Positions 1 through 64,000 of a stretch of DNA of 64,000 nt are shown piece after piece. The notes beneath the pieces are model-generated. The model searched no databases. It saw only the letters and a program-made list of their open reading frames with translations, and was not told the origin of the DNA. The stretch is from a marine actinobacterium PHSC20C1 (GTDB taxonomy: Bacteria; Actinomycetota; Actinomycetes; Actinomycetales; Microbacteriaceae), in the NCBI GenBank assembly GCA_000153145.1, contig CH672415.1, positions 1,608,767 through 1,672,766 of the forward strand, given 5' to 3'. Each line of letters starts with the position of its first letter. Position 1 is the stretch's first letter. The position numbers were made by a program, and so were the translations under genes.

Positions 1-795
1 TGGGAAGACCTCAACAACATGCGTGTTGACTACGTCAACGACCTCTCCTATGTTGGCATGTACTTCAACACCGCCCTCGAGCCGTTCAACGACCAGAAGG
101 TGCGCGAAGCCTTCGCCCACAGTGTTGACCGCACTACGATCGTCGACAAGCTGCTGCGCGGTCACGGCGAAGTAGCGACCGCTATCGCCACGCCCGAGTC
201 GCTCGGAAGCGTCTACAGCGCTGACGATGCTCGCGACCTACTCTCGACCATCCCGCAGTACGATTTCGACCTCGACGCGGCAGCGGCAGCATTGGCAGCC
301 TCCGACCACCCGGATGGCTTCGAAACCGACATCCTGTTCCCTTCAACGGGGCCGCAGCTCGGCACCGCAGCGCAGTCGCTCGCCGAGAACCTCTCCAAGA
401 TTGGCATCACACTCAATGTGCGTGAGGTTCCGATTGAGGAATGGCTTGCGAGCCTCGAACAAGACAGCAGCTATGGCGTTGGCCTCATGTGGTACTTCTC
501 CACCCTGGGCGACCCCGCCGAAGTCTCGACCTACATGCTCGGCGACTACAACATCTCGAACTACGAGAACCCCGAAGTTCTCTCGCTGTTCGAACGTGTC
601 GGCGCCGCAACCGATCAGGCTGCCCGCATCGATCTCCTCATCGAGGCTGAAACGCTGCAGGCTGAAGACGTAATCAGCGTTCCACTCTGGTGGGGACAAT
701 CAGCAACCGCCTTCTCGAAGAACATCGACATGAGCAACTACAGCTCATTCGCGTTCATCTCGTCATGGCCCACCATGCTTCACGCCGCTGGCTAG
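1..795 (+). CDS. Peptide ABC transporter substrate-binding protein, C-terminal part
   Basis: The reading frame is open from base 1 and gives the last 264 residues of a solute-binding protein; the N-terminus and signal peptide lie outside the window. The pattern of a short Tyr-Phe-Asn-Thr strand followed by Pro-Phe-Asn-Asp and Val-Arg-Glu-Ala-Phe-Ala-His-Ser-Val-Asp-Arg is typical of the family 5 (dipeptide/oligopeptide/nickel) binding proteins. In this family the protein captures short peptides outside the membrane and hands them to the permeases. Two permeases and an ATPase follow directly, so it is the first visible gene of a peptide importer operon. The exact ligand cannot be read from the sequence. 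Confidence 0.88.
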   Translation, partial: WEDLNNMRVDYVNDLSYVGMYFNTALEPFNDQKVREAFAHSVDRTTIVDKLLRGHGEVATAIATPESLGSVYSADDARDLLSTIPQYDFDLDAAAAALAASDHPDGFETDILFPSTGPQLGTAAQSLAENLSKIGITLNVREVPIEEWLASLEQDSSYGVGLMWYFSTLGDPAEVSTYMLGDYNISNYENPEVLSLFERVGAATDQAARIDLLIEAETLQAEDVISVPLWWGQSATAFSKNIDMSNYSSFAFISSWPTMLHAAG

Positions 796-797
796 AA

Positions 798-1787
798 GTG
801 ATCCCTAACCCGATTGCACGCGCATCACGAGCACGGCCCCTCGGCCGCATGCTCGTGGTGCGTGTGCTCGGCACCCTCGGAATTTTGTTGGTGCTCTCCA
901 TCATCGTGTTCTCGATGCTGCATCTCGCCCCCGGCGACATCGTCAAGAACCTTCTCGGCAATCGGCCATCCTCCCCGGATGCCGTAGCCGCAATTCGTGC
1001 CCAATACCACCTTGATCAGCCGCTCTACATGCAGTACCTGATCTGGCTTGGCAACACCCTCACTGGCGACTTTGGGCAGTCCATCCGGCTGCAAGACTCG
1101 GTAGCGAACGTGATCGGAGCACGCCTCGGCATCACCGCATCACTCAGCGGACTTGCGTTCCTGCTCGCAGTGATCGTGGCTATCCCTCTCGGCGTTCAGA
1201 GCGCTGTTCGATCGGGAAGCTGGATCGACCGTTTCGCAACAGGATTCGGCATCGTCGGACTGAGCGCCCCCACCTTTGCGGTTGGCCTGCTCCTTCTCTA
1301 TGGTTTCGCGTTCTATGTGCCCATCTTCCCGGTCTACGGCTCCGGCGATGGCGGGCTCGACACCCTGTGGCACCTCGTACTCCCCGCAATCACTCTGGCG
1401 CTCGGACTCGGCGCGATCATCCTCAAACTCACCCGCACAGCCATGCTGCGCGAACTCGAATCTGACTATGTGACGTTTGGTCGCGCGCGCGGCCTCCCCG
1501 ACCGCCAAGTGCACCTGATTGCTCTGCGCAACGCCGCCATCCCGATTGTCACTGGCGCCAGCCTTGTGCTGACCTTTCTCGTCGGTGGCACAGTGCTCGC
1601 CGAAACCACCTTCGCCCTGCCAGGACTCGGCACCCTGCTGCAAGGTTCCGTACTGTTCAAAGACATCGCCGTGGTTCAAGCACTCACGCTGCTGGTTGCG
1701 GTGACGATTGCCACAATCGCGTTGCTCGCCGACCTCGCCTACATCTTCCTCGATCCCCGTATCCGCGCGAAGGAGGGTGCACAGTGA
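798..1787 (+). CDS. Peptide ABC transporter permease, DppB-like
   Basis: Membrane subunit of the peptide importer. An N-terminal helix is followed by a Leu-Ala-Pro-Gly-Asp segment, the usual DppB-type signature after the first helix, and by further hydrophobic segments with the permease EAA-type loop near Tyr-Val-Thr-Phe-Gly-Arg-Ala-Arg-Gly-Leu. I chose the GTG two bases after the stop of the binding-protein gene (about 329 residues). An ATG at 765, overlapping the previous gene, and an ATG at 849 are also possible, and none has a strong ribosome binding site. The stop overlaps the start of the next permease by four bases, which suggests translational coupling. Confidence 0.88.
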   Translation: MIPNPIARASRARPLGRMLVVRVLGTLGILLVLSIIVFSMLHLAPGDIVKNLLGNRPSSPDAVAAIRAQYHLDQPLYMQYLIWLGNTLTGDFGQSIRLQDSVANVIGARLGITASLSGLAFLLAVIVAIPLGVQSAVRSGSWIDRFATGFGIVGLSAPTFAVGLLLLYGFAFYVPIFPVYGSGDGGLDTLWHLVLPAITLALGLGAIILKLTRTAMLRELESDYVTFGRARGLPDRQVHLIALRNAAIPIVTGASLVLTFLVGGTVLAETTFALPGLGTLLQGSVLFKDIAVVQALTLLVAVTIATIALLADLAYIFLDPRIRAKEGAQ

Positions 1788-2641
1788 GCACCACCGAAGC
1801 TATTGCCCTCGCGAAACTGCCACGATCGCGGCGTCGCCATCCCCTTGCCGTCTGGGCCTCGCTCATCCTCTTGGGCGTCGTGACCCTACTGGTGATCTTT
1901 GGCAATCTGATTGCCCCGGATGCCACGGCGCAGTCGATCCTCGATTCGCTCCTGCCGCCCGGCAGCCCCGGTCACCTTCTCGGCACAGACGAACTCGGTC
2001 GTGACGTGCTCGCTCTGACGATCGCGGGAGCAGCATCGGCCCTCGTTGGTCCAGTGTGTGTTGCACTCGGGTCGATGCTGCTCGGCATCCTGCTCGGCAC
2101 CGTCTCTGGCTACCTTCGTGGCCCCATCGACTTCATCATTGGCCGCTGGACGGATCTGCTGTTCTCACTACCGCTGCTGCTCGCCGCAATCGTCGTTGCC
2201 GGTGTCTTCGGTGCTGGCTATTGGATGACCGTGCTGCTGTTGATCCTGCTGTTCTCGCCCTCTGACATCCGCATTGTTCGTGCTGGGGTCATGGAACAGG
2301 CCGCACGACCCTTCGTGGAGGCAGCCCAAATGCTGTCGCTCTCCAAAACGCGCATCATGTTTACGCAGGTCCTTCCCAATGTGTCGTCGCTCATCATCAC
2401 GAACGCGATGCTCAACGTTGCTTTTGCTCTCGTCGCGTTCTCTTCCCTTTCCTTTCTGGGAGTCGGCGTAGCGCCAGGAACCGCCGACTGGGGACGCCAA
2501 CTGACCGACGGTCGCGCCATCATGATCGACAACCCTGCCGCCGTTCTCGTGCCAGCGCTGCTGATTATTGGAGTCGCGTCGGCAGCAAACCTAGTGGGCG
2601 ACTGGCTCGGCCAAACCTTGACTCGAACGGGGCGCTCATGA
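1784..2641 (+). CDS. Peptide ABC transporter permease, DppC-like
   Basis: Second membrane subunit, 285 residues, with an N-terminal helix and the Leu-Leu-Gly-Thr-Asp-Glu-Leu-Gly-Arg-Asp motif found in DppC/OppC permeases. Several hydrophobic segments follow, including the cytoplasmic loop that contacts the ATPase. It starts at a GTG in a GTGA overlap with the upstream permease and ends in an ATGA overlap with the ATPase gene, so all three are surely co-translated. It should form the heterodimeric channel with the DppB-like subunit. Confidence 0.9.
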   Translation: MSTTEAIALAKLPRSRRRHPLAVWASLILLGVVTLLVIFGNLIAPDATAQSILDSLLPPGSPGHLLGTDELGRDVLALTIAGAASALVGPVCVALGSMLLGILLGTVSGYLRGPIDFIIGRWTDLLFSLPLLLAAIVVAGVFGAGYWMTVLLLILLFSPSDIRIVRAGVMEQAARPFVEAAQMLSLSKTRIMFTQVLPNVSSLIITNAMLNVAFALVAFSSLSFLGVGVAPGTADWGRQLTDGRAIMIDNPAAVLVPALLIIGVASAANLVGDWLGQTLTRTGRS

Positions 2642-4212
2642 CGCAGAACCAAGTCGCGGTCACCGGGCTCGCTGTCGACGGCCCCGCGGGCATTGTCGTC
2701 GCACCCTTCGACTTCTCAATTGCGCCAGGCGAAACCCTTGCGCTGATCGGCGAATCTGGCTCAGGAAAGACCCTCTCCGCGAAAGCCATCGCTGGACTCT
2801 TACCGTCCGGATTCACCGCGCGGGGCACAATCGCCCTCACTAGTGCGACGATCGAACTGCCAGCAACGGATGCCGTCTGGCGCGCCACTCGAGGTCGCAG
2901 AATTTCACTCCTGCTTCAAGACCCCTTCACGAGCCTGAGCCCCGTGCACCGCTGTGGAACCCAGATCGCCATGACAATTCAGGCCGCGAGCACCACCCGG
3001 TTGAGTCGGGCAGAGTGTGCAGAACTTGTAACGCACCGGCTCGCAGAAGTGAACCTTCCCGCCGATGTCGCACGCGCCTTCCCACACGAACTCTCGGGCG
3101 GAATGCGGCAGAGAGTCGCCATCGCGGCGGCCCTCGCCACCGACCCCGAGCTACTGATTGCGGACGAACCAACCACGGCACTCGACGCGAGCAACCAGGG
3201 CGAAATTCTCGACCTCCTTCGGGGCCTGCAGGAACAACGGGGAATGGCCGCACTCCTCATCTCCCACGACCTAGGCATGGTCCGTGGCCGTGCCGAAAAC
3301 GTGCTCGTCATGCGGCACGGCGAGATCGTTGAGCGCGGGGACACAAGCTCCGTACTCAATTCGCCAAGCCACCCATACACTCGCGCGCTGATCGAAGCCG
3401 ACCCCTCGCTGACGGACCGTTCGGCGGGCGTCGTACGGGCGGCATCCGGCATAAATGGTGACGGCTCGAAGACCGGTGATTTGGTCGCAGCGACAAACCT
3501 CACGAAGAGTTTTGGCGACAAAACCGTGCTGCGCGGCGTCGACGTCACGGTCGGTCGCGGCGAAACTGTTGGCATCGTTGGCGAGAGCGGTTCGGGCAAG
3601 ACTACGATCGCTCGCTGCATCGCTGGCCTCGAACTGGAGACCAGCGGCGTCATCGAGTTCGACGGCGTTGCCCTCGCCCCCGGTCGTGCCTCACGCATCC
3701 CCACCCAAATGCAGATCGTGTTCCAAGATCCATATTCATCGCTGAATCCGATGATCAGTGTCGGTCGGTCGCTGAAGTTGGCATTGCGAGTGGCGCAGAG
3801 ACCGGCATCCGACCTGAACGGCCTTTTGCACTTGGTCGAATTGCCCGTCGAATTTGCGCGTAAGCGTCCGGCAGAGTTATCTGGTGGTCAACGGCAGCGC
3901 GTCGCTATCGCTCGCGCTTTGGCCGTGCAACCACAACTACTCATTTGCGACGAGTCAGTCTCAGCACTTGATGTATCGGTGCAGAAACAAATCCTTGATC
4001 TGCTCGCAAAACTCCGCGTCGATCTTGGGCTCTCAATCCTGTTCATCTCGCACGATCTCGCGGTCGTTCGCCAGCTCGCTGACCGCGTCTATGTTCTGCG
4101 CAATGGCGAAGTCGTGGAATCGGGTGAGTGCCACGACGTGCTCAACTCGCCAACACATCCCTACACTCAAGCTCTTGTCGCGGCTTCGATTCACGAAGCA
4201 CCGGCCTACTAA
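2638..4212 (+). CDS. Peptide ABC transporter ATP-binding protein with two fused ATPase domains
   Basis: A 524-residue protein containing two complete ABC ATPase domains in tandem, equivalent to DppD and DppF joined in one chain. Walker A motifs (Gly-Glu-Ser-Gly-Ser-Gly-Lys-Thr) begin near residues 38 and 315, and the LSGG signatures near residues 152 and 414. Each is followed by a Walker B and a His switch (Ser-His-Asp-Leu). Both halves end with the Pro-Ser/Thr-His-Pro-Tyr-Thr segment typical of oligopeptide transporter ATPases. Such fusions are common in actinobacterial peptide importers. It powers the two permeases encoded just upstream and overlaps the second by four bases. Confidence 0.93.
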   Translation: MTQNQVAVTGLAVDGPAGIVVAPFDFSIAPGETLALIGESGSGKTLSAKAIAGLLPSGFTARGTIALTSATIELPATDAVWRATRGRRISLLLQDPFTSLSPVHRCGTQIAMTIQAASTTRLSRAECAELVTHRLAEVNLPADVARAFPHELSGGMRQRVAIAAALATDPELLIADEPTTALDASNQGEILDLLRGLQEQRGMAALLISHDLGMVRGRAENVLVMRHGEIVERGDTSSVLNSPSHPYTRALIEADPSLTDRSAGVVRAASGINGDGSKTGDLVAATNLTKSFGDKTVLRGVDVTVGRGETVGIVGESGSGKTTIARCIAGLELETSGVIEFDGVALAPGRASRIPTQMQIVFQDPYSSLNPMISVGRSLKLALRVAQRPASDLNGLLHLVELPVEFARKRPAELSGGQRQRVAIARALAVQPQLLICDESVSALDVSVQKQILDLLAKLRVDLGLSILFISHDLAVVRQLADRVYVLRNGEVVESGECHDVLNSPTHPYTQALVAASIHEAPAY

Positions 4213-4253
4213 TTCCGTCGCTCCGTGCGACCGGATGCTCTCGAAAGGACCCC

Positions 4254-5366
4254 GTGGAACCCTCCACTTCCGCCACCCAACCGGCTCAGGCTGCCGAACG
4301 GCTCTCGCCGACTGATATGCCCGAGACGCTTCGCCGCGCTCTCGGCGTCGAACGTGCCGCGCATTGGCAGCGCGACCGTGAACCGTACAACCCGCAAGTG
4401 TGGGTACTACGCAATGAAAGCGGGACTGCCGCAGCGATAACCTCGGGCCGCCCAAACACGCGCTACACGAAGCTCATTGACCTCTGGGCCGATCCCGAAG
4501 CTTCCCCCACTGACTTGACGGCGCGCAGGCTTCTCGACGAGGTCATCGCTACCTCGGTCGCCCGTGGTGATGCCTGTCTCAAATGGCAGCTGCCCTCGGA
4601 TGCTGAACTTCCGGCCTTTGCTGACGACCTCGGTTTCATCGAACTACGGGAACCGATCTCGTCCGCTGACGGCACGCAGGGTGTGCGCGGATTTGCGCTT
4701 TGGCATGACAACTGGCCGCACGACCAGCTGCGCTACTACGGGCAGACGACGATGTTCACGTGTGGCGCTGTCGCGGCAATGACAGCACTCAGCCACCTCG
4801 GCCTCGAACCATTTGCTGACACAGAAGATGAGGGAGCCCGCGAGCGCGAACTCGCCTTCTGGCGTGCTGCCACAAACTTTCCCGCCTGCGAACCCCTCGG
4901 CCTCGCCGTCGCCGTACACGATGTCATCACGCAGGCCGCGACAGGAATCACCCTCGAACTCCACCTCGACACGACCGAGCCGACACTGCTGGAGAGCTAC
5001 GAGGGTGAAGAGCGCGTATTCCGGGAGCAACTGCAGGAACAGTCACGTGCCGAAGCGGCGAGCCGTGGCATCCAACAGCACACTGCCCCGCTGTCGATTG
5101 AGCAGATCAGTGCACGGGTCTCCGCAGGCGAGTTGGCGGTGCTCCTGATCGAGGAAGAACCAATGCACGACGCGTCGACCCCGCACTGGGTTGTCGCTCA
5201 CGCGGTCAAGGGTGACACTGTGCTGTTGAACGATCCGTGGATCACTGCCGAGCAAGGCGAGACCTGGGTCGACTCTCACGACTTGCCCGTCTCGATCGCG
5301 GTGCTCGACCACATGGTTGCGTTCGGTGACCCCACTTATCGCGGAGTAATTTTTATGGCACGCTAG
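4254..5366 (+). CDS. GNAT-like/C39-like cysteine peptidase fusion protein
   Basis: A 370-residue protein without signal peptide or membrane segment. Its first 150 residues resemble a worn GNAT acetyltransferase fold: a helix around Ala-Arg-Arg-Leu-Leu-Asp-Glu followed later by Asp-Asp-Leu-Gly-Phe. The rest looks like a C39-like papain-fold peptidase: Tyr-Tyr-Gly-Gln then Thr-Cys-Gly with Cys170, His311 in a Pro-His-Trp-Val-Val segment, and Asp327 in Asn-Asp-Pro-Trp form a plausible catalytic triad. The GTG at 4254 is preceded by GAAAGGA and is preferred over further upstream starts inside the ATPase gene. It follows the importer by 41 bases, so a role in processing imported peptides is likely but inferred. 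GNAT/C39 fusions are known as a protein class; substrates are not known to me. Confidence 0.7.
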   Translation: MEPSTSATQPAQAAERLSPTDMPETLRRALGVERAAHWQRDREPYNPQVWVLRNESGTAAAITSGRPNTRYTKLIDLWADPEASPTDLTARRLLDEVIATSVARGDACLKWQLPSDAELPAFADDLGFIELREPISSADGTQGVRGFALWHDNWPHDQLRYYGQTTMFTCGAVAAMTALSHLGLEPFADTEDEGARERELAFWRAATNFPACEPLGLAVAVHDVITQAATGITLELHLDTTEPTLLESYEGEERVFREQLQEQSRAEAASRGIQQHTAPLSIEQISARVSAGELAVLLIEEEPMHDASTPHWVVAHAVKGDTVLLNDPWITAEQGETWVDSHDLPVSIAVLDHMVAFGDPTYRGVIFMAR

Positions 5367-5390
5367 CTGTCACTGAGGTGAGGAGCCGCC

Positions 5391-6347
5391 GTGAGCAATC
5401 CTGAAGAGAACCCGGCCGAAGTGCTGTGCGAGACGCACCCCGGCGCCGGCGTGCAACTGCTCGAGCCACGCATAGTTCCGCTCGGTGGGCCGCGCGCGAT
5501 GAACGTGCGGCGCACTCTTCCCCAGCGATCCCGTTCGCTCATTGGCGGTTGGTGTTTCGTCGACCATTACGGGCCAGATACGACTCGGATGCACGTTCCC
5601 CCGCACCCTCACACCGGGCTGCAGACCGTCAGTTGGCTTTTTGCCGGCGATATCGAGCACCGCGATAGCGTTGGCAGCCTCGCGACCGTGCGGCCCGGTG
5701 AGTTGAATCTCATGACGGCGGGTCACGGCATCTCGCACTCCGAAGTTTCCCCTGCTGAGCCGACGCTGCTGCACGGCGCGCAGCTCTGGGTCGCCCTTCC
5801 CGACGCACACCGCCACACCGCTCCGGCGTTTGAGAACTACGCTCCAACGCCCTTCGATCATCAGGGCGCGACCGTCAGCGTCTTCATCGGCGATCTAGCC
5901 GGAGTTTCCTCCCCGGCGCGCGTCTTTTCGCCGCTGTTGGGTGCCCAACTCGACCTTCCCGCTGGCAGTAGCATCACGCTCGCTCTCGATGCCAGCTTCG
6001 AACACGGCGTGCTCGTGGATGCCGGGGATGTGACGATCGCGAGCGTCGCGACCCCAGCAGATCACCTCGCCTACCTCGCTCCCGGTCTCACCGAACTCAC
6101 GATCACAGCGGCGACGGATGCCCGACTCCTGCTGCTCGGAGGCGAACCGCTCGGCGAGTCCATCATCATGTGGTGGAACTTCATCGGGCGAAGCCACGAA
6201 GAGATTGTGGAGTACCGCGCACAGTGGCAGGCAGACGTGATTGAGAGCGGCAACTCTGCCGGACGCTTTGGCAGCGTTGCCGGATATGACGGACATCCGC
6301 TGCCCGCTCCAGAACTGCCAACCGTGCGACTTAAGCCTCGGGACTAG
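5391..6347 (+). CDS. Pirin family protein
   Basis: A 318-residue bicupin protein. The first cupin carries the pirin metal site: His-Pro-His-Thr-Gly, then a His in the Ile-Glu-His-Arg-Asp stretch, and His-Gly-Ile-Ser-His-Ser-Glu about 40 residues later. The family contains iron-binding proteins with quercetinase-type or redox regulatory roles, but the role of this member is open. It starts at a GTG preceded by GTGAGGAG, 24 bases after the peptidase-fusion stop, and is probably the last gene of the peptide importer operon. It converges on the minus-strand small membrane protein that ends ten bases downstream. Confidence 0.88.
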   Translation: MSNPEENPAEVLCETHPGAGVQLLEPRIVPLGGPRAMNVRRTLPQRSRSLIGGWCFVDHYGPDTTRMHVPPHPHTGLQTVSWLFAGDIEHRDSVGSLATVRPGELNLMTAGHGISHSEVSPAEPTLLHGAQLWVALPDAHRHTAPAFENYAPTPFDHQGATVSVFIGDLAGVSSPARVFSPLLGAQLDLPAGSSITLALDASFEHGVLVDAGDVTIASVATPADHLAYLAPGLTELTITAATDARLLLLGGEPLGESIIMWWNFIGRSHEEIVEYRAQWQADVIESGNSAGRFGSVAGYDGHPLPAPELPTVRLKPRD

Positions 6348-6356
6348 ACCGCGGGC

Positions 6357-6545
6357 CTAAGACTTGTTCGCGGTATCGATGCGAGCCTCGGCCTTAGCGC
6401 GCTCTTCTGCCTCGATCTTGGCGTAGCTGTTTCTCTCTGTGCGATCGGAACGCATGATTGCCCACATCACGAACCAAAAGATGAGCCCGACGGCAAGCGT
6501 GGGCACGACGGAGTAGATCGCGTTCGACCAATATTCTTGAGGCAC
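6357..6545 (-). CDS. Small membrane protein, 62 residues
   Basis: One hydrophobic segment (residues about 11 to 29) is followed by a charged, Ala/Glu/Lys/Arg-rich helix, so the protein is probably a single-pass membrane protein with a cytoplasmic coiled tail. It starts at a GTG and is the last of three small membrane proteins behind lysS. I recognise the general type as common in Microbacteriaceae but know no function. A charged C-terminal helix could mediate interaction with a partner. Confidence 0.65.
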   Translation of the reverse strand: MPQEYWSNAIYSVVPTLAVGLIFWFVMWAIMRSDRTERNSYAKIEAEERAKAEARIDTANKS

Positions 6546-6554
6546 GTCTTCAGC

Positions 6555-6644
6555 CTAACCGTTGATCAGGGTGACGATTGCGATCAGAACGACAAGTCCC
6601 ACCAGAGTCACAGTCATGATCAACCGGGACGATTTGCGATCCAC
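6555..6644 (-). CDS. Candidate 29-residue membrane peptide
   Basis: A GTG start whose first base overlaps the last base of the upstream TAG stop (TAGTG) opens a frame of 29 residues: a short basic N-terminus (Asp-Arg-Lys-Ser-Ser-Arg) and then a nearly uninterrupted hydrophobic stretch of about 20 residues ending in Asn-Gly. The one-base overlap with the 41-residue frame and the membrane-helix composition support translation by coupling, but the frame is short enough to be chance. Function unknown. Confidence 0.4.
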   Translation of the reverse strand: MDRKSSRLIMTVTLVGLVVLIAIVTLING

Positions 6645-6769
6645 TATTGCGCCTTTACGAGAACACCGACGATGCCGGTAATCACCATGAATAGCCCGAC
6701 CCCGGAAACGATGACCCACAGCGCAATACGCATCGGAGTGATCGGCGGCTTTTTCGCTGGCTCAGTCAT
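6644..6769 (-). CDS. Small membrane protein, 41 residues
   Basis: An ATG five bases after the lysS stop opens a 41-residue frame: a polar, proline- and lysine-rich start (Thr-Glu-Pro-Ala-Lys-Lys-Pro-Pro), one hydrophobic helix of about 22 residues and a short Lys-Ala-Gln end. It is tightly placed between lysS and the next micro-gene, so it is most likely part of the same transcript. Function unknown. The compositional pattern is that of a genuine single-pass membrane peptide, not of a shadow frame. Confidence 0.55.
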   Translation of the reverse strand: MTEPAKKPPITPMRIALWVIVSGVGLFMVITGIVGVLVKAQ

Positions 6770-6774
6770 AACTA

Positions 6775-8274
<1,500 letters not shown>

Positions 8275-8332
8275 GCCCTCAATCGTAGCCGGGATGACGC
8301 TACCGCGCCGCGCCCCTAAATCCGTCGTAAAA

Positions 8333-9196
8333 CTAGCCGACGTAGAGCGAAGAATTGTCGATCAGCCGAGTGTCTCCAACACGGGCAGCCACGATTGCGG
8401 TTGCCGGCCCACGGAAGCCGTCAGGCACCGGTGTAAAGGTTTCAGTGTTGACGACTGAGAAGTAGTCGAGCTCGGCCCGTGACTCCCCCATGAGCGCACC
8501 CTGCGCGGCAGCAATGACGGCATCGAGGCCACTATCGGCGGCCGAGGTCGCCGCCTTCAATGCGGTCGACAGGATGGTGGCAGCTTCGCGCTGGCTGGCA
8601 TCCAAGAACTGATTGCGACTGGAGAGTGCGAGTCCGTCGTCATCGCGGACGGTCTCGATGATTTCCATGCGCACCGGGATGTTGAGGTCGGTAATCATGC
8701 GACGAACCAAGAACAGCTGCTGAGCATCCTTCTGTCCAAAGGTCACGAACTGTGGCGTAGTGATTGCGAGCAGCTTTGCGACAACGGTGAGCACACCGTC
8801 GAAGTGACCGGCGCGCGTCTTGCCCTCAAACATTGTGCCGACCTGGCCGGCGGAGATTGTCGTGGAAGTCGGCCCCTTGGGGTACATCTCCTCAACACTC
8901 GGCGCGAACACGTACGGAACGCCCATTTCGCCAAGCAGTTCGAGGTCGTCATCCATCGTGCGCGGGTACTTGTCGAGATCTTCGTTGGCACCAAATTGAG
9001 TGGGGTTGACGAAGATCGACACAATCCGCACGTCAGCGAGTTCCGCCGCGCGCTCGACGTGAGCCACATGACCGGCGTGTAGCGCACCCAAAGTTGGGGT
9101 GAGTGCGATCGTGCGGCCAGCTTCGCGCTCGTGCGCGACAACATCGCGCATACCCGCGACGGTCTCAATAACTTGCGGGCGGGGGGATGAGCTCAC
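8333..9196 (-). CDS. panC: Pantothenate synthetase
   Basis: Catalyses ATP-dependent joining of pantoate and beta-alanine, the last step of pantothenate synthesis. The 287-residue protein shows the nucleotidyltransferase His-Ala-Gly-His motif near residue 40, a Phe-Val-Asn-Pro-Thr-Gln-Phe segment, and a Leu-Ser-Ser-Arg-Asn loop in place of KMSKS. The GTG start overlaps the stop of the DUF2520 gene (GTGA). The pairing of a DUF2520 protein with panC recurs in actinobacteria. Confidence 0.94.
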   Translation of the reverse strand: MSSSPRPQVIETVAGMRDVVAHEREAGRTIALTPTLGALHAGHVAHVERAAELADVRIVSIFVNPTQFGANEDLDKYPRTMDDDLELLGEMGVPYVFAPSVEEMYPKGPTSTTISAGQVGTMFEGKTRAGHFDGVLTVVAKLLAITTPQFVTFGQKDAQQLFLVRRMITDLNIPVRMEIIETVRDDDGLALSSRNQFLDASQREAATILSTALKAATSAADSGLDAVIAAAQGALMGESRAELDYFSVVNTETFTPVPDGFRGPATAIVAARVGDTRLIDNSSLYVG

Positions 9197-9942
9197 GAGG
9201 GATCCTCCTGTGAATGGGGCCTCGAATCGGGGTCGAACGAGGAAAGGTCGATCGTAGTCGCAGTTGCGCCCGCGAGCGCACTCTCGACTGACGACCGCAA
9301 CAACGGGCCTAGGACTCTGGCGGGGTTCTCGACCCCGACGCCCGAGAGCAATTCAAGAGACTGCCCCACAATGGCGGCGGAAAAGCTAGTCGCGGTACTG
9401 ACCGCTTCGGCCCACGCTGCGCGCTCACTTTCGGCAATCACAATCGGCTCTGCGCCCATCTCAACGACGAGGGCTTGAGCGATGGGCAACACGGGCGCTG
9501 GGGCGCTAACGGCACAGTACGTTTCGTGCAGACGAGTCAGGTCAAGGCTTGTTCCGGTAAATACCATTGCTGGATGAATCGCCAGGGGGATCACGCCAGA
9601 AGCTAATGCCGGAGCGAGTGCCATATACCCAAGCCCCGGTGCCGTATGCACCACCAGTTGGCCGGGGTGCCAGACTCCCGCGTCAGCGAGACCCTTCGCG
9701 AACGATTCAATTTCAGCTTCCGGAATCGCCACAATCACGAGTTCGCTACGTTCAACCAGGGTCGGGATGTCGAGCACCGGAACATCGGGCAGGATGGCGC
9801 TCGCACGCTCAAGATTGCGCTCCGATGTCGCTGCAATGCCCACGATGGCGTGCCCTGCGCCAGCAAGGGCTGCGCCCAAAATCGGGCCGACTTTGCCCGC
9901 GCCAATGATGCCGATACCGAGTCGGCCTGCTGCCTGCGCCAC
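9193..9942 (-). CDS. Rossmann-fold DUF2520 oxidoreductase-like protein
   Basis: 249 residues with an N-terminal dinucleotide-binding motif (Gly-Ile-Ile-Gly-Ala-Gly-Lys-Val-Gly) and a C-terminal DUF2520 helical domain, the layout of ketopantoate reductase/pyrroline carboxylate reductase-like enzymes. It sits directly before panC with a four-base overlap. A ketopantoate-reductase-like step in pantothenate synthesis is a reasonable guess, but the activity of this family is not settled. The GTG start overlaps the TAG stop of the upstream PH-domain gene. Confidence 0.85.
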   Translation of the reverse strand: MAQAAGRLGIGIIGAGKVGPILGAALAGAGHAIVGIAATSERNLERASAILPDVPVLDIPTLVERSELVIVAIPEAEIESFAKGLADAGVWHPGQLVVHTAPGLGYMALAPALASGVIPLAIHPAMVFTGTSLDLTRLHETYCAVSAPAPVLPIAQALVVEMGAEPIVIAESERAAWAEAVSTATSFSAAIVGQSLELLSGVGVENPARVLGPLLRSSVESALAGATATTIDLSSFDPDSRPHSQEDPS

Positions 9943-11609
9943 TAGTCGCGAGCCTCAGGCTGGTCAATGGAGGCAATGGTGGGGTTCTGCGCAACGCTGC
10001 CACTGCGCCAGCGGTGGCTCGTGTCGGCACCGGCTGATACCACTGCGGCTCGACCAACTTGCTCAAAGAACTCGATGACGTCCTCGCGATCCATCGCACC
10101 AATCGTCGCCGAAATCGGTCCAGCCACGGTGTGGACACGTAACTCGGCGAGCCCCATGCGGCGAAGCAGCGGGCCCTCCTGCATGCTGACGCTCTGCATG
10201 CGCGCCTGCGGAACCAGCACGAGCGAACGCCAGATTGCTCCCTTACGAAGCGCTACGGCATCCGAAATCAGAACAAAACCATTGCGACGCCAGGAGAACC
10301 AGCGCAGCACTCGTGCGCGCTTGGGAGACGTAACGTAGGCATCATCGTGTGCGCCCGCGGCGAGACCAGCTTCGAGAAGTTCCCGCGATTCGTCGTTCGC
10401 GAGGCTCGGCAAGACGAGTTGCAATACTCGGTGGACATCGTCCATGTCACCGACGGGCAACAGAGTCGTCTTTGCCGTTGCACCGCTCGAGCTCGACGCC
10501 TGTGAGGCGGTGTTGATCTTGATCTCCCACCACCCGGCAGGCCGCCACAAGAGCGGCTGAGAGACCTCGACGGCATGGATGCGACCGGGAGGCAAAGTCT
10601 CGTTGGTCGTCGACAGCAAACCGTACCCGACACGGATGCCGTTTTCAGTTGCTGCGATTGAGTACCGAAGCGAGCGGGTCAGTCGCGAGACGAGGTATCC
10701 GCCGAGTCCCAGCACGCCGGGCAAGAAGGCAATCAGCCAGAGATAGCGACCGGTGACGGAAATCATCACGATAATCCCGATGGCTACCAGAATCGCGATG
10801 ACGGTTGCTTCGCTGAAAACAATGGAGCCAATGAGGCGAGGAAGTCGGATTCGCACAATCGACTCAGGAGGGGCAATGTTGGGATCGAGTTCTGGCGCGA
10901 AGAGTTCGTTGACTCGCTTTTCGACGATGCCGGCAACCCCAGCTTCGCTGGATTCGACTCCAGCGACCTCAGCGGCTTCTGCCGCGCGGGTGCCTGAGGC
11001 CAATTGCAGAATCGCTACTCGCAGGTCGTCCGCGCCCTTCGAGCCCAAATAGGCGAGCTCGACGTTGGCATCCTGGCCCGCAACATTTACTTCGAGCTTG
11101 GCCGCACCAAACAGCCGCGCCAACAGTGGGCGGGAAATGTTGATGCCCTGAATGCGATCGAGTCGCCCCCGCCGGTTGGTGCGGAACAGGATGCCGCTGC
11201 GCACCTCTACGAGTTCGTCTGTGATGCGGAAGGTGTGCATCCGCCAAGAGAAGTAAAAGCCAGCAACGCTGAGAATCAGAACGAGCAAAACAAGAAGGAT
11301 TACGGGAAGGAGAAAGCCAGCACGCGCGAGGCGGTCGAAAGGCTCGAAGCCGTTGTCGCCCCCAAACAGCATCTCAAGAAAGAAGTCCCGCGCATTGACG
11401 ATGATGACACCGATTATGGCCAAGAAGGCGATCCCACCGCGTAGGAACGGTGTCGCGGGGTGCAGACGATGCCATTCGCCATCAGCGAGGCGTCTGGCTT
11501 GCTCGGGCAGAATCGGTGCGGCTAGCGGCGCAGACTCGACCTCGACCGAGTCGTCGTGCTGAGACTCGTGCTGAGACTCGTGCTCATCGTGCTCGCGTTG
11601 GTCGCTCAC
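9942..11609 (-). CDS. Large bacterial PH-domain membrane protein (YdbT-like)
   Basis: 555 residues with several hydrophobic segments (around 55 to 75, 90 to 125 and 265 to 310) alternating with bacterial PH (bPH2) domains, each marked by a strand such as Thr-Phe-Arg-Ile-Thr-Asp-Glu and Gly-Leu-Leu-Ser-Thr. The N-terminus is rich in His, Glu and Asp. It resembles YdbT of Bacillus, which pairs with a smaller YdbS-like partner; the partner gene lies just upstream here and overlaps by four bases. The exact function is unknown. An Ala/Ser-rich cytoplasmic linker precedes the second membrane block. Confidence 0.85.
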   Translation of the reverse strand: MSDQREHDEHESQHESQHDDSVEVESAPLAAPILPEQARRLADGEWHRLHPATPFLRGGIAFLAIIGVIIVNARDFFLEMLFGGDNGFEPFDRLARAGFLLPVILLVLLVLILSVAGFYFSWRMHTFRITDELVEVRSGILFRTNRRGRLDRIQGINISRPLLARLFGAAKLEVNVAGQDANVELAYLGSKGADDLRVAILQLASGTRAAEAAEVAGVESSEAGVAGIVEKRVNELFAPELDPNIAPPESIVRIRLPRLIGSIVFSEATVIAILVAIGIIVMISVTGRYLWLIAFLPGVLGLGGYLVSRLTRSLRYSIAATENGIRVGYGLLSTTNETLPPGRIHAVEVSQPLLWRPAGWWEIKINTASQASSSSGATAKTTLLPVGDMDDVHRVLQLVLPSLANDESRELLEAGLAAGAHDDAYVTSPKRARVLRWFSWRRNGFVLISDAVALRKGAIWRSLVLVPQARMQSVSMQEGPLLRRMGLAELRVHTVAGPISATIGAMDREDVIEFFEQVGRAAVVSAGADTSHRWRSGSVAQNPTIASIDQPEARD

Positions 11610-12091
11610 AGCCCGGCCCTGCGGCTCTCTGCCAGCGCAACGAGTGTGTCTCTCAACTCCTCGGCGTCCTGCTCAGGCAGGCCCGGAATTACAACACCCG
11701 TGGATGCCGCAGCAGTCACAAATTTGAGTTCGCTGAGCCCCACAGCACGATCGAGGGGTCCGCGGTTGATGTCAACAAGTTGCATGCGGCCATAGGGCAC
11801 AGCAACCACGCGTCGGAACATCAACCCGCGTCGAAACACGAGGTCATCTTCCCGAAGCATGTACCCGATCGCACGGACTCGTCGCGGAGTGAGCGCAATG
11901 TTGATGAGAAAGATGATGCCAAGAGAGATGGGGATTGCGACGAGCCACTGGATGCCGGTCACGAAGGTGGGGATCGACGTGGCAGCCGACAGAATGACAC
12001 CCATAATCAGGAGACCGACGGCTTCCACTACGGCGTATTTTGTTGAGATTCGGCGCCACTCGGCGTCGTGAAGATCCAGTCGCTCGGTCAC
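11606..12091 (-). CDS. Small bacterial PH-domain membrane protein (YdbS-like)
   Basis: 161 residues with two hydrophobic helices (about 20 to 65) followed by one bPH2 domain with Leu-Arg-Glu-Asp-Asp-Leu-Val and Arg-Gly-Leu-Met-Phe-Arg-Arg segments. The GTG at 12091 has an AAGGAG site five bases upstream and overlaps the DUF3180 stop as GTGA, so it is preferred over an in-frame start at 12157. It is the small partner of the following large PH-domain protein; such pairs are thought to form a membrane complex. Confidence 0.85.
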   Translation of the reverse strand: MTERLDLHDAEWRRISTKYAVVEAVGLLIMGVILSAATSIPTFVTGIQWLVAIPISLGIIFLINIALTPRRVRAIGYMLREDDLVFRRGLMFRRVVAVPYGRMQLVDINRGPLDRAVGLSELKFVTAAASTGVVIPGLPEQDAEELRDTLVALAESRRAGL

Positions 12092-12576
12092 GCTGCTCCT
12101 TGGGGGTCCGTCGGTGTGCGCGACGACGAATCTTCGTCGTCCGGGGGAATTGTGCACAAGTATTCTGCTACGAGTCCCGCGACCAGCAACACTATCGCGG
12201 CAGCGGAAACCACGAAGCTCGTTGCAACAACGCCGGATCCGGGAGACACGGTTCGGCTGAGTAGGTAAAACGCGATCGCAAGTGCAGCTCCGCCGAGAAG
12301 TGAGCCAGAGAAACTGGACGCTTTTGCCAGCACCACGACCCGGAGCGCAAAGAAGGGGTTTACTCGTTGGCGACGCAGACCCCGCGAGTAGCGATAGATG
12401 GGCACCGCGAGCACTACAACGATCACGGCAATGAGAAACAGCGACACTGCCAATGCGATCGATGGGATCAGAATCGGGCGGCCGGATGCCGTAAGCAACA
12501 CTTCAATCAACCACCCCATCCCCGCGCCAACGGCTGCGAGCGTGAGCAAGTGCAGTGGTGAGGTGCGGCTCACCAC
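12088..12576 (-). CDS. DUF3180 membrane protein
   Basis: About 162 residues with four hydrophobic segments, a basic loop (Tyr-Arg-Tyr-Ser-Arg-Gly-Leu-Arg-Arg) and a short acidic-serine tail. DUF3180 proteins follow folK in many actinobacteria, as here. Two GTG codons stand side by side at the start; the second, at 12573, overlaps the folK stop as GTGA and may be the true one. Function unknown. Confidence 0.82.
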   Translation of the reverse strand: MVSRTSPLHLLTLAAVGAGMGWLIEVLLTASGRPILIPSIALAVSLFLIAVIVVVLAVPIYRYSRGLRRQRVNPFFALRVVVLAKASSFSGSLLGGAALAIAFYLLSRTVSPGSGVVATSFVVSAAAIVLLVAGLVAEYLCTIPPDDEDSSSRTPTDPQGAA

Positions 12577-13100
12577 AGTGGCTCCGCTTCGAACTCGGTG
12601 GTGTCGTTTTCTATCTCGGCCAACAGTTCGGATGCTCGTCCGATTCCGGCGAGCGTCGCGGCGGGATCAAGTTGCAACCACGGCACGAGAACGAAGGCGC
12701 GCTCGGCAGCCCGCGGGTGCGGAATTGTGAGTCGCTCGTCATTCAGGTGCAGGTGTGCGAAAGCCACAATATCGATGTCGAGAGTGCGGTCGCCCCAGCG
12801 TTCTTCACGCACACGACCGTGATCTGCCTCGATGCGTTGCAACTGCTTAAGGAGCACGTGCGGCTCGAGAGCGCTGCGTGCAAACACAACCGCGTTGAGA
12901 TAGGCCGGGGCGGAGTGGTCGATTCCTGTGAGCTTCAGGGCTGGGGTCTGAACGATGCTGGATGCCGCTTCCACCGTCACACCGTCGATGAGTGAAATTG
13001 CGTGCACGGCGTGCCGCAGCGTTGCCGCGCGATTTCCTAGGTTGCTGCCGAGGGCAAGAACGACGGGCAGCTCGACTCGCAGTCGTTGCTGCCGGGTCAC
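12570..13100 (-). CDS. folK: HPPK, 2-amino-4-hydroxy-6-hydroxymethyldihydropteridine pyrophosphokinase
   Basis: 176 residues. It transfers pyrophosphate from ATP to 6-hydroxymethyl-dihydropterin in folate synthesis. The conserved Leu-Gly-Ser-Asn-Leu-Gly-Asn start, a Pro-Ala-Tyr-Leu-Asn-Ala strand, and the signature Arg-Thr-Leu-Asp-Ile-Asp-Ile followed by Ile-Pro-His-Pro-Arg are all present. It overlaps folB by an ATGA junction and is one of four consecutive folate genes. Confidence 0.94.
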   Translation of the reverse strand: MTRQQRLRVELPVVLALGSNLGNRAATLRHAVHAISLIDGVTVEAASSIVQTPALKLTGIDHSAPAYLNAVVFARSALEPHVLLKQLQRIEADHGRVREERWGDRTLDIDIVAFAHLHLNDERLTIPHPRAAERAFVLVPWLQLDPAATLAGIGRASELLAEIENDTTEFEAEPLW

Positions 13101-13519
13101 GAGAGTCGTTGCGGATCTGCGCTAAAGCCAGCAGTGTGGGCTGGGGCAGCGCGGTGACGAGTGATGGTCACCGAAACATCGTCGAACGGCACCGTGATGG
13201 GTGCTGATGGTTTGTGGATAGTGATCTTGGTACTCACAGCTGCGTCATGCGACAGCACAATTGTCGCAACTCGCTCAGCGACAGTCTCGATGAGATCAAC
13301 GGGATTTGTTTCGACTGCGGAGACGATTTGTTCGGCCAATTCGCCGTAGTGGATGGTTTTGCCCAGTTCGTCGGTGCGCGCCGCCGCCGAGAGGTCGAGA
13401 TACACCGTGGCGTCCACGATAAAGACTTGGCCGGTGCGACGCTCGTGGTCGAAGACACCGTGGAAAGCGGTGGCACGCAGCCCGGTGAGAGTGATTTGGT
13501 CCAGTGCGGGATTCGTCAT
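13097..13519 (-). CDS. folB: Dihydroneopterin aldolase
   Basis: 140 residues. It converts 7,8-dihydroneopterin into hydroxymethyl-dihydropterin and glycolaldehyde. The family strand around Ala-Phe-His-Gly-Val-Phe-Asp-His-Glu and the Lys-Pro-Ser-Ala-Pro-Ile motif near residue 110 are present. I chose the ATG at 13519 that overlaps the folP stop (ATGA); a longer in-frame start at 13597 lies inside folP and adds residues foreign to the family. Confidence 0.93.
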   Translation of the reverse strand: MTNPALDQITLTGLRATAFHGVFDHERRTGQVFIVDATVYLDLSAAARTDELGKTIHYGELAEQIVSAVETNPVDLIETVAERVATIVLSHDAAVSTKITIHKPSAPITVPFDDVSVTITRHRAAPAHTAGFSADPQRLS

Positions 13520-14340
13520 TTCTTGCCTTTCTCCATCGCTGTGTACACGGAAAGTGCTACCTGTGTTGACGGTACATCGTGCACCCTCACACCCCAAGCG
13601 CCTGCTTGTGCTGCAATAGTGCTGATGACGGCGGTCGCGAGGTCCCGATCAGTGGTCGGCGCATCCGTTGGCGATAGTTTGCTGAGAAATCGCTTGCGTG
13701 ATGCACCGATAAGGATCGGGTAGCCGAGCGAACTCAACTCGTCCATTCTGGCCAGTAGCGCCCAATTGTGGCGGGCTGACTTTGCGAATCCGAGACCGGG
13801 GTCAAGCACGACGCGATCGGGGTTGATTCCCCACACCATCATTTCGGCGAGCCGATCTTTGAGCTCGGTGCGCACATCCACAACGACGTCGCCGTAGTGT
13901 GCCAGGTTGGCCATCTCGGTACTGTGTCCGCGCCAGTGCATTGCAATGTAAACGAGGTCTGTTTCGGCAACCGTGCGATACATTTCGGGATCGGCAAGAC
14001 CACCAGAAACGTCGTTAATGATGGATGCCCCTGCCTGTGCCGCAGCCAGTGCGGTCACAGAATTCATAGTGTCGATACTCACGGTGACGCCTTCGGAGGC
14101 AAGTGCTTCGATGACGGGGATCACTCGCTCTTGCTCGCGGGCTGGCGGCACACGCTCTGCGCCGGGGCGAGTTGACTCTCCGCCGACGTCCACGACATCC
14201 GCACCCTGATCGCGCAGCTCAATACCGCGCGCTATTGCTCGATCGACGTGTTCGTACTTGCCCCCATCGCTAAACGAATCGGGAGTCACGTTAAGGATGC
14301 CCATCACTCGGGGAACCGGCACTTGCGGCCGTCTACGCAT
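13516..14340 (-). CDS. folP: Dihydropteroate synthase
   Basis: 274 residues. It condenses p-aminobenzoate with hydroxymethyl-dihydropterin diphosphate; the family is the sulfonamide target. Signature 1 (Gly-Ile-Leu-Asn-Val-Thr-Pro-Asp-Ser-Phe-Ser-Asp-Gly-Gly) is at residues 14 to 27, then Gly-Gly-Glu-Ser-Thr-Arg-Pro-Gly-Ala, a Gly-Leu-Gly-Phe-Ala-Lys segment, and a Gly-Ala-Ser-Arg-Lys-Arg-Phe loop. The ATG start lies inside the end of folE, an eight-base overlap. Confidence 0.95.
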   Translation of the reverse strand: MRRRPQVPVPRVMGILNVTPDSFSDGGKYEHVDRAIARGIELRDQGADVVDVGGESTRPGAERVPPAREQERVIPVIEALASEGVTVSIDTMNSVTALAAAQAGASIINDVSGGLADPEMYRTVAETDLVYIAMHWRGHSTEMANLAHYGDVVVDVRTELKDRLAEMMVWGINPDRVVLDPGLGFAKSARHNWALLARMDELSSLGYPILIGASRKRFLSKLSPTDAPTTDRDLATAVISTIAAQAGAWGVRVHDVPSTQVALSVYTAMEKGKK

Positions 14341-14917
14341 TGTCGGCTCGACCGATGAGCGCGAGGACTTCGGCGCGCTCGACCGGCTGGCTCAATACTC
14401 CCCGCGAGGCGAGGGTCACTGTTGAACTTGAGGTTTGACGCGAGCCACGAGCGGAGACACAACCGTGGGCGGCATCAATGATCACGAGCACGCCCCTCGG
14501 CGAGAGCCCGGTATCGATGGCGTCGGCGATTTCTTCTGTTAGCCGCTCTTGAAGCTGAGCACGGGCAGAGATTGTCTCGACAACTCGAGCCAGGTTTCCC
14601 AGTCCAATGATTCGCTCATCGGGCACGTAAGCAACGTGGGCCACGCCAAGGAATGGCAAGAGGTGGTGCTCGCACATTGACCGAAATTCGATGTCACGCA
14701 GCACCACGAGTTCGCCGGTTTGGTCGGCGTTCGCAGTGAACTCGATGCTGTCTGCCAGATGATCGAGAGCGTCCATGCCGTTGCCAGCGAAGAACTCGGC
14801 GTACGCCTCAGCGACCCGACGCGGGGTGGCGGTGAGGCCAGCTCGCGCGGGGTCTTCGCCGATGGCATCCAATATTTCGGCTACCGCAGCTTCAATGCGT
14901 GCGACGTCGATCGACAT
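14333..14917 (-). CDS. folE: GTP cyclohydrolase I
   Basis: 194 residues, the first enzyme of tetrahydrofolate synthesis. Zinc ligands occur in Met-Cys-Glu-His-His-Leu-Leu-Pro-Phe and at the later Cys in Ala-Ala-His-Gly-Cys-Val, and the Leu-Gln-Glu-Arg-Leu-Thr signature is intact. It starts seven bases after the ftsH stop, so it should share the ftsH transcript. Confidence 0.95.
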   Translation of the reverse strand: MSIDVARIEAAVAEILDAIGEDPARAGLTATPRRVAEAYAEFFAGNGMDALDHLADSIEFTANADQTGELVVLRDIEFRSMCEHHLLPFLGVAHVAYVPDERIIGLGNLARVVETISARAQLQERLTEEIADAIDTGLSPRGVLVIIDAAHGCVSARGSRQTSSSTVTLASRGVLSQPVERAEVLALIGRADNA

Positions 14918-14924
14918 GGTGCGC

Positions 14925-16928
14925 CTAGGCCGTCGCGACGCCCGGCGACTTGCGTGGCCGTGGTTTACGTGCCGGCTTCGACGGCGTGCTGTCGTCGTTT
15001 TCTGGGGCAGCTTCGGTCGCTTCGACTCGCTTCTTGGGCACCTTCACTGGAGGCAGTTGAGAAACCGGGCGTGCGTCGCTCGAGAGCCACTGCGGGCGCT
15101 CTGGCAATTTCGCGATGCCCTTGAAGATCTTCTCAAGCTCGTTGTGGTCGAGGGTCTCTTTTTCGAGAAGTTCACGAGCAAGCTTGTCGAGAACCTTTCG
15201 GTTCTCGTTGAGCATCTGCCATGCCTCATCGTGAGCCTGGTCGATCAGTACACGAACTTCTTCGTCAATGATCTTGGCCAGCTCGTCGGAGTATTCGCGA
15301 GTCGCGCCCATATCGCGGCCCATAAACGGTTCGCCAGCTCCTGTACCCAGCTTGACGGAACCGATTCTGGCGCTCATGCCGTACTCGGTAACCATTCGGC
15401 GGGCGATTGACGTCGCCTTCTCGATGTCGTTTGATGCCCCGGTCGTCGGGTCATGGAACACGATTTCTTCGGCGACGCGGCCACCCATTGCGTAGGCGAG
15501 CTGGTCGAGAAGCTCGTTGCGCGTAACGGAGTATTTGTCTTCCATCGGCATGACCATCGTGTAGCCGAGTGCCCGGCCGCGCGGAAGGATGGTGACCTTT
15601 GTGACAGGGTCAGTGTTGCGCATCGAGGCTGCCGCTACCGCGTGACCACCCTCGTGGTACGCGGTGATGAGCTTCTCTTTGTCATTCATGAGGCGCGAGC
15701 GACGCTGTGGCCCAGCCATGACACGGTCGACGGCCTCGTCAAGGGCACGGTTGTCGATCAGCTGTGCGTTGGAGCGCGCAGTGAGCAGAGCAGCCTCGTT
15801 GAGAACGTTGGCGAGGTCTGCACCGGTGAAGCCGGGAGTCTTGCGAGCAAGAACTTCAAGGTCAACACTTTCGGCCATGGGCTTGCCCTTGCCGTGAACC
15901 TCAAGAATCTGCTTGCGGCCCTGCTTGTCCGGAGCATCGACACCAATTTGGCGGTCAAAACGACCGGGGCGCAGCAGTGCAGGGTCGAGAACGTCTGGGC
16001 GGTTAGTCGCCGCAATCAGGATGACGTTGCTTTTGACGTCGAAGCCGTCCATTTCAACCAACAACTGGTTGAGGGTCTGCTCGCGCTCATCGTTACCGCC
16101 ACCGATACCGGCACCACGGTGACGACCAACAGCATCGATCTCGTCAATGAAGATAATGGCCGGCGAGTTCTGCTTGGCCTGCTCAAAAAGGTCGCGAACT
16201 CGGCTTGCACCGACACCCACGAACATTTCAACAAAGTCAGAACCAGAGATTGTGTAGAACGGCACTCCAGCTTCTCCTGCGGTGGCTTTCGCCAGCAGGG
16301 TCTTACCGGTTCCGGGAGGGCCGTACAGCAGTACGCCCTTGGGGATACGGGCACCAACAGCCAGGAACTTGGCCGGCTCCTTCAGGAAGTCTTTGATCTC
16401 TTCGAGTTCTTCAATGGCTTCGTCGGCACCAGCGACATCCGCAAACGTGGTCTGCGGAGTGTCTTTTCCTACGAGCTTGGCTTTTGACTTACCGAACTGC
16501 ATAACCTTGCCGCCGCCACCCTGCATGCGGCTGAAGATGAAGAAGAAGATAACGCCAATGATGAGGAACGGCAGCATAATCGACAGGAACGAGACGAAGA
16601 AGTTCTCTTGCGGAACCTGGTCATTGAACTTCTTGACGTCTGCGCCATTGATCGCCGATACGACCTCAGTGCCTCGAGGCGCAACGTAGTAGAACTGAAC
16701 CTTCTTGCCGTTGTCGCCCGCTGCCTTCGAAAGTTCGAGGTCGACGCGCTGCTCGCCGTCGATGATTGTCGCCGAGGTCACAGTCGAGCCCTCAAGCAGG
16801 CTGAGACCCTCTTGAGTGGTGACCTCTTTGTAGCCCTCGCCCAAGAGCAGGCTCGCTGCAATAGAGACTGCGGCGATGCCGATGATTATGTACGGAACCG
16901 GGCCGCGAAAGATGCGCTTAAAATCCAT
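14925..16928 (-). CDS. ftsH: ATP-dependent zinc metalloprotease FtsH
   Basis: 667 residues, a membrane AAA+ protease that removes faulty or short-lived membrane and cytosolic proteins. There are two membrane helices (about residues 15 to 30 and 112 to 133), an AAA domain with Walker A Gly-Pro-Pro-Gly-Thr-Gly-Lys-Thr at 203 to 210, Walker B Ile-Ile-Phe-Ile-Asp-Glu and an SRH segment, then the protease site His-Glu-Gly-Gly-His at 425 to 429. The usual fourth residue in this motif is Ala; Gly keeps the HExxH zinc pattern. The tail is Pro/Lys/Arg-rich. I prefer ATG 16928 to a TTG five codons upstream because the protein then begins Met-Asp-Phe-Lys-Arg, as in relatives. Confidence 0.95.
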
Positions 16929-17065
16929 GATGTTCCGGGCCAAACGACCCAGTACCTCTCTCTGAAGAAACGTGCTGCAAGGTTACCGTTGTTGCGCTGC
17001 AAGACGACTGCGTGTTTTCCCTCGGCGTAATGCTTTCGCAGTCGAATTGGATGCCGTGAGAGCCG

Positions 17066-18499
17066 TTAGTCGCTTTCGGTTGTCACAGTGAAAGTCTGCA
17101 CGCGCGGAGGAAGCTCCGGACTCATCAGTACGTGACACTTGATTCGGCCGCGTTCGCCATCGATCGTCCAGTTGGTGACGGCAGGAGTATCGGCGAGTTC
17201 GCGCGGCAATTCCTTCAGCGGCGCCCCCGTCAATGGACCAACGTCGGCAATCGCTTTCGCGATACCGGCGATGCGCTCCTCGTAAGGCACATCCATCGCC
17301 AAGTTCACGGCAGCAATCGCTTCAGCGCTGGGAGTATCCCACTCACGAACCAACCCATCGAGCACATCACGCGCAGCCAAAGTCTCCGGCCAGGCCGGTG
17401 CCGGCGTAGTCAGCTCACCGTAGGCAGTGAGCGCCGCCTGCAGTGCCTGAGTCGCCGGAATCGAGGATGCCGCAAAAGTTCCATTCTCAAATGCGACGAT
17501 ACCGAGGCCCGTCGGGGCATGCCAGCGCATGTGGGCGCTAAAGCCGGGGTAGCCACCCGAGTGCGAGACGATCTTCGTCGTACCCTCATCAATGAACAGG
17601 CCGTAGCCATAACCGTGAGCGGTCGGCTCCGAGAACTCGGCAACCTTCGACATCCCCTCGGGAATTGCGCGCTGAATCTGCTGCAACTCACGACGGCTGG
17701 CGGCAGACAATGGTCCCTCTGAGGTGTCCTCAGGGTCGAGGGCGCCAGCGAGCCACAGCGACCACCGCACGAGGTCAGTCGCGGTAGAAAACAAACCACC
17801 CATGGCGGAGAACACTCCGGGCAGAGTGAACGGCTGCACCTGCCACTCGCCATTCGCGAGCCGGTAGCCGAGCGCGACATCGGCATCCGGATCTTCCTCG
17901 AAACGGGTTGAGTCGAGCCCGAGCGGTTCGAGAATCTCGGCGGTCATCGCGTCAACATAACTGCGACCGGTCACTTCGGCGATCACTTCGTTGAGCAGTG
18001 CATATCCGAGGTTCGAGTACTCAAAGCGCGTGCCTGGCGTGCTCGAATAGCGGATGCCCGTAGCCACGAACTCGTCGAGCTCGGCCCGGGTCATCTCCTC
18101 CATGCGGTCGCCCCACGGATTATCGGTGGGGAACCCAGCCGACATTGTCATGAGCTGGCGCACACTGGGAGTGACAGGAGCAGCGTCGGGCGCGAGAGCC
18201 CGGAACGCAGGAACGAAATCAGTAATCGGCGCATCAAGGTTGAGCTGCCCACGATCGCGCAACATGAGCAACATCGTGCACGTAAAGCTCTTCGTGCACG
18301 ACGCGATGCGAAACACAGTGTCGCGGTCGGGAACGGCGCCCTCGCCGAGCACCTTCTCGCCGAAACCGCGCTCAAGCACAATGCCGTCCGGACCAAAGAC
18401 CGCAAAAAATGTTCCCGGAGTTTTCTGCTCGGTTACTCGATTCTCAAAGAGTCCAACAATGTCAGCTGTCGCGGCATCGATTGCTGCCCTCGCCCTCAT
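17066..18499 (-). CDS. Beta-lactamase-family serine hydrolase
   Basis: 477 residues of the class C beta-lactamase/esterase fold. The catalytic Ser-Cys-Thr-Lys tetrad is at residues 67 to 70, Tyr-Ser-Asn at 161 to 163, and a His-Ser-Gly-Gly triad element near residue 318. No signal peptide is visible, so a cytoplasmic esterase, amidase or D-aminopeptidase role is likelier than true lactamase activity. It lies ten bases behind hpt and before ftsH, two genes that are often neighbours in relatives, so it may be an insertion into a conserved pair. Confidence 0.88.
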   Translation of the reverse strand: MRARAAIDAATADIVGLFENRVTEQKTPGTFFAVFGPDGIVLERGFGEKVLGEGAVPDRDTVFRIASCTKSFTCTMLLMLRDRGQLNLDAPITDFVPAFRALAPDAAPVTPSVRQLMTMSAGFPTDNPWGDRMEEMTRAELDEFVATGIRYSSTPGTRFEYSNLGYALLNEVIAEVTGRSYVDAMTAEILEPLGLDSTRFEEDPDADVALGYRLANGEWQVQPFTLPGVFSAMGGLFSTATDLVRWSLWLAGALDPEDTSEGPLSAASRRELQQIQRAIPEGMSKVAEFSEPTAHGYGYGLFIDEGTTKIVSHSGGYPGFSAHMRWHAPTGLGIVAFENGTFAASSIPATQALQAALTAYGELTTPAPAWPETLAARDVLDGLVREWDTPSAEAIAAVNLAMDVPYEERIAGIAKAIADVGPLTGAPLKELPRELADTPAVTNWTIDGERGRIKCHVLMSPELPPRVQTFTVTTESD

Positions 18500-18509
18500 T
18501 CAGCGCGCC

Positions 18510-19061
18510 CTATTCGTAGACGTGAGGTGCGAGAACGGCAACGCCGCGCAAATTGCGGTACTTCTCGGCATAGTCGAGCCCATAACCAACCACGAAAGCG
18601 TTGGGGATATCGAAACCGACATACCGAACATCCACTTCGACCTTGGCCGCATCCGGCTTGCGCAGCAGAGTGCAGATTTCGACAGATTCGGCACCGCGGC
18701 TGCGGAGGTTGCCGAGCAACCACGAAAGCGTAAGACCCGAGTCGATGATGTCTTCAACAATGAGCACCTTGCGGCCCTCAAGGTCGGTGTCGAGGTCTTT
18801 AAGAATGCGAACGACACCCGAGGATTGCGTGCCTGCGCCGTACGAGGAGACGGCCATCCAGTCCATCTCGATCGGAAGAGTGAGCTCGCGAGCCAAGTCG
18901 GCCATCACCATGACGGCACCGCGCAACACACCAACCAGCAGCACTTTCTCGCCGGCGTAGTCAATCTCGATCTGACGCGCCATCACTGCGATCTTCTCGT
19001 GAATCTCTTCCTGGGTCAGAAGGACCTCGCTGAGGTCTCCTTCGACATCACTAAACTGCAT
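18510..19061 (-). CDS. hpt: Hypoxanthine phosphoribosyltransferase
   Basis: 183 residues, a purine salvage enzyme making IMP or GMP from hypoxanthine or guanine and PRPP. The PRPP-binding loop Val-Leu-Ile-Val-Glu-Asp-Ile-Ile-Asp-Ser-Gly is clear, as is a Gly-Val-Leu-Arg-Gly PPi loop. I chose ATG 19061, which has a TGAGGA site upstream and overlaps the end of tilS by 11 bases; a longer frame to 19220 lies entirely in tilS. The tilS-hpt-ftsH order is conserved in many bacteria. Confidence 0.94.
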   Translation of the reverse strand: MQFSDVEGDLSEVLLTQEEIHEKIAVMARQIEIDYAGEKVLLVGVLRGAVMVMADLARELTLPIEMDWMAVSSYGAGTQSSGVVRILKDLDTDLEGRKVLIVEDIIDSGLTLSWLLGNLRSRGAESVEICTLLRKPDAAKVEVDVRYVGFDIPNAFVVGYGLDYAEKYRNLRGVAVLAPHVYE

Positions 19062-20073
19062 CGCGTTCCTCACTGTGGGCCGAAAAGTGGAGAAGATTTT
19101 CTCGTCGTACAACCCTAACGCCGGGAACGTCGATCGGTCCCTGCCCCCGCCAGTCCGTGACGAGCCTCGCGATCTCGAGAGTGTGGGTTCTACTGAGCGA
19201 AACATGAAACTCGCTTGCAACCGCTAATCGAATCAAACGCTGGCGTAGTGCGGCCGGATTCGCGGCGAGAGCGCGAACAGGGAGAGAAATTCCCGCCTCC
19301 GAAATTTCGGCCAAGTCTTCGGCCATTTCTTCAGCAAAATGGTCGAGAGCTTCGGCATCTTCGCGTGCTTGGTCGGCGGTGCGCACTAAAGCGTCACGGA
19401 TGCCGGGCCCGAGTTCACTTTCGAGCAGCGGCAGAACGGTCTGCCGCACCCGCACTCGCGTGTACGAGGTGTCGAGATTGTGCGGGTCATTCCACGCCAC
19501 GATTCCGGAGTCTTCGCAGCACTGCACCGTTGTTTCTCGCGCCACCGCTAAGAGCGGCCGCAAGTATTCGCCCGTGTCGACGGCCATCCCCTTAAGACTG
19601 CCAGCGCCACTACCGCGGGCAAGCCCGAGCAGCACCGTCTCGGCTTGATCGTCGAGGGTATGGCCCAGCAGCACCCTAATGGCGCCGTACTCGGCTGCGG
19701 CCTCAGCAAGCGCCGCGTAGCGCGCGTCACGAGCGGCAGACTCGGGGCCTCCAGCGTCACCAACGAGAATCGAGCGGATGTCGACAGGGTCGAGCCCTAG
19801 GTCACGGGCCTGTCGGGCGGCGGCGGCTGCGACATCCGCTGACCCGTCTTGAAGGTTGTGATTCACGATCACGGCACCGGCTCGCATACCCGCCTTGGAG
19901 GCTTCGAAGGCAGTCGCCGCCGCCAGCGCGAGCGAGTCAGGGCCACCACTGAGGGCGACAAGCACGAGTGGTTCAGGGCCGGAAGACGACGGCAGTGCGG
20001 CAAGAGCCGTGCGCACGGCGCGACGAACATCAGCAATTGCGGGGGTTAACCGGGGGCGACGTTCGGAGTGCAT
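19051..20073 (-). CDS. tilS: tRNA(Ile)-lysidine synthase
   Basis: 340 residues. It attaches lysine to C34 of the AUA-reading tRNA-Ile, which is essential for decoding. The PP-loop Ser-Gly-Gly-Pro-Asp-Ser lies at residues 42 to 47, and the Gly-His-Thr-Leu-Asp-Asp-Gln-Ala-Glu-Thr motif follows at about 140. The C-terminal domain is short. The gene is divergent from ppa, with about 48 bases between the starts. Confidence 0.92.
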   Translation of the reverse strand: MHSERRPRLTPAIADVRRAVRTALAALPSSSGPEPLVLVALSGGPDSLALAAATAFEASKAGMRAGAVIVNHNLQDGSADVAAAAARQARDLGLDPVDIRSILVGDAGGPESAARDARYAALAEAAAEYGAIRVLLGHTLDDQAETVLLGLARGSGAGSLKGMAVDTGEYLRPLLAVARETTVQCCEDSGIVAWNDPHNLDTSYTRVRVRQTVLPLLESELGPGIRDALVRTADQAREDAEALDHFAEEMAEDLAEISEAGISLPVRALAANPAALRQRLIRLAVASEFHVSLSRTHTLEIARLVTDWRGQGPIDVPGVRVVRRENLLHFSAHSEERDAV

Positions 20074-20121
20074 CCAGTAACGTTATTGCAGCAACCCCAC
20101 AATTTTCTTAGGAGCACCTAG

Positions 20122-20613
20122 ATGGCCGCATACGACGTTGTCGTTGAGATTCCGCGCGGAAGCCGGAACAAGTACGAAGTTGACCACAAAACCGGTCGTG
20201 TATTTCTCGACCGTTACCTCTTCACCACCTTCGCCTACCCGACCGACTATGGCTTTTTCGAGAACACCCTCGGCCTCGACGGTGACCCGGTAGACGCACT
20301 CATCCTGCTCGACGCCCCCACCTTCCCCGGTGTCGGTATCTCGGTTCGTCCCGTTGCTGTGCTCAACATGAGCGACGACGGCGGAATCGACTCGAAGGTC
20401 ATCTGCGTTCAAGCCAAGGACCCACGCTGGTCACACATTCAGGACCTAGAAGACGTACCCGAGTTCACTCGCCGCGAGATCGAGCACTTCTTCGAGCACT
20501 ACAAGGACCTCGAGCCCGGCAAGTGGGTCAAGCTCGAAGGTTGGGGCAACGCAGCCGAAGCTGAAGACATCGTTCTTGCTGGCTTCGAGAAGCTCAAGGC
20601 TGAAGGCCACTAA
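20122..20613 (+). CDS. ppa: Inorganic pyrophosphatase
   Basis: 163 residues, a soluble family I pyrophosphatase that drives biosynthesis by hydrolysing PPi. The signature Asp-Gly-Asp-Pro-Val-Asp-Ala with its three metal-binding Asp residues is intact, as are the [11 protein letters not shown] start and Tyr-Gly-Phe. An AGGAG site precedes the ATG. The C-terminal Glu/Ala-rich helix is normal for actinobacterial forms. Confidence 0.95.
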
Positions 20614-20661
20614 GGCCTCGCCGAGTGCGACCGTTCTGGCCGCGCTCACCAATTAACGCGA

Positions 20662-20691
20662 AATGGCGGATGCTTTCGGGCATCCGCCATT
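20662..20691. terminator. Perfect hairpin between ppa and the M23 peptidase gene
   Basis: A 12-base perfect stem (AATGGCGGATGC pairing with GCATCCGCCATT) around a six-base loop lies between two convergent genes. It can fold from either strand, so it is probably a shared terminator, although no long T-run follows. Confidence 0.7.
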
Positions 20692-20718
20692 GGCGTTTAA
20701 GCAGTGAAGCGCAGGTCG

Positions 20719-22005
20719 TTAGCCGAGGCGAATGCCCTGGTTAGCCATGAACGGGACCGGGTTGGTGGTGTCCCAACCGTTGGGGCGAACCTCGAAGTGG
20801 AGGTGGCATCCGGATGAGTTTCCGGTGGAACCGACCTTGGCGATCTTCGTTCCGACTGACACGTTCTGGCCGTAAGAGACAAGGATGCCGCCAGCGATAA
20901 TGTGCCCGTAGGCAGTGCGCAAACCGTTGGCGTGTTCGATGATGATGTAGTTTCCGTAGCCGCCATTCCAGCCATAGCCGGCGTAAACAACTTTTCCGCT
21001 CGACGCGGCGTAGATGCCAGTACCACAGCCAGCAGCGAGGTCGACACCCTTGTGGAAGCTGGTGCCATAACCGGAGCTGTAGCCGTAGACCGAGGAGATG
21101 TAGCCGCCTGCGGGGCGAGCCCAGCCACTCAGGCTGATCTCTCCGGCATCAATGTTAGGAACCTGTGCTGCGGCTTCTGCCGCGGCCTGTGCCGCAGCCC
21201 TCGCTGCTTCACGCACCCGAACACCGGCGAGGTAGCTGGTCTCTGTTGCCTGGCGAGCAGAGGTGAGGGCGGCGAGCTGAGCGTCGAACTCGATTTTGCG
21301 TTCCTGCTGCTCTGCGAGCGCAGCTTCAGCGAGCCTGGCCGCCTCTTGAGCCGCAACGAATGCCTTCTCTGCAGCGATCTTGAGAGCTTCAAGTTCAGTG
21401 CGCGCAACTTCAGCAGCATCAGTTAGCGACTGAGCAGTGTTGCGGGCCTGGACTGCACGATCAAAAAGTGCGGATGTCTGCTGCGAGATCTTCGACGACA
21501 TGCCCAAGTTGTAGAGCAGTGAGTCGGCGTCTTGCGAGTTGGTGAGGAGGTTGGTGGTTACGTCGCCACTTCCGCCACGAACGAGCCGTGCGGCAAGCTC
21601 ACCGATTCGCTTCTCAGCTTCTTCGGCTTCAATGTTCGCGGCATCCGCCTGCTCTTGAAGGGTTGCAGTCTGGGTGGCCTTGGCCTGGTACTTAGTGTCA
21701 GCTTCTTGCCAGATGTTGCCCTTATCTTCGGCATCTTTCTGGGCTGCGACTGCTTGGCTCTCAAGCTGAACGAGCGCGGCCTTGATGCGGTTGACAACCT
21801 TCTTGGTCGCAGCCTCGTTGTTGCGGGCGTCGGTGACGTCACTCCAGGTGGGGTACTCCTCAGCGAATGCTGCCTGGTTGCTGCTCGAATAGAGCGATAC
21901 GCCGAGTACAAGGCTGAGCACAGCAGTAAAGCCGATTACTCGAAAACCAAGTGCGCGCAACGTGAGCTTTGCCGCGGTCCCCCGACTCGCATGCATGTCG
22001 TTCAT
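20719..22005 (-). CDS. Secreted M23 (LytM) peptidoglycan peptidase with coiled-coil region
   Basis: 428 residues. An N-terminal hydrophobic segment (about residues 18 to 40) acts as signal or anchor, a long Ala/Gln/Glu-rich coiled coil (about 55 to 285) follows, and the M23 domain fills the C-terminus with His-Lys-Gly-Val-Asp and His-Leu-His-Phe-Glu zinc and catalytic motifs. This layout matches EnvC/NlpD-like or cell-separation hydrolases that cut or activate cutting of the wall. ATG 22005 has a GAGGGG site upstream; an in-frame TTG lies four codons further out. An inverted repeat lies about 75 bases upstream. Confidence 0.9.
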   Translation of the reverse strand: MNDMHASRGTAAKLTLRALGFRVIGFTAVLSLVLGVSLYSSSNQAAFAEEYPTWSDVTDARNNEAATKKVVNRIKAALVQLESQAVAAQKDAEDKGNIWQEADTKYQAKATQTATLQEQADAANIEAEEAEKRIGELAARLVRGGSGDVTTNLLTNSQDADSLLYNLGMSSKISQQTSALFDRAVQARNTAQSLTDAAEVARTELEALKIAAEKAFVAAQEAARLAEAALAEQQERKIEFDAQLAALTSARQATETSYLAGVRVREAARAAAQAAAEAAAQVPNIDAGEISLSGWARPAGGYISSVYGYSSGYGTSFHKGVDLAAGCGTGIYAASSGKVVYAGYGWNGGYGNYIIIEHANGLRTAYGHIIAGGILVSYGQNVSVGTKIAKVGSTGNSSGCHLHFEVRPNGWDTTNPVPFMANQGIRLG

Positions 22006-22078
22006 AGTTCCCCTCAACTGTGATGAGCGCAGACTAATGCCCGCTAGTCACACCAATAACACTGACCACACTAACAAC

Positions 22079-22101
22079 AGGTTGAGCAAAAGTCTCAACC
22101 T
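22079..22101. promoter_or_regulatory. Inverted repeat upstream of the M23 peptidase gene
   Basis: An eight-base perfect stem, AGGTTGAG and CTCAACCT with a seven-base spacer, is followed on the plus strand by TTTT. On the minus strand it lies upstream of the M23 peptidase start and on the plus strand upstream of the tRNA genes. It could be an operator or a terminator-like hairpin; the sequence does not decide. The surrounding 22006-22263 stretch holds no convincing gene. Confidence 0.4.
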
Positions 22102-22199
22102 TTTAATGAACGTAGTATCTGATGGCCTCAGAGTCGAGTACATTTAACCCTGTTGGAAAACATGTTTTCGGGCGTTGCCTGACTGGGTTGGTTCTCAGT

Positions 22200-22228
22200 T
22201 TGGTAATTCGCGAAAGGCACCGTATGCT
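22200..22228 (+). promoter_or_regulatory. Possible promoter of the tRNA cluster
   Basis: TTGGTA and TATGCT are separated by 17 bases, a fair sigma-70-type pair, and would start transcription about 30 bases before tRNA-Glu. Neither box is perfect. Confidence 0.35.
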
Positions 22229-22263
22229 TTTCCCTCGGTAGCTAAGAAGTTCTGTGACTTCGA

Positions 22264-22336
22264 GGCCCCATCGTTTAGTGGCCTAGGACACCGCCCTTTC
22301 ACGGCGGCAGCACGGGTTCGAATCCCGTTGGGGTCA
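22264..22336 (+). tRNA. tRNA-Glu (TTC)
   Basis: A full cloverleaf: acceptor GGCCCCA pairing with TGGGGTC, anticodon loop CTTTCAC in a CCGCC/GGCGG stem, TTCGAAT T-loop, discriminator A. The CCA end is encoded at 22337-22339. First of three tRNA genes on this strand. Confidence 0.96.
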
Positions 22337-22364
22337 CCAGACAAACCACAGAATTAAATAGCTA

Positions 22365-22438
22365 GGCCCTGTAGCGCAGTTGGTTAGCGCGCCGCCCTGT
22401 CACGGCGGAGGTCGCCGGTTCAAGTCCGGTCAGGGTCG
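22365..22438 (+). tRNA. tRNA-Asp (GTC)
   Basis: Acceptor GGCCCTG pairs with CAGGGTC, anticodon loop CTGTCAC, T-loop TTCAAGT, discriminator G. CCA is not encoded. The anticodon stem CCGCC/GGCGG is the same as in the neighbouring tRNA-Glu. Confidence 0.96.
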
Positions 22439-22449
22439 CAAAACAGAAT

Positions 22450-22475
22450 GCCTCTTCGAAAGGAGGGGCTTTTTG
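22450..22475 (+). terminator. Probable terminator after tRNA-Asp
   Basis: A GC-rich imperfect hairpin (GCCTC pairing with GAGGGGC with one bulged G) is followed by a TTTTT run, a fair intrinsic terminator between tRNA-Asp and tRNA-Phe. Confidence 0.55.
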
Positions 22476-22517
22476 TGTAGTAGGGGGAAGCCCTTGCGAG
22501 TAGGAGGAAACTCTTAC

Positions 22518-22590
22518 GGCTCTGTAGCTCAGTTGGTAGAGCGCACGACTGAAAATCGTGAGGTCACGGGATCGACGCCCGTCGGAGCCA
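22518..22590 (+). tRNA. tRNA-Phe (GAA)
   Basis: Acceptor GGCTCTG pairs with CGGAGCC, anticodon loop CTGAAAA in a CACGA/TCGTG stem, discriminator A, no encoded CCA. The T-loop reads ATCGACG, so the nearly universal T at position 54 is an A here, while the T-stem ACGGG/CCCGT is intact. Confidence 0.93.
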
Positions 22591-22592
22591 CT

Positions 22593-22634
22593 TGACCCTT
22601 TCCCGGGCTTCTACTGGGCGAGGGTCATTTTTTT
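22593..22634 (+). terminator. Terminator after tRNA-Phe
   Basis: TGACCCT pairs with AGGGTCA across a GC-rich inner loop and is followed by seven T residues, a clear intrinsic terminator for the tRNA cluster. Confidence 0.8.
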
Positions 22635-22677
22635 AGGCGCATGCGTTTCGAGCCTTGCTCACAACTACGATGGGCAT

Positions 22678-23319
22678 GTGGCTAATAACACTTCCCGAAG
22701 CGGAAACCCTGCAGTACGTGCGGGCACACATGGAAAACCGCAAACAGATGTGAGCGCGAAAGTCGTCGCGTGGATAGCGCTCGGGATAGCACTGCTTTCG
22801 GCCGCAGGCACGTGGGCGCAAGTCGTGACGGATCGCGAGGCGATCTCAGAGCAGCTCACGATGCGTACCGAAGTACGCGCGTATGACGAGCTCGCTAAAG
22901 AGTACGGAGAGGTCGTAAATAAGGGTCAACGCGCGCCAGCCCTAGAAAACCACGACTCGGCTCTCTATGTAATTGCGAGCGTCACCAACTTGGGAAAAGG
23001 TAGCGGCGTAATCGCCGGGATGGGCCTGAGTACCGCTGATGGCGGACTCGTCAACTTCGAGGGCCCGACCTGCCAGAATTTATCGAGGCAAGCGGACAAT
23101 GCGCCGTGCTACCTTCCCATGACGATTCCAGCAGGCGAGATCATCAAGTTCTATCTCGCAGTTCCCGAAGATCGACTTATCGCATTCGGCTGCGCCGAGT
23201 CGGAAGCCGCTATCGAAGCCTTTGTTACAGACTCAACAGGTCAGAAATTTGTGGTGAATAGCGAGGTGCGTGCGCCACGGTCGGACGCACCGTGCGTGAG
23301 TAGCATCCCTTCTGACTAG
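22678..23319 (+). CDS. Orphan single-pass membrane protein
   Basis: About 213 residues from a GTG at 22678. In-frame codons further upstream lie inside tRNA-Phe and its terminator and are unlikely; no good ribosome site is visible for any start. One hydrophobic helix (about residues 28 to 50) is followed by a soluble region with four Cys residues that could form two disulfides outside the cell (Thr-Cys-Gln, Pro-Cys-Tyr, Gly-Cys-Ala, Pro-Cys-Val). I do not recognise the family. It stands alone between the tRNA terminator and a gene remnant, so it may belong to a transferred patch. Confidence 0.6.
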   Translation: MANNTSRSGNPAVRAGTHGKPQTDVSAKVVAWIALGIALLSAAGTWAQVVTDREAISEQLTMRTEVRAYDELAKEYGEVVNKGQRAPALENHDSALYVIASVTNLGKGSGVIAGMGLSTADGGLVNFEGPTCQNLSRQADNAPCYLPMTIPAGEIIKFYLAVPEDRLIAFGCAESEAAIEAFVTDSTGQKFVVNSEVRAPRSDAPCVSSIPSD

Positions 23320-23338
23320 AATTCTCACTCAGATGCAA

Positions 23339-23518
23339 CTACGGAGCTGCGACCTCGAAGATATTGCAGGCGCCCTGCCCGCTTTCTAACCAAGTCAAGA
23401 ACCGCTGCCGGCGCTTCTTACTCGAGCCATGCGTCCAGGTTTCCAGAGCTACTTGACCCTGTGTTGACTCCTTGATGCGGTCGTCGCCGACAGCCGATGC
23501 TGCGCTCAGAGCATCCGT
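23339..23518 (-). pseudogene. Detached 3' end of a zinc metallopeptidase gene
   Basis: Read on the minus strand this stretch encodes 59 residues and a TAG stop that match residues 230 to 288 of the intact metallopeptidase encoded at 31268-32134. By my hand count 44 of 59 residues and about 156 of 180 bases are identical, with no gaps. A TAA stop stands immediately upstream and no start is present, so it cannot be a complete gene. Similarity ends exactly at the stop codon on one side and runs into an inverted-repeat element on the other. It lies in the same orientation as the intact gene, about 7.9 kb away, across the glucoside operon. Confidence 0.85.
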
Positions 23519-23535
23519 TTAGCTGTCTACCGTCA

Positions 23536-23627
23536 CGGAAACTCAGGAAATCCGAATACCACCTCGCGGTGAATCCCGAGTTATTGGTGTTGAGTTTGCC
23601 GCACCACGCGATTTTCCTGAGTTTCCG
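23536..23627. repeat. Inverted-repeat element, copy 1
   Basis: A 92-base unit with ends CGGAAACTCAGGAAA and the inverted match TTTCCTGAGTTTCCG, 15 paired bases plus an extra A in the right arm. A second copy with the same arms but largely different interior lies at 35627-35722. The unit sits just downstream of the ROK regulator gene and directly next to the metallopeptidase tail remnant. It could be a small non-autonomous mobile element or a structured terminator; no target duplication is evident. Confidence 0.75.
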
Positions 23628-23675
23628 AAGGTGCGAGAGCGATTTGCTGACCAACGCTGTCTCTCGCGAGCGCCT

Positions 23676-24893
23676 CTAGGCCAGAGAAGCGGAGCTTTTT
23701 CGCGGCGCCGCGAGTAACGCCTCGAGAGGCATGATGGCTGCACCCAGCGCGACAGTGTCACCGCCGAAACTGCACGCGTGCAGCGAAAACTGTCCCCCTG
23801 GTCGCGCGAGTGCCTCTGCGCGGGTTGCCTCCTCCATGCGAGACGCGAGAGCTTCCATAAGCCTCAGCCCCACCCAGCCGCCAATAATTACGCGCTCAGG
23901 ATTGGTGAGGTTGACGAGCCCGCCCAGCGCAGAGCCCAGCGTCTCGATGAGCTCATCGACAACCCCGACCGCAACCGGATCATGTGACTCGAGCAGTTGC
24001 CCAACAGCACCCCAGCCGGAACCGTCAAAGACGCCACCAGCTTCGCGCCACAATTCGAGAATCGCATCCGCACCGAGGTACGCCTCAACACATCCGCGGC
24101 CACCGCAGCGACAGAGGCGCCCGTTGCGGACAATCTTGACGTGACCCCACTCCCCAGCACTGCTGTTGAGTCCTCGGGCGAGTTCACCATTCGACACAAT
24201 TGCGAGACCGACACCGCGACCAAGCAGAACCACGAGTGCTTCATTCACACCCCGTGCCGCGCCATCCCACAATTCGGCCATAGCTTGGGTCTTAGCGCCA
24301 TTCTCGGCAAAAACTGGAATGTCGTGAGAGACGAGATCAGCGACAGGGATAGGCGACCAACCAAGGCTCTGGGCGTACAGAACTTGGCGGCCCTCAGCAT
24401 CCGACTCCACAATTCCGGGTAGGCCTAGCCCGATGCCGATCATGCGGTCCCACGCTGCTGGATTCCGCTCACGCAAAGCGTTCAACGCTTCATCAAGATC
24501 GGCAGCGATCGCCTCAATGGGCTCACCCTCACGGCCGCCGCGAAATTCCCGATCAATGCGCGTCATCGATAGATCAAACAACTCGACCGCGACACCACGC
24601 TCACCAACATCCGCGCCCAGAAAATAGGCGCCGCTGGGGTTGGGGGCCAACAAAGTTACGGGTCGTCCACCGCTCGAGGCTACTGAGCCGGCCTCCATGA
24701 CGAGCCCCTCCGAAATGAGCTCGGAGATCAGATTGGTGACTGAAGCGACCGAGAGTCCCGACTCGCGCGCGATGGCCGCACGCGATGTCTCTCCCGTAAG
24801 AATCACACTGCGCAGCGCCTGCGAGCGATTACGTTGACGCACATCGCTTACCGTTGCCGGCGCCGAAGTGGTGAGTGCGATACGCCCGGTCAT
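23676..24893 (-). CDS. ROK-family transcriptional regulator
   Basis: 405 residues. An N-terminal winged helix-turn-helix (about residues 15 to 75, with Ser-Arg-Ala-Ala-Ile-Ala-Arg-Glu-Ser-Gly-Leu-Ser) precedes a ROK sugar-kinase-like domain containing the zinc motif Cys-Arg-Cys-Gly-Gly-Arg-Gly-Cys-Val-Glu. Regulators of this kind (NagC/XylR type) bind a sugar or sugar phosphate. It is the last gene of the beta-glucoside operon and is the obvious candidate for controlling it. I start it at ATG 24893; a GTG at 24911 would overlap the GH5 gene. Confidence 0.9.
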   Translation of the reverse strand: MTGRIALTTSAPATVSDVRQRNRSQALRSVILTGETSRAAIARESGLSVASVTNLISELISEGLVMEAGSVASSGGRPVTLLAPNPSGAYFLGADVGERGVAVELFDLSMTRIDREFRGGREGEPIEAIAADLDEALNALRERNPAAWDRMIGIGLGLPGIVESDAEGRQVLYAQSLGWSPIPVADLVSHDIPVFAENGAKTQAMAELWDGAARGVNEALVVLLGRGVGLAIVSNGELARGLNSSAGEWGHVKIVRNGRLCRCGGRGCVEAYLGADAILELWREAGGVFDGSGWGAVGQLLESHDPVAVGVVDELIETLGSALGGLVNLTNPERVIIGGWVGLRLMEALASRMEEATRAEALARPGGQFSLHACSFGGDTVALGAAIMPLEALLAAPRKSSASLA

Positions 24894-24904
24894 AAATCCA
24901 GACC

Positions 24905-26461
24905 TTACCAAGTCTTGTCGCCTCCCGACGGGTAGATCCTCGATACCGTTGTTTCGGCGGTGGCGATGATCCGGATGCCGCGGGCAGTCTGCTCGACGCG
25001 TACGGCAGCATCCCGACCCTCGTCGTCGACCACGTGGGCGCCAGAGGAGCCCACCATCTCATACTCGAGCCAGTCTCCCTCGGAGAGATCTACAACCAGT
25101 TCTTCAGCGATTCCGTAGGCACGGCCATCCGTCTGCTCAAAGGGATTTGCGGGATTGCCGCCCTCAATAGCCCAGCGCAACGGCACAGTGTCATCGCTTC
25201 GGATCGCGTCGACACCGCCTGTCACAGCAATCGAATAGGACTCGCCAGATCCGCGATAGCCGTAGCCCCACACGGGTACAACGGCCGGCCGTGAAGCAAG
25301 AAGTGCCGAAACAACGTCAGGCTGCCACAGGCAGTTCTCAATCCTCATCGCATCAAGTAGGTCGTTAAAGACAGTCTTCGCTTCAGCAGGAGTTATTGCT
25401 GAAGGGTCACCGATGCTGGCAACGACACGGTCCCAGCCTTTTGGCGCAATAATCGACGCAGCCGAAGTGCGGGTGTCGATCTTCTTCCAGGGCCAAAAGT
25501 TCCAACCGATACCGTGCGACTCGTAGAGGCGGAATGCCGCATACAACCACTCGAGGGTGTTCTCGCCTCCTTCGCCCATGTAAATGGGCAGCCCGAGACG
25601 ATCCCGAACCTCAAGGAACGCGGAGATTGATTCGGTGTCTGGCGAGGACCAATACTTATGAAATTGGAGCAGCGAATTGTCGTCCCACACCTCGGTGAAG
25701 ATGTCCCAGTTCGTGGCCCAGTGCGCACCCTCATAAACAATGAGATGGTCAGGGTCAATCGCGCGGATCTCGCGGGTGAGGTCACGGTAGAGGTCAGTGA
25801 GTGCATCGGCGTAGGTGTGCTGCCACTCGTTCGGCAGTGGTTCGTTGAGCAGGTCGTATCCCATCACGACCGTCTCGTGGCGATAGCGTGTCGCAAGATC
25901 TTGCCACAACCGCACCGTGAGCTCTCGATAGCGCGGCTCCATGAACAACTCAGGCAGATTGTGCGGCGAATCATCAATGTTGGTGCCGGTCTGACCACCC
26001 GGCGCCCCATGCAAATCGAGCATCACCCACAGCTTGTGTTCACGGCACCACTCAATGAGCCGGTCGATCATCGTGTAACCAGCTTCGATCGGCTGACCGT
26101 TCTCATCCTGAATCGCGCGCGAATTGATTGGCAACCGCACGTGGTCGAAACCGGATGCCGCAATGAGAGCGATGTCAGCCTCAGCAATAAAGTTCGTCCG
26201 AAAGCCCTCCCAGAATCGCTCCGCCTCCGCAGCTCCCAGGAGGCGCTCTGTTAGCCGCTCGATTTCCCGAGGAGACTCCGCTCCTGGACCGAACTTCCAC
26301 ATGTAGCCCTCTGGCAGCATCCAGTTGCCCAGCCCCACCCCGCGAAGGAGCAACTCGCGGCCCGAGCCATCGACAAGCCGAGCATCTTTCGCACGCACAA
26401 ATCCTTCGAAGGATGCGGGACGGGGTTCGAACGCCGACGTGGCGAGCATGAGATCAGTCAT
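24905..26461 (-). CDS. Glycoside hydrolase family 5 protein, cytoplasmic
   Basis: 518 residues. The GH5 barrel holds the acid/base Glu207 in Asn-Glu-Pro-Leu-Pro and the nucleophile Glu297 in Met-Gly-Glu-Gly-Gly-Glu, with Trp-Asn-Phe-Trp-Pro-Trp near 340. The last 90 residues contain Gly-Asp-Trp-Leu-Glu-Tyr-Glu, similar to the carbohydrate-binding modules of families 6/35. No signal peptide is visible, so it should act in the cytoplasm on imported oligosaccharides, perhaps beta-1,3- or beta-1,4-linked glucosides; the linkage cannot be told. It lies 12 bases behind the second permease gene. Confidence 0.85.
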   Translation of the reverse strand: MTDLMLATSAFEPRPASFEGFVRAKDARLVDGSGRELLLRGVGLGNWMLPEGYMWKFGPGAESPREIERLTERLLGAAEAERFWEGFRTNFIAEADIALIAASGFDHVRLPINSRAIQDENGQPIEAGYTMIDRLIEWCREHKLWVMLDLHGAPGGQTGTNIDDSPHNLPELFMEPRYRELTVRLWQDLATRYRHETVVMGYDLLNEPLPNEWQHTYADALTDLYRDLTREIRAIDPDHLIVYEGAHWATNWDIFTEVWDDNSLLQFHKYWSSPDTESISAFLEVRDRLGLPIYMGEGGENTLEWLYAAFRLYESHGIGWNFWPWKKIDTRTSAASIIAPKGWDRVVASIGDPSAITPAEAKTVFNDLLDAMRIENCLWQPDVVSALLASRPAVVPVWGYGYRGSGESYSIAVTGGVDAIRSDDTVPLRWAIEGGNPANPFEQTDGRAYGIAEELVVDLSEGDWLEYEMVGSSGAHVVDDEGRDAAVRVEQTARGIRIIATAETTVSRIYPSGGDKTW

Positions 26462-26473
26462 GGGTTTCTTTCG

Positions 26474-27313
26474 TTACTTAAGACCGGAGAGGGCGAAGCC
26501 CTGGATGACGTAGCGCTGGAAGACGATGAAGACGATGAGGATCGGTATGACCATCACCGACGCCGCGGCCATTTGCAGCGAGGGGTTCACGGCGAGCTGT
26601 TGGTTGAGGAGGGCTAATCCGACCGAGAGCGTGTACAGCTTCTGATCAGACGCAATGATGAGTGGCCACAAGAAGCTGTTCCAACCCGAAATAAATGTCA
26701 GAACGATTTGCACAGCAAGGATCGGCTTAGACATGGGCAGCACGATCTGCCAGAACGTGCGGAACTCTCCAGCACCGTCGAGGCGCGCGGCCTCGAGCAT
26801 CTCCGTGGGAATCGTGGTCATGAATTGTCGGAACAGGAAGATCGCAAATCCGCTCACCAACGTCGGGAGGGCTATACCGAGCAGGGTGTTTGTGAGCTTC
26901 ATGCCGTTGAGGATCAAATAGGTCGGAATCATCGTGACTTGGATCGGGATCATCATCGTCGCGAGAACGAGAAAGAACATCCACTTGCGGCCTCGGAAAT
27001 CGAACTTCGCAAACGCGTACCCTGCCATCGCCATGAACATCAAGCCGATGAATCCGATCAGAACGACCAAGATGGTGTTGACGAGGTAGCGCCCGAAATC
27101 CAACTCAGTGAAGAGCATCTGAAACCACTCAAGAGTCGGCGCCTGGGGCAGGATCGTTGGTGGAAACGTCACCGATTCTCGCTGCGGCTTGAACGCTGTC
27201 GTGAGCATCCACAAAAAAGGGAACGCCGTTATCAGGGCGCCGATCCCCAGCGCGATACCGATCGTTACGGTGAGCGCGCGTCTCCGCTTGGCGTGAGTGC
27301 GATCAGTAGTCAT
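26474..27313 (-). CDS. Sugar ABC transporter permease, MalG-type
   Basis: 279 residues with six hydrophobic segments and the EAA loop Glu-Ala-Ala-Arg-Leu-Asp-Gly-Ala-Gly-Glu. This is the MalG-like partner of the next-upstream permease, with which it overlaps by 11 bases. Typical for CUT1 oligosaccharide importers, whose MsmK-type ATPase is often encoded elsewhere; none is present in this operon. Confidence 0.9.
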   Translation of the reverse strand: MTTDRTHAKRRRALTVTIGIALGIGALITAFPFLWMLTTAFKPQRESVTFPPTILPQAPTLEWFQMLFTELDFGRYLVNTILVVLIGFIGLMFMAMAGYAFAKFDFRGRKWMFFLVLATMMIPIQVTMIPTYLILNGMKLTNTLLGIALPTLVSGFAIFLFRQFMTTIPTEMLEAARLDGAGEFRTFWQIVLPMSKPILAVQIVLTFISGWNSFLWPLIIASDQKLYTLSVGLALLNQQLAVNPSLQMAAASVMVIPILIVFIVFQRYVIQGFALSGLK

Positions 27314-28181
27314 CGTCGGCCCGTCTCACTCGCAATTGGATGAGTGTGATCACGGCGATGATCGCGAACAGCACGATCGAACCGGCGCTGGCATACCCGA
27401 ACTGGTTGAGCCGGAATCCCTCTTTGTAGAGAAAGATCGACGCCGAGGTGGTGGCACCGAGCGGCCCACCGTCGGTAAGCACGAAAGGCTCGTCGAAGAA
27501 CTGGAGCCACGCAATAGTGGTGGTGACGCTCACGAAGAAAATCGCAAATCGCATGAGCGGGATCACGATCGAGAAGGTCTTCTTCCATTCCCCAGCCCCA
27601 TCAAGCGATGCCGCTTCTAGATACTCCTTCGGTACGCCCTGAAGTGCGGCAAGGAAGATGATGATATTGAGCCCGGTTCCGCGCCAGACTGCGACAAGCG
27701 CCACAGAAAACTTTGCCAAGATCGGGTCTGACAACCACTGCACCTGGGGAACTCCTACAAGTGAGAACAGGTAGTTGAGCAGTCCGAATTGAGTGTTGTA
27801 GAGGTAACCCCAGACAAGCGAAATCGCGACGATCGCGGTGATTGCTGGGATGAAATAGAACGCACGGAGCGATCGGAAGAATCTGCTCTGACTGTGGTTC
27901 AGCAGTAACGCGACACCGAGTGACAGGATCACGATGGCCGGCACGCCGAATACTGCGAACAGACCGGTGTTGCCGATGGCCTGCCAGAAGTCCGGGTCTG
28001 CGAAAAGTTTTGTGTAGTTGTCGATGCCAATGAACTCGACGTTGTTCCAGTCGGCAAAGGCCGAGATGTTCATGTTTGTCGTGCTGATAACAGCGGCAAC
28101 AAGGATCGGGAAGATCCCGAAGGTGATGAGGAGGAGCATTGCGGGCGACACGAACAGGTAGGGAGTAAGGCGATTGCGCAC
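27303..28181 (-). CDS. Sugar ABC transporter permease, MalF-type
   Basis: 292 residues, six hydrophobic segments, EAA loop Glu-Ala-Ala-Ser-Leu-Asp-Gly-Ala-Gly-Glu. The GTG at 28181 has GGAAGGA seven bases upstream and gives the usual short Arg-Asn-Arg N-terminus; a frame further out to 28337 lies in the binding-protein gene. Forms the channel with the MalG-type partner. Confidence 0.9.
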   Translation of the reverse strand: MRNRLTPYLFVSPAMLLLITFGIFPILVAAVISTTNMNISAFADWNNVEFIGIDNYTKLFADPDFWQAIGNTGLFAVFGVPAIVILSLGVALLLNHSQSRFFRSLRAFYFIPAITAIVAISLVWGYLYNTQFGLLNYLFSLVGVPQVQWLSDPILAKFSVALVAVWRGTGLNIIIFLAALQGVPKEYLEAASLDGAGEWKKTFSIVIPLMRFAIFFVSVTTTIAWLQFFDEPFVLTDGGPLGATTSASIFLYKEGFRLNQFGYASAGSIVLFAIIAVITLIQLRVRRADDDY

Positions 28182-28245
28182 CGTGCTGTCCTTCCTGTTC
28201 GTGTCGCGTCGCGACGCCGAGATTGTTAGTGAGAGGTGTTGCTTG

Positions 28246-29487
28246 CTAGTTAATCGTGAGACCAGCGGTTGTGGAGTAGAGGCCGTCAAGTGACGACTTC
28301 GTGTCCGCTCCCGTGAGCACGATTGCGTTGAGAGCATTGAGCAGTTCGGTTCCCACTGCGCCGTCCCAATTTGAGACGAGCGGAAGAACCTTGGCCGTCT
28401 TGAGCTGGTCGGTGTAGACCTGCACGTTGGGGTCGCTGTTCAGGTCCCCATCTTCAAGCGCGGACGACACGGTCGGCAGTTCACCGGTCATGCTGTACCA
28501 CTCGAGCTGCTGCTCTGGCTGCGAAACGTACTCGAGAAGATCGAGCGAGGTTTCCTTCTGATCGGTGTTGAACCACACGCCGAGGTTCGAGCCGGCGAAC
28601 AGCGAGATGGAGCCACCGTCGCCTGCAGGCAGCGGGCTTGCTTGCCACTTGCCGTCGAGCTCTGGAGCCGAATCCGCGATTCCTCTACCTAGGTAGGGTC
28701 CGCTCACGAGCATCGGCGCAACACCGGAGATGAAGCCCTGAGTCTGGTCGAAGTCGCCATTCACTGGCACGCTTCCGTCTGCGTAGAGCCCGGTGTAGAC
28801 GTCGACAGCTTTCTGGAACTCAGGAGTATCGAAGTTGACGTTTCCGTCAGCGTCGATGACCTCGCCGCCCATACTCCAGGTCATCTCGATCGGCAGCGGT
28901 GCATCCCACTGAGGAATGTAGTAGCCGTACTGGTCATCGCCGCGTGCCGCGAGAGTCTTAGCGTCAGCTCGTAGTTCGTCCCACGTGGCCGGAGGTGCGT
29001 CAATGCCGGCTTCCGAGAGGATGTCGGTACGAGTGAAGAGCACGCGGGTATCGCTGGTCCAAGGAACACTCACAATCTCTCCGCCGACCGAAGTCGCTGT
29101 GCCCGACACTCCTGCGGGGAAGTTCGCGGGGTCAATGCCGGGGTGGTTCGCGATTTCGTCGTCGAGGGGCAGGAGGGCTCCGGCATCCGCGAAGGTTCGC
29201 AGCTTGGAAAGCCCAATCTGGAGGATGTCAGGCCCGGACCCGGACGCGACAGCAGTGGTGAGTTTTTCGTCGATCGAATCCCACGGGATCGCTACGACCT
29301 CTACCTCGATGCCGCTGTCAGCGACAAGCATCTCGAAGTTTGCACCCGAATCGCCCATTACCCAGACGGTGAGTGGACCTTCGGCGTCGCCGCTTCCGGC
29401 TGCAGATGTTGTTGAGCACGCGCTCATGCTTATGGTGAGCCCCACTGCCGCAACGGCGGCGACAACGGAGGTTGCTGTTCTCTTCAT
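28246..29487 (-). CDS. Sugar ABC transporter substrate-binding lipoprotein
   Basis: 413 residues. A signal peptide ends in Met-Ser-Ala-Cys, a lipobox that anchors the protein to the outer face of the membrane. The mature part is a family 1 solute-binding protein with a Gly-Pro-Tyr-Leu-Gly-Arg-Gly segment and aromatic residues that stack on sugars. ATG 29487 follows GAAGGAA at good spacing. Between the GH1 and permease genes, it probably binds cellobiose, laminaribiose or a similar beta-glucoside; ligand inferred from neighbours. Confidence 0.9.
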   Translation of the reverse strand: MKRTATSVVAAVAAVGLTISMSACSTTSAAGSGDAEGPLTVWVMGDSGANFEMLVADSGIEVEVVAIPWDSIDEKLTTAVASGSGPDILQIGLSKLRTFADAGALLPLDDEIANHPGIDPANFPAGVSGTATSVGGEIVSVPWTSDTRVLFTRTDILSEAGIDAPPATWDELRADAKTLAARGDDQYGYYIPQWDAPLPIEMTWSMGGEVIDADGNVNFDTPEFQKAVDVYTGLYADGSVPVNGDFDQTQGFISGVAPMLVSGPYLGRGIADSAPELDGKWQASPLPAGDGGSISLFAGSNLGVWFNTDQKETSLDLLEYVSQPEQQLEWYSMTGELPTVSSALEDGDLNSDPNVQVYTDQLKTAKVLPLVSNWDGAVGTELLNALNAIVLTGADTKSSLDGLYSTTAGLTIN

Positions 29488-29564
29488 TGAGATTCCTTCT
29501 TCTCGTTTTTTGGTGTGCTGTGCAGTGGTGCATGGGCGAGTCATCCAGACTCGCACCATCCGCG

Positions 29565-30983
29565 TCAGGCTGTTGTGTACGCCACGACTTCCTGATGCTC
29601 TGTGATGAGGCGCCGATACCAGTGCGCGCTCAATTTCGGGATCCGCTCCTGGGTGCGGTAGTCGACCCATACAAGGCCGAAACGTTTGCTATAGCCTTCC
29701 GCCCACTCGAAATTGTCGAGGAACGACCACGCGTAGTAGCCGCGAAGATCAACACCAGCAGCGATCGCCTCGGCGGCCGCGCCGAGGTAGCCGCGCAGAT
29801 AGGCGATTCGCTCGGTATCAACGACGTCGCCGTTGGGGTCCACATAGTCTTCGTAGCTCGCACCGTTCTCGGTGACGTAGAGCGGAACGCTAGTGAACTC
29901 GCGCGAGACCCTGGTCAAGACTGCGGTGAGCGATTCGGGGATGACCGACCAACCGAACGATGTCGTTGCCGGTTCGGCTGGCATTTCGGCGACGCCGAAT
30001 GGTGCCGTCTCGTCATGAGACGCGATCACTCGCTGGTAGTGATTGATGCCAGCGAAGTCGGTGGGTGTGGAGATGATCTCGAGATCGCCCTCCTGCACTA
30101 CATCGCTCAGCCCCCGGCTGCCAAGGGTTTCCCACACGGCATCCGAGTAAGCGCCAAGGTAGACGGGGTCAAGAAAGACGCGATTGCTCGAGGCGTCAAG
30201 GCGTACGACTGCTGCCGCGTCATCCGGCGAATCGCTCGCGGGAATGATGTCGGTCACGATATTGGTGATGCCGACGGATGCGCTGGGCATCGCCACTCGG
30301 ATCCCAGCAACTGCGAGCCCATGGGCGAGGTTGAGGTGGTGCGCGGCGTGAATCGCAGCCCGATAGTCGGTGCGGCCGGGAGCGTGCGCGCCATTTCCGT
30401 AGCCGAGGAAGGCACTGCACCATGGCTCATTGAGCGTCAACCAGTCAGTGGCAAGGTCGCCAAGCGCTTCGACAGTTCTAGTAGCGAACTCCGCGAAGCG
30501 GTAGGCGGTGCCACGTACAGGCCAGCCGCCCTCATCCTCGAGAGGCTGAGGCAGGTCCCAGTGGTAAAGAGTAACTAGCGCTCGGATGCCGCGTTCCGCG
30601 AGCCCTTTGAGCACGTCGCGGTAGAACGCGACGGCGATTTCGTTCAACTCACCGCGTCCGCTTGGCTGGAGGCGTGACCACGAAACGGAGAGCCGGTAGT
30701 CGGTGACGCCGAGACTCTTCAACAGGTCGAGGTCTGCTTGCCAACGGTGGTAGTGGTCACACGCAATGTCACCCGTATCCCCGTGCAGGCTGAGACCAGG
30801 CGTGTGAGAGAAGGTGTCCCAGATGCTCGGTCCACGACCGCCTTCGAATGCAGCGCCCTCGATTTGGTATGCCGCTGTCGCGAGCCCCCATCGGAAGTCT
30901 GTTGGGAAGGTGCCGAGGGTCTCGAGCGAAGGCTCAGCCGTGAGCCGTGCGGAGGGAGAGGTCTCGGTCATCGTTGATCGCAT
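29565..30983 (-). CDS. Glycoside hydrolase family 1 beta-glucosidase
   Basis: 472 residues, full GH1 length. Acid/base Glu186 lies in Thr-Leu-Asn-Glu-Pro-Trp and nucleophile Glu372 in Tyr-Val-Thr-Glu-Asn-Gly. The N-terminal Phe-Arg-Trp-Gly-Leu-Ala-Thr-Ala-Ala-Tyr-Gln is the second GH1 signature. No signal peptide, so it hydrolyses imported disaccharides in the cytoplasm. It is the first gene of the operon, about 35 bases after the predicted transcription start. A second ATG at 30971 is an equally possible start. Confidence 0.94.
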   Translation of the reverse strand: MRSTMTETSPSARLTAEPSLETLGTFPTDFRWGLATAAYQIEGAAFEGGRGPSIWDTFSHTPGLSLHGDTGDIACDHYHRWQADLDLLKSLGVTDYRLSVSWSRLQPSGRGELNEIAVAFYRDVLKGLAERGIRALVTLYHWDLPQPLEDEGGWPVRGTAYRFAEFATRTVEALGDLATDWLTLNEPWCSAFLGYGNGAHAPGRTDYRAAIHAAHHLNLAHGLAVAGIRVAMPSASVGITNIVTDIIPASDSPDDAAAVVRLDASSNRVFLDPVYLGAYSDAVWETLGSRGLSDVVQEGDLEIISTPTDFAGINHYQRVIASHDETAPFGVAEMPAEPATTSFGWSVIPESLTAVLTRVSREFTSVPLYVTENGASYEDYVDPNGDVVDTERIAYLRGYLGAAAEAIAAGVDLRGYYAWSFLDNFEWAEGYSKRFGLVWVDYRTQERIPKLSAHWYRRLITEHQEVVAYTTA

Positions 30984-31024
30984 TCGGGTTGACGGTTCTG
31001 TGATTCTGGCTTATTTCAATACTT

Positions 31025-31052
31025 ACTATAACCAGTGTCAAAACTATGTCAA
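31025..31052 (-). promoter_or_regulatory. Sigma-70-type promoter of the glucoside operon
   Basis: Read on the minus strand, a perfect TTGACA at 31052-31047 and TATAGT at 31030-31025 are 16 bases apart. Transcription would begin near 31018, about 35 bases before the first start codon of the GH1 gene. The stretch is markedly AT-rich against its surroundings. Confidence 0.75.
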
Positions 31053-31057
31053 GAGCA

Positions 31058-31071
31058 ACTTCAGATGAAGT
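31058..31071. promoter_or_regulatory. Palindrome next to the glucoside operon promoter
   Basis: ACTTCAGATGAAGT is a 14-base palindrome (six-base arms, two-base centre) ending five bases upstream of the -35 box. A good candidate regulator site, for example for the ROK protein of the same operon; the assignment is inferred. Confidence 0.4.
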
Positions 31072-31267
31072 GCGACGAATACATCACGACCAGCGGGACC
31101 GGCCAACCCGCAAGTCTCTACGAGTGCAACATTCTGGATTGCAGCGGCAGCGAAACTCGGCGCATTCGCCGAGCACGCCAAGTTAACCGATGGAGAACGT
31201 GCCCTCCGGCGCTGTCACTCCTGAAGACGAGAGGAGTCGCGATTCACCCTCGTCTCCAACACCCTTA

Positions 31268-32134
31268 CTACGGAGCCGCAACCTCGAAGGTATTGCAGGC
31301 GCTCGGCCCACCATCTAACCCGATCATGAACCACTGCTGGCGCTTCTCACTCGAACCATGCGTCCAGGTTTCCGGAGTGACTTGACCCTGAGTCGACTCC
31401 TGGATGCGGTCGTCGCCGACAGCCGATGCTGCACTCAGAGCATCCGCAATCTGCGCCTCGGTCACGGTGTCGAGAAAGAGCACACCGTCGTCGTTCTTGA
31501 TTGTGGATGCTGCACCGACCCATGCACCTGCGAAGCAGTCTGCCTGCAACTCAAGACGCACCGAATCGGATGATGGCCCTGTGGCCTGCCGGTCGATGCC
31601 GTCCATGATTCCGGTCGAATTTTGGATGTGATGACCCCACTCATGCGCGATGACATACATTTCGGCGAGCGGCCCACCCGTGGAACCGAATCGGCTGCGG
31701 AGATCGTCGTAGAACGCAGTGTCCACGTAGATGGTCTCATCAGGCGGGCAATAGAACGGACCGCTCGCGCTCGTGGCACCGCCGCATCCGGTGCTCACTT
31801 GACCCGTGAAGAGCACGACATTAGTGGTGCGGTATCCCTCAACCTGACCCTCCCAATAGGTATCGAGCGAATCTGCCGCTCCGGCGATGCGGCAATCGAT
31901 GCTGCTGTTCGCCGCCTCGGCCGTTGTGCATTCGGAAAGTGGCTGTCCCTGTTGTTCCTGCCCGCCGGTCGTTCCGCCGCCCACAAGCCCGGTTAGATCA
32001 ACTCCGAGCAACTGGGACGCAATAATCAGGCCGATAACAAGCAAACTGCCACCGCCACCTACGGCAATTCCGGTATTGCGCCCGCGTCGCGAAACCTTGT
32101 TTGGGTTGATGCGGGCGTCGTCGTTGAACGTCAT
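31268..32134 (-). CDS. Neutral zinc metallopeptidase, YpfJ family
   Basis: 288 residues. A basic start is followed by one membrane helix (about 24 to 46), a Gly/Gln-rich linker and an extracytoplasmic peptidase domain. The zinc motif His-Glu-Trp-Gly-His sits at 164 to 168. Several Cys residues could form disulfides. The family is widespread but has no established substrate. A separate copy of its last 59 codons lies at 23339-23518. The 31073-31267 stretch downstream contains only a weak inverted repeat (AGACGAG/CTCGTCT). Confidence 0.9.
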   Translation of the reverse strand: MTFNDDARINPNKVSRRGRNTGIAVGGGGSLLVIGLIIASQLLGVDLTGLVGGGTTGGQEQQGQPLSECTTAEAANSSIDCRIAGAADSLDTYWEGQVEGYRTTNVVLFTGQVSTGCGGATSASGPFYCPPDETIYVDTAFYDDLRSRFGSTGGPLAEMYVIAHEWGHHIQNSTGIMDGIDRQATGPSSDSVRLELQADCFAGAWVGAASTIKNDDGVLFLDTVTEAQIADALSAASAVGDDRIQESTQGQVTPETWTHGSSEKRQQWFMIGLDGGPSACNTFEVAAP

Positions 32135-32195
32135 AGAGAGAATTTACTACCAGCCGCGACGTCGTATCCTGAGTTTTTGCAGGTAACGTCAGAGG

Positions 32196-33107
32196 ATGCC
32201 CCTCAGCCGCTCCGGACTCCTGTGGGGACTAGTAGGAGTGATCGCATTCTCGTTCACTCTGCCCTTCACCCGCGTGGCCGTTGGCGGCCTATCCCCCCTA
32301 TTTATCGGATCTGGCCGAGCTGTGATCGCTGCCCTCCTAGCCATTGCGGCACTCGCCATCACCCGTCAGCGGCTGCCAAGCGGGCGACAGTGGGTCCGCT
32401 TGCTTGCGGTCGCCGGCGGCATCGTTGTCGGCTTCCCTTTGCTCACGTCGTATGCCTTGGTCACCGCACCGGCGAGCCATGGGGCGGTCGTCATTGCGCT
32501 GCTGCCCGCCGCCACAGCGGTGCTGGCGGTTATTCGTGCCGGAGAGCGACCGCCACTGTCTTTCTGGGTGCTTGCCGCAATCGGCGCCGTTGCCGCTCTC
32601 GGATTTGCCTCGATCCAGGGTGGGGGCTTCGGTCAACTCGGGCTTTCCGATCTACTCCTCTTCGGTGCCGTCGTTGCCGCAGCAATTGGTTACGCCGAAG
32701 GCGGCCTCCTCGCGCGTGAACTCGGTGCCTGGCAGACGGTGTCCTGGGCGCTTGTCGTAGCAGCGCCATTCATGATTCCGCTCGCGGTGTTCACAGCGAT
32801 CCAAGAGCCGCCGACCGCCGAGCCAATCGAGTGGGCCGCGTTCGGATATTTGGCCGTAGTAAGCATGTTTCTCGGCTTCTTCGCTTGGTACCACGGGCTC
32901 GCCATTGGGCCAATGGCGCAAGTCAGCCAAGTGCAACTCATTCAACCGGTGTTGAGCATCACGTGGGCAGCCCTGATCCTGGGGGAGGAACTAACCGTTC
33001 CAACAGTCATCGGAGGAGCTATCGTGATTCTCTGCGCCGGAGTCGCGGTTCGCATCCGTCTTGATCGCAGCGCACTGCTAACCTCTGCTCGTGACTCACG
33101 GGGCTGA
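32196..33107 (+). CDS. EamA/DMT family transporter
   Basis: 303 residues with ten hydrophobic segments in two EamA repeats, the layout of drug/metabolite transporters (YdcZ/RhaT superfamily) that export amino acids, nucleotides or metabolites. The Leu-Phe-Ile-Gly-Ser-Gly-Arg segment after helix 2 and the Pro-Val-Leu-Ser-Ile-Thr-Trp stretch near the end are typical. Substrate unknown. Its last 17 bases overlap the sigma factor gene that follows. Confidence 0.88.
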   Translation: MPLSRSGLLWGLVGVIAFSFTLPFTRVAVGGLSPLFIGSGRAVIAALLAIAALAITRQRLPSGRQWVRLLAVAGGIVVGFPLLTSYALVTAPASHGAVVIALLPAATAVLAVIRAGERPPLSFWVLAAIGAVAALGFASIQGGGFGQLGLSDLLLFGAVVAAAIGYAEGGLLARELGAWQTVSWALVVAAPFMIPLAVFTAIQEPPTAEPIEWAAFGYLAVVSMFLGFFAWYHGLAIGPMAQVSQVQLIQPVLSITWAALILGEELTVPTVIGGAIVILCAGVAVRIRLDRSALLTSARDSRG

Positions 33108-33690
33108 CGACGATCCACGAGCAAAGCACTTCGCTGCCCTGCTTGCTGCCGCGCAGGCTGGAGCCGAATGGGGATCCACGACCCTCTGGGTCGAGTATTC
33201 GCCAGCCGTAACCGCATTCCTCACAGCACGCGGCTCGCGCGAACCGGAGGATCTCAGTAGCGAGGTTTTTCTCGACGTATTCGATCGGTTGCCGCAATTC
33301 GTCGGCGACGAAACGCAGTTCCGGTCGTTCATTTTTTCTGTTGCGTACCGACGTCTCGTTGATGAGTTTCGCAAACGGGCCCGGCGGGGAGAGAGCGAGG
33401 AGTGGACCGCGGATCGCGACTCGAATAGCTCACCCAGTGCAGAGGAAGAAATGCTCAGCCACCTGGAGGACGACACAACCCTCTCACTCCTCAACAGCCT
33501 CCCCTCGGATCAGCGCGACGTGATGGTGTTGCGCATAATCGCGGACCTGACAGTGGACCAGATTGCCACCGTGATCGGGAAACGTGCCGGGGCGGTCAAA
33601 GCCCTACAACGACGCGCCCTCGAACGATTGAGAAAGAAAGTTTCCCCAACCCGTACCCCTGCGAGGCTCTCAAGCGATGGCGTGAAGTGA
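33091..33690 (+). CDS. ECF-type RNA polymerase sigma factor
   Basis: 199 residues with sigma region 2 (Asp-Leu-Ser-Ser-Glu-Val-Phe-Leu-Asp-Val-Phe, Phe-Arg-Ser-Phe-Ile-Phe) at about 45 to 105 and region 4 (Leu-Pro-Ser-Asp-Gln-Arg-Asp-Val-Met, then a helix-turn-helix) at about 133 to 185. It redirects RNA polymerase to a specialised regulon. The GTG start lies inside the transporter gene, so the two are probably co-translated. The next gene, one base after its stop, encodes the probable anti-sigma partner. Confidence 0.9.
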   Translation: MTHGADDDPRAKHFAALLAAAQAGAEWGSTTLWVEYSPAVTAFLTARGSREPEDLSSEVFLDVFDRLPQFVGDETQFRSFIFSVAYRRLVDEFRKRARRGESEEWTADRDSNSSPSAEEEMLSHLEDDTTLSLLNSLPSDQRDVMVLRIIADLTVDQIATVIGKRAGAVKALQRRALERLRKKVSPTRTPARLSSDGVK

Positions 33691-33691
33691 G

Positions 33692-34429
33692 ATGAGAAAC
33701 AAACGAATTTCCGACAGGGTCGCGCAGGCGATTCTGTCTGGACGCGCGCCGGAATCGCGGCCGGATCTGACATCGCTCGCCAACTCGATCGCAGAGTTTC
33801 GCGAAGCGGCCTACGAATCGACTGCCCGGCCGTCAGAAGAGTTGATGGTGCGGCTAGGACTCACCGAAACTCCGTCTGGATCATCTCACCATGAATCGCT
33901 ACCGACAATCGGGGCGAGTAAGAGGGGGAGAACAATGTTTTCATGGATTGCAGGCTTGGGGATAGCCTCAAAGATCGCGCTCGGCGCGACTGTGGCAGTT
34001 GCCGCAACGGCGGGGGCCGGAGCGGGAGGAATTTTGCCAGTCGGCGCGCAAGACGCGTTCGACACAGTGATATCAACAGTCGTAACCGAAACCGAAGATG
34101 GCGACGAGTCGACCGAAGACACCACCACGACACCGGAGTCTGAACCGGCAGACGAAGTCGAAGAGACTGAAGAAGCCGAAGCGACCGAGCACCCTGACAA
34201 CTTCGGCGGATGGGTCTCAGAGCGCGCCAAGGATCCAGACAAGGTCGGCCGCACCTTCGGTGCCGAGACCTCCGAGGCTGCACACGAGAAAAACAAGAAG
34301 TCCGAATCCGAGTCACCCAGCATCGATCACGACGAGTCAGAAGAGGCTGACGACACTAGTGACGACAGCGGCAACAGCGGAAGTCACGGCAAGTCGGAAA
34401 ACAAGCAGGGCGGCAAGTCAAAACCGTAG
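33692..34429 (+). CDS. Probable membrane anti-sigma protein with long acidic tail
   Basis: 245 residues. The N-terminal 75 residues are cytoplasmic and helical, one membrane segment spans about 82 to 112, and the remaining 130 residues are extremely rich in Glu, Asp, Ser and Thr, then Lys at the end. It starts one base after the ECF sigma stop. Position and topology suggest an anti-sigma factor, but no zinc-binding anti-sigma motif is visible and the N-terminus does not match a family I know. The disordered acidic tail would lie outside the membrane and could sense cations or the wall. Confidence 0.6.
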   Translation: MRNKRISDRVAQAILSGRAPESRPDLTSLANSIAEFREAAYESTARPSEELMVRLGLTETPSGSSHHESLPTIGASKRGRTMFSWIAGLGIASKIALGATVAVAATAGAGAGGILPVGAQDAFDTVISTVVTETEDGDESTEDTTTTPESEPADEVEETEEAEATEHPDNFGGWVSERAKDPDKVGRTFGAETSEAAHEKNKKSESESPSIDHDESEEADDTSDDSGNSGSHGKSENKQGGKSKP

Positions 34430-34448
34430 CCATGGACCCAGGGATCAA

Positions 34449-34526
34449 GCGGATGCCGTCGCGCACGGACGTCGGCCAGAAGTAGTCGACGACTTTTAGT
34501 TCCGAGCCGGGCTCTACGGCATCCGC
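34449..34526. repeat. Distant 11-base inverted repeat
   Basis: GCGGATGCCGT and its exact complement ACGGCATCCGC are separated by 56 bases, after the anti-sigma-like gene and before a small frame. It could close a long RNA stem, but GGATGC and GCATCC are very common in this genome, so chance is a serious alternative. Confidence 0.3.
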
Positions 34527-34546
34527 TCCTCCGCTACCCTTGAGGC

Positions 34547-34681
34547 ATGAAGACCATCTCCGTTGTCACCATTCTTGGCAAGCTAGCACTCGTGGTTATG
34601 GGGGCGATCGTTGCACTAACCGGTGTCATCCTGCTGGTGAACCTTGCCGTGCCGAGCTTGCTCGCCGGCTTCACCCACTAA
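34547..34681 (+). CDS. Candidate 44-residue membrane peptide
   Basis: An ATG opens 44 residues: Lys-Thr-Ile-Ser, then a largely hydrophobic stretch (about residues 5 to 40) ending in Gly-Phe-Thr-His. A GAGG lies only one base upstream, too close for a normal ribosome site. The membrane-helix composition and Lys near the start make it plausible; function unknown. Confidence 0.4.
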   Translation: MKTISVVTILGKLALVVMGAIVALTGVILLVNLAVPSLLAGFTH

Positions 34682-34791
34682 GAAGCCGGCCCCTCGAGGC
34701 TCAAGTTCTGAGCAACACCCACTACTCCGCGATCCTTCCGCTTACTCCTGCTCAGGAGTTCTAGGCTATGAGCCAACCGAAGGAGAACGTG

Positions 34792-35589
34792 ATGCGTGAA
34801 TCCAGAGATGTAATCAGGCAGATCACCGTCGCTGCGAGCGCGACCTTTGCCCTCATCGGTGCGTTTGTCGGATCGGGCGCTGCTGGTGGCACCCCGATTC
34901 AGGATGCTGCGGGTGGCGCGCTCAGCGCCGACGCCACTGTCATCGCTCCCGCCGGCTCCGCTTTCGGCATCTGGAGCGTCATCTACCTAGGACTCATCGC
35001 CTACGCGGTCTGGCAGATGCTGCCTAAACAATCCAGCACCGAACTGCACCGCCGCGTCGGCTACTGGGTAGCTGCGTCACTCGTACTCAACGCAGCCTGG
35101 ATTCTTTCCATCCAATATGGGCTGCTCGCGCTCAGCGTTCCCGTGATTATCCTGCTACTGATCGTGCTCATTCAGGCATACCTCATCACCGTGAACCTGC
35201 CAGCGGCAGGAGCCATCGATGCAATCGTCACCGACGGCACGATCGGCCTCTACCTCGGATGGGTGTGCGTTGCGACGGCAGCGAACATCACAGCGTGGCT
35301 GAATGCCATCGGATTCACTGGCTTCGGCATCCACGAAGATGTCTGGGGCGTCGCCATCATTTTTGTCGCCGGAGCTGTAGGCATTGCGCTCGCTGCCCGC
35401 GGGCGCGCACACTTCGCTCCCTCGCTCTCGCTCAGCTGGGGACTCGCCTGGGTTGCCGTTGGCCGCCTCACCGGTGACCTCATCTCACAGCCCACAGCGG
35501 TCGCCGCAATCGTCGCGGTCGCCGCCGTGCTCACGAGCGCAGCGGTTTTCGCCATCGCCCGGCTGCGCGCCGAACAAGCCGCCAGGTAA
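34792..35589 (+). CDS. Multi-pass membrane protein related to tryptophan-rich sensory proteins
   Basis: 265 residues with about eight hydrophobic segments. Ala-Phe-Gly-Ile-Trp-Ser-Val-Ile-Tyr near residue 60 and Asn-Ala-Ala-Trp near 104 recall the TspO/MBR-like family that binds porphyrins or steroids, but the protein is longer than classic TspO. ATG 34792 has a perfect AAGGAG six bases upstream; an ATG eight codons further out at 34768 is less likely. No linked genes suggest its role. Confidence 0.75.
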   Translation: MRESRDVIRQITVAASATFALIGAFVGSGAAGGTPIQDAAGGALSADATVIAPAGSAFGIWSVIYLGLIAYAVWQMLPKQSSTELHRRVGYWVAASLVLNAAWILSIQYGLLALSVPVIILLLIVLIQAYLITVNLPAAGAIDAIVTDGTIGLYLGWVCVATAANITAWLNAIGFTGFGIHEDVWGVAIIFVAGAVGIALAARGRAHFAPSLSLSWGLAWVAVGRLTGDLISQPTAVAAIVAVAAVLTSAAVFAIARLRAEQAAR

Positions 35590-35626
35590 ACAACGCCGCC
35601 AGTTCGCGTAAGCGCAGGCTAGGCGT

Positions 35627-35722
35627 TTCGGAAACTCAGGAAATCTGAACGCATCTGCGTCTCAGCGCCCCAGTTCGCCGCGACCGCAACGCCCCACCGC
35701 GAGAATTTCCTGAGTTTCCGAA
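35627..35722. repeat. Inverted-repeat element, copy 2
   Basis: A 96-base unit between convergent genes, with arms TTCGGAAACTCAGGAAAT and ATTTCCTGAGTTTCCGAA pairing over 18 bases. The arms match those of copy 1 at 23536-23627 while the interiors are largely different. As RNA it would fold into one long stem with a loop of about 60 bases, and it may terminate both flanking genes. Confidence 0.75.
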
Positions 35723-35752
35723 GGGTGAAGGGGATTGACGGGGCCCGATGAG

Positions 35753-36616
35753 CTATCCGGCGATAGTGAATCCGCAGTACAACGAATAGAACGAGTACAT
35801 CTGTTCGCGAAGTTCATCAGAGGCGGCGAGCGTGAGGCGGCCACTCGTGCCGTCTGGTGCGGTAACAGTCAGCGGCATCCTGGTGCCGACTTTGTCCTCC
35901 GCTAGTGCGTGAGCGTCACAGCGATTCGGAACGATTTCGACGTGAATCTCGTGGGGTCCATCAGCGCTGACCGTCTGATTCAGAGCAAGCTCATCTACTC
36001 CAATACCGTCCACGGATGGGGACAGCAGCGTAGTGTCACGGATCGATTCCACAACCACAACCCCGACATTTCCGCTGGGTTGAATCGAGATCACGAGATC
36101 AGCAGGGTCAGCAACTACCGACGGACTGACAAGCCTATCGGCGGTGAAGGCAGCAACCACGGCAATGTTCTTCTCGAGACAACCTTCGCTATGCAGGCGA
36201 TCGATGAGCTCGTAAGGGTCCTGCGGCTCGAGAGTTATTGAGCCCTCGCTGGATTCAAGGGTGACCGACGCAGCAGCTGACTCGGCGTCGCACTCGACAG
36301 CCGGAATGTCGACGCGGAGATCGAGCGCGCGACCAGCGAGAACCGTGGACGAGCTTTCGCCCTGCCACTCGAGAGGTTCGGCGAAAGCAAAAGATTCGAG
36401 AGTCGCCTTTGCAACGGTCACCGATGCCGGCCCGGTGTTGGTGACTTTCAACACCAGTTGACCGTTGCTGACATCCGATCGTTCCTGCACGATCGAGATG
36501 CTCACTTCGCCGAGCGAATTCGGCACAGGCGCGGTGGAGCAAGCCGCCGTCAGCGCACTCGCAACTAAAAGAGCTGACCACACTAAAGGGTTGCGCACCG
36601 CTGACTCCGATTCCAT
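35753..36616 (-). CDS. Putative lipoprotein of unknown function
   Basis: 287 residues from ATG 36616. The signal peptide ends in Ala-Leu-Thr-Ala-Ala-Cys-Ser, a slightly weak lipobox. The mature part is rich in short beta-type segments with no recognised domain; four further Cys residues may pair. Three in-frame starts exist (36649, 36643, 36616) and I chose the one that gives a normal signal peptide length. It converges on the upstream tryptophan-rich-type gene with the repeat element between them. Confidence 0.65.
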   Translation of the reverse strand: MESESAVRNPLVWSALLVASALTAACSTAPVPNSLGEVSISIVQERSDVSNGQLVLKVTNTGPASVTVAKATLESFAFAEPLEWQGESSSTVLAGRALDLRVDIPAVECDAESAAASVTLESSEGSITLEPQDPYELIDRLHSEGCLEKNIAVVAAFTADRLVSPSVVADPADLVISIQPSGNVGVVVVESIRDTTLLSPSVDGIGVDELALNQTVSADGPHEIHVEIVPNRCDAHALAEDKVGTRMPLTVTAPDGTSGRLTLAASDELREQMYSFYSLYCGFTIAG

Positions 36617-36679
36617 GAACCACCAGCGGCCTGAGCCGCCCATGGTCACGTCATCGTAGAACGCGCCCTCGGTGAAACG

Positions 36680-38794
36680 CTAGCGGCGCTTCTTCTGCTT
36701 GAGGTCCTTCTCATGCACTGGTTCTTCGCCAGAGGCACGACGCCCAGCGTAGTAGTCGCGCGCCTCGTTTTGGCGAATGGCTTCGGCTCCCGATGCGATA
36801 GGTGCACGCACCAGTTCGTCGGTCAAACCAAACGCGGCAACCAAATCCAGAGCCTGCGGACGCAGTCGCGGCAACAGGCGGTCGTCGATGTAGTCAGTGA
36901 TCGCCTGAGCACGGTTCGTGGAGATGCGACCGTGCATGAGATACCACGACAGGTTCTTCTCGATCAGCGAGAAGCCGAAAAGGTCACGCAGCCAGGTCAT
37001 GACCTTGGCGGTGTCCTTATCTTCGATCTTCTCGAGAGCACGAGTGAACGCCTCCCACTGCAGTAGTTCAGCATGCGCGTACGCGGTCATGATGAGCTGA
37101 TTCTGGTGACTGTTGAAGAGCGCGGCAGCCTCAGCCTGCGGAAGCTTAGTGGCCGGACGCAACTTGCCCGCGACATCCGACACCATCGTCTCGACGCGAT
37201 CCGTCAGCAGCTGGCGCTGCGAATCAGTGTCACGCACGTAGCCGATGGAGCGAGCGGTGGAACCAAAGTCGACAACGTTTTGCGCAAAGCGGCGAAGTCC
37301 GGTGCGATTGACGGCGGCGTCACTCACTTGGTCAGCAACGTATTGGGCGAGGGCTCCGGGATCTGCGCCAGCAAACTTGCGCGAGTAGTCGGTGAGCAAG
37401 CGCTTAGCGACCAACTGCAGCAGCACGTTGTTGTCACCCTCGAAGGTCACATACACATCCATGTCAGCGCGCATCTGAGTGAGTCGGTTCTCGGCCATGA
37501 AGCCAGAACCACCACAGGCCTCGCGGGCCTCCTGCAGAATGTCGAGCGCAGCCCACGTGCTGAGCGGCTTGAGTGCTGCCGCAATAGTTTCGAGGTCCTG
37601 GCGGTCAGCATCGGTATCGGTTCGGCCAGAGAACACTCCATCGAACTTGTCGAGGAATTCCTCGTGCGCGAACGACATCGCGTAGGTCTGGGCAAGACGC
37701 GGCAGCAGTCGACGCTGGTGACGCTGGTAGTCCAGAATCACTTCTTCCTTGGTGTCGCTGGATGCCGTGAACTGTCGACGCTCCGAGCCGTACTTGATCG
37801 CAATCGTGAGGGCTAGCTTGCTCGCGAGCACTGCGGCACCATCGAGTGAAACGCGGCCCTGAACGAGCGTGCCAAGCATCGTAAAGAAGCGACGACCTGG
37901 ACTGTCGATGTCTGACGTGTATTCGCCGTTCTCGTCGACGTTGCCGTAGCGGTTGAGAAGGTTCGTGCGGGGCACGCGCACGTGGTCGAAAGCGAGGCGT
38001 CCGTTGTCGATGCCGTTCAGGCCGCCCTTGAGGCCGTCATCCTCGCCCGAAATCCCCGGCAGGAAACCGTTGTCGTCGCGCAGCGGAACGTAGAAGGCGT
38101 GCACGCCGTGGTTGACGTCTTTTGTCACCAGCTGAGCAAACACAGTGGCCGCTTTGCCGTGGAGGGCCGCGTTGCCGAGGTAGTCCTTCCAGGCTGCGCG
38201 GAACGGAGTGTTGATGACGAACTCGTCGGTGTCAGGGTCGTAGGTCGCCGTCGTGGCGATGCTCGCGACATCCGATCCGTGACCAATCTCGGTCATCGCA
38301 AAGGCACCGGGTGTCGTCAAATTCATGATGTCTGGCAGCCACTTGTCGTGGTGCTGCTTGGTGCCGAGGTGCAGCACAGCGGCACCGAAGAGCCCCCACT
38401 GGACACCAGACTTAATCTGCAGCGAGGGATCAGCGAGCACTACTTCTTCGAAGGCGGCGATATTTCCGCCGTGGTCATCTTGGCCGCCAAGCGCGGAGGG
38501 GAATGCCCGCTGAATTGCACCGTTGTCTACGAGGATCGACATCTGGCTCAGCACACGCTCGCGGTGGTCGGCCATCGAGAGACCATTGACCTGGTGAAGC
38601 TCCGGGTTCGACATGAGAGCCCGCGACTCTTTGCGGGCCTTCGCCCACTTGCCCAGCAAGTATTCACCCAACCATTCGACGTTGATGGCTGGGGCCTCGG
38701 GGGAGGTCTCGGGGGAAGTGTTTGTAGCGTCGTCGCTGGCGGCGTTGGGTGAGTCTGGCGCCGTCTCGGTCGCCGTGTCGTGAACCTGTGTCAT
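36680..38794 (-). CDS. Acyl-CoA oxidase/dehydrogenase-like flavoprotein
   Basis: 704 residues, longer than ordinary acyl-CoA dehydrogenases and close to acyl-CoA oxidases. An acidic, disordered N-terminus of about 40 residues precedes the dehydrogenase fold, with Thr-Glu-Ile-Gly-His-Gly-Ser-Asp-Val in the FAD/substrate region and the signature Ala-Cys-Gly-Gly-Ser-Gly-Phe-Met-Ala-Glu-Asn-Arg later, followed by Thr-Phe-Glu-Gly-Asp-Asn. It performs the first step of fatty acid beta-oxidation; the electron acceptor is not known. ATG 38794 is chosen over one at 38827. No other beta-oxidation genes lie nearby. Confidence 0.88.
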   Translation of the reverse strand: MTQVHDTATETAPDSPNAASDDATNTSPETSPEAPAINVEWLGEYLLGKWAKARKESRALMSNPELHQVNGLSMADHRERVLSQMSILVDNGAIQRAFPSALGGQDDHGGNIAAFEEVVLADPSLQIKSGVQWGLFGAAVLHLGTKQHHDKWLPDIMNLTTPGAFAMTEIGHGSDVASIATTATYDPDTDEFVINTPFRAAWKDYLGNAALHGKAATVFAQLVTKDVNHGVHAFYVPLRDDNGFLPGISGEDDGLKGGLNGIDNGRLAFDHVRVPRTNLLNRYGNVDENGEYTSDIDSPGRRFFTMLGTLVQGRVSLDGAAVLASKLALTIAIKYGSERRQFTASSDTKEEVILDYQRHQRRLLPRLAQTYAMSFAHEEFLDKFDGVFSGRTDTDADRQDLETIAAALKPLSTWAALDILQEAREACGGSGFMAENRLTQMRADMDVYVTFEGDNNVLLQLVAKRLLTDYSRKFAGADPGALAQYVADQVSDAAVNRTGLRRFAQNVVDFGSTARSIGYVRDTDSQRQLLTDRVETMVSDVAGKLRPATKLPQAEAAALFNSHQNQLIMTAYAHAELLQWEAFTRALEKIEDKDTAKVMTWLRDLFGFSLIEKNLSWYLMHGRISTNRAQAITDYIDDRLLPRLRPQALDLVAAFGLTDELVRAPIASGAEAIRQNEARDYYAGRRASGEEPVHEKDLKQKKRR

Positions 38795-39023
38795 GGCAGT
38801 CTCGATTCGTGAAAGTTCGGTAATCACAAGGTACGAGCGTTGCCGCCGACCTCAAAGTGAGTCGTTTACCCTCAACCAAGTGGATGCCCCGCCGCCGCAT
38901 CCCTTTGTGCGAAACCGCAAATCAGCCGTCGTAGCGTTGTGGGAAGTATTGCGCTGCGGCGAGATCGGGGGCAGGGAATCTTTGTTCAGGAGACGTTGTT
39001 GGGCTCCGTGAAAGGATGTAACT

Positions 39024-39425
39024 ATGTCGACTATCACTCTCACCTCAGAAGACTTTGGCCAGACGGTCACCAAAGAAGGAATCACGCTCGTAGACTTTTG
39101 GGCCGAATGGTGCGGTCCCTGTAAGCAGTTCGGGCCCATCTTTGAGACCGCAAGCGAAACCCACCCCGACATCACGTTCGGAAAAGTAGATACCGAAGCT
39201 CAGCAGGAACTTGCTGGCGCCGCAGGAATCACCTCGATCCCCACCCTCATGGCGTTCCGTGACGGCGTGCTCGTGTTCTCACAGCCCGGCGCACTCCCCG
39301 CTCCTGCCCTTGAGCAGGTCATTGAGGGAGTCAAAAACCTCGACATGACAGAGGTTCACAAGCAAGTTGCAGAGCAGCAGGCAGCAGCAGAAGCTGGCGA
39401 AGTGCCAGCAGAACCCGCCAACTAG
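39024..39425 (+). CDS. Thioredoxin
   Basis: 133 residues. The redox site Trp-Ala-Glu-Trp-Cys-Gly-Pro-Cys-Lys is at about residues 30 to 38, with the cis-Pro in Thr-Ser-Ile-Pro-Thr. A Glu/Ala/Gln-rich C-terminal extension of about 25 residues goes beyond the normal thioredoxin length. An AAAGGA site precedes the ATG. Stands alone between an acyl-CoA oxidase gene and the iron uptake genes; a strong terminator follows. Confidence 0.93.
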   Translation: MSTITLTSEDFGQTVTKEGITLVDFWAEWCGPCKQFGPIFETASETHPDITFGKVDTEAQQELAGAAGITSIPTLMAFRDGVLVFSQPGALPAPALEQVIEGVKNLDMTEVHKQVAEQQAAAEAGEVPAEPAN

Positions 39426-39458
39426 TTAGTTAGCTGACACGCAACTCCCTCAGACCAC

Positions 39459-39496
39459 AAAGGGCCCGTCGACGATTTCGTCGGCGGGCCCTTTTC
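39459..39496. terminator. Terminator between thioredoxin and iron-binding protein genes
   Basis: AAAGGGCCCG pairs perfectly with CGGGCCCTTT, the stem extends through further pairs to a small loop, and TTTT follows on the plus strand. The AAA on the other side gives T residues on the minus strand, so it can serve both convergent genes. Confidence 0.88.
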
Positions 39497-39545
39497 TGTG
39501 TTGCGTTGCGCGACGCGGCGTGACGCGGTTCGCGCTCGGTTGCGG

Positions 39546-40556
39546 CTACTTCAGTGCGTCAGCAATTGCCTCCACGAAACTGTCGATACCCCAGGGCAGC
39601 GAGAGAGCTGTCGGAGGGGACACCGAGGCGACAAGAGAGGCGCCGTTGACGGCGACGAGGCCACCATTGACGACAGCGGGGATGCTCTGCGCGTAGGGCT
39701 GCGCGGCGAAAGTGTCGCCAACTTCTTGGGTCTCGGCGTAGGCGATCAGCAGATCGCTGTCGAGCTCATCGAGCTTCTCGTAGCTGAGCGTGTAAAAAAA
39801 CGTGGAGTCGCCATTCGAGAGAGTATCGACGGCGGGGGCGTTCTTGAGGCCGAGGTCGAGCAGGAACTCGACGCGGGGGTCGGCGGGCTTGTAGACGTAG
39901 AAGGTTCCGCCGACGTCGAAGGTTGCGGCAACAGTCTTGCCCTCGAACTCGGGGTGCTCGGCTGCCTTCTCGGCAACGAGAGCGTCAATGTTGGTGAGCA
40001 CGTCATCCGCGGCCGCAGACTTGCCGAGTGCGGTTCCCGTGGTGGTGATGACGTCGCGCCACGGGGTCGTCCAGGGCTGGTCGGGGTAGGCGACAACCGG
40101 GGCGATCTCGCTGAGCAGGTTGTACTGTTCCTCGGTGATTCCTGAGTAGGTCGCGAGGATCAGGTCGGGGGCGGCTTCAGCGATTTGCTCGTAGGCGGGA
40201 GCATCCGTGGTGGCGGGGAAGATAACTGGGGCTTCGCCATCGAGCTCAGCGAGAGCATCCGCCGCCCACGGCAGAACGCCGTTCTCGTCGCCACCATAGT
40301 TTTGGGCCTCCATGCCGACGGGCACGACGCCGAGGGCGAGAACGGCGTCGCCGCTGCCCCAGCCGAGCGTGAGCACGCGCTGGGGTTCGCTTTCGATAAC
40401 GGTCTCACCGAAAGCGTGCTCGATCGTGACCGGGAACGCGTCAGATGCTACGAGGGCATTCGAATCATCCTGGGCAGCGGATGTTGCACATCCGCTCAGT
40501 GCGATGAGTGCTGCGGTGGCCGCAGCGAAGGCTGCAAGGTGAGGGCGGCGTGACAT
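39546..40556 (-). CDS. Iron-siderophore ABC transporter substrate-binding lipoprotein
   Basis: 336 residues. A signal peptide ends in Leu-Ser-Gly-Cys, a clear lipobox. The mature part has the FecB/FhuD-type two-lobe fold with Arg-Val-Leu-Thr-Leu-Gly-Trp-Gly near residue 60 and a long linking helix. It binds ferric siderophore outside the cell and delivers it to the permeases upstream. A DtxR/IdeR-type box lies 47 bases before its start, so it is probably induced by iron shortage, separately from the permease-ATPase genes. Confidence 0.92.
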   Translation of the reverse strand: MSRRPHLAAFAAATAALIALSGCATSAAQDDSNALVASDAFPVTIEHAFGETVIESEPQRVLTLGWGSGDAVLALGVVPVGMEAQNYGGDENGVLPWAADALAELDGEAPVIFPATTDAPAYEQIAEAAPDLILATYSGITEEQYNLLSEIAPVVAYPDQPWTTPWRDVITTTGTALGKSAAADDVLTNIDALVAEKAAEHPEFEGKTVAATFDVGGTFYVYKPADPRVEFLLDLGLKNAPAVDTLSNGDSTFFYTLSYEKLDELDSDLLIAYAETQEVGDTFAAQPYAQSIPAVVNGGLVAVNGASLVASVSPPTALSLPWGIDSFVEAIADALK

Positions 40557-40602
40557 TGATCTCCTCGATCGGGACGTGTTCTTAAGAGTGAGTGATATGA
40601 GG

Positions 40603-40621
40603 TAAGGATAGGCTTACCTAA
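40603..40621 (-). promoter_or_regulatory. DtxR/IdeR-type iron box before the siderophore-binding protein gene
   Basis: Read on the minus strand the site is TTAGGTAAGCCTATCCTTA, a 19-base imperfect palindrome very close to the DtxR/IdeR consensus TTAGGTTAGGCTAACCTAA. It predicts iron-dependent repression of the following gene. Confidence 0.8.
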
Positions 40622-40651
40622 CCAAATTTCGCAAGTTCAGCATGTGGGTCG

Positions 40652-41467
40652 TTAGGCCCGCCCCACCGGAATCACCATCGGCGAGTGCGAAACAGGATCG
40701 GAAACGATCTGCGCCGTCAAGCCAAAGGCTTCCCGCATCCGCTCGACGGTGACGACATCGGCGGGCGCACCCTCAGCGAGAATCTTCCCCCCGCCCATCA
40801 ACACCATGTGATCGGCATAGCGCGCGGCCAAATTGAGCTCGTGCAACACCATCACGATCGTGGTGCCGCGATCGCGATTAAGTGCGGCCAGCACATCGAG
40901 GGCATCCAACTGGTGGCGCACGTCCAAAAACGTTGTCGGCTCGTCGAGCAGCAGAATGTCAGGATCCTGACTCAGCGCCATTGCGATCCACACGCGTTGG
41001 CGCTGACCGCCCGAAAGCTCTTCGATGCGACGAGAAGCCAGCTCAACGGTCTCGGTTGCGACGAGTGCATGTTCAACAGCCGCATCATCCGTCGCAGACC
41101 ACTGCTGAAACCACCCCTGATGCGGATACCGACCTCGAGCAACGAGGTCGCGAACCGTAATGCCCTCCGGGGCTATCGGCGACTGCGGCAAAATGCCCAC
41201 GACCCGCGCGACCTCTTTCGACGACTGCGAGTGGATGTCGCGCCCGTCGAGCATCACGCGACCAGACGCTGGTCGCAACAGCCGTGACAGTCCGCGCAGC
41301 AGTGTCGACTTGCCGCAGGCATTGGCACCAACAATCACCGTCACCTTGCCGTCTGGAATCGCCAGGCTCACGTTCGACACAATGTCGCGGCCGCCATAGT
41401 TGAGGGTCACATTGTCGGCGCGCAGCTCGTGCGCTGGCCTACGGGGCGCGTCAGCTTGGGTCGTCAC
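40652..41467 (-). CDS. Iron-siderophore ABC transporter ATP-binding protein
   Basis: 271 residues of the FepC/FecE type. Walker A Gly-Ala-Asn-Ala-Cys-Gly-Lys-Ser-Thr, signature Leu-Ser-Gly-Gly-Gln-Arg-Gln-Arg, Walker B Leu-Leu-Leu-Asp-Glu-Pro and a His switch (Val-Leu-His-Glu-Leu) are intact. The GTG start overlaps the permease stop as GTGA. It powers the two permeases just upstream. Confidence 0.93.
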   Translation of the reverse strand: MTTQADAPRRPAHELRADNVTLNYGGRDIVSNVSLAIPDGKVTVIVGANACGKSTLLRGLSRLLRPASGRVMLDGRDIHSQSSKEVARVVGILPQSPIAPEGITVRDLVARGRYPHQGWFQQWSATDDAAVEHALVATETVELASRRIEELSGGQRQRVWIAMALSQDPDILLLDEPTTFLDVRHQLDALDVLAALNRDRGTTIVMVLHELNLAARYADHMVLMGGGKILAEGAPADVVTVERMREAFGLTAQIVSDPVSHSPMVIPVGRA

Positions 41468-42456
41468 GATGTGTGTCCTTCGCGGTTGGTGGTCGAGATG
41501 AGCCACAGCAGGTAGGGGGCGCCGACGATGCCGGTGACGATACCGGTCGGCACTTGGGTTCCCGTGGTGATGAGGTGTTGGGCGACAAAGTCGGAGCTCA
41601 ACACGAGAACGATCGCGACGAGGGCGCTGGGGATGAGAGCGAGCCCTCCGCCGCGAACCATTCGTCGTGCGATGGGCGCCGAGACGAAGGCAACGAATGC
41701 GATCGGGCCGACGAGGGCTGTTGCGATTGCCACTAGCGCAACAGCGACGACGATGAGAGCGAGTCGCGAGCGCTGAACCGAAACTCCGAGTCCGGCGGCG
41801 AGATCGTCACCCAGTTGCAGGATCCGCAGCTTGCCGGCAAGCACGGCGACCGCTGGTAGCAGTACGGCGAGACTCACCGCCATAATGAGGATGTCTTCCC
41901 AGCTTGCGCCGCCGAGCCCGCCGACCATCCAGACGAGGGCTTGTTGCGCATCCCGCACATCTCCCCTGGTGATGAGGTACCCGAGCACCGCTTGAGCCAT
42001 GAAGGCGATGCCAACGCCAATCAGCACAAAGCGCATGCCGTTCATTCCAGAACGCCACGACAGTAGGTAGATCGCGAATGCTACGACGAGCGCGCCCCCG
42101 AGTGCCGACATCGATACGGCGAGACCGCTCGCACCGAAAACGAACAGGCTCAACACCGCGGCGACACTCGCGCCGCCGCTGATTCCGATGATGTCTGGGC
42201 TCGCTAGGGCGTTGCGCAGCAGGCTCTGAAAGAGTGCTCCGGCGAGGCCGAAAGCGATGCCGACGAGCACCGCGAGAACTACCCGAGGCAAGCGAAGCTT
42301 GAAGACAATGAAGCGGTCGGATGTCGCTCCGCCGCCGAAGAGGGTCGCAACGAGGTCAGGCAGTGAGAGCGTATATGCCCCAACGGCAATACTGACGAGA
42401 GCGAGCGCAACTGCGAGCACGCTGAGGCTAATCGCGATACTCAGACTGCGGTTCAT
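41464..42456 (-). CDS. Iron-siderophore ABC transporter permease (FecCD family), second
   Basis: 330 residues with nine or ten hydrophobic segments and the Gly-Ile-Ser-Gly-Gly-Ala-Ser segment characteristic of FecCD permeases. ATG 42456 overlaps the stop of the preceding permease as ATGA, which decides against a longer frame to 42624. Forms a heterodimer with the other permease. Confidence 0.92.
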   Translation of the reverse strand: MNRSLSIAISLSVLAVALALVSIAVGAYTLSLPDLVATLFGGGATSDRFIVFKLRLPRVVLAVLVGIAFGLAGALFQSLLRNALASPDIIGISGGASVAAVLSLFVFGASGLAVSMSALGGALVVAFAIYLLSWRSGMNGMRFVLIGVGIAFMAQAVLGYLITRGDVRDAQQALVWMVGGLGGASWEDILIMAVSLAVLLPAVAVLAGKLRILQLGDDLAAGLGVSVQRSRLALIVVAVALVAIATALVGPIAFVAFVSAPIARRMVRGGGLALIPSALVAIVLVLSSDFVAQHLITTGTQVPTGIVTGIVGAPYLLWLISTTNREGHTS

Positions 42457-43490
42457 AGTCCGGCAAGTTTCACTCGGCGCACTAGGGCGATCATTACGGG
42501 AGCGCCGATTATCGCGACAACGAGCCCGGCTTCGAGCTCGGAAGGGGACACGATTAGCCGGCCAACGATATCGGCAATGAGCAGCAAACTGGGGCCAACG
42601 ATTGCGGAGACGGCGATGATCCACCGATAGTCAGGGCCGGTGAAGGGGCGCACGATGTGCGGCACTACAAGTCCAACGAAAACTATGGGGCCTGCAAGCG
42701 CGGTGGCCGATCCGCACAGCAGAACGACGGCTGCGGCAGCGATTGCGCGAGCAACATAGACCCGCTGACCGAGGCCGCGAGCGAGGTCATCTCCGAGAGC
42801 GACGAGGTTGAGCATCCGCCCAGACAACCCAGCAAGGATGAGGCCACCGATGACGAACGCTATGACGATGCGAACGGCCTCAAGGTCGCGACTGGCGAGA
42901 GAGCCCACTGACCAGAACCGGAAGGTGTTGAGAGTATCGGTGTCTGAGATTAGTACGAGGGAAATCAGCGATGAGATGCCAGCGGTGACTGCCGTTCCCG
43001 CCAGCACGAGTTTCACCGGAGTGGCGCCTTCGCGACCGAGTGACCCGATCGCGTAGACGATGCTCGCTGCGATGGCAGCTCCAGCGAACGCAAACCAGAT
43101 ATAGCCTGTCGGGTTTGTGATCGAGAGCACGCTGATGGCAAAGACGACCGCGAGAGAGGCGCCCGCATTGACGCCGAGCAGCCCGGGGTCGGCAAGCGGG
43201 TTGCGGGTCACGCCTTGCATTACGGCTCCCGCGACGCCGAGAGCGAGACCGGCGAGCAAACCAACGATGGTGCGCGGCAGCCTTAACTCACGAATCACGA
43301 GTTGGTCGTTGTTTCCGACTTCGGGGGCAAATAGCGCCTGCCAGATTTGAGAAAATTCAACCCCGCGTGCACCGAGAGCGAGGCTCAACACAAGGACCAC
43401 CGCAAGCACCGCTACTGCGGTGGTGAGCGAAAGCCAGCGACGGGTGCGGAGGCTCTGCTTTGGGCGCGAAGTTAGAGCGGATCGAGTCAT
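42453..43490 (-). CDS. Iron-siderophore ABC transporter permease (FecCD family), first
   Basis: 345 residues with a basic N-terminus and nine or ten hydrophobic segments. Asn-Pro-Leu-Ala-Asp-Pro-Gly-Leu-Leu-Gly-Val-Asn-Ala-Gly-Ala-Ser is the standard FecCD signature. ATG 43490 is chosen; a longer frame to 43586 extends into the siderophore-interacting protein gene. First of the two channel subunits. Confidence 0.92.
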   Translation of the reverse strand: MTRSALTSRPKQSLRTRRWLSLTTAVAVLAVVLVLSLALGARGVEFSQIWQALFAPEVGNNDQLVIRELRLPRTIVGLLAGLALGVAGAVMQGVTRNPLADPGLLGVNAGASLAVVFAISVLSITNPTGYIWFAFAGAAIAASIVYAIGSLGREGATPVKLVLAGTAVTAGISSLISLVLISDTDTLNTFRFWSVGSLASRDLEAVRIVIAFVIGGLILAGLSGRMLNLVALGDDLARGLGQRVYVARAIAAAAVVLLCGSATALAGPIVFVGLVVPHIVRPFTGPDYRWIIAVSAIVGPSLLLIADIVGRLIVSPSELEAGLVVAIIGAPVMIALVRRVKLAGL

Positions 43491-43512
43491 GGGCGGCAGG
43501 TGATTTTGCGAG

Positions 43513-44466
43513 TTACTGGGCTTCGGACTTGCCGTCGCGCCAATAGCCCATGAACGCAACCTGCTTGCGGTCGACTCCGATTTCACTCACGAGAAAGCGA
43601 CGCAGCAGCTTGATGACGCTGGCTTCGGCCGCGAGCCAAGCGTAGAAGTGTTCTCCGGATGCTTCACCCGGTGAATCCCACAGGAGTTCGGTATCCACAT
43701 CGATGTCCCCGAGCGGCTGTGCAGCGGCAGCGAGTGCTGGCAGTACGAGTGATGCGTTGGCTCGCGCCCATTCCCGGACGGCGGGGTCGAGCGCACTGCC
43801 TGCGGGCTGCGTTCCTCGCGGTAGCCACCTGACGGCGCAGTGGGGTCCAGCGTTCAGCGAAAGCTCGTCTGCGGCATCCGGAATCTCAATGAAGGCGTGA
43901 GCGTGCACTGTCGGCTCAAGGCGTTCAAGAATGCTGCAGATGGCTGGGGCAGAAGTTTCGTCTCCCGCGAGCAGCACGGTGCGCGCTGGGCCGGGGTGCC
44001 AGTCGATGCCAATATTCGAGTGGATGCTCGCGGCGTCGGGCCCCACAATGATGACCTCGTCGCCGACCACGGCGCTAGCGAGCCAATGCCCGGCTGGACC
44101 ATGTGCTTCGTGGAAGACCATGTCAACGTCGATCTCACGGAGCTCGGGACGCACCGCCCGAATCGTGTACGTGCGGAAAGGATTGCGAGTCTCATCGGAC
44201 AACGCTCGCCACCGCGAATACCAGGTCCCTGCAGAGATTGTTTGCGGGTCGGTCGCACCGATATCGCTCAGGCCGATGCCTGGCAGTGGCAAGACGATTT
44301 TGATTCGCTGGTCGAAACCATCAGTGCCGAAGGTTTCGAATTCGGCTCCGGTGAAGGTCACTCGTCTAAAGTGCGGCGACAGCTCTCGAAGGCGTTTTAC
44401 CTTCGCCGCGAATGGTCGATAGCCCGGTCGGGCATCCTTCATCATCTCGCGAACTAAGGTAAGCAT
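43513..44466 (-). CDS. Siderophore-interacting FAD-binding protein
   Basis: 317 residues of the ViuB/SIP family, a ferric-siderophore reductase that releases iron in the cytoplasm. The FAD-binding barrel contains Arg-Thr-Tyr-Thr-Ile-Arg and the second domain Leu-Leu-Ala-Gly-Asp-Glu-Thr-Ser-Ala. The start may be ATG 44466 or ATG 44445; the iron box lies directly upstream of the first. It opens the operon that continues with the permeases and ATPase. Confidence 0.9.
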   Translation of the reverse strand: MLTLVREMMKDARPGYRPFAAKVKRLRELSPHFRRVTFTGAEFETFGTDGFDQRIKIVLPLPGIGLSDIGATDPQTISAGTWYSRWRALSDETRNPFRTYTIRAVRPELREIDVDMVFHEAHGPAGHWLASAVVGDEVIIVGPDAASIHSNIGIDWHPGPARTVLLAGDETSAPAICSILERLEPTVHAHAFIEIPDAADELSLNAGPHCAVRWLPRGTQPAGSALDPAVREWARANASLVLPALAAAAQPLGDIDVDTELLWDSPGEASGEHFYAWLAAEASVIKLLRRFLVSEIGVDRKQVAFMGYWRDGKSEAQ

Positions 44467-44469
44467 TGC

Positions 44470-44488
44470 CTAAGTATGGCATACCTAA
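44470..44488 (-). promoter_or_regulatory. DtxR/IdeR-type iron box before the siderophore reductase gene
   Basis: Read on the minus strand the site is TTAGGTATGCCATACTTAG, an imperfect palindrome close to the DtxR/IdeR consensus, three bases before the first possible start codon. A second, overlapping box-like stretch continues into the start region. It predicts iron-dependent repression. Confidence 0.75.
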
Positions 44489-44503
44489 CCTGCGACGAAA
44501 AGG

Positions 44504-46447
44504 TCAGTGTTCGGGCGGCCCATCGTAGGGAGCGTCGTCGTCACCGTAGAACGGGATGTCGTTCTCGTCACCGGAACCGGGCGCCGCCGGAGCTTCAGCA
44601 ACCGCCGCTACAGCGCTCACGGATTCAAGCGACTCCCCCGCAACAACCGCGAGCACAGCAGTGCCATACGTCTCAAGCTTCTTCTCGCCGACACCGCTAA
44701 TCTCGGACAGCTCGGCCAACGACTGAGGCTTAGTGACAGCAATACCGCGAAGGGTGGCATCCGCAAAAACCACGTAGGCCGGTACCCCATTGTCACGCGC
44801 AACTCCCGAACGCCAGGTGCGCAGGTTCTCGAACAAATCGGTCGCCGACTCAGGCAGATCGGTCATTACCTTACGCTTGGCAGCCCCACCAGCCGAACTA
44901 GAACCGCGCGCCTTGCGAGGAGCCTCGCGCCGCAACTTCACCGTGCGCCCACCGCTCAACACCGACGCACTTTCGGGCGTGATGGCGAGCGTTCCGTACT
45001 CTCCCTGAACCGTGAGCAGTGACTGTGCGAGCAACTGACGCACGACCGAACGCCAGTCTTGCTCCGACACATCCGAACCGATGCCGAACGTTGCCAAATC
45101 GTCGTGACGCTGCTGCGTAACACGCGGGGTTGTCTTACCGATCAGGATGTCGACCAGATGGCCAGCACCAAACTTTTGATTGCGTTCGCGCTCAAGTCGC
45201 ACAATCGTAGACATCAGCTTCTGCGAGGCGACAGTGCCATCCCATGACTCGGGCGGCGACAAGCAGGTGTCACAGTTGCCGCAGGCCGCCGACTCCTGGC
45301 CGAAGTAGCCGAGCAACTGAACTCGACGACACTCAACGGTCTCGCACAGGGCTAGCATCGCGTCGAGGTGAGCGCTCAGATTGCGACGGTGAGCCAGATC
45401 GCCACCCGACTGATCGATCATGCGACGCTGCTGCATGACATCCTGCAAACCGTAAGCAAGCCAGGCCGTCGCTGGCAGCCCATCGCGGCCAGCACGCCCC
45501 GTCTCTTGGTAGTAACCCTCAACGCTCTTGGGTAGATCGAGGTGGGCGACAAAGCGCACATCGGGCTTGTCGATGCCCATGCCGAACGCGATCGTAGCGA
45601 CCATCACCATGCCCTCTTCACGCAGGAAACGGCTCTGATTGCTGGCACGCACACGCGAGTCGAGACCGGCGTGATATGGCAACGCAGGGATGCCATTGTC
45701 AACCAAGAACTTGGCCGCCTTCTCGACAGAAGCGCGAGAAAGGCAGTACACAATTCCAGCGTCACCAGGGTGCTCTGTATTCAGCAGCGTCAGCAGTTGT
45801 TGCAGCGGCTGAGCCTTCGCCTCAATGCGGTACTGGATGTTGGGACGATCAAAGCTAGAAACATACTGGGTGGCGTCAGTGAGCTTCAGGCGCTGGGCGA
45901 TCTCTTTGCGCGTGGCCTCTGTCGCGGTCGCGGTTAGCGCGATCCGAGGAACGTCGGGCCAGACATCGTGCAACACATCGAGCTGCAGGTAGTCTGGCCG
46001 AAAATCATGGCCCCACTGCGAAACACAGTGCGCCTCATCAATTGCAAAGAGTCCGATTTGGCCCTGTTTGAGAAGTGAAACTGTGGAGGCCACCCGCAGC
46101 CGTTCTGGCGCAAGGTAGAGCAAATCCAGCTCACCAGCGCGGTACGCGTTTTCGACGCGACTGCGCTCTTCGGCGGACTGGGTGGAGTTGAGGAACGCCG
46201 CCTTCGCGCCAACGGCGGCTAGGGCATCCACCTGATCTTGCATGAGAGAAATCAGGGGAGAAATGACGATACCGGTGCCGTCACGCACGAGTGCTGGAAC
46301 TTGGTAGCAGAGCGATTTGCCTCCGCCGGTAGGCATGAGCACGAGTGCGTCGCCGCCCTTAACGATGGTGTCGATAATCTCCGCTTGCTGCCCGCGAAAC
46401 GAGTCGTAGCCGAAGGTGGATTCGAGAACAGATTGGGCAGACACCAT
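44504..46447 (-). CDS. recQ: ATP-dependent DNA helicase RecQ
   Basis: 647 residues. Helicase motif I Gly-Gly-Gly-Lys-Ser and the Asp-Glu-Ala-His box followed by [12 protein letters not shown] mark RecQ. A four-Cys zinc motif (Cys-Gly-Asn-Cys-Asp-Thr-Cys) and winged-helix region follow, and an HRDC domain (about 530 to 605) ends the conserved part. It unwinds DNA in recombination and repair. I start it at ATG 46447; an in-frame start at 46477 is less likely. Divergent from the DMT transporter gene. Confidence 0.93.
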
Positions 46448-46509
46448 GCCGAGCAGTCTAGGCGCAGCCACTACCATTGGCAGTTCGTCCCCCTCTCTCG
46501 ACAGGCATC

Positions 46510-47388
46510 ATGTTCACGGTAATTCTTGGACTCTCCAGTGCGTTCATTTTCGGTTCTGCCGATTTCCTTGGTGGGTTTGCCGCCAAACGCATCAGTCCTA
46601 TTCTGACGACGGCCATCGGGGCGATTAGCGGTCTCGTTGTGCTGCTCATCGTGTTCCCCTTTGTTGCGAGTGTGTGGTCCACAGAGGCAGTAATTCTTGG
46701 GCTGCTGTCTGGCGTGAACGGTGCTATCGCAATCGGGCTGCTCTACGCTTGCCTCGCGATTGGGCCGATGAGCATCCTGTCTCCACTCACCGCTGTGGTG
46801 TCGGCGATTGTTCCAGTAACCGTCGGTCTCATCAGCGGCGAATCCCTGGGCTTCTTCGGATTCGTTGCAATCAGTCTCGCGCTGGTCGCTGTGGTTCTTG
46901 TCGGCTTCGTGCCAGAAAAGGGTGCGGTTCGTCCGAGCCTGCGCGCACTGCTCATGGCGATTGGGGCTGGGGCCGCGATCGGTCTCTTTTTAGTGATTCT
47001 GGATGCGACTCCAGACGATTCAGGAATCATCCCGATTCTTGGAAACCGGGTCGCTAATGGCCTCGTCATGTCGAGCCTCTTCATTGTGTTGACGCTTATC
47101 GCCCGGCGCAAAAGTGCGGGAGCCCCCATTGCCGCACGCGCCGCCATCTGGCGAAGAGGAATCTACTTTGCGATGGCGGCAGGCGCTCTCGATGTCATCG
47201 CGAACATGGGGATTTTGGTGGGCGTGCGCATTGGCGATCTGTCTGTCATTGCTGTGCTCACCGCTCTGTACCCGGCAGGGACTGTGATTCTCGCTGCGAT
47301 CGTATTGCGCGAGCGAATCGCTCCAGTTCAATACGTTGGGCTAGTCCTTGGAATCCTTGCGGGCGTGCTGTTAGTGCTGAGCGGCTAA
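46510..47388 (+). CDS. DMT-type transporter
   Basis: 292 residues with ten hydrophobic segments in two EamA-like halves; the N-terminal Phe-Gly-Ser-Ala-Asp-Phe-Leu-Gly-Gly and Pro-Met-Ser-Ile-Leu-Ser-Pro-Leu are typical of one branch of this family. It presumably exports a small metabolite; substrate unknown. ATG 46510 is chosen over a TTG at 46477. It shares a 62-base divergent region with recQ and converges on the sugar operon across a hairpin. Confidence 0.88.
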   Translation: MFTVILGLSSAFIFGSADFLGGFAAKRISPILTTAIGAISGLVVLLIVFPFVASVWSTEAVILGLLSGVNGAIAIGLLYACLAIGPMSILSPLTAVVSAIVPVTVGLISGESLGFFGFVAISLALVAVVLVGFVPEKGAVRPSLRALLMAIGAGAAIGLFLVILDATPDDSGIIPILGNRVANGLVMSSLFIVLTLIARRKSAGAPIAARAAIWRRGIYFAMAAGALDVIANMGILVGVRIGDLSVIAVLTALYPAGTVILAAIVLRERIAPVQYVGLVLGILAGVLLVLSG

Positions 47389-47394
47389 TTACCC

Positions 47395-47415
47395 GCTGGC
47401 ATAGCAGCCAGCTTT
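47395..47415. terminator. Hairpin between convergent DMT and sugar permease genes
   Basis: GCTGGC pairs with GCCAGC around a six-base loop and is followed by TTT on the plus strand. The stem is short, so terminator strength is uncertain. Confidence 0.5.
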
Positions 47416-48382
47416 ATCCCTTGGTCGATCCCGCGAGGAGTCCGCGCACGAAGTATCGCTGCAGGGCGAAGAATACGATCAGGGGCACAAGGATCGAGAT
47501 GAAGGCACCTGCCGTCAGCAGGTTCCAGTCTTGACCGCGGCTACCGGTGATCTCTGCCAGAAGTTTTGTCATTGGCGCGACCTGTCCGTCAGCAAAGACG
47601 AGAGCGACAAGTAGGTCATTCCACACCCACAGGAACTGGAAGATCGCGAAGGATGCGATCGCCGGCATCGTGAGCGGCAAAACGATCCGGAAGAAGATCT
47701 GACCGTGCCCGGCGCCGTCTACTCGAGCAGCTTCAATGAGCTCGGAGGGAATCTCCGACACAAAGTTGTGGAGCAGGAAGATTGCCAGCGGGAGCGCGAA
47801 AATCGTGTGGGCGATCCACACTTGCGAATAGGCGTTGGACGCGTTCAGGCTGGCAAAGACCTCGATGTCTCCGATTGAGAGACCTCGAGAGAACAGGCTC
47901 AGAAGTGGAACCAGCGCCATCTGAAGGGGAACGATCTGCAGTGCAAAGACACCGATAAACATCCAGTTGCGACCGGGGAACTTGATCCACGCAAAGGCGT
48001 ATGCGGCGAGGCTCGCGAGAACGAGCGGGAAAATCGTGGCCGGAATCGTGATCGCAATCGAGTTGATGAATGCGCCAGCCAAGTTGAGTGTGCTGTTTCC
48101 TGCCGCGAGAACTTCCGTGTAGTTATTGAGAGTGAACCCGGGGTTCTGGAAGATCGTCCACCAGCCGTTGCGCAGAATCTGCTCCGGCGGCCGGATCGAT
48201 GAAATGAACAGACCGAAGGTCGGCGTCGTCCACAGGACCGCGATAACCAGAGCGGCGATTGTCGCCCCGCGACTAGTGAGACGTTTCTTGGTGCGCGTTG
48301 AGGCCCCCAGCTTCTCGCCGCGTGCGAGCTGCTTCCTGTCTTTTTTTCCGAGCGGAAGTTTCGCGGGCACTGTGGCAGTCAT
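47414..48382 (-). CDS. Alpha-glucoside-type sugar ABC transporter permease, MalG/AglG-like
   Basis: 322 residues. A long basic N-terminus (Gly-Lys-Lys-Asp-Arg-Lys) precedes six hydrophobic segments; the EAA loop is Glu-Ala-Ala-Arg-Val-Asp-Gly-Ala-Gly-His. ATG 48382 overlaps the stop of the previous permease as ATGA; the frame upstream of it is non-coding in this register. Last gene of the sugar operon. Confidence 0.9.
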   Translation of the reverse strand: MTATVPAKLPLGKKDRKQLARGEKLGASTRTKKRLTSRGATIAALVIAVLWTTPTFGLFISSIRPPEQILRNGWWTIFQNPGFTLNNYTEVLAAGNSTLNLAGAFINSIAITIPATIFPLVLASLAAYAFAWIKFPGRNWMFIGVFALQIVPLQMALVPLLSLFSRGLSIGDIEVFASLNASNAYSQVWIAHTIFALPLAIFLLHNFVSEIPSELIEAARVDGAGHGQIFFRIVLPLTMPAIASFAIFQFLWVWNDLLVALVFADGQVAPMTKLLAEITGSRGQDWNLLTAGAFISILVPLIVFFALQRYFVRGLLAGSTKG

Positions 48383-49512
48383 CGGATCTCCCTCTGCTTC
48401 TTGATCTGTCTCGCGTTGTAAATAACGATCGGCAGCACCATCAAGAACAGCACCACGGCAAACGCGGCAGAGCGACCAACTTCGAAGCCTTGCCACTGTG
48501 AGTACATTTCGTTCGCAATCACGCTGGTCTCGTTTGCGCCAGCGGTCATGGTTCGAACGATGTCGAACACTTTCAGCGAAGCAATCGAGATTGTTGTCAG
48601 CACGACGACGAGCGAGCTGCGGATGCCGGGCACGGTGACGTTGACGAATCGTTGCCAGGCGTTGGTTCCGTCGAGCTCCGCAGCTTCCAGTTGCTCGGCG
48701 GGAACGCCCTTGATCGCTGCCGACAGGATCACCATGGCGAAACCGGTTTGAATCCAGATCAGTACGACGATGAGAAAGAAAGTGTTCCAGGGCGAGTTTG
48801 ATAGCCACGACACCGGTTCTCCCCCGAGCCAAACGACGACCTGGTTGAGCAGACCGATTTGCTCTTGGCCTGCGGGGCGCACGGCGTAGACGAACCGCCA
48901 GATGATGCTCGCACCAACGAAGGAAATGGCCATGGGCATGAACACGAGAACTTTGAAAAATTTCTCCCCGCGCGACTTGTCGATAAAGACGGCGTAAGCG
49001 AGTCCAAAAATTGTCGAGACCGCTGGCACGATCAGTACCCACACGAAGGTGTTGAGCACGGTGCGGATGCCGGTGTCCTGGGTGAAGATCCAGATGAAGT
49101 TTTCGAGTCCGACGAAGCGGGTTCCTCGACTATTCATGAACGCTTGGATCGTTGTTTGGATCGTCGGGTAGATGAGTCCAATGGCGAGCAAGAAGATTGC
49201 GGGGCTCAAGAATCCGACGAGCTGGAACAGATACCCGGCGCCCTGACGCGAGCGGTAGTCGAGGTAGAAGAAGAGGGCGCCGAAGAGTGTCGCTGCTGCT
49301 GCCGCCCAGAGTACTGATCCGAGCGCAAGGAACACGAGACCGGGGATGAGCACGCACGCAGCCGCCCGGATGATGGTGAACTTTCGCCCGCTTCGCGGCG
49401 CAATCTCCAGAAAGAAGATCAGCAGCGCGATTACCGCAAAGAATGCCGCGAGCACGAGAGGAATTTGCGCGAGCGCAGGGAGGGTGGAGATCCACGCTAG
49501 GAAAGCTGACAT
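48379..49512 (-). CDS. Alpha-glucoside-type sugar ABC transporter permease, MalF/AglF-like
   Basis: 377 residues. Extra hydrophobic segments near the N-terminus are followed by the usual permease core with an EAA-type loop (Glu-Ala-Ala-Glu-Leu-Asp-Gly-Thr). The long N-terminal region with about three additional helices is typical of AglF-like permeases. ATG 49512 follows AAAGG; a TTG lies two codons upstream. It forms the channel with the MalG-like partner. Confidence 0.9.
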   Translation of the reverse strand: MSAFLAWISTLPALAQIPLVLAAFFAVIALLIFFLEIAPRSGRKFTIIRAAACVLIPGLVFLALGSVLWAAAAATLFGALFFYLDYRSRQGAGYLFQLVGFLSPAIFLLAIGLIYPTIQTTIQAFMNSRGTRFVGLENFIWIFTQDTGIRTVLNTFVWVLIVPAVSTIFGLAYAVFIDKSRGEKFFKVLVFMPMAISFVGASIIWRFVYAVRPAGQEQIGLLNQVVVWLGGEPVSWLSNSPWNTFFLIVVLIWIQTGFAMVILSAAIKGVPAEQLEAAELDGTNAWQRFVNVTVPGIRSSLVVVLTTISIASLKVFDIVRTMTAGANETSVIANEMYSQWQGFEVGRSAAFAVVLFLMVLPIVIYNARQIKKQREIR

Positions 49513-49642
49513 GAGCAACCTTTCGAGTACATCACTGGACTCTTTACTACTCCGACTCTACCTACGCGTCGGTTACTGCGGGCGGATATGACTGCGGGCC
49601 GGGAAAAACTCTCCCAGCCCGCAGCCACTGTGACGTGTCGTG

Positions 49643-50974
49643 TTATTCAGACGGCCATGACGCATCGATGGTCGACAGCACATCTTCCGTCGACTTGCCG
49701 TTGATCCAGTCGACCATTCCGGTCCAGAACGATCCAGCACCAACGACACCCGGCATAAGGTCGGAGGCGTCGAAGCGGAACGTGGTGTCAGGATCCTGCA
49801 GAATTGTGATTGCCTGCTGCAGGATGGGGCTGCTTGCGCTGGCCGGATCAAGGCCATTGTTTGCACTGATGACACCGCCCAGTTTCACGCGGCTGTTCGC
49901 CCATTCTGCGCTAGACAGGTACTCCTGAACGGCGATGGTCTCTTCATCGTTCGAGAAGGCTCCAACGATTTCGCCTCCACCGGTTACAGCGTTTCCGCCC
50001 GCTTCAACAGACGGCGTGACGAAGGCCCAGATGTCCGCATCTGGTCCAACTGTGGCGTTACCATTCTTGGGATCCTGGATGAATCCGTCAAAGAACGATG
50101 CCTGGTGGTGGAGAGCACACGTCCCGTCGCCTAGGGCCCGAGCCGGGTCACCGAATGGCGTGGAGTTGATCGACTTGACGTCACCAAAGCCCGCGTTGAC
50201 GTATTCAGGGTTGAGGAGAATTTCACCAAGTGAATCGAATGCCGAAACGATCGCGGGATCGCTGAACGGGATCTCGTGCGAAACCCACTTGTCGTAGGTC
50301 TCTGGTCCCGCTTCGCGAAGCACGAGGTCTTCAACCCAGTCAGTTCCTGGCCAACCCGTTGCGGCATCCGAACCAAAGCCAGCGCACCACGGTGCAGTAC
50401 CGGTCTTGTCGGCGATTGTTTGAGTCAGCGCGAGCAATTCGTCCCACGTTTCTGGAACTTCTACGCCCCAGTCAGCGAAGTCAGCTGGCGAGTACCAAAC
50501 GAAACCCTTAACGCTGGCCATCAGCGGCGCCCCATACAGGGTGTCTCCGGTAGTGGCATACGCTGCCCAGTCTGCAGACCAGAACTCATCAACGTTAGCT
50601 TGCACGCCCGCGGGCGCTGGCTGAATGTAGTCGCGCGAGGCGAGGTCAGCTAAGAGGCCCGGCTGCGGGAAGATTGCGAGGTCAGGTGCGTTGCCGCCCT
50701 GCGCACGAATGCTGATCTGGGCTTCGAATTCTTTGCTGGCTTCGTACTGGATGTCGATGCCGTTCTCGGACTCCCAGTCGGCCCATGACTCTTCGAGCAG
50801 TTCGGCTTCGGTATCAGCGATGGTGCCGTAGATGGTGACGATTCCGTCTGGGTCGCCAGCATCGCCGGGGCCGCCTGTGCCGCCTGATCCTGACGCGCAA
50901 CCGGAAAGCACCATTCCTGCGATGCCTAGCGTGGCGATCGGTAGCATGGCTCGTCGATAGTGGTGGGAAATCAT
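49643..50974 (-). CDS. Alpha-glucoside-type sugar ABC transporter substrate-binding lipoprotein
   Basis: 443 residues. The signal peptide ends in Val-Leu-Ser-Gly-Cys, a good lipobox. The mature sequence resembles AglE-like family 1 solute-binding proteins (Leu-Leu-Asn-Pro-Glu-Tyr-Val, Trp-Cys-Ala-Gly-Phe and Cys-Ala-Leu-His-His-Gln are typical). ATG 50974 follows GAGGAGG. It should bind alpha-glucosides such as trehalose, maltose or sucrose, but the ligand is not decided. No ATPase or hydrolase is encoded with it. Confidence 0.88.
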   Translation of the reverse strand: MISHHYRRAMLPIATLGIAGMVLSGCASGSGGTGGPGDAGDPDGIVTIYGTIADTEAELLEESWADWESENGIDIQYEASKEFEAQISIRAQGGNAPDLAIFPQPGLLADLASRDYIQPAPAGVQANVDEFWSADWAAYATTGDTLYGAPLMASVKGFVWYSPADFADWGVEVPETWDELLALTQTIADKTGTAPWCAGFGSDAATGWPGTDWVEDLVLREAGPETYDKWVSHEIPFSDPAIVSAFDSLGEILLNPEYVNAGFGDVKSINSTPFGDPARALGDGTCALHHQASFFDGFIQDPKNGNATVGPDADIWAFVTPSVEAGGNAVTGGGEIVGAFSNDEETIAVQEYLSSAEWANSRVKLGGVISANNGLDPASASSPILQQAITILQDPDTTFRFDASDLMPGVVGAGSFWTGMVDWINGKSTEDVLSTIDASWPSE

Positions 50975-51113
50975 ACAAATCCTCCTCGTCGAGGTGTTGC
51001 CCACATACCGAGCAGCATGCGGGGGAACAATTGCAGCTCAGAACCCGACCTAACTCTCCGTTACTGGAGTGAGAGCGCGTTCAGGATTCACGCTAAATTA
51101 CCCCTTGCTGCAA

Positions 51114-51127
51114 TGCAAGCGCTTGCG
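51114..51127. promoter_or_regulatory. LacI-type operator palindrome before the alpha-glucoside operon
   Basis: GCAAGCGCTTGC is a perfect 12-base palindrome about 140 bases before the binding-protein start, with the central GCGC expected of LacI/GalR-family sites. No LacI-family gene is present in the window, so the regulator lies elsewhere. The rest of 50975-51177 shows nothing else I recognise. Confidence 0.6.
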
Positions 51128-51177
51128 GAACGCAGCTGTCTACTGCAACACGAATGAGACCTTCAGAGCCCTTCACC

Positions 51178-52239
51178 CTAGGCAATGCGGCTGCCGCGGC
51201 TGAGCTTGGCCACTGGCGTCTTTGTGCGAGAGTGAGCGCCGACAAGCAGCCCTCCCGCGAGCAGGAGCTGGATGCCGAGTCCGACGGCCCACCCGGGCGT
51301 CGTGCTTTCGATCGTCTCGCGAGCAGTCGGACCGTCGTCGTAAGTCGACACATTCCCCGGCGCGCATTCATCGAAGACGGTTGCTGTCTCTGGCGCCTGC
51401 TGGGCCATCCGCACGCTGAGTTTGATGAAGCCGAATAGATCAGTTGGCTGGTCGTACTGGTCATAGGCCGTCGGCACGGCATCCGCAAGAATCACATAGG
51501 GGTTCGCAACTAGCGCACCCCAGAAGAGATCAAATCGTGGAGCAGAATACTCAGACGTGACAGGAGCGGAGCAAGTGATGGCGGCCCCATCGGGGCCGTA
51601 CTCCTGCCCGTAACTGTAGGTGTTCGTGACTGGTGTTTGCACTGCGAGCCCACCAAGGCCGAAAGCGATCAAGGTGCCAACGCTGAGTCCCGCAACGATG
51701 AGGTAGCTCGCGACGATCGAAAAGAGCGGTCGCGACATGAGCCCCGAGAGGCCGACGCCTACTGCAGCCACCATGCCGAGCTCGAGAGCCAGCACAAGCG
51801 TCGACACCAGAATCGTGCCGATGCCTAAGCGACCAACGACCGTCGCATAAATGAGGAACGGTACCGCAGCGGCGAGGAACGCAAGGGCCGTCACCCAGGC
51901 CGCAAGGAATTTGCCGAAGATCAGTTGCCCTGTGGTGATGAGCGTCACTTGGGTGGTGGCAAGCGTTCCAGCATCCCGGTCACCATTGATGGCATTACCA
52001 CTGAGCGCTGGCGCAACGAGCGTGCCAAGCAGCAGGACGAAGTAGATGATCGTGGAGTAGATTCCCCCACCGCCATCATCAGCGGCCCCGAACCCGTAGT
52101 AGGCGAACGACAGCAACACCGTGACGATAAGGATGAGGCCGACGAAAACGGCAAGCAAGATGTACCAGCTGATGCTTCGCACTCGCTGGCGCAGTTCGAG
52201 AGCAAAGATGACGCCAACCCCGGAGAAGAACGCGCTCAT
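51178..52239 (-). CDS. ABC-2-type transporter permease
   Basis: 353 residues with about six hydrophobic segments; a Asp-Arg-Asp-Ala-Gly-Thr-Leu-Ala-Thr-Thr motif between helices is typical of ABC-2 permeases. The long loop between helices 5 and 6 is soluble and faces outside, with Cys residues. It overlaps the ATPase gene by an ATGA junction and forms an exporter with it. Substrate unknown. Confidence 0.87.
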   Translation of the reverse strand: MSAFFSGVGVIFALELRQRVRSISWYILLAVFVGLILIVTVLLSFAYYGFGAADDGGGGIYSTIIYFVLLLGTLVAPALSGNAINGDRDAGTLATTQVTLITTGQLIFGKFLAAWVTALAFLAAAVPFLIYATVVGRLGIGTILVSTLVLALELGMVAAVGVGLSGLMSRPLFSIVASYLIVAGLSVGTLIAFGLGGLAVQTPVTNTYSYGQEYGPDGAAITCSAPVTSEYSAPRFDLFWGALVANPYVILADAVPTAYDQYDQPTDLFGFIKLSVRMAQQAPETATVFDECAPGNVSTYDDGPTARETIESTTPGWAVGLGIQLLLAGGLLVGAHSRTKTPVAKLSRGSRIA

Positions 52240-53204
52240 TTGGATTCCTCCGAGCTCAAGTCGATAAAGGCATGTTCGAGGTCACCGACGGCAGGCGCAA
52301 AGGTGCTGATCGCGACCCCCGCGTTCACCAGTCGAGCGAGCAGGGCGGATGCCGCGGGCTCACCCTCCAGCGCAACAATCAGCTCCGTGCGATCAGTCAC
52401 TATCGCGGCCTCGTCGATTCCCGCGGCAACAAGTGCCGCCCGCAGGGCCACGACGTCGCTCGAGCGGATGCGCCACGGGCGCGCACTGGCGCGACTTCGC
52501 GCGAGTGCCTCTGCTGAGGCGGTCACTCCTTGAGAAATGTACACAGCACCGTCGGCCATCTCATCGAGTTCTGAGAGCACATGACTTGAAATCAAAAACG
52601 TCTTGCCTTCGGAGGCGAGGCGGCGCACGAGAATGCGAAGCTGGGCACGAGCCATCGGGTCGAGGCCCGATGCGGGCTCATCGAGGAGCAAAACTGTCGG
52701 GTCGTGCACGAGGGCGCGAGCCAGGCTGAGCCGTTGTTTCTGCCCGCGAGAGAGAACTCGTGTTGGGCTGTCCGCGAGTTCGGTGAGATCAACGAGGGCA
52801 ATGAGCTCTGCGGCGCGAATTGCAGCCGCTGCCCTATCCATTGAGTACATGCGGGCGGTAAAGATGAGGGCGTCACGAACACTGAGGCTTGACCACGAGC
52901 CAAGCACGTCTGGCATCCATCCGAGTCGCGCGCGGACGGCAGCGGTCTGGGTGACGGGGTCGTGGCCGTCCACCAGAATGCTGCCGGCATCCGGTTGTAG
53001 GAGCGAAGCCAACATGAGCATGAGCGTGGTCTTGCCGGAGCCGTTAGGGCCGATTAGGCCTGTGACGCTTCCGGGTGTTGCCACGAAACTTGCGTCACGC
53101 ACAGCGTGCACGCTGCCAAAGGACCGTCCGACGTTGTCAACACTGATCCCTGCGGGTTCAGGCTCACTCGGCACTAGCTCAATCGACGTCATAGGGTTGA
53201 GCAT
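52236..53204 (-). CDS. ABC transporter ATP-binding protein (exporter type)
   Basis: 322 residues with Walker A Gly-Pro-Asn-Gly-Ser-Gly-Lys-Thr, signature Leu-Ser-Arg-Gly-Gln-Lys-Gln-Arg (a CcmA-like variant with Arg in place of the first Gly), Walker B Leu-Leu-Leu-Asp-Glu-Pro, and a His switch. The C-terminal 80 residues form an extra domain. Two starts four codons apart are possible (53204 and 53192). It drives the ABC-2 permease that follows. Confidence 0.9.
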   Translation of the reverse strand: MLNPMTSIELVPSEPEPAGISVDNVGRSFGSVHAVRDASFVATPGSVTGLIGPNGSGKTTLMLMLASLLQPDAGSILVDGHDPVTQTAAVRARLGWMPDVLGSWSSLSVRDALIFTARMYSMDRAAAAIRAAELIALVDLTELADSPTRVLSRGQKQRLSLARALVHDPTVLLLDEPASGLDPMARAQLRILVRRLASEGKTFLISSHVLSELDEMADGAVYISQGVTASAEALARSRASARPWRIRSSDVVALRAALVAAGIDEAAIVTDRTELIVALEGEPAASALLARLVNAGVAISTFAPAVGDLEHAFIDLSSEESK

Positions 53205-53253
53205 AACTTACAGAATTGAGCATCAGTCTGCCACGAGCAGGAGTCTGTGACGA

Positions 53254-53823
53254 CTAAATGTAGATTGCGGGATCCGTGTAGTTAAAGGAATCCTTGGGGG
53301 CCTTGGTGCGCTTCTTGGGGCGTGCAACCGCGGGAACTCCAACGAGGAGCGAATCATCGGGGGCATCCTCGACAACTACCGCCCCCGCGCCAACAACGGA
53401 ACCCGACCCAACAGTGATATCTCCGAGAATCGCGGCCCCGGCGCCGACAACAACATCACTGCCAAGAGTGGGGTGCCGCTTGCCGCCGTGCGAGCTCGTG
53501 CCGCCGAGCGTTACCCCGTGGTAGATCAAAACATCGTCTCCAACAATGGCGGTTTCGCCGATGACCACTCCTGAACCGTGATCGATGATTACTCGGCGAC
53601 CAAGCTGCGCCGCTGGGTGGATCTCGACTCCGGTCAAAAACCGCACGAACTGGGAGACCACGCGGGCGACGAAAAACGCCCGCGCAGTCCACAACCAGTG
53701 CGAAAATCGGTAGCCCCAAATGGCGTGCATGCCCGAATAGGTAAGCCAGATTTCGAAGGTGCCCCGTGCTGCGGGGTCGCGCAATCGAACTGCAGCGATA
53801 TCTTCACGGGTTCGAGCAAACAA
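53254..53823 (-). CDS. cysE: Serine O-acetyltransferase
   Basis: 189 residues. It acetylates serine, the first step of cysteine synthesis. An N-terminal helical part (Arg-Asp-Pro-Ala-Ala-Arg) is followed by a left-handed beta-helix of hexapeptide repeats with Asp-His-Gly-Ser-Gly-Val-Val-Ile-Gly-Glu and Gly-Val-Thr-Leu-Gly-Gly. No ATG or GTG fits; the frame starts at a TTG at 53823. It lies 51 bases behind cysK and should be co-transcribed. Confidence 0.92.
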   Translation of the reverse strand: MFARTREDIAAVRLRDPAARGTFEIWLTYSGMHAIWGYRFSHWLWTARAFFVARVVSQFVRFLTGVEIHPAAQLGRRVIIDHGSGVVIGETAIVGDDVLIYHGVTLGGTSSHGGKRHPTLGSDVVVGAGAAILGDITVGSGSVVGAGAVVVEDAPDDSLLVGVPAVARPKKRTKAPKDSFNYTDPAIYI

Positions 53824-53874
53824 TAGGGCTATCCGTCAGTTGAGGTGAGTGTGGCGCAGGCGCGAAAATCGTTA

Positions 53875-54813
53875 CTAGTCGACGAGGTCTTCGTAGAGAA
53901 GTGTCGACAGGTAGCGCTCACCGAAACTGGCGATGACTACGACAATGGTTTTACCCGTGTTCTCGGGGCGCTTAGCCAGCTCGAGCGCTGCATGGACTGT
54001 AGCCCCTGAAGAGATTCCAGCAAGGATGCCCTCTTCGGCGGCGAGGCGGCGGGCCATCGTGACCGACTGCGTGATGTTGACGTCGAGAACCTCGTCGTAC
54101 ACATCGCGGTCGAGGATCTCGGGAACGAAGTTAGCGCCGATTCCCTGAATCTTATGGGGGCCAGGTGCTCCGCCATTCAGGATTGCGGACTCTTCCGGCT
54201 CAACAGCGACAACTTTGATTTCCGGGTTCTGCTCCTTGAGGAAGCCGCCAGCGCCGGTGATCGTTCCGCCGGTTCCGATACCGGCGACGAAGATGTCAAC
54301 GGCACCGTCGGTGTCTGCCCAGATCTCGGGGCCCGTGGTCGCGCGGTGTATGGCGGGGTTCGCCGCGTTAGCAAACTGCTGGGCTGCAACGGCACCCTCA
54401 GTGTTCGCAACAATTTCGGCTGCCTTCTCGACAGCGCCGCGCATGCCCTCGCCCGCTGGGGTCAAGACGAGTTCGGCCCCGAACGCACGGAGGAGCATCC
54501 GGCGCTCCTTGCTCATGCTCTCCGGCATGGTGAGAACGACGCGGTAGCCTCGTGCAGCACCGACCATTGCCAGGGCGATACCGGTGTTTCCACTGGTTCC
54601 CTCAACGATGGTTCCGCCGGGCTTCAACGCACCGGCTTTCTCGGCAGCATCGATAATTGCGACGCCGATACGGTCCTTCACACTTGCGGACGGGTTCTGG
54701 AACTCAAGCTTGGCCAACACTGTCGCGCCGGCACCCTCTGTTACAGAGTTGAGCTGAACCAAGGGGGTATTGCCAACAAGTTCAGTGATGTTTTTATAGA
54801 TGCGACTGGCCAT
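53875..54813 (-). CDS. cysK: Cysteine synthase A
   Basis: 312 residues. It makes cysteine from O-acetylserine and sulfide. The PLP lysine lies in Asn-Pro-Ser-Ala-Ser-Val-Lys-Asp-Arg, the substrate loop is Thr-Ser-Gly-Asn-Thr-Gly and the phosphate loop is Gly-Thr-Gly-Gly-Thr. It is the first gene of the cysK-cysE pair, whose products form the cysteine synthase complex in many bacteria. Confidence 0.95.
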
Positions 54814-54932
54814 GATTCAAGGGTTCCTTTGCACGTAGGAGATCGATGGGAGCTTGCTCACCATAGTTACTAGCAATCTGTGCGCCAAATTTATTTCATC
54901 AAACTGGATAATTCTGTAACAGGCGCTGCGCG

Positions 54933-54965
54933 AAAAGAGGGCCCCGCAGAACGGGACCCTCTTCG
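54933..54965. terminator. Hairpin downstream of the nuclease/5'-nucleotidase gene
   Basis: AAGAGGGCCCC pairs with GGGACCCTCTT around a seven-base loop with a single mismatch, and the minus strand continues with CTCTTTTCG. A probable intrinsic terminator for the large gene that ends at 54992. Confidence 0.75.
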
Positions 54966-54991
54966 CGTTATTCGGCTAGATACGCGGCTGT

Positions 54992-57900
54992 CTAGAAGAC
55001 AAACAGCAGTCGCGGCCGGCTTGAACTCGACTCCACAGTGTCGTTACCGGAGTATTCGACCCAAATGAAGTGGATGCCGCGGCTCAGCTTCGGCAACTTC
55101 ACCGAAGTTTTGCCTTTGTTGCCGACTTCGGATGTCGCCACAGCGGTACCACCGTCATAAACGGTGATCTCGCCAGCAGAGGTGCCATCCTTACCGACCT
55201 TCACCTTGGTGTCCACGGTGACTGAGCGATTGCCCCACACGAACCAGGAAGAGAGGCTCGCGCTAACTTGCGACGAGATCTTCTCTACCGATTGTGCGGC
55301 CGACTCAGCCACACCATCCGCGTAGCCATCCTTACTCGCCGTGACCTGGACGCTCAGCTCGGAGCCGATGTCTTCGGTTGTGATGCGGTAACGACGGTCG
55401 GTAGCGTCCGCGATCGGTTCACCGTTGCGCAGCCACTGGTAGCTGAACTCAGGTGAACGCACGCTCCAACTACCGGGCTGGGCCTTGACGGTTTTGCCAA
55501 CCTCCACTTTGCCGCGGATGCCAGGGGCGCGAGTGTTCTCGATTGCTTCTGCCGTCGTGGTGACCTCGATCGGTACAGCAATCGAGGTGCTCGTTCCCGG
55601 GATCGACACGGTCAGCGCGAGAGTACCCGAGGGCGCTCCGGCTGGGATCGTGACGGTCACTGTTGCGCGACCCTGCTCATCCGTGGTGTCGACGATAGTG
55701 CGGTCGATCGTTGCCGATCCGAGCACTTCACCGTTTGCCGAAACCTCAACCGTTGTGGCGTTTGAGCCGCCGCGGCTGAAGGTGAGTGACGACAGGTCGA
55801 GTGTGACGCTGTCTCCGGGGTTGTAGCCGTCAGCATCGGGAGCCGAGACGACAGCGCCGATAGCGCGCTGTTCGAACGGCGGCGTTGCAACCGGAGTCTC
55901 CTCGAAGTAGTCGACCATGGCCTGCAGGTCGACGCGTCCACTGTCGGCACGGCTCGTTCCCGCTGCAAGGGTGGCGAAGTTATCGCCGCCCGCTGCGAGG
56001 AAGGAGTTAGCAACAATCTTGTAGCTTGCTGCGGCATCCACTGCGACACCGTTGAGGTACATCGCCGTTATCCGCTCACCCTGGGCTGCGGTGGGGTCGT
56101 ACGCGTAGGTCAACCCTTCCGAAACGCCGAGCTTGAGGAAGGGACGCTGGGCACCGGCGGGCTGCCACTGCTCTTCAAGAACCATTTTGATTTGGGCTCC
56201 TGTCAGCGACATTGTCGTGAGCGTGTTTGCGAAAGGCTGCACGTTCGCGGCCTCACGGTACGTCACGTTTCCATCCGGATCGCCAGCGCCTGAGGACTCG
56301 TAGACGAGGTCGGTACGCAAACCTCCCGGGTTCATGAACGCAATCTCTGCGCCCAATTCGGATGCCGCCCAGAGCTGAACATCAGCAACAAAGTTGCCAA
56401 GTGTCGACTCTCCACCGCGGTTCTCCGGGAACGCTGTTGCGCCTGCAGGGTTCTGCACCGCACGGAACATGCTGTCGGAGATTTCACCTACCTTGACGTT
56501 TCCCAGCACGTTGGCGCTTTCGGCTGCCGCAGTAACGATCGCCTGCACAGCCGCATCTGGCTCGAAACCAGCAATGGGCAGCACCTCGGCGCTGAAGGAA
56601 ATAATCTCCTGCGTTGCCGGGTCAACCGTCAGATCGAAGTGACCATAGTTGGCACCGTACTGTCCAGCCGAAACGACCAAACGTGGGCGGTCCATGCCTG
56701 GCACTGCAACTTCGTGATCGTACGCGAGGTGAGTGTGACCGGAAACGATCGCGTCAACCTTCGGGCTGAGGCCCATGACGATCTGACCAAAGGCCGAGTC
56801 GTCAGTTGAGGAAGCGATGTTTATCGTAGATGCGCCCTCGTGCACGAGCAGAACGAGAACGTCTGCTTCACCGTTGGTGTCATCACCGTCGGTGAGGTAA
56901 TCGGCTACCCGATCCACCTCGCTAACGATGCCGCGAATCTCGAGCGAAGCAATGCCAGCAGGGCTGACTAGCTCGTTGAGATCCTCAGTGACGGCACCAA
57001 TGAATCCGACGGTCACGCCATCGAACTCCTGCAGGAAGAACTCGTCATAGGCCGGAGCATTTGTTGCCCGGTCGTAGAGGTTCGCTGCCAGATACGGCCA
57101 GTCGGCGGCATCCAAGATGCGGTCGTCAACATCGGCACGTCCCTGATCGAATTCGTGATTACCGAACGAGCTCGTCGCGAGCCCGATTTCGTTGAGCACG
57201 TCAATCGTGGGCTGATCGTTCTGAATAAACGACGTGAACGTGGATGCACCAATGAAGTCACCGGCACCAACAAACGTGGTGTTGGGGTTCTGTGCTTCCC
57301 AGTAGTTCACCATTCCACCGAGCTGAGCTGCGCCCGGGATGCCGCGATCAGCTTCGATGCGACCGTGGAAGTCGTTCGTCGTGAGGATCTCGATCTCGAC
57401 AGGCACAGCTTCTGTGCTGAGGCCAATGCTGATCGGGTCGTGGTCACTTGAACGGAACACAGTGCCAGCTTCGGTTGCCCCGAAGGCGTAGCCCCGATCG
57501 CCCCACTCTGGAGAGTTGATATTCCAGACCGCCGCATCAGTGACCTTGTCGGCAAGCGACGGAGAAACGATGATGTGGTCGAGCGATCCCAGTTCACCGT
57601 CGAATGTGTAGGTGTACTGACCGTCAGTGCTGGCAGCAAGTGTGTCAACATATCCTGCCGAGGTGAACACCTGAACCGGGTCCTCCTCGGAGTAGGAGTT
57701 GAAGTCACCAACAAGAACAACCTGGTCGCTCTTGGCGGAGTCTGCCGAAATGGTGTCAACAAGCGCCTTCACTGCGGTGGCCTGCTCAACACGCTCGGTG
57801 TTGAAACGACCTTGACCGTCGGCGGGCTCAGCACCCGATCCACCCTTTGACTTGAAGTGGTTAGCGATCACCGTGATGAGTTCACCATTCGAGTCGAAGG

Positions 57901-59260
57901 TTTGGGCGATCGGCTCTCGCGCGATGTCCCAGACCGTCTCGTCAACCTGCGTGAAGCTGTCGCCCACGGGAGTGACGGATGCCGGCTTGAAGATAATCGC
58001 GTTCGTGATGAAGTCAGTGATGGCCGCATCGTTCAGCTCTGCTGGAGTGCGAACGTAGTCCCACGTTCCCGCACCGGCCGCCGCGTTGAGCGCACCCACG
58101 AGATCCATGAGCGCTTCGTCGAGCCCGCCACCCAACTTGATCGAGTTCTCGATCTCTTGGAGACCAACAACATCCGCATCGAGCGAGTTGATTGCTGCAA
58201 CGATCTTCGACTGCTGAATAGCGAACTGCTCAGCAGTGGAAGCACCACGGGCATCGGGATCTTCACTTTTCAGCGTCGTGAAGTAGTTGAAAACGTTAAA
58301 CGCTGAGACCTTGAAGTCGCCACCAACAAGCGGGGCCGAGGCTACGCGCGGGTTCGTCGATGCGAAAGTGGGGCGGTATTCTGCCGGACTCGAATCGTTT
58401 ATCGCAATCGTCGGCTGCAAACGCCAGTCGTTAAAGCCGTAGCTCAGAATGTAGGGGTTCGCGGGGAACTCAACGGTGTCACCATTGCGAACAACCGTGC
58501 CAGTCGAGAAGTACGGCTGGTCGCCCGGGTGCGAACTGCTAGTAACTTGGGCGTTGTAGCCATCGTCGAGCAAGATGCGACTCGCGCGGTTAGCAGCAGC
58601 GATCGCGTTTGCGGCATCGCCGGCATCCGTGGTTTCTGTGCTCTTGACGGCGAGTTCTTCGGGGCTGAGCCAGAGAGTGCCGAAGTTGTAGATCTGGTGG
58701 CTAGAGCTAACGAAGTAGTCGCCGGTTGGCGCTACCAGCATTGACTCGAAGGGTTCGCGGTCGTTGCCGACGACACTGGTGTCAAGCGCCGTTGCTTGCA
58801 CCTTTTCTGCCTCGGGAAGGTCCGCAGCGGCCGTAACGAGTTCAACGACAGCCGTGGTTGAGCCTGCGCCGATCTGGGTCTGACCGAAGTTTTCAGCAAC
58901 TGGGCCGGTGGCGGAAACCCTGTCGCCAATCGCGACGCCCGGGTTCAACTGGTTGAGATAAACGAAGATGCCATCTGAGGCGCCAGGAGTGGCGTCGCTT
59001 GCGCCGCCCGAACCTGAAGTTTGGATGACGATGCCTTTGTAGCCAGAGGCACCACGGTAGTCAGCGGTAACAACACCATCGACGGTGACGGTGGCACCTA
59101 CTACTGGGCTAGACGCTGACGTACCTTGCACGTCAGCAATGGTTGTTGTCGCTTCGGCGGCGATTGCGGCCGGTGCGACGATTGTAGTCAGCGCGATTGC
59201 ACACGACGTGGCAAGAGCCCCGATCGTGAGTCGCGTTGGCCTGCTGCTTCGATAATGCAT
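54992..59260 (-). CDS. Secreted ExeM/NucH-type endonuclease fused to 5'-nucleotidase
   Basis: 1,422 residues. A signal peptide (1 to about 34) leads to an OB-like nuclease N-terminus (to about 160), an endonuclease/exonuclease/phosphatase domain (about 310 to 610, Val-Gly-Leu-Gln-Glu-Ile-Glu-Asn), a 5'-nucleotidase metallophosphatase domain (about 625 to 900, with Thr-Asn-Asp-Phe-His-Gly, Gly-Asn-His-Glu-Phe and Ser-Gly-His-Thr-His) and its C-terminal substrate domain (about 930 to 1105). Two Ig-like segments finish the protein without LPXTG. It probably degrades extracellular DNA to nucleosides and phosphate. A large palindrome lies over its putative promoter. Confidence 0.9.
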   Translation of the reverse strand: MHYRSSRPTRLTIGALATSCAIALTTIVAPAAIAAEATTTIADVQGTSASSPVVGATVTVDGVVTADYRGASGYKGIVIQTSGSGGASDATPGASDGIFVYLNQLNPGVAIGDRVSATGPVAENFGQTQIGAGSTTAVVELVTAAADLPEAEKVQATALDTSVVGNDREPFESMLVAPTGDYFVSSSHQIYNFGTLWLSPEELAVKSTETTDAGDAANAIAAANRASRILLDDGYNAQVTSSSHPGDQPYFSTGTVVRNGDTVEFPANPYILSYGFNDWRLQPTIAINDSSPAEYRPTFASTNPRVASAPLVGGDFKVSAFNVFNYFTTLKSEDPDARGASTAEQFAIQQSKIVAAINSLDADVVGLQEIENSIKLGGGLDEALMDLVGALNAAAGAGTWDYVRTPAELNDAAITDFITNAIIFKPASVTPVGDSFTQVDETVWDIAREPIAQTFDSNGELITVIANHFKSKGGSGAEPADGQGRFNTERVEQATAVKALVDTISADSAKSDQVVLVGDFNSYSEEDPVQVFTSAGYVDTLAASTDGQYTYTFDGELGSLDHIIVSPSLADKVTDAAVWNINSPEWGDRGYAFGATEAGTVFRSSDHDPISIGLSTEAVPVEIEILTTNDFHGRIEADRGIPGAAQLGGMVNYWEAQNPNTTFVGAGDFIGASTFTSFIQNDQPTIDVLNEIGLATSSFGNHEFDQGRADVDDRILDAADWPYLAANLYDRATNAPAYDEFFLQEFDGVTVGFIGAVTEDLNELVSPAGIASLEIRGIVSEVDRVADYLTDGDDTNGEADVLVLLVHEGASTINIASSTDDSAFGQIVMGLSPKVDAIVSGHTHLAYDHEVAVPGMDRPRLVVSAGQYGANYGHFDLTVDPATQEIISFSAEVLPIAGFEPDAAVQAIVTAAAESANVLGNVKVGEISDSMFRAVQNPAGATAFPENRGGESTLGNFVADVQLWAASELGAEIAFMNPGGLRTDLVYESSGAGDPDGNVTYREAANVQPFANTLTTMSLTGAQIKMVLEEQWQPAGAQRPFLKLGVSEGLTYAYDPTAAQGERITAMYLNGVAVDAAASYKIVANSFLAAGGDNFATLAAGTSRADSGRVDLQAMVDYFEETPVATPPFEQRAIGAVVSAPDADGYNPGDSVTLDLSSLTFSRGGSNATTVEVSANGEVLGSATIDRTIVDTTDEQGRATVTVTIPAGAPSGTLALTVSIPGTSTSIAVPIEVTTTAEAIENTRAPGIRGKVEVGKTVKAQPGSWSVRSPEFSYQWLRNGEPIADATDRRYRITTEDIGSELSVQVTASKDGYADGVAESAAQSVEKISSQVSASLSSWFVWGNRSVTVDTKVKVGKDGTSAGEITVYDGGTAVATSEVGNKGKTSVKLPKLSRGIHFIWVEYSGNDTVESSSSRPRLLFVF

Positions 59261-59280
59261 AGCGGGAGGTCCCCTCGTGA

Positions 59281-59286
59281 ATTATG
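59281..59286 (-). promoter_or_regulatory. Possible -10 box of the nuclease/5'-nucleotidase gene
   Basis: The minus strand reads CATAAT, one base off the sigma-70 -10 consensus, 21 bases before the start codon. The place of the -35 box, 17 bases further upstream, falls inside the palindrome at 59299-59315 and is not consensus. Confidence 0.4.
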
Positions 59287-59298
59287 AAATCTGCGGTC

Positions 59299-59315
59299 TA
59301 CCCCCATTGGGGGTA
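59299..59315. promoter_or_regulatory. CsoR-like palindrome upstream of the nuclease gene
   Basis: TACCCCCATTGGGGGTA is a perfect 17-base palindrome (seven-base arms and a three-base centre). The layout of AT flanks around C and G tracts resembles operators of the CsoR/CstR/RcnR family. CGGTCTA (59294) and TAGACCG (59326) form a second inverted pair around it. It overlaps the expected -35 region, so binding should block transcription; the binding protein is unknown. Confidence 0.55.
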
Positions 59316-59456
59316 TGAGTGACGATAGACCGGCTCACAGCTCATTCCAAGGGTTTAAATGAATTGCTCATCTGCGCGTAACCGACTGTTAGTGTGCGCA
59401 TCCAGCGCATGTACGTGCGTCACTCAGCACAACAACACCCGAGATTCGGCGTTTGC

Positions 59457-60275
59457 TCAGCGAGTTGTCGAACGCGCAAAAGCGTGCGCCCGTGCCGCCA
59501 GCGAGCGCGAAACACGCCCAAAAAGGTCAAGGCTGGCCTGCCCTGGCCACCCCGCAGGTAATGCTGAATCTGGCAACCCTGGATCGAGATAGGGGATGAC
59601 TCTCCACTGATCGAGCGCATGAATGTAGCGGGCAAAAGCCTCAGCATCGCTCTGCGTCGGGCCCACCTGAGCCGAATGCTGAGCCAAGAAACGTTCGTGG
59701 AGTTCGCGCAATCGATCCAGATCCCACCACTGCGCTGCGGCATCCGCCAATGAACGGTCAGCCTCCGGTCGACCCGCGATGAAAAGCGTGGCACACTCAC
59801 GAAGATCGAGGTCGTCGAGAATCTCCAGCACCTCATCCTTGAGCGCTGCTGGACAAATCCACAGGCCGGTGGCGACAGTGCCGCAGCCGATCCACCCCAG
59901 CCGACGACGCAACTGGTGCCGAGCATCCCGCCGCGACTCGGGAATTGAAAATGAAATCAGGCACCAGCGGTCGCTCTCGCGCTGCTGGCGAAAACTGAAA
60001 ATGCGGCGATCCCCACTCTCAAGCATGGGCACGGCTTCGGCATTGACTCGGTAGCCCTGCTGGCCCTCAACAATCTCGGGGACCAGGAGGCCCTTTGATT
60101 TCACACGCGCTATCGCACTGCGAGCGCCATTAGCCGGGACTCCCAGTGCCTCCATGATGCGCACGAGCTGCGCCGACGAGATCCAGCCACCCAGCTGACG
60201 CAACTGCGAGCCAACAAACGTTCGCAGCAGAGACGTTGCGCTGCCTGGGCGGGAGTCGAAGTCATCCAGAATCAC
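59457..60275 (-). CDS. PaaX-family transcriptional regulator
   Basis: 272 residues. An N-terminal winged helix (Val-Pro-Ala-Asn-Gly-Ala-Arg-Ser-Ala-Ile-Ala-Arg) precedes a PaaX central domain and C-terminal domain. PaaX repressors respond to aryl-CoA in phenylacetate degradation; here the gene follows kynureninase by six bases, so a tryptophan-pathway intermediate is a more likely signal. That is an inference from position. Confidence 0.85.
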   Translation of the reverse strand: MILDDFDSRPGSATSLLRTFVGSQLRQLGGWISSAQLVRIMEALGVPANGARSAIARVKSKGLLVPEIVEGQQGYRVNAEAVPMLESGDRRIFSFRQQRESDRWCLISFSIPESRRDARHQLRRRLGWIGCGTVATGLWICPAALKDEVLEILDDLDLRECATLFIAGRPEADRSLADAAAQWWDLDRLRELHERFLAQHSAQVGPTQSDAEAFARYIHALDQWRVIPYLDPGLPDSALPAGWPGQASLDLFGRVSRSLAARAHAFARSTTR

Positions 60276-60281
60276 GGTTGC

Positions 60282-61508
60282 CTATTTCGTCATCAGAGCG
60301 TGAATACCTTCAACACCCAGTTGCACTTCGGCGAAGCTCGTACTGAGCGGCGAGAGCCCTAAGCGGATGCCGTGAGGCCGACGGAAGTCAGGAATGATCC
60401 CCTGCTTCCAGAGTTCGGCGTTCACACTGGCGAAGCTTTCGTGGTCGATAGTGATGTGGCTGCCACGCTCGTCGGCATTGCGCGGCGAGCTCACGGTGAC
60501 CCCGAGCGGAACGAGAAGTTCGTCAACAAGCTCGAGAGCATACTCAGTCAGCGCGACCGATTTTGCGCGGATCGCGGCAATGCCGGCCTGCTCGATGAGC
60601 CCGAGCATGTCTTGCATCGCGAGGGATCCCACAATCGACGGGGTGCCGCTAATGAAGCGACGGATGCCGTGGTGCGGCGCATATCCTGGCCCCATTTCGA
60701 AGGGACTGCTGCTACCCATCCACCCCTGTATTGGCTGTGTCATGCTCTCGATGTGTTCGGCGCGAACGTACCCGAAGGCGGGGGAGCCGGGCCCGCCGTT
60801 GAGGTACTTGTACGTACATCCGGCAGCAAGGTCGACACCCCATTCATCGAGTTTGGTTTCGATGACGCCCGCGGAGTGACACAGGTCCCACAGCACGAGG
60901 GCACCCGCTTCGTGAGCGAGGGCGGTGATTCCGGGCATGTCAGCGAGATAACCAGAACGGTAGGCGACGTGACTGATCACGACGAGGGCGGTGTTCTCAG
61001 TGAGTGCAGCGCGAACGTCGTCTACGGTGACTCCCCCATCGATGGAAGGATCGATCCAGCGCAACGTCTTGCCGAGTTCTGCGGCGATGCCCTCGACGAT
61101 GTAGCGGTCGGTCGGGAAGTTGCCGGTGTCGATGACGATCTCGCTGCGGTCAGGGCGCGCATCGATGGCCGCACGGATGAGTTTGTAGAGCACCACGGTT
61201 GTGGAGTCTCCGATGAATGTCTGGCCGGCAGCAGCCCCCAGCGTCGCCGCGCCAAGTCGATCGCCGAGCGTGAGAGGTAGTTCGTACCAGGCCTCATCCC
61301 AACCGCGGATGAGGCGGCCACCCCACTGCTCGCTAACGAACGAAGACAGTTGTTCGGCGCTCGCCCTAGTTGGACGACCGAGTGAGTTTCCGTCGAGGTA
61401 CGCCCGCACTTCTGGTGAGCGCACGAACTTGCTCGGGTACGCATGTAGGGGGTCGGCGGCATCCCGGGCGGCAGCATTCCGATCGGCAGTGTCGGGTGTG
61501 ATTGTCAT
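60282..61508 (-). CDS. kynU: Kynureninase
   Basis: 408 residues. A PLP enzyme that cleaves kynurenine to anthranilate and alanine. Conserved elements are Asn-Ser-Leu-Gly-Arg-Pro near residue 40, Trp-Asp-Leu-Cys-His-Ser-Ala-Gly with the PLP-binding Asp, and Tyr-Lys-Tyr-Leu-Asn-Gly-Gly-Pro-Gly with the Schiff-base Lys. ATG 61508 overlaps the amidohydrolase stop as ATGA and follows a GAGG site. No anthranilate-using gene follows in the window. Confidence 0.93.
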   Translation of the reverse strand: MTITPDTADRNAAARDAADPLHAYPSKFVRSPEVRAYLDGNSLGRPTRASAEQLSSFVSEQWGGRLIRGWDEAWYELPLTLGDRLGAATLGAAAGQTFIGDSTTVVLYKLIRAAIDARPDRSEIVIDTGNFPTDRYIVEGIAAELGKTLRWIDPSIDGGVTVDDVRAALTENTALVVISHVAYRSGYLADMPGITALAHEAGALVLWDLCHSAGVIETKLDEWGVDLAAGCTYKYLNGGPGSPAFGYVRAEHIESMTQPIQGWMGSSSPFEMGPGYAPHHGIRRFISGTPSIVGSLAMQDMLGLIEQAGIAAIRAKSVALTEYALELVDELLVPLGVTVSSPRNADERGSHITIDHESFASVNAELWKQGIIPDFRRPHGIRLGLSPLSTSFAEVQLGVEGIHALMTK

Positions 61509-62602
61509 GTGATCCTCATTAGCTCGGGTGCGGTTACGACGGTTGCGGTCATTAGCCACTCGGTCAAATCAGTGTCGGCCTCGGGAACTGTCGGTAGGTA
61601 ACTCGCCACAGCACCAAAGCTGGGTAGGCACAGAGAACGCAGCAGGGCATCGCCGCTTACCCCCGCGTTCTGGAGCGCCGCGAGCTCGCGTTGGTTCAGC
61701 CCGAGCGGCAGATCGCCGTTTCCAAGATCGGTGCCGTAGCGCACGGTGCCACCCGCGCCATGGAACCGTCGCAGATTGTCGCTCGCGATCTCGAAGTCGA
61801 CGCCACCCTGCCCGTAACCGTGGATGTCTAGGGTGCTCACCCAGGAGTGACCCCCAGCCAAGAATCGAGAATCAGTCTTGGCCATCGCAGCAATCAATGA
61901 ATCGTCGAGCCGCTCTGTCCACGGTGTGTGGGCAAGGCGGTCAACGCCAGCTTCGAATGCACGCTCGGCTTCACCGGCACCTTGAACGTGAGCGACGACG
62001 TCGCACCCTCGACTATGCGCGTATTCGACGACACTGACCAATATGGCATCGTCAAGGACGGGACCGTCTTCGCTGTTCAGCGCAATTTTGACCATCGTCG
62101 CGCCCGCCGAGACCTGATCGGCTACCGCCACGATTGCTTGCTCAATTGTTGAGACTTCACACACAGAGAGTGCTGCTGCCCACGCACGCCGCGACGGGTA
62201 GCCGCCGGGGGCGGTGATGAATGCTCCCGCAAAACGCAACGCCGGCGTCGAATTATCGGCCTCCCAGCCAGCCAAGAGTGCCGGGTCACCGCCCAGGTCG
62301 TCGACTGCTGCGAGACCGCCGGCGATGAGAGCGCGCGGCTCGGTCAATCCCAGGTGCACGTGCGAGTCGCGAAAGCCGGGAAGCAGAACTCCCGGAATCC
62401 TGCGAGCGGCAGCGGTTGGGGCAGCGGTTGGGGCATCCGGCACGACCGAGATTCCGTCGGAGCTGAGGGTGACCGTGGCTGGGCCATGCCACTCTCCCAA
62501 CCAGTAAGCATCAATCGCGAACTCAACGACCGGATCATGGTCGTGGTGCAGCGACGAGGTCGACGCTGAAGGAATTTCGGGTGGGCTTGCCGCTGCCGTC
62601 AC
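61505..62602 (-). CDS. Amidohydrolase, candidate formylkynurenine-pathway enzyme
   Basis: 365 residues of the metal-dependent amidohydrolase superfamily. Ligands are His81 and His83 (Asp-Ser-His-Val-His), Lys172, His205, His225 and Asp292 (Tyr-Gly-Thr-Asp-Leu-Gly), the set for a binuclear site bridged by a carboxylated Lys. GTG 62602 overlaps the stop of the dioxygenase gene as GTGA and is preferred to a frame reaching 62752. It sits exactly between tryptophan dioxygenase and kynureninase, where a formamidase is needed; that function is proposed from position. The related imidazolonepropionase-type enzymes act on ring amides. Confidence 0.8.
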   Translation of the reverse strand: MTAAASPPEIPSASTSSLHHDHDPVVEFAIDAYWLGEWHGPATVTLSSDGISVVPDAPTAAPTAAARRIPGVLLPGFRDSHVHLGLTEPRALIAGGLAAVDDLGGDPALLAGWEADNSTPALRFAGAFITAPGGYPSRRAWAAALSVCEVSTIEQAIVAVADQVSAGATMVKIALNSEDGPVLDDAILVSVVEYAHSRGCDVVAHVQGAGEAERAFEAGVDRLAHTPWTERLDDSLIAAMAKTDSRFLAGGHSWVSTLDIHGYGQGGVDFEIASDNLRRFHGAGGTVRYGTDLGNGDLPLGLNQRELAALQNAGVSGDALLRSLCLPSFGAVASYLPTVPEADTDLTEWLMTATVVTAPELMRIT

Positions 62603-63456
62603 GAGCGGCCGATCTCGGTGCGCACAGCAAATAGCTCGGGGAAGAAGGTCAGGTCGAGCGCTTTCTGCAGGAATCCGACGCCGCTTGATCCGCCGGTGCC
62701 GCGCTTCATCCCAATGATGCGCATCACGGTCTTCATGTGGCGGAAGCGCCACAGCTGGAAGTTGTCTTCGAGATCAACGAACTCTTCACACGCTTCATAG
62801 GCGAGCCAGTGTTCGCTCTCATTGTCGTAGATGTGGCGAAAAGTCTCGATGAGATCGTCGTTTTGCTCGTACCCGCGAGTGACATCGCGGTTGAGGACGG
62901 CCTCGGGGATGTCGTAGCCGTGACGGGAGAGGTAGCGCAAAAACTCGTCGTAGACGCTGGGCTCGGCGAGCAGTTTGCTGAGCAGCGCGTGAGCTTCGGG
63001 GTGCGATTCGAAGACCTTGAGCATGCCGGCGTTCTTGTTGCCGAGTAGAAATTCGACCGCGCGGTACTGATATGACTGGAATCCGGATGAGCTGCCTAGG
63101 TAGTCGCGGAACTGTGAGTACTCACTCGGGGTCAGCGTCGCAAGCACCGACCACTGCTCGGTGAGGGTGCGCTGGATGTGCTTGACGCGCGCGATGCGCT
63201 TGAGCGCGATTGAGAGGTTGTCGTTGGCGATCAGGTCGCGGGCTGACGTGAGCTCGTGGATCACGAGCTTGAGCCACAGCTCGGTGGTCTGATGCTGGAT
63301 GATGAACAGCATCTCGTCGTGATGCTCCGGGGTGCTCTGCGGAGTTTGAGCGCTCAGCAGCGTGTCTAGTTCCAGGTAGGAGCCGTATGACATCCGCTCG
63401 CTAAAGTCGGTGACAATTTCGTCTTCTATGACGCGTTCGCTGTGAGTATCGGGCAT
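62599..63456 (-). CDS. kynA: Tryptophan 2,3-dioxygenase
   Basis: 285 residues. A haem enzyme that opens the indole ring of tryptophan to N-formylkynurenine. Met-Ser-Tyr-Gly-Ser-Tyr-Leu-Glu-Leu-Asp, His-His-Asp-Glu-Met-Leu-Phe-Ile-Ile-Gln-His-Gln and the late Gly-Thr-Gly-Gly-Ser-Ser-Gly loop are characteristic. First gene of the tryptophan-degradation operon, with amidohydrolase and kynureninase overlapping behind it. Confidence 0.95.
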   Translation of the reverse strand: MPDTHSERVIEDEIVTDFSERMSYGSYLELDTLLSAQTPQSTPEHHDEMLFIIQHQTTELWLKLVIHELTSARDLIANDNLSIALKRIARVKHIQRTLTEQWSVLATLTPSEYSQFRDYLGSSSGFQSYQYRAVEFLLGNKNAGMLKVFESHPEAHALLSKLLAEPSVYDEFLRYLSRHGYDIPEAVLNRDVTRGYEQNDDLIETFRHIYDNESEHWLAYEACEEFVDLEDNFQLWRFRHMKTVMRIIGMKRGTGGSSGVGFLQKALDLTFFPELFAVRTEIGRS

Positions 63457-63523
63457 GCCGACACCCTATTGCACTTTTACGACGACCGCCACAGTTGCGT
63501 TTTCTTTCGTTGCGGCGGACAAC

Positions 63524-63877
63524 CTACCCCGCTGCTTCGGACTTCCTCCCTGCTCGCTGTTTGCGCTTCTCGTTCGCAGCAGCGAGAGCCTTACGTGCGA
63601 GAGCGTTTGCTCTTGCGCTAGCTTTCTTCGCTGTTTCAAACTCAGTGCCGAGAAGGGCGAGGCCGCCGATAGTGACCAAGGAGCCCGGGCCAGGCAAAGG
63701 GATCAGCACAATGCCGAGCGCGACGGTCGTACCGCCCACAACACCGACGGTCGTGCGGTAGACGCGGTTCGTCGTCGGATTCTTGCGGATCGCCGCTCGT
63801 GTACCTCGGGCCGCCGAGCTTGCCGCGTGCCCCAGCACGGACCCAGCACGCGCCGCGACCGATTGTTTCTCGTTCAT
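63524..63877 (-). CDS. Small PGPGW/TIGR02611-type membrane protein
   Basis: 117 residues: a basic N-terminus, a hydrophobic region of two short helices (about 42 to 80) around Leu-Pro-Gly-Pro-Gly-Ser and an Ala/Lys/Arg-rich C-terminal helix. The PGPG loop is the mark of TIGR02611-like membrane proteins common in actinobacteria; function unknown. The 63878-64000 stretch beyond it has no gene I can support. Confidence 0.75.
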   Translation of the reverse strand: MNEKQSVAARAGSVLGHAASSAARGTRAAIRKNPTTNRVYRTTVGVVGGTTVALGIVLIPLPGPGSLVTIGGLALLGTEFETAKKASARANALARKALAAANEKRKQRAGRKSEAAG

Positions 63878-64000
63878 TCTGCGATTCTACGAGAGGGAGC
63901 TTCTACCCCGCCCACCCGAATGCAGAAAGCCCCGGCTGCAGAGAGCCCGACTCGGGCAAATTGCAGGTGTTTGTCGGCAGCACCGTCTGTTTCCTATTCC

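Follow-up and report, generated by a model that had tools for sequence, protein, structure and literature searches.

Two decayed gene tails and the probable order of events around a beta-glucoside operon beside tRNA-Phe in a marine actinobacterium

In the marine actinobacterium PHSC20C1, a sugar operon lies between an intact metallopeptidase (MP) gene and a decayed second copy of the 3' end of that gene, which raises the question of whether the repeat arose when the operon arrived. The locus suggests that direct repeats on either side of a gene module can resemble an integration footprint and yet probably postdate the module. The window, i.e., the whole stretch of DNA that was analyzed, comprises 64,000 nucleotides (contig CH672415.1, positions 1,608,767 to 1,672,766 of the forward strand); its relevant features are collected in Table 1. 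Its genome, designated G000, is one of a genus set of 27 genomes; MP genes were searched for in 98 relatives and in G000 itself.

Table 1. Features of the operon locus, with positions counted from the first letter of the window
Feature	Position	Strand	Basis or remark
tRNA-Phe (GAA), left hotspot border; tRNA-Glu and tRNA-Asp upstream	22518..22591	+	tRNA search
ORF, no assigned function (mechanical ORF starts at 22558)	22690..23319	+	no Pfam family, no NCBIfam family
Decayed repeat of the MP gene end, 59 codons plus stop (remnant)	23339..23518	-	BLASTN, alignment, tree
Inverted repeat CGGAAACTCAGGAAAT...TTTCCTGAGTTTCCG	23534..23632	.	few copies per genome
ROK-family regulator, last operon gene	23676..24911	-	family search
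GH5 (cellulase-family) glycosidase	24905..26461	-	family search
ABC permease	26474..27313	-	family search
ABC permease, GTG start chosen as in G005	27303..28181	-	family search, comparison with G005
Extracellular solute-binding protein, approximate start	28246..29490	-	family search
GH1 beta-glucosidase, first operon gene	29565..30983	-	Pfam, NCBIfam
Decayed 3' end of FGE-sulfatase-like gene, right operon edge, also in G005	31112..31223 (approx.)	+	nhmmer
Intact neutral zinc metallopeptidase (YpfJ / KPN_02809 family)	31268..32134	-	family searches
EamA transporter, ECF sigma factor, further ORF (segment)	32150..34526	+	between MP and TspO-family gene
TspO/MBR-family gene, right hotspot border	34792..35589	+	comparison of regions

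The first-pass annotation had described the MP tail as recurring without gaps and in the same orientation at the far side of the operon, and this description was borne out. BLASTN aligned positions 23338 to 23517 with 31267 to 31446 (157 of 180 ungapped identities, E = 8e-55), and codon alignment in the MP frame reproduced the annotated counts, with identity at 156 of 180 base positions and at 44 of 59 residues (15 changed). The gene was assigned to Pfam Zn_peptidase and NCBIfam NF050010, and a search of its own genome (2.77 Mb, one contig) revealed just these two copies of the tail. The remnant frame meets a stop upstream, as annotated (a TAA, one stop inside). Both reported limits of the similarity were likewise recovered: past the MP stop codon, identity drops to 5 of 40 bases (p about 0.62 in a shuffle test with gaps), and the operon-side end lies near the inverted repeat, where a GTCACGG match in register at 23532 to 23538 hints that MP homology may once have extended to that repeat. 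Compared with eight relatives, 14 of the 24 differences between remnant and gene are new in the remnant, 3 are new in the gene and 7 are undecided, while five states are common to the two copies and absent from all eight. The spread of the differences over codon positions 1, 2, and 3 (9/5/10) matches the expectation for sequence without constraint; 11 of the 14 remnant-specific changes fall at positions 1 or 2, and the remnant presumably has no present function. The 45 bases at its operon-side end hold 2 of the 24 differences (p about 0.03 to 0.04). In the trees, the remnant is sister to the MP gene of its own genome (support 100/97 with the full gene, 89/91 with the tail alone), and in the tail-only tree the remnant branch takes up almost all of the change (0.17 versus 0.003). 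These trees were calculated without G003, G004, G007, G008, G013, G015, G019, and G022, in which the start motif was not matched, without G024, which is distant, and without G021.

The annotated sugar operon with its regulator was also confirmed; its six genes are arranged in the order GH1, binding protein, two permeases, GH5, and ROK, corresponding to the conserved gene set and order of GH1/GH5 beta-glucoside ABC operons with a ROK regulator. It presumably serves as an ordinary sugar-uptake and hydrolysis operon. A near-full-length GH5 match is present in 12 of the 27 genus genomes. In G005, a near relative of G000, the same six genes occupy the same locus in the same order and orientation (87% nucleotide identity over 7.4 kb), without an MP gene and without an MP tail. 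Ten other genomes were examined, of which seven have all six genes in this arrangement; G015 has the same order with the ROK gene cut by a contig end, G024 has five of the genes, GH1 being missing, and in G017 the ROK gene is located at the opposite end. In these ten genomes, i.e., those other than G000 and G005, no MP, M23, TspO-family, or EamA gene was found beside the operon. A plasmid origin of the operon was considered and rejected, as no plasmid record covers 80% of it; among the matches listed (8 of 86), coverage was 7 to 11% and concerned the GH1 part.

The right edge of the operon carries a second scar. Between the operon and the MP gene lies what is left of an FGE-sulfatase-like gene (Pfam PF03781; FGE gene in the following), namely its 3' end, detected by nhmmer with E values of 6.5e-7 in the window (over 104 kb) and 2.9e-12 in G005, the protein-level match in the window being weak (best E 0.72). 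The full gene has no match at 1e-20 in G000 and G005; matches are present in 14 of the 27 genomes. Upstream of GH1, this scar is reached in G000 as well as in G005, the alignment being rough there, so that the junction between operon and FGE gene appears to be common to the two genomes. Of 78 sites aligned between the two FGE scars, 35 differ, a level of divergence that fits a shared scar of considerable age. The scar in the window shows three to four gaps relative to intact genes, whereas the MP remnant has no indel. Both tails point outward from the operon.

Thirteen regions with a tRNA-Phe gene, the window included, were compared. All 13 share the left flank, consisting of M23 and the tRNA-Glu, -Asp, and -Phe genes, and 11 of 13 have the TspO-family gene on the right; the exceptions are G008, where it was not found, and G012, where the roughly 31 kb following tRNA-Phe do not contain it. 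The contents in between differ, such that the same flanks hold several different cargos. The MP gene directly follows tRNA-Phe in G025 and G016 (distances of about 0.1 and 0.3 kb) and lies at 1.4 kb in G026, 2.4 kb in G006, 2.8 kb in G010, 11.8 kb in G011, and 27.4 kb in G020. An FGE gene adjoins it in six genomes, on the tRNA side in G006, G010, G011, and G020 and on the TspO side in G025 and G026. Longer cargos occur in G011, G020, G017, G005, G012, and G001; their names (transporters, enzymes, phage-tail-like, transposase-like) are readings of the translations. One transposase-like ORF lies about 13.7 kb after tRNA-Phe in G012. The segment with the EamA and ECF sigma factor genes is missing between the MP and TspO-family genes in G011 and G020. 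Left of the operon, matches to the unassigned ORF in relatives (E 5.8e-13 or weaker) begin at the 5' part that overlaps the tRNA gene. The MP gene was unmatched in 7 of the 27 genus genomes, and five of the 98 relatives (G017, G044, G055, G074, and G082) gave two MP matches; as duplicated tails these were rejected, since they are either pieces of a single gene, broken or located at a contig end, or distant matches of low strength. These comparisons support reading the interval from tRNA-Phe to the TspO-family gene as a hotspot in which metabolic operons are exchanged as cargo without an integrase of its own, and they mark a locus of the genus where such operons are gained and swapped.

Several side observations were made. 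Directly after tRNA-Phe, G001 (L082) carries a cassette of roughly 16 to 18 kb that reads like phage-tail genes and is possibly a contractile injection system; three of its proteins were scanned, of which one gave a tail-sheath match below threshold (20.8 bits, the cut-off being 31.4) and two gave none. In G017 (G017:C1:1313994-1314215), the MP gene has lost an internal part, and its two ends now form an open frame of 78 codons. The ECF sigma factor of the window has its best genus matches, 54 to 67% identical, in outer relatives.

The absence of an integrase, as stated in the first-pass annotation, was upheld for PF00589 (tyrosine integrase), which has no match inside the 13 compared regions. 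Matches occur elsewhere in all 27 genomes, in G000 at 0.35, 0.67, 0.72, 1.07, and 1.19 Mb, the window being located at 1.61 to 1.67 Mb. The term integrase-free is used here because of this PF00589 search; for other mobile genes, PF00239 was searched in the own genome, with two matches, both below 0.08 Mb. The tRNA-Phe gene was rejected as an attachment site, each of the 13 regions having one tRNA-Phe; a partial match to the tRNA region in G012 takes in the sequence preceding the tRNA gene together with the 5' part of that gene but does not include its 3' end. The inverted repeat was rejected as a mobile element, the exact pattern with 12-base arms occurring in 6 of the 27 genus genomes with one to three copies each (L175-L183) and with differing loops. 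A second copy in the window is located at 35624 to 35725; the window copies have conserved arms of 16 to 18 bases and differing loops of about 60 bases. Relative to shuffled sequences, the copy at 23534 folds better (z -3.2) and that at 35.6 kb does not (z -0.3). A copy in G012 adjoins its tRNA-Phe, and looser relatives are present in the hotspot of several genomes.

The order of events was approached through the decay of the two scars. At 4-fold sites, G000 and G005 differ at 479 of 1,291 positions in the operon and at 309 of 738 in five flanking genes (summed; "MFS" rows, in a wrong reading frame, were left out), and this similar divergence indicates that the residence time of the operon is close to that of its flanks. 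Among sites that do not vary in six relatives, 20 of 135 have changed in the MP remnant, 10 of 135 in the intact MP gene of the window, and 27 of 85 in the window FGE scar, the difference between remnant and FGE scar being significant (p = 0.004); the FGE scar of G005 has changed at 17 of 67 such sites (p = 0.08 versus the remnant). The six are those of the eight MP relatives with a near FGE gene, i.e., all except G016 and G023. The remnant is thus less decayed and gap-free compared with the FGE scar, which makes the tail copy look younger than the arrival of the operon, although gene conversion from the intact MP gene could mimic such youth. At the 4-fold sites of the remnant alone, too few for the purpose, 6 of 24 differ, and the age contrast is not significant (p values of 0.29 and 0.14). 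Two pseudogene scars of different age would thereby render the event order readable in an integrase-free hotspot, which presence and absence alone cannot do.

On balance, we consider it somewhat probable that the operon first replaced an FGE gene and that ordinary recombination later attached the MP fragment to the left operon edge, where it decayed. As a first step, which the comparisons support, the beta-glucoside operon would have entered before the G000 and G005 lineages split, replacing the FGE gene except for its 3' end. In a second step, supported less surely and confined to the G000 line, an MP-tailed fragment would have been joined to the left edge of the operon beside the inverted repeat. 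The likely route would be that, on the tRNA side, DNA was exchanged by homologous recombination with a close relative carrying MP beside tRNA-Phe, as in G025, G026, and G016, and we infer a non-homologous junction at the inverted repeat for the right-hand join; the headless MP fragment would then have decayed unconstrained. Among the compared genomes no donor allele for this step was seen; the scars are short. The left-flank exchange envisaged for G000 appears to have happened in another form in G005, where the left operon flank has also been replaced, over about 10 kb partly shared with G012. G012 complicates this two-step history. The flank tree places G000 with G005 and G012 (98/98) and groups G012 with G005 (100/100), G012 and G001 being represented by left-flank columns only (36% and 35%); G012 has an intact FGE gene and no operon (no GH5 match). 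Hence, either G012 swapped its cargo back, or the operon and the scar reached G000 and G005 otherwise. A further point against the two-step history is that the MP tree groups G000 with G016 (82/94) and not with G010, the partner that the flank tree would predict.

The main rival follows from the outward-facing tails, which would also result from a single replacement of the heads of divergent MP and FGE genes in the order found in G025 and G026. In an ancestor with tRNA-Phe, MP on the minus strand, and FGE on the plus strand, the operon would have removed both facing heads in one event, the intact MP gene on the right being a second copy or a later gain. We regard this as possible but rather unlikely. 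It predicts the truncated, outward-pointing tails on either side of the operon, and the required gene order exists. A later gain of the MP gene would also fit the rejection of a joint grouping of the G000 and G010 MP genes (p-AU 0.023, for a pair chosen after the trees were seen). It predicts equal decay of the two tails, however, whereas changes are roughly twice as frequent in the FGE scar, which also contains gaps, a discrepancy that gene conversion could undo; moreover, the remnant is sister to the MP gene of G000 rather than to those of G025 and G026, and G005 lacks an MP tail, though its left flank has been replaced. Less probable still is a local duplication following the same first step, in which template switching near the inverted repeat would have copied about 180 MP bases without any outside DNA. 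In its favor, the remnant lies against the inverted repeat, and change in the tail-only tree is concentrated on the remnant branch. Against it, the copy stops at the stop codon, where there is no reason for copying to halt but where conservation would be expected to cease if a once intact gene had stood there.

The entry of a module at the 3' end of the MP gene with reconstitution of that end, as the first-pass annotation had suggested, is very improbable. An element inserted site-specifically would have supplied a new gene end and displaced the old one to 23339. The arrangement, in which an intact gene and a displaced 3' end form a direct repeat around cargo, matches this, and the fewest differences are indeed found toward the operon, the side on which a crossover core would be expected. 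Against this, G005, an operon-bearing relative lacking the second tail, of the kind the annotation had named as contradicting its proposal, has the operon at the same locus; the operon abuts the FGE scar rather than the MP gene, and the remnant is less decayed than that scar. Integrase matches are lacking in the 13 regions. Nor did the proposed MP bracket recur around other cargo: no second MP tail was found in the 26 other genus genomes, and a repeat scan of 80 named loci, some on short contigs, gave three matches of 30 to 46 bases, too short for tails. The annotation's second suggestion, recombination between paralogues, holds insofar as the remnant and the resident MP gene are sisters, the remnant being decayed, with the modification that it was probably made after the operon had arrived. 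Insertion of a circle carrying FGE and MP tails by a single crossover would account for both scars; it was also rejected, since it predicts an FGE tail left of the remnant and nhmmer found none there.

Among known systems, the closest likeness is to the hotspots described by Oliveira et al. (2017), in whose account (PMC5635113) many hotspots lack mobile elements and have frequent homologous recombination in flanking core genes, an integrase is encoded in 45%, and tRNA or tmRNA genes are present in 29%. Variable cargo, conserved flanks, tRNA genes at the border, the lack of an integrase match, and decayed junction pieces are shared features; the present set has one genome per species. The MP/FGE locus fits this known integrase-free kind. 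With the islands integrated at tRNA or protein genes, as presented for Islander (PMC4383910) and dusA (PMC4482086), it shares a gene and its displaced fragment in direct repeat around cargo as well as a tRNA neighbor. An integrase-borne island would have a direct repeat arising with its cargo, an element starting at the restored gene end, and an integrase gene within. Here, G005 has the operon without the repeat, the remnant looks younger (gene conversion being possible), the FGE scar intervenes between operon and gene, no integrase match was obtained in the 13 regions, and tRNA-Phe is not duplicated. The combination of a homologous and a non-homologous join proposed for the left operon edge in G000 and G005 resembles homology-facilitated illegitimate recombination as outlined in PMC3240628, with the difference that it is deduced here from end products alone. 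Among the papers listed on Salinibacterium, genomic islands, and tRNA, none has a title concerned with this locus, which is no proof of its absence from print.

More tentatively, and with some doubt on our part, the ends of the FGE and MP genes might be recurrent recombination handles beside tRNA-Phe, at which cargo is swapped one side at a time and datable scars are left; if so, tail scars would give the order of cargo arrivals. In G001 (L200), two FGE-sulfatase-like genes in direct repeat (83% identity over 868 bases) flank the TspO-family gene and three further ORFs, and the second copy is broken by two stops; this broken direct repeat would be a further case of the gene-end-handle sort.
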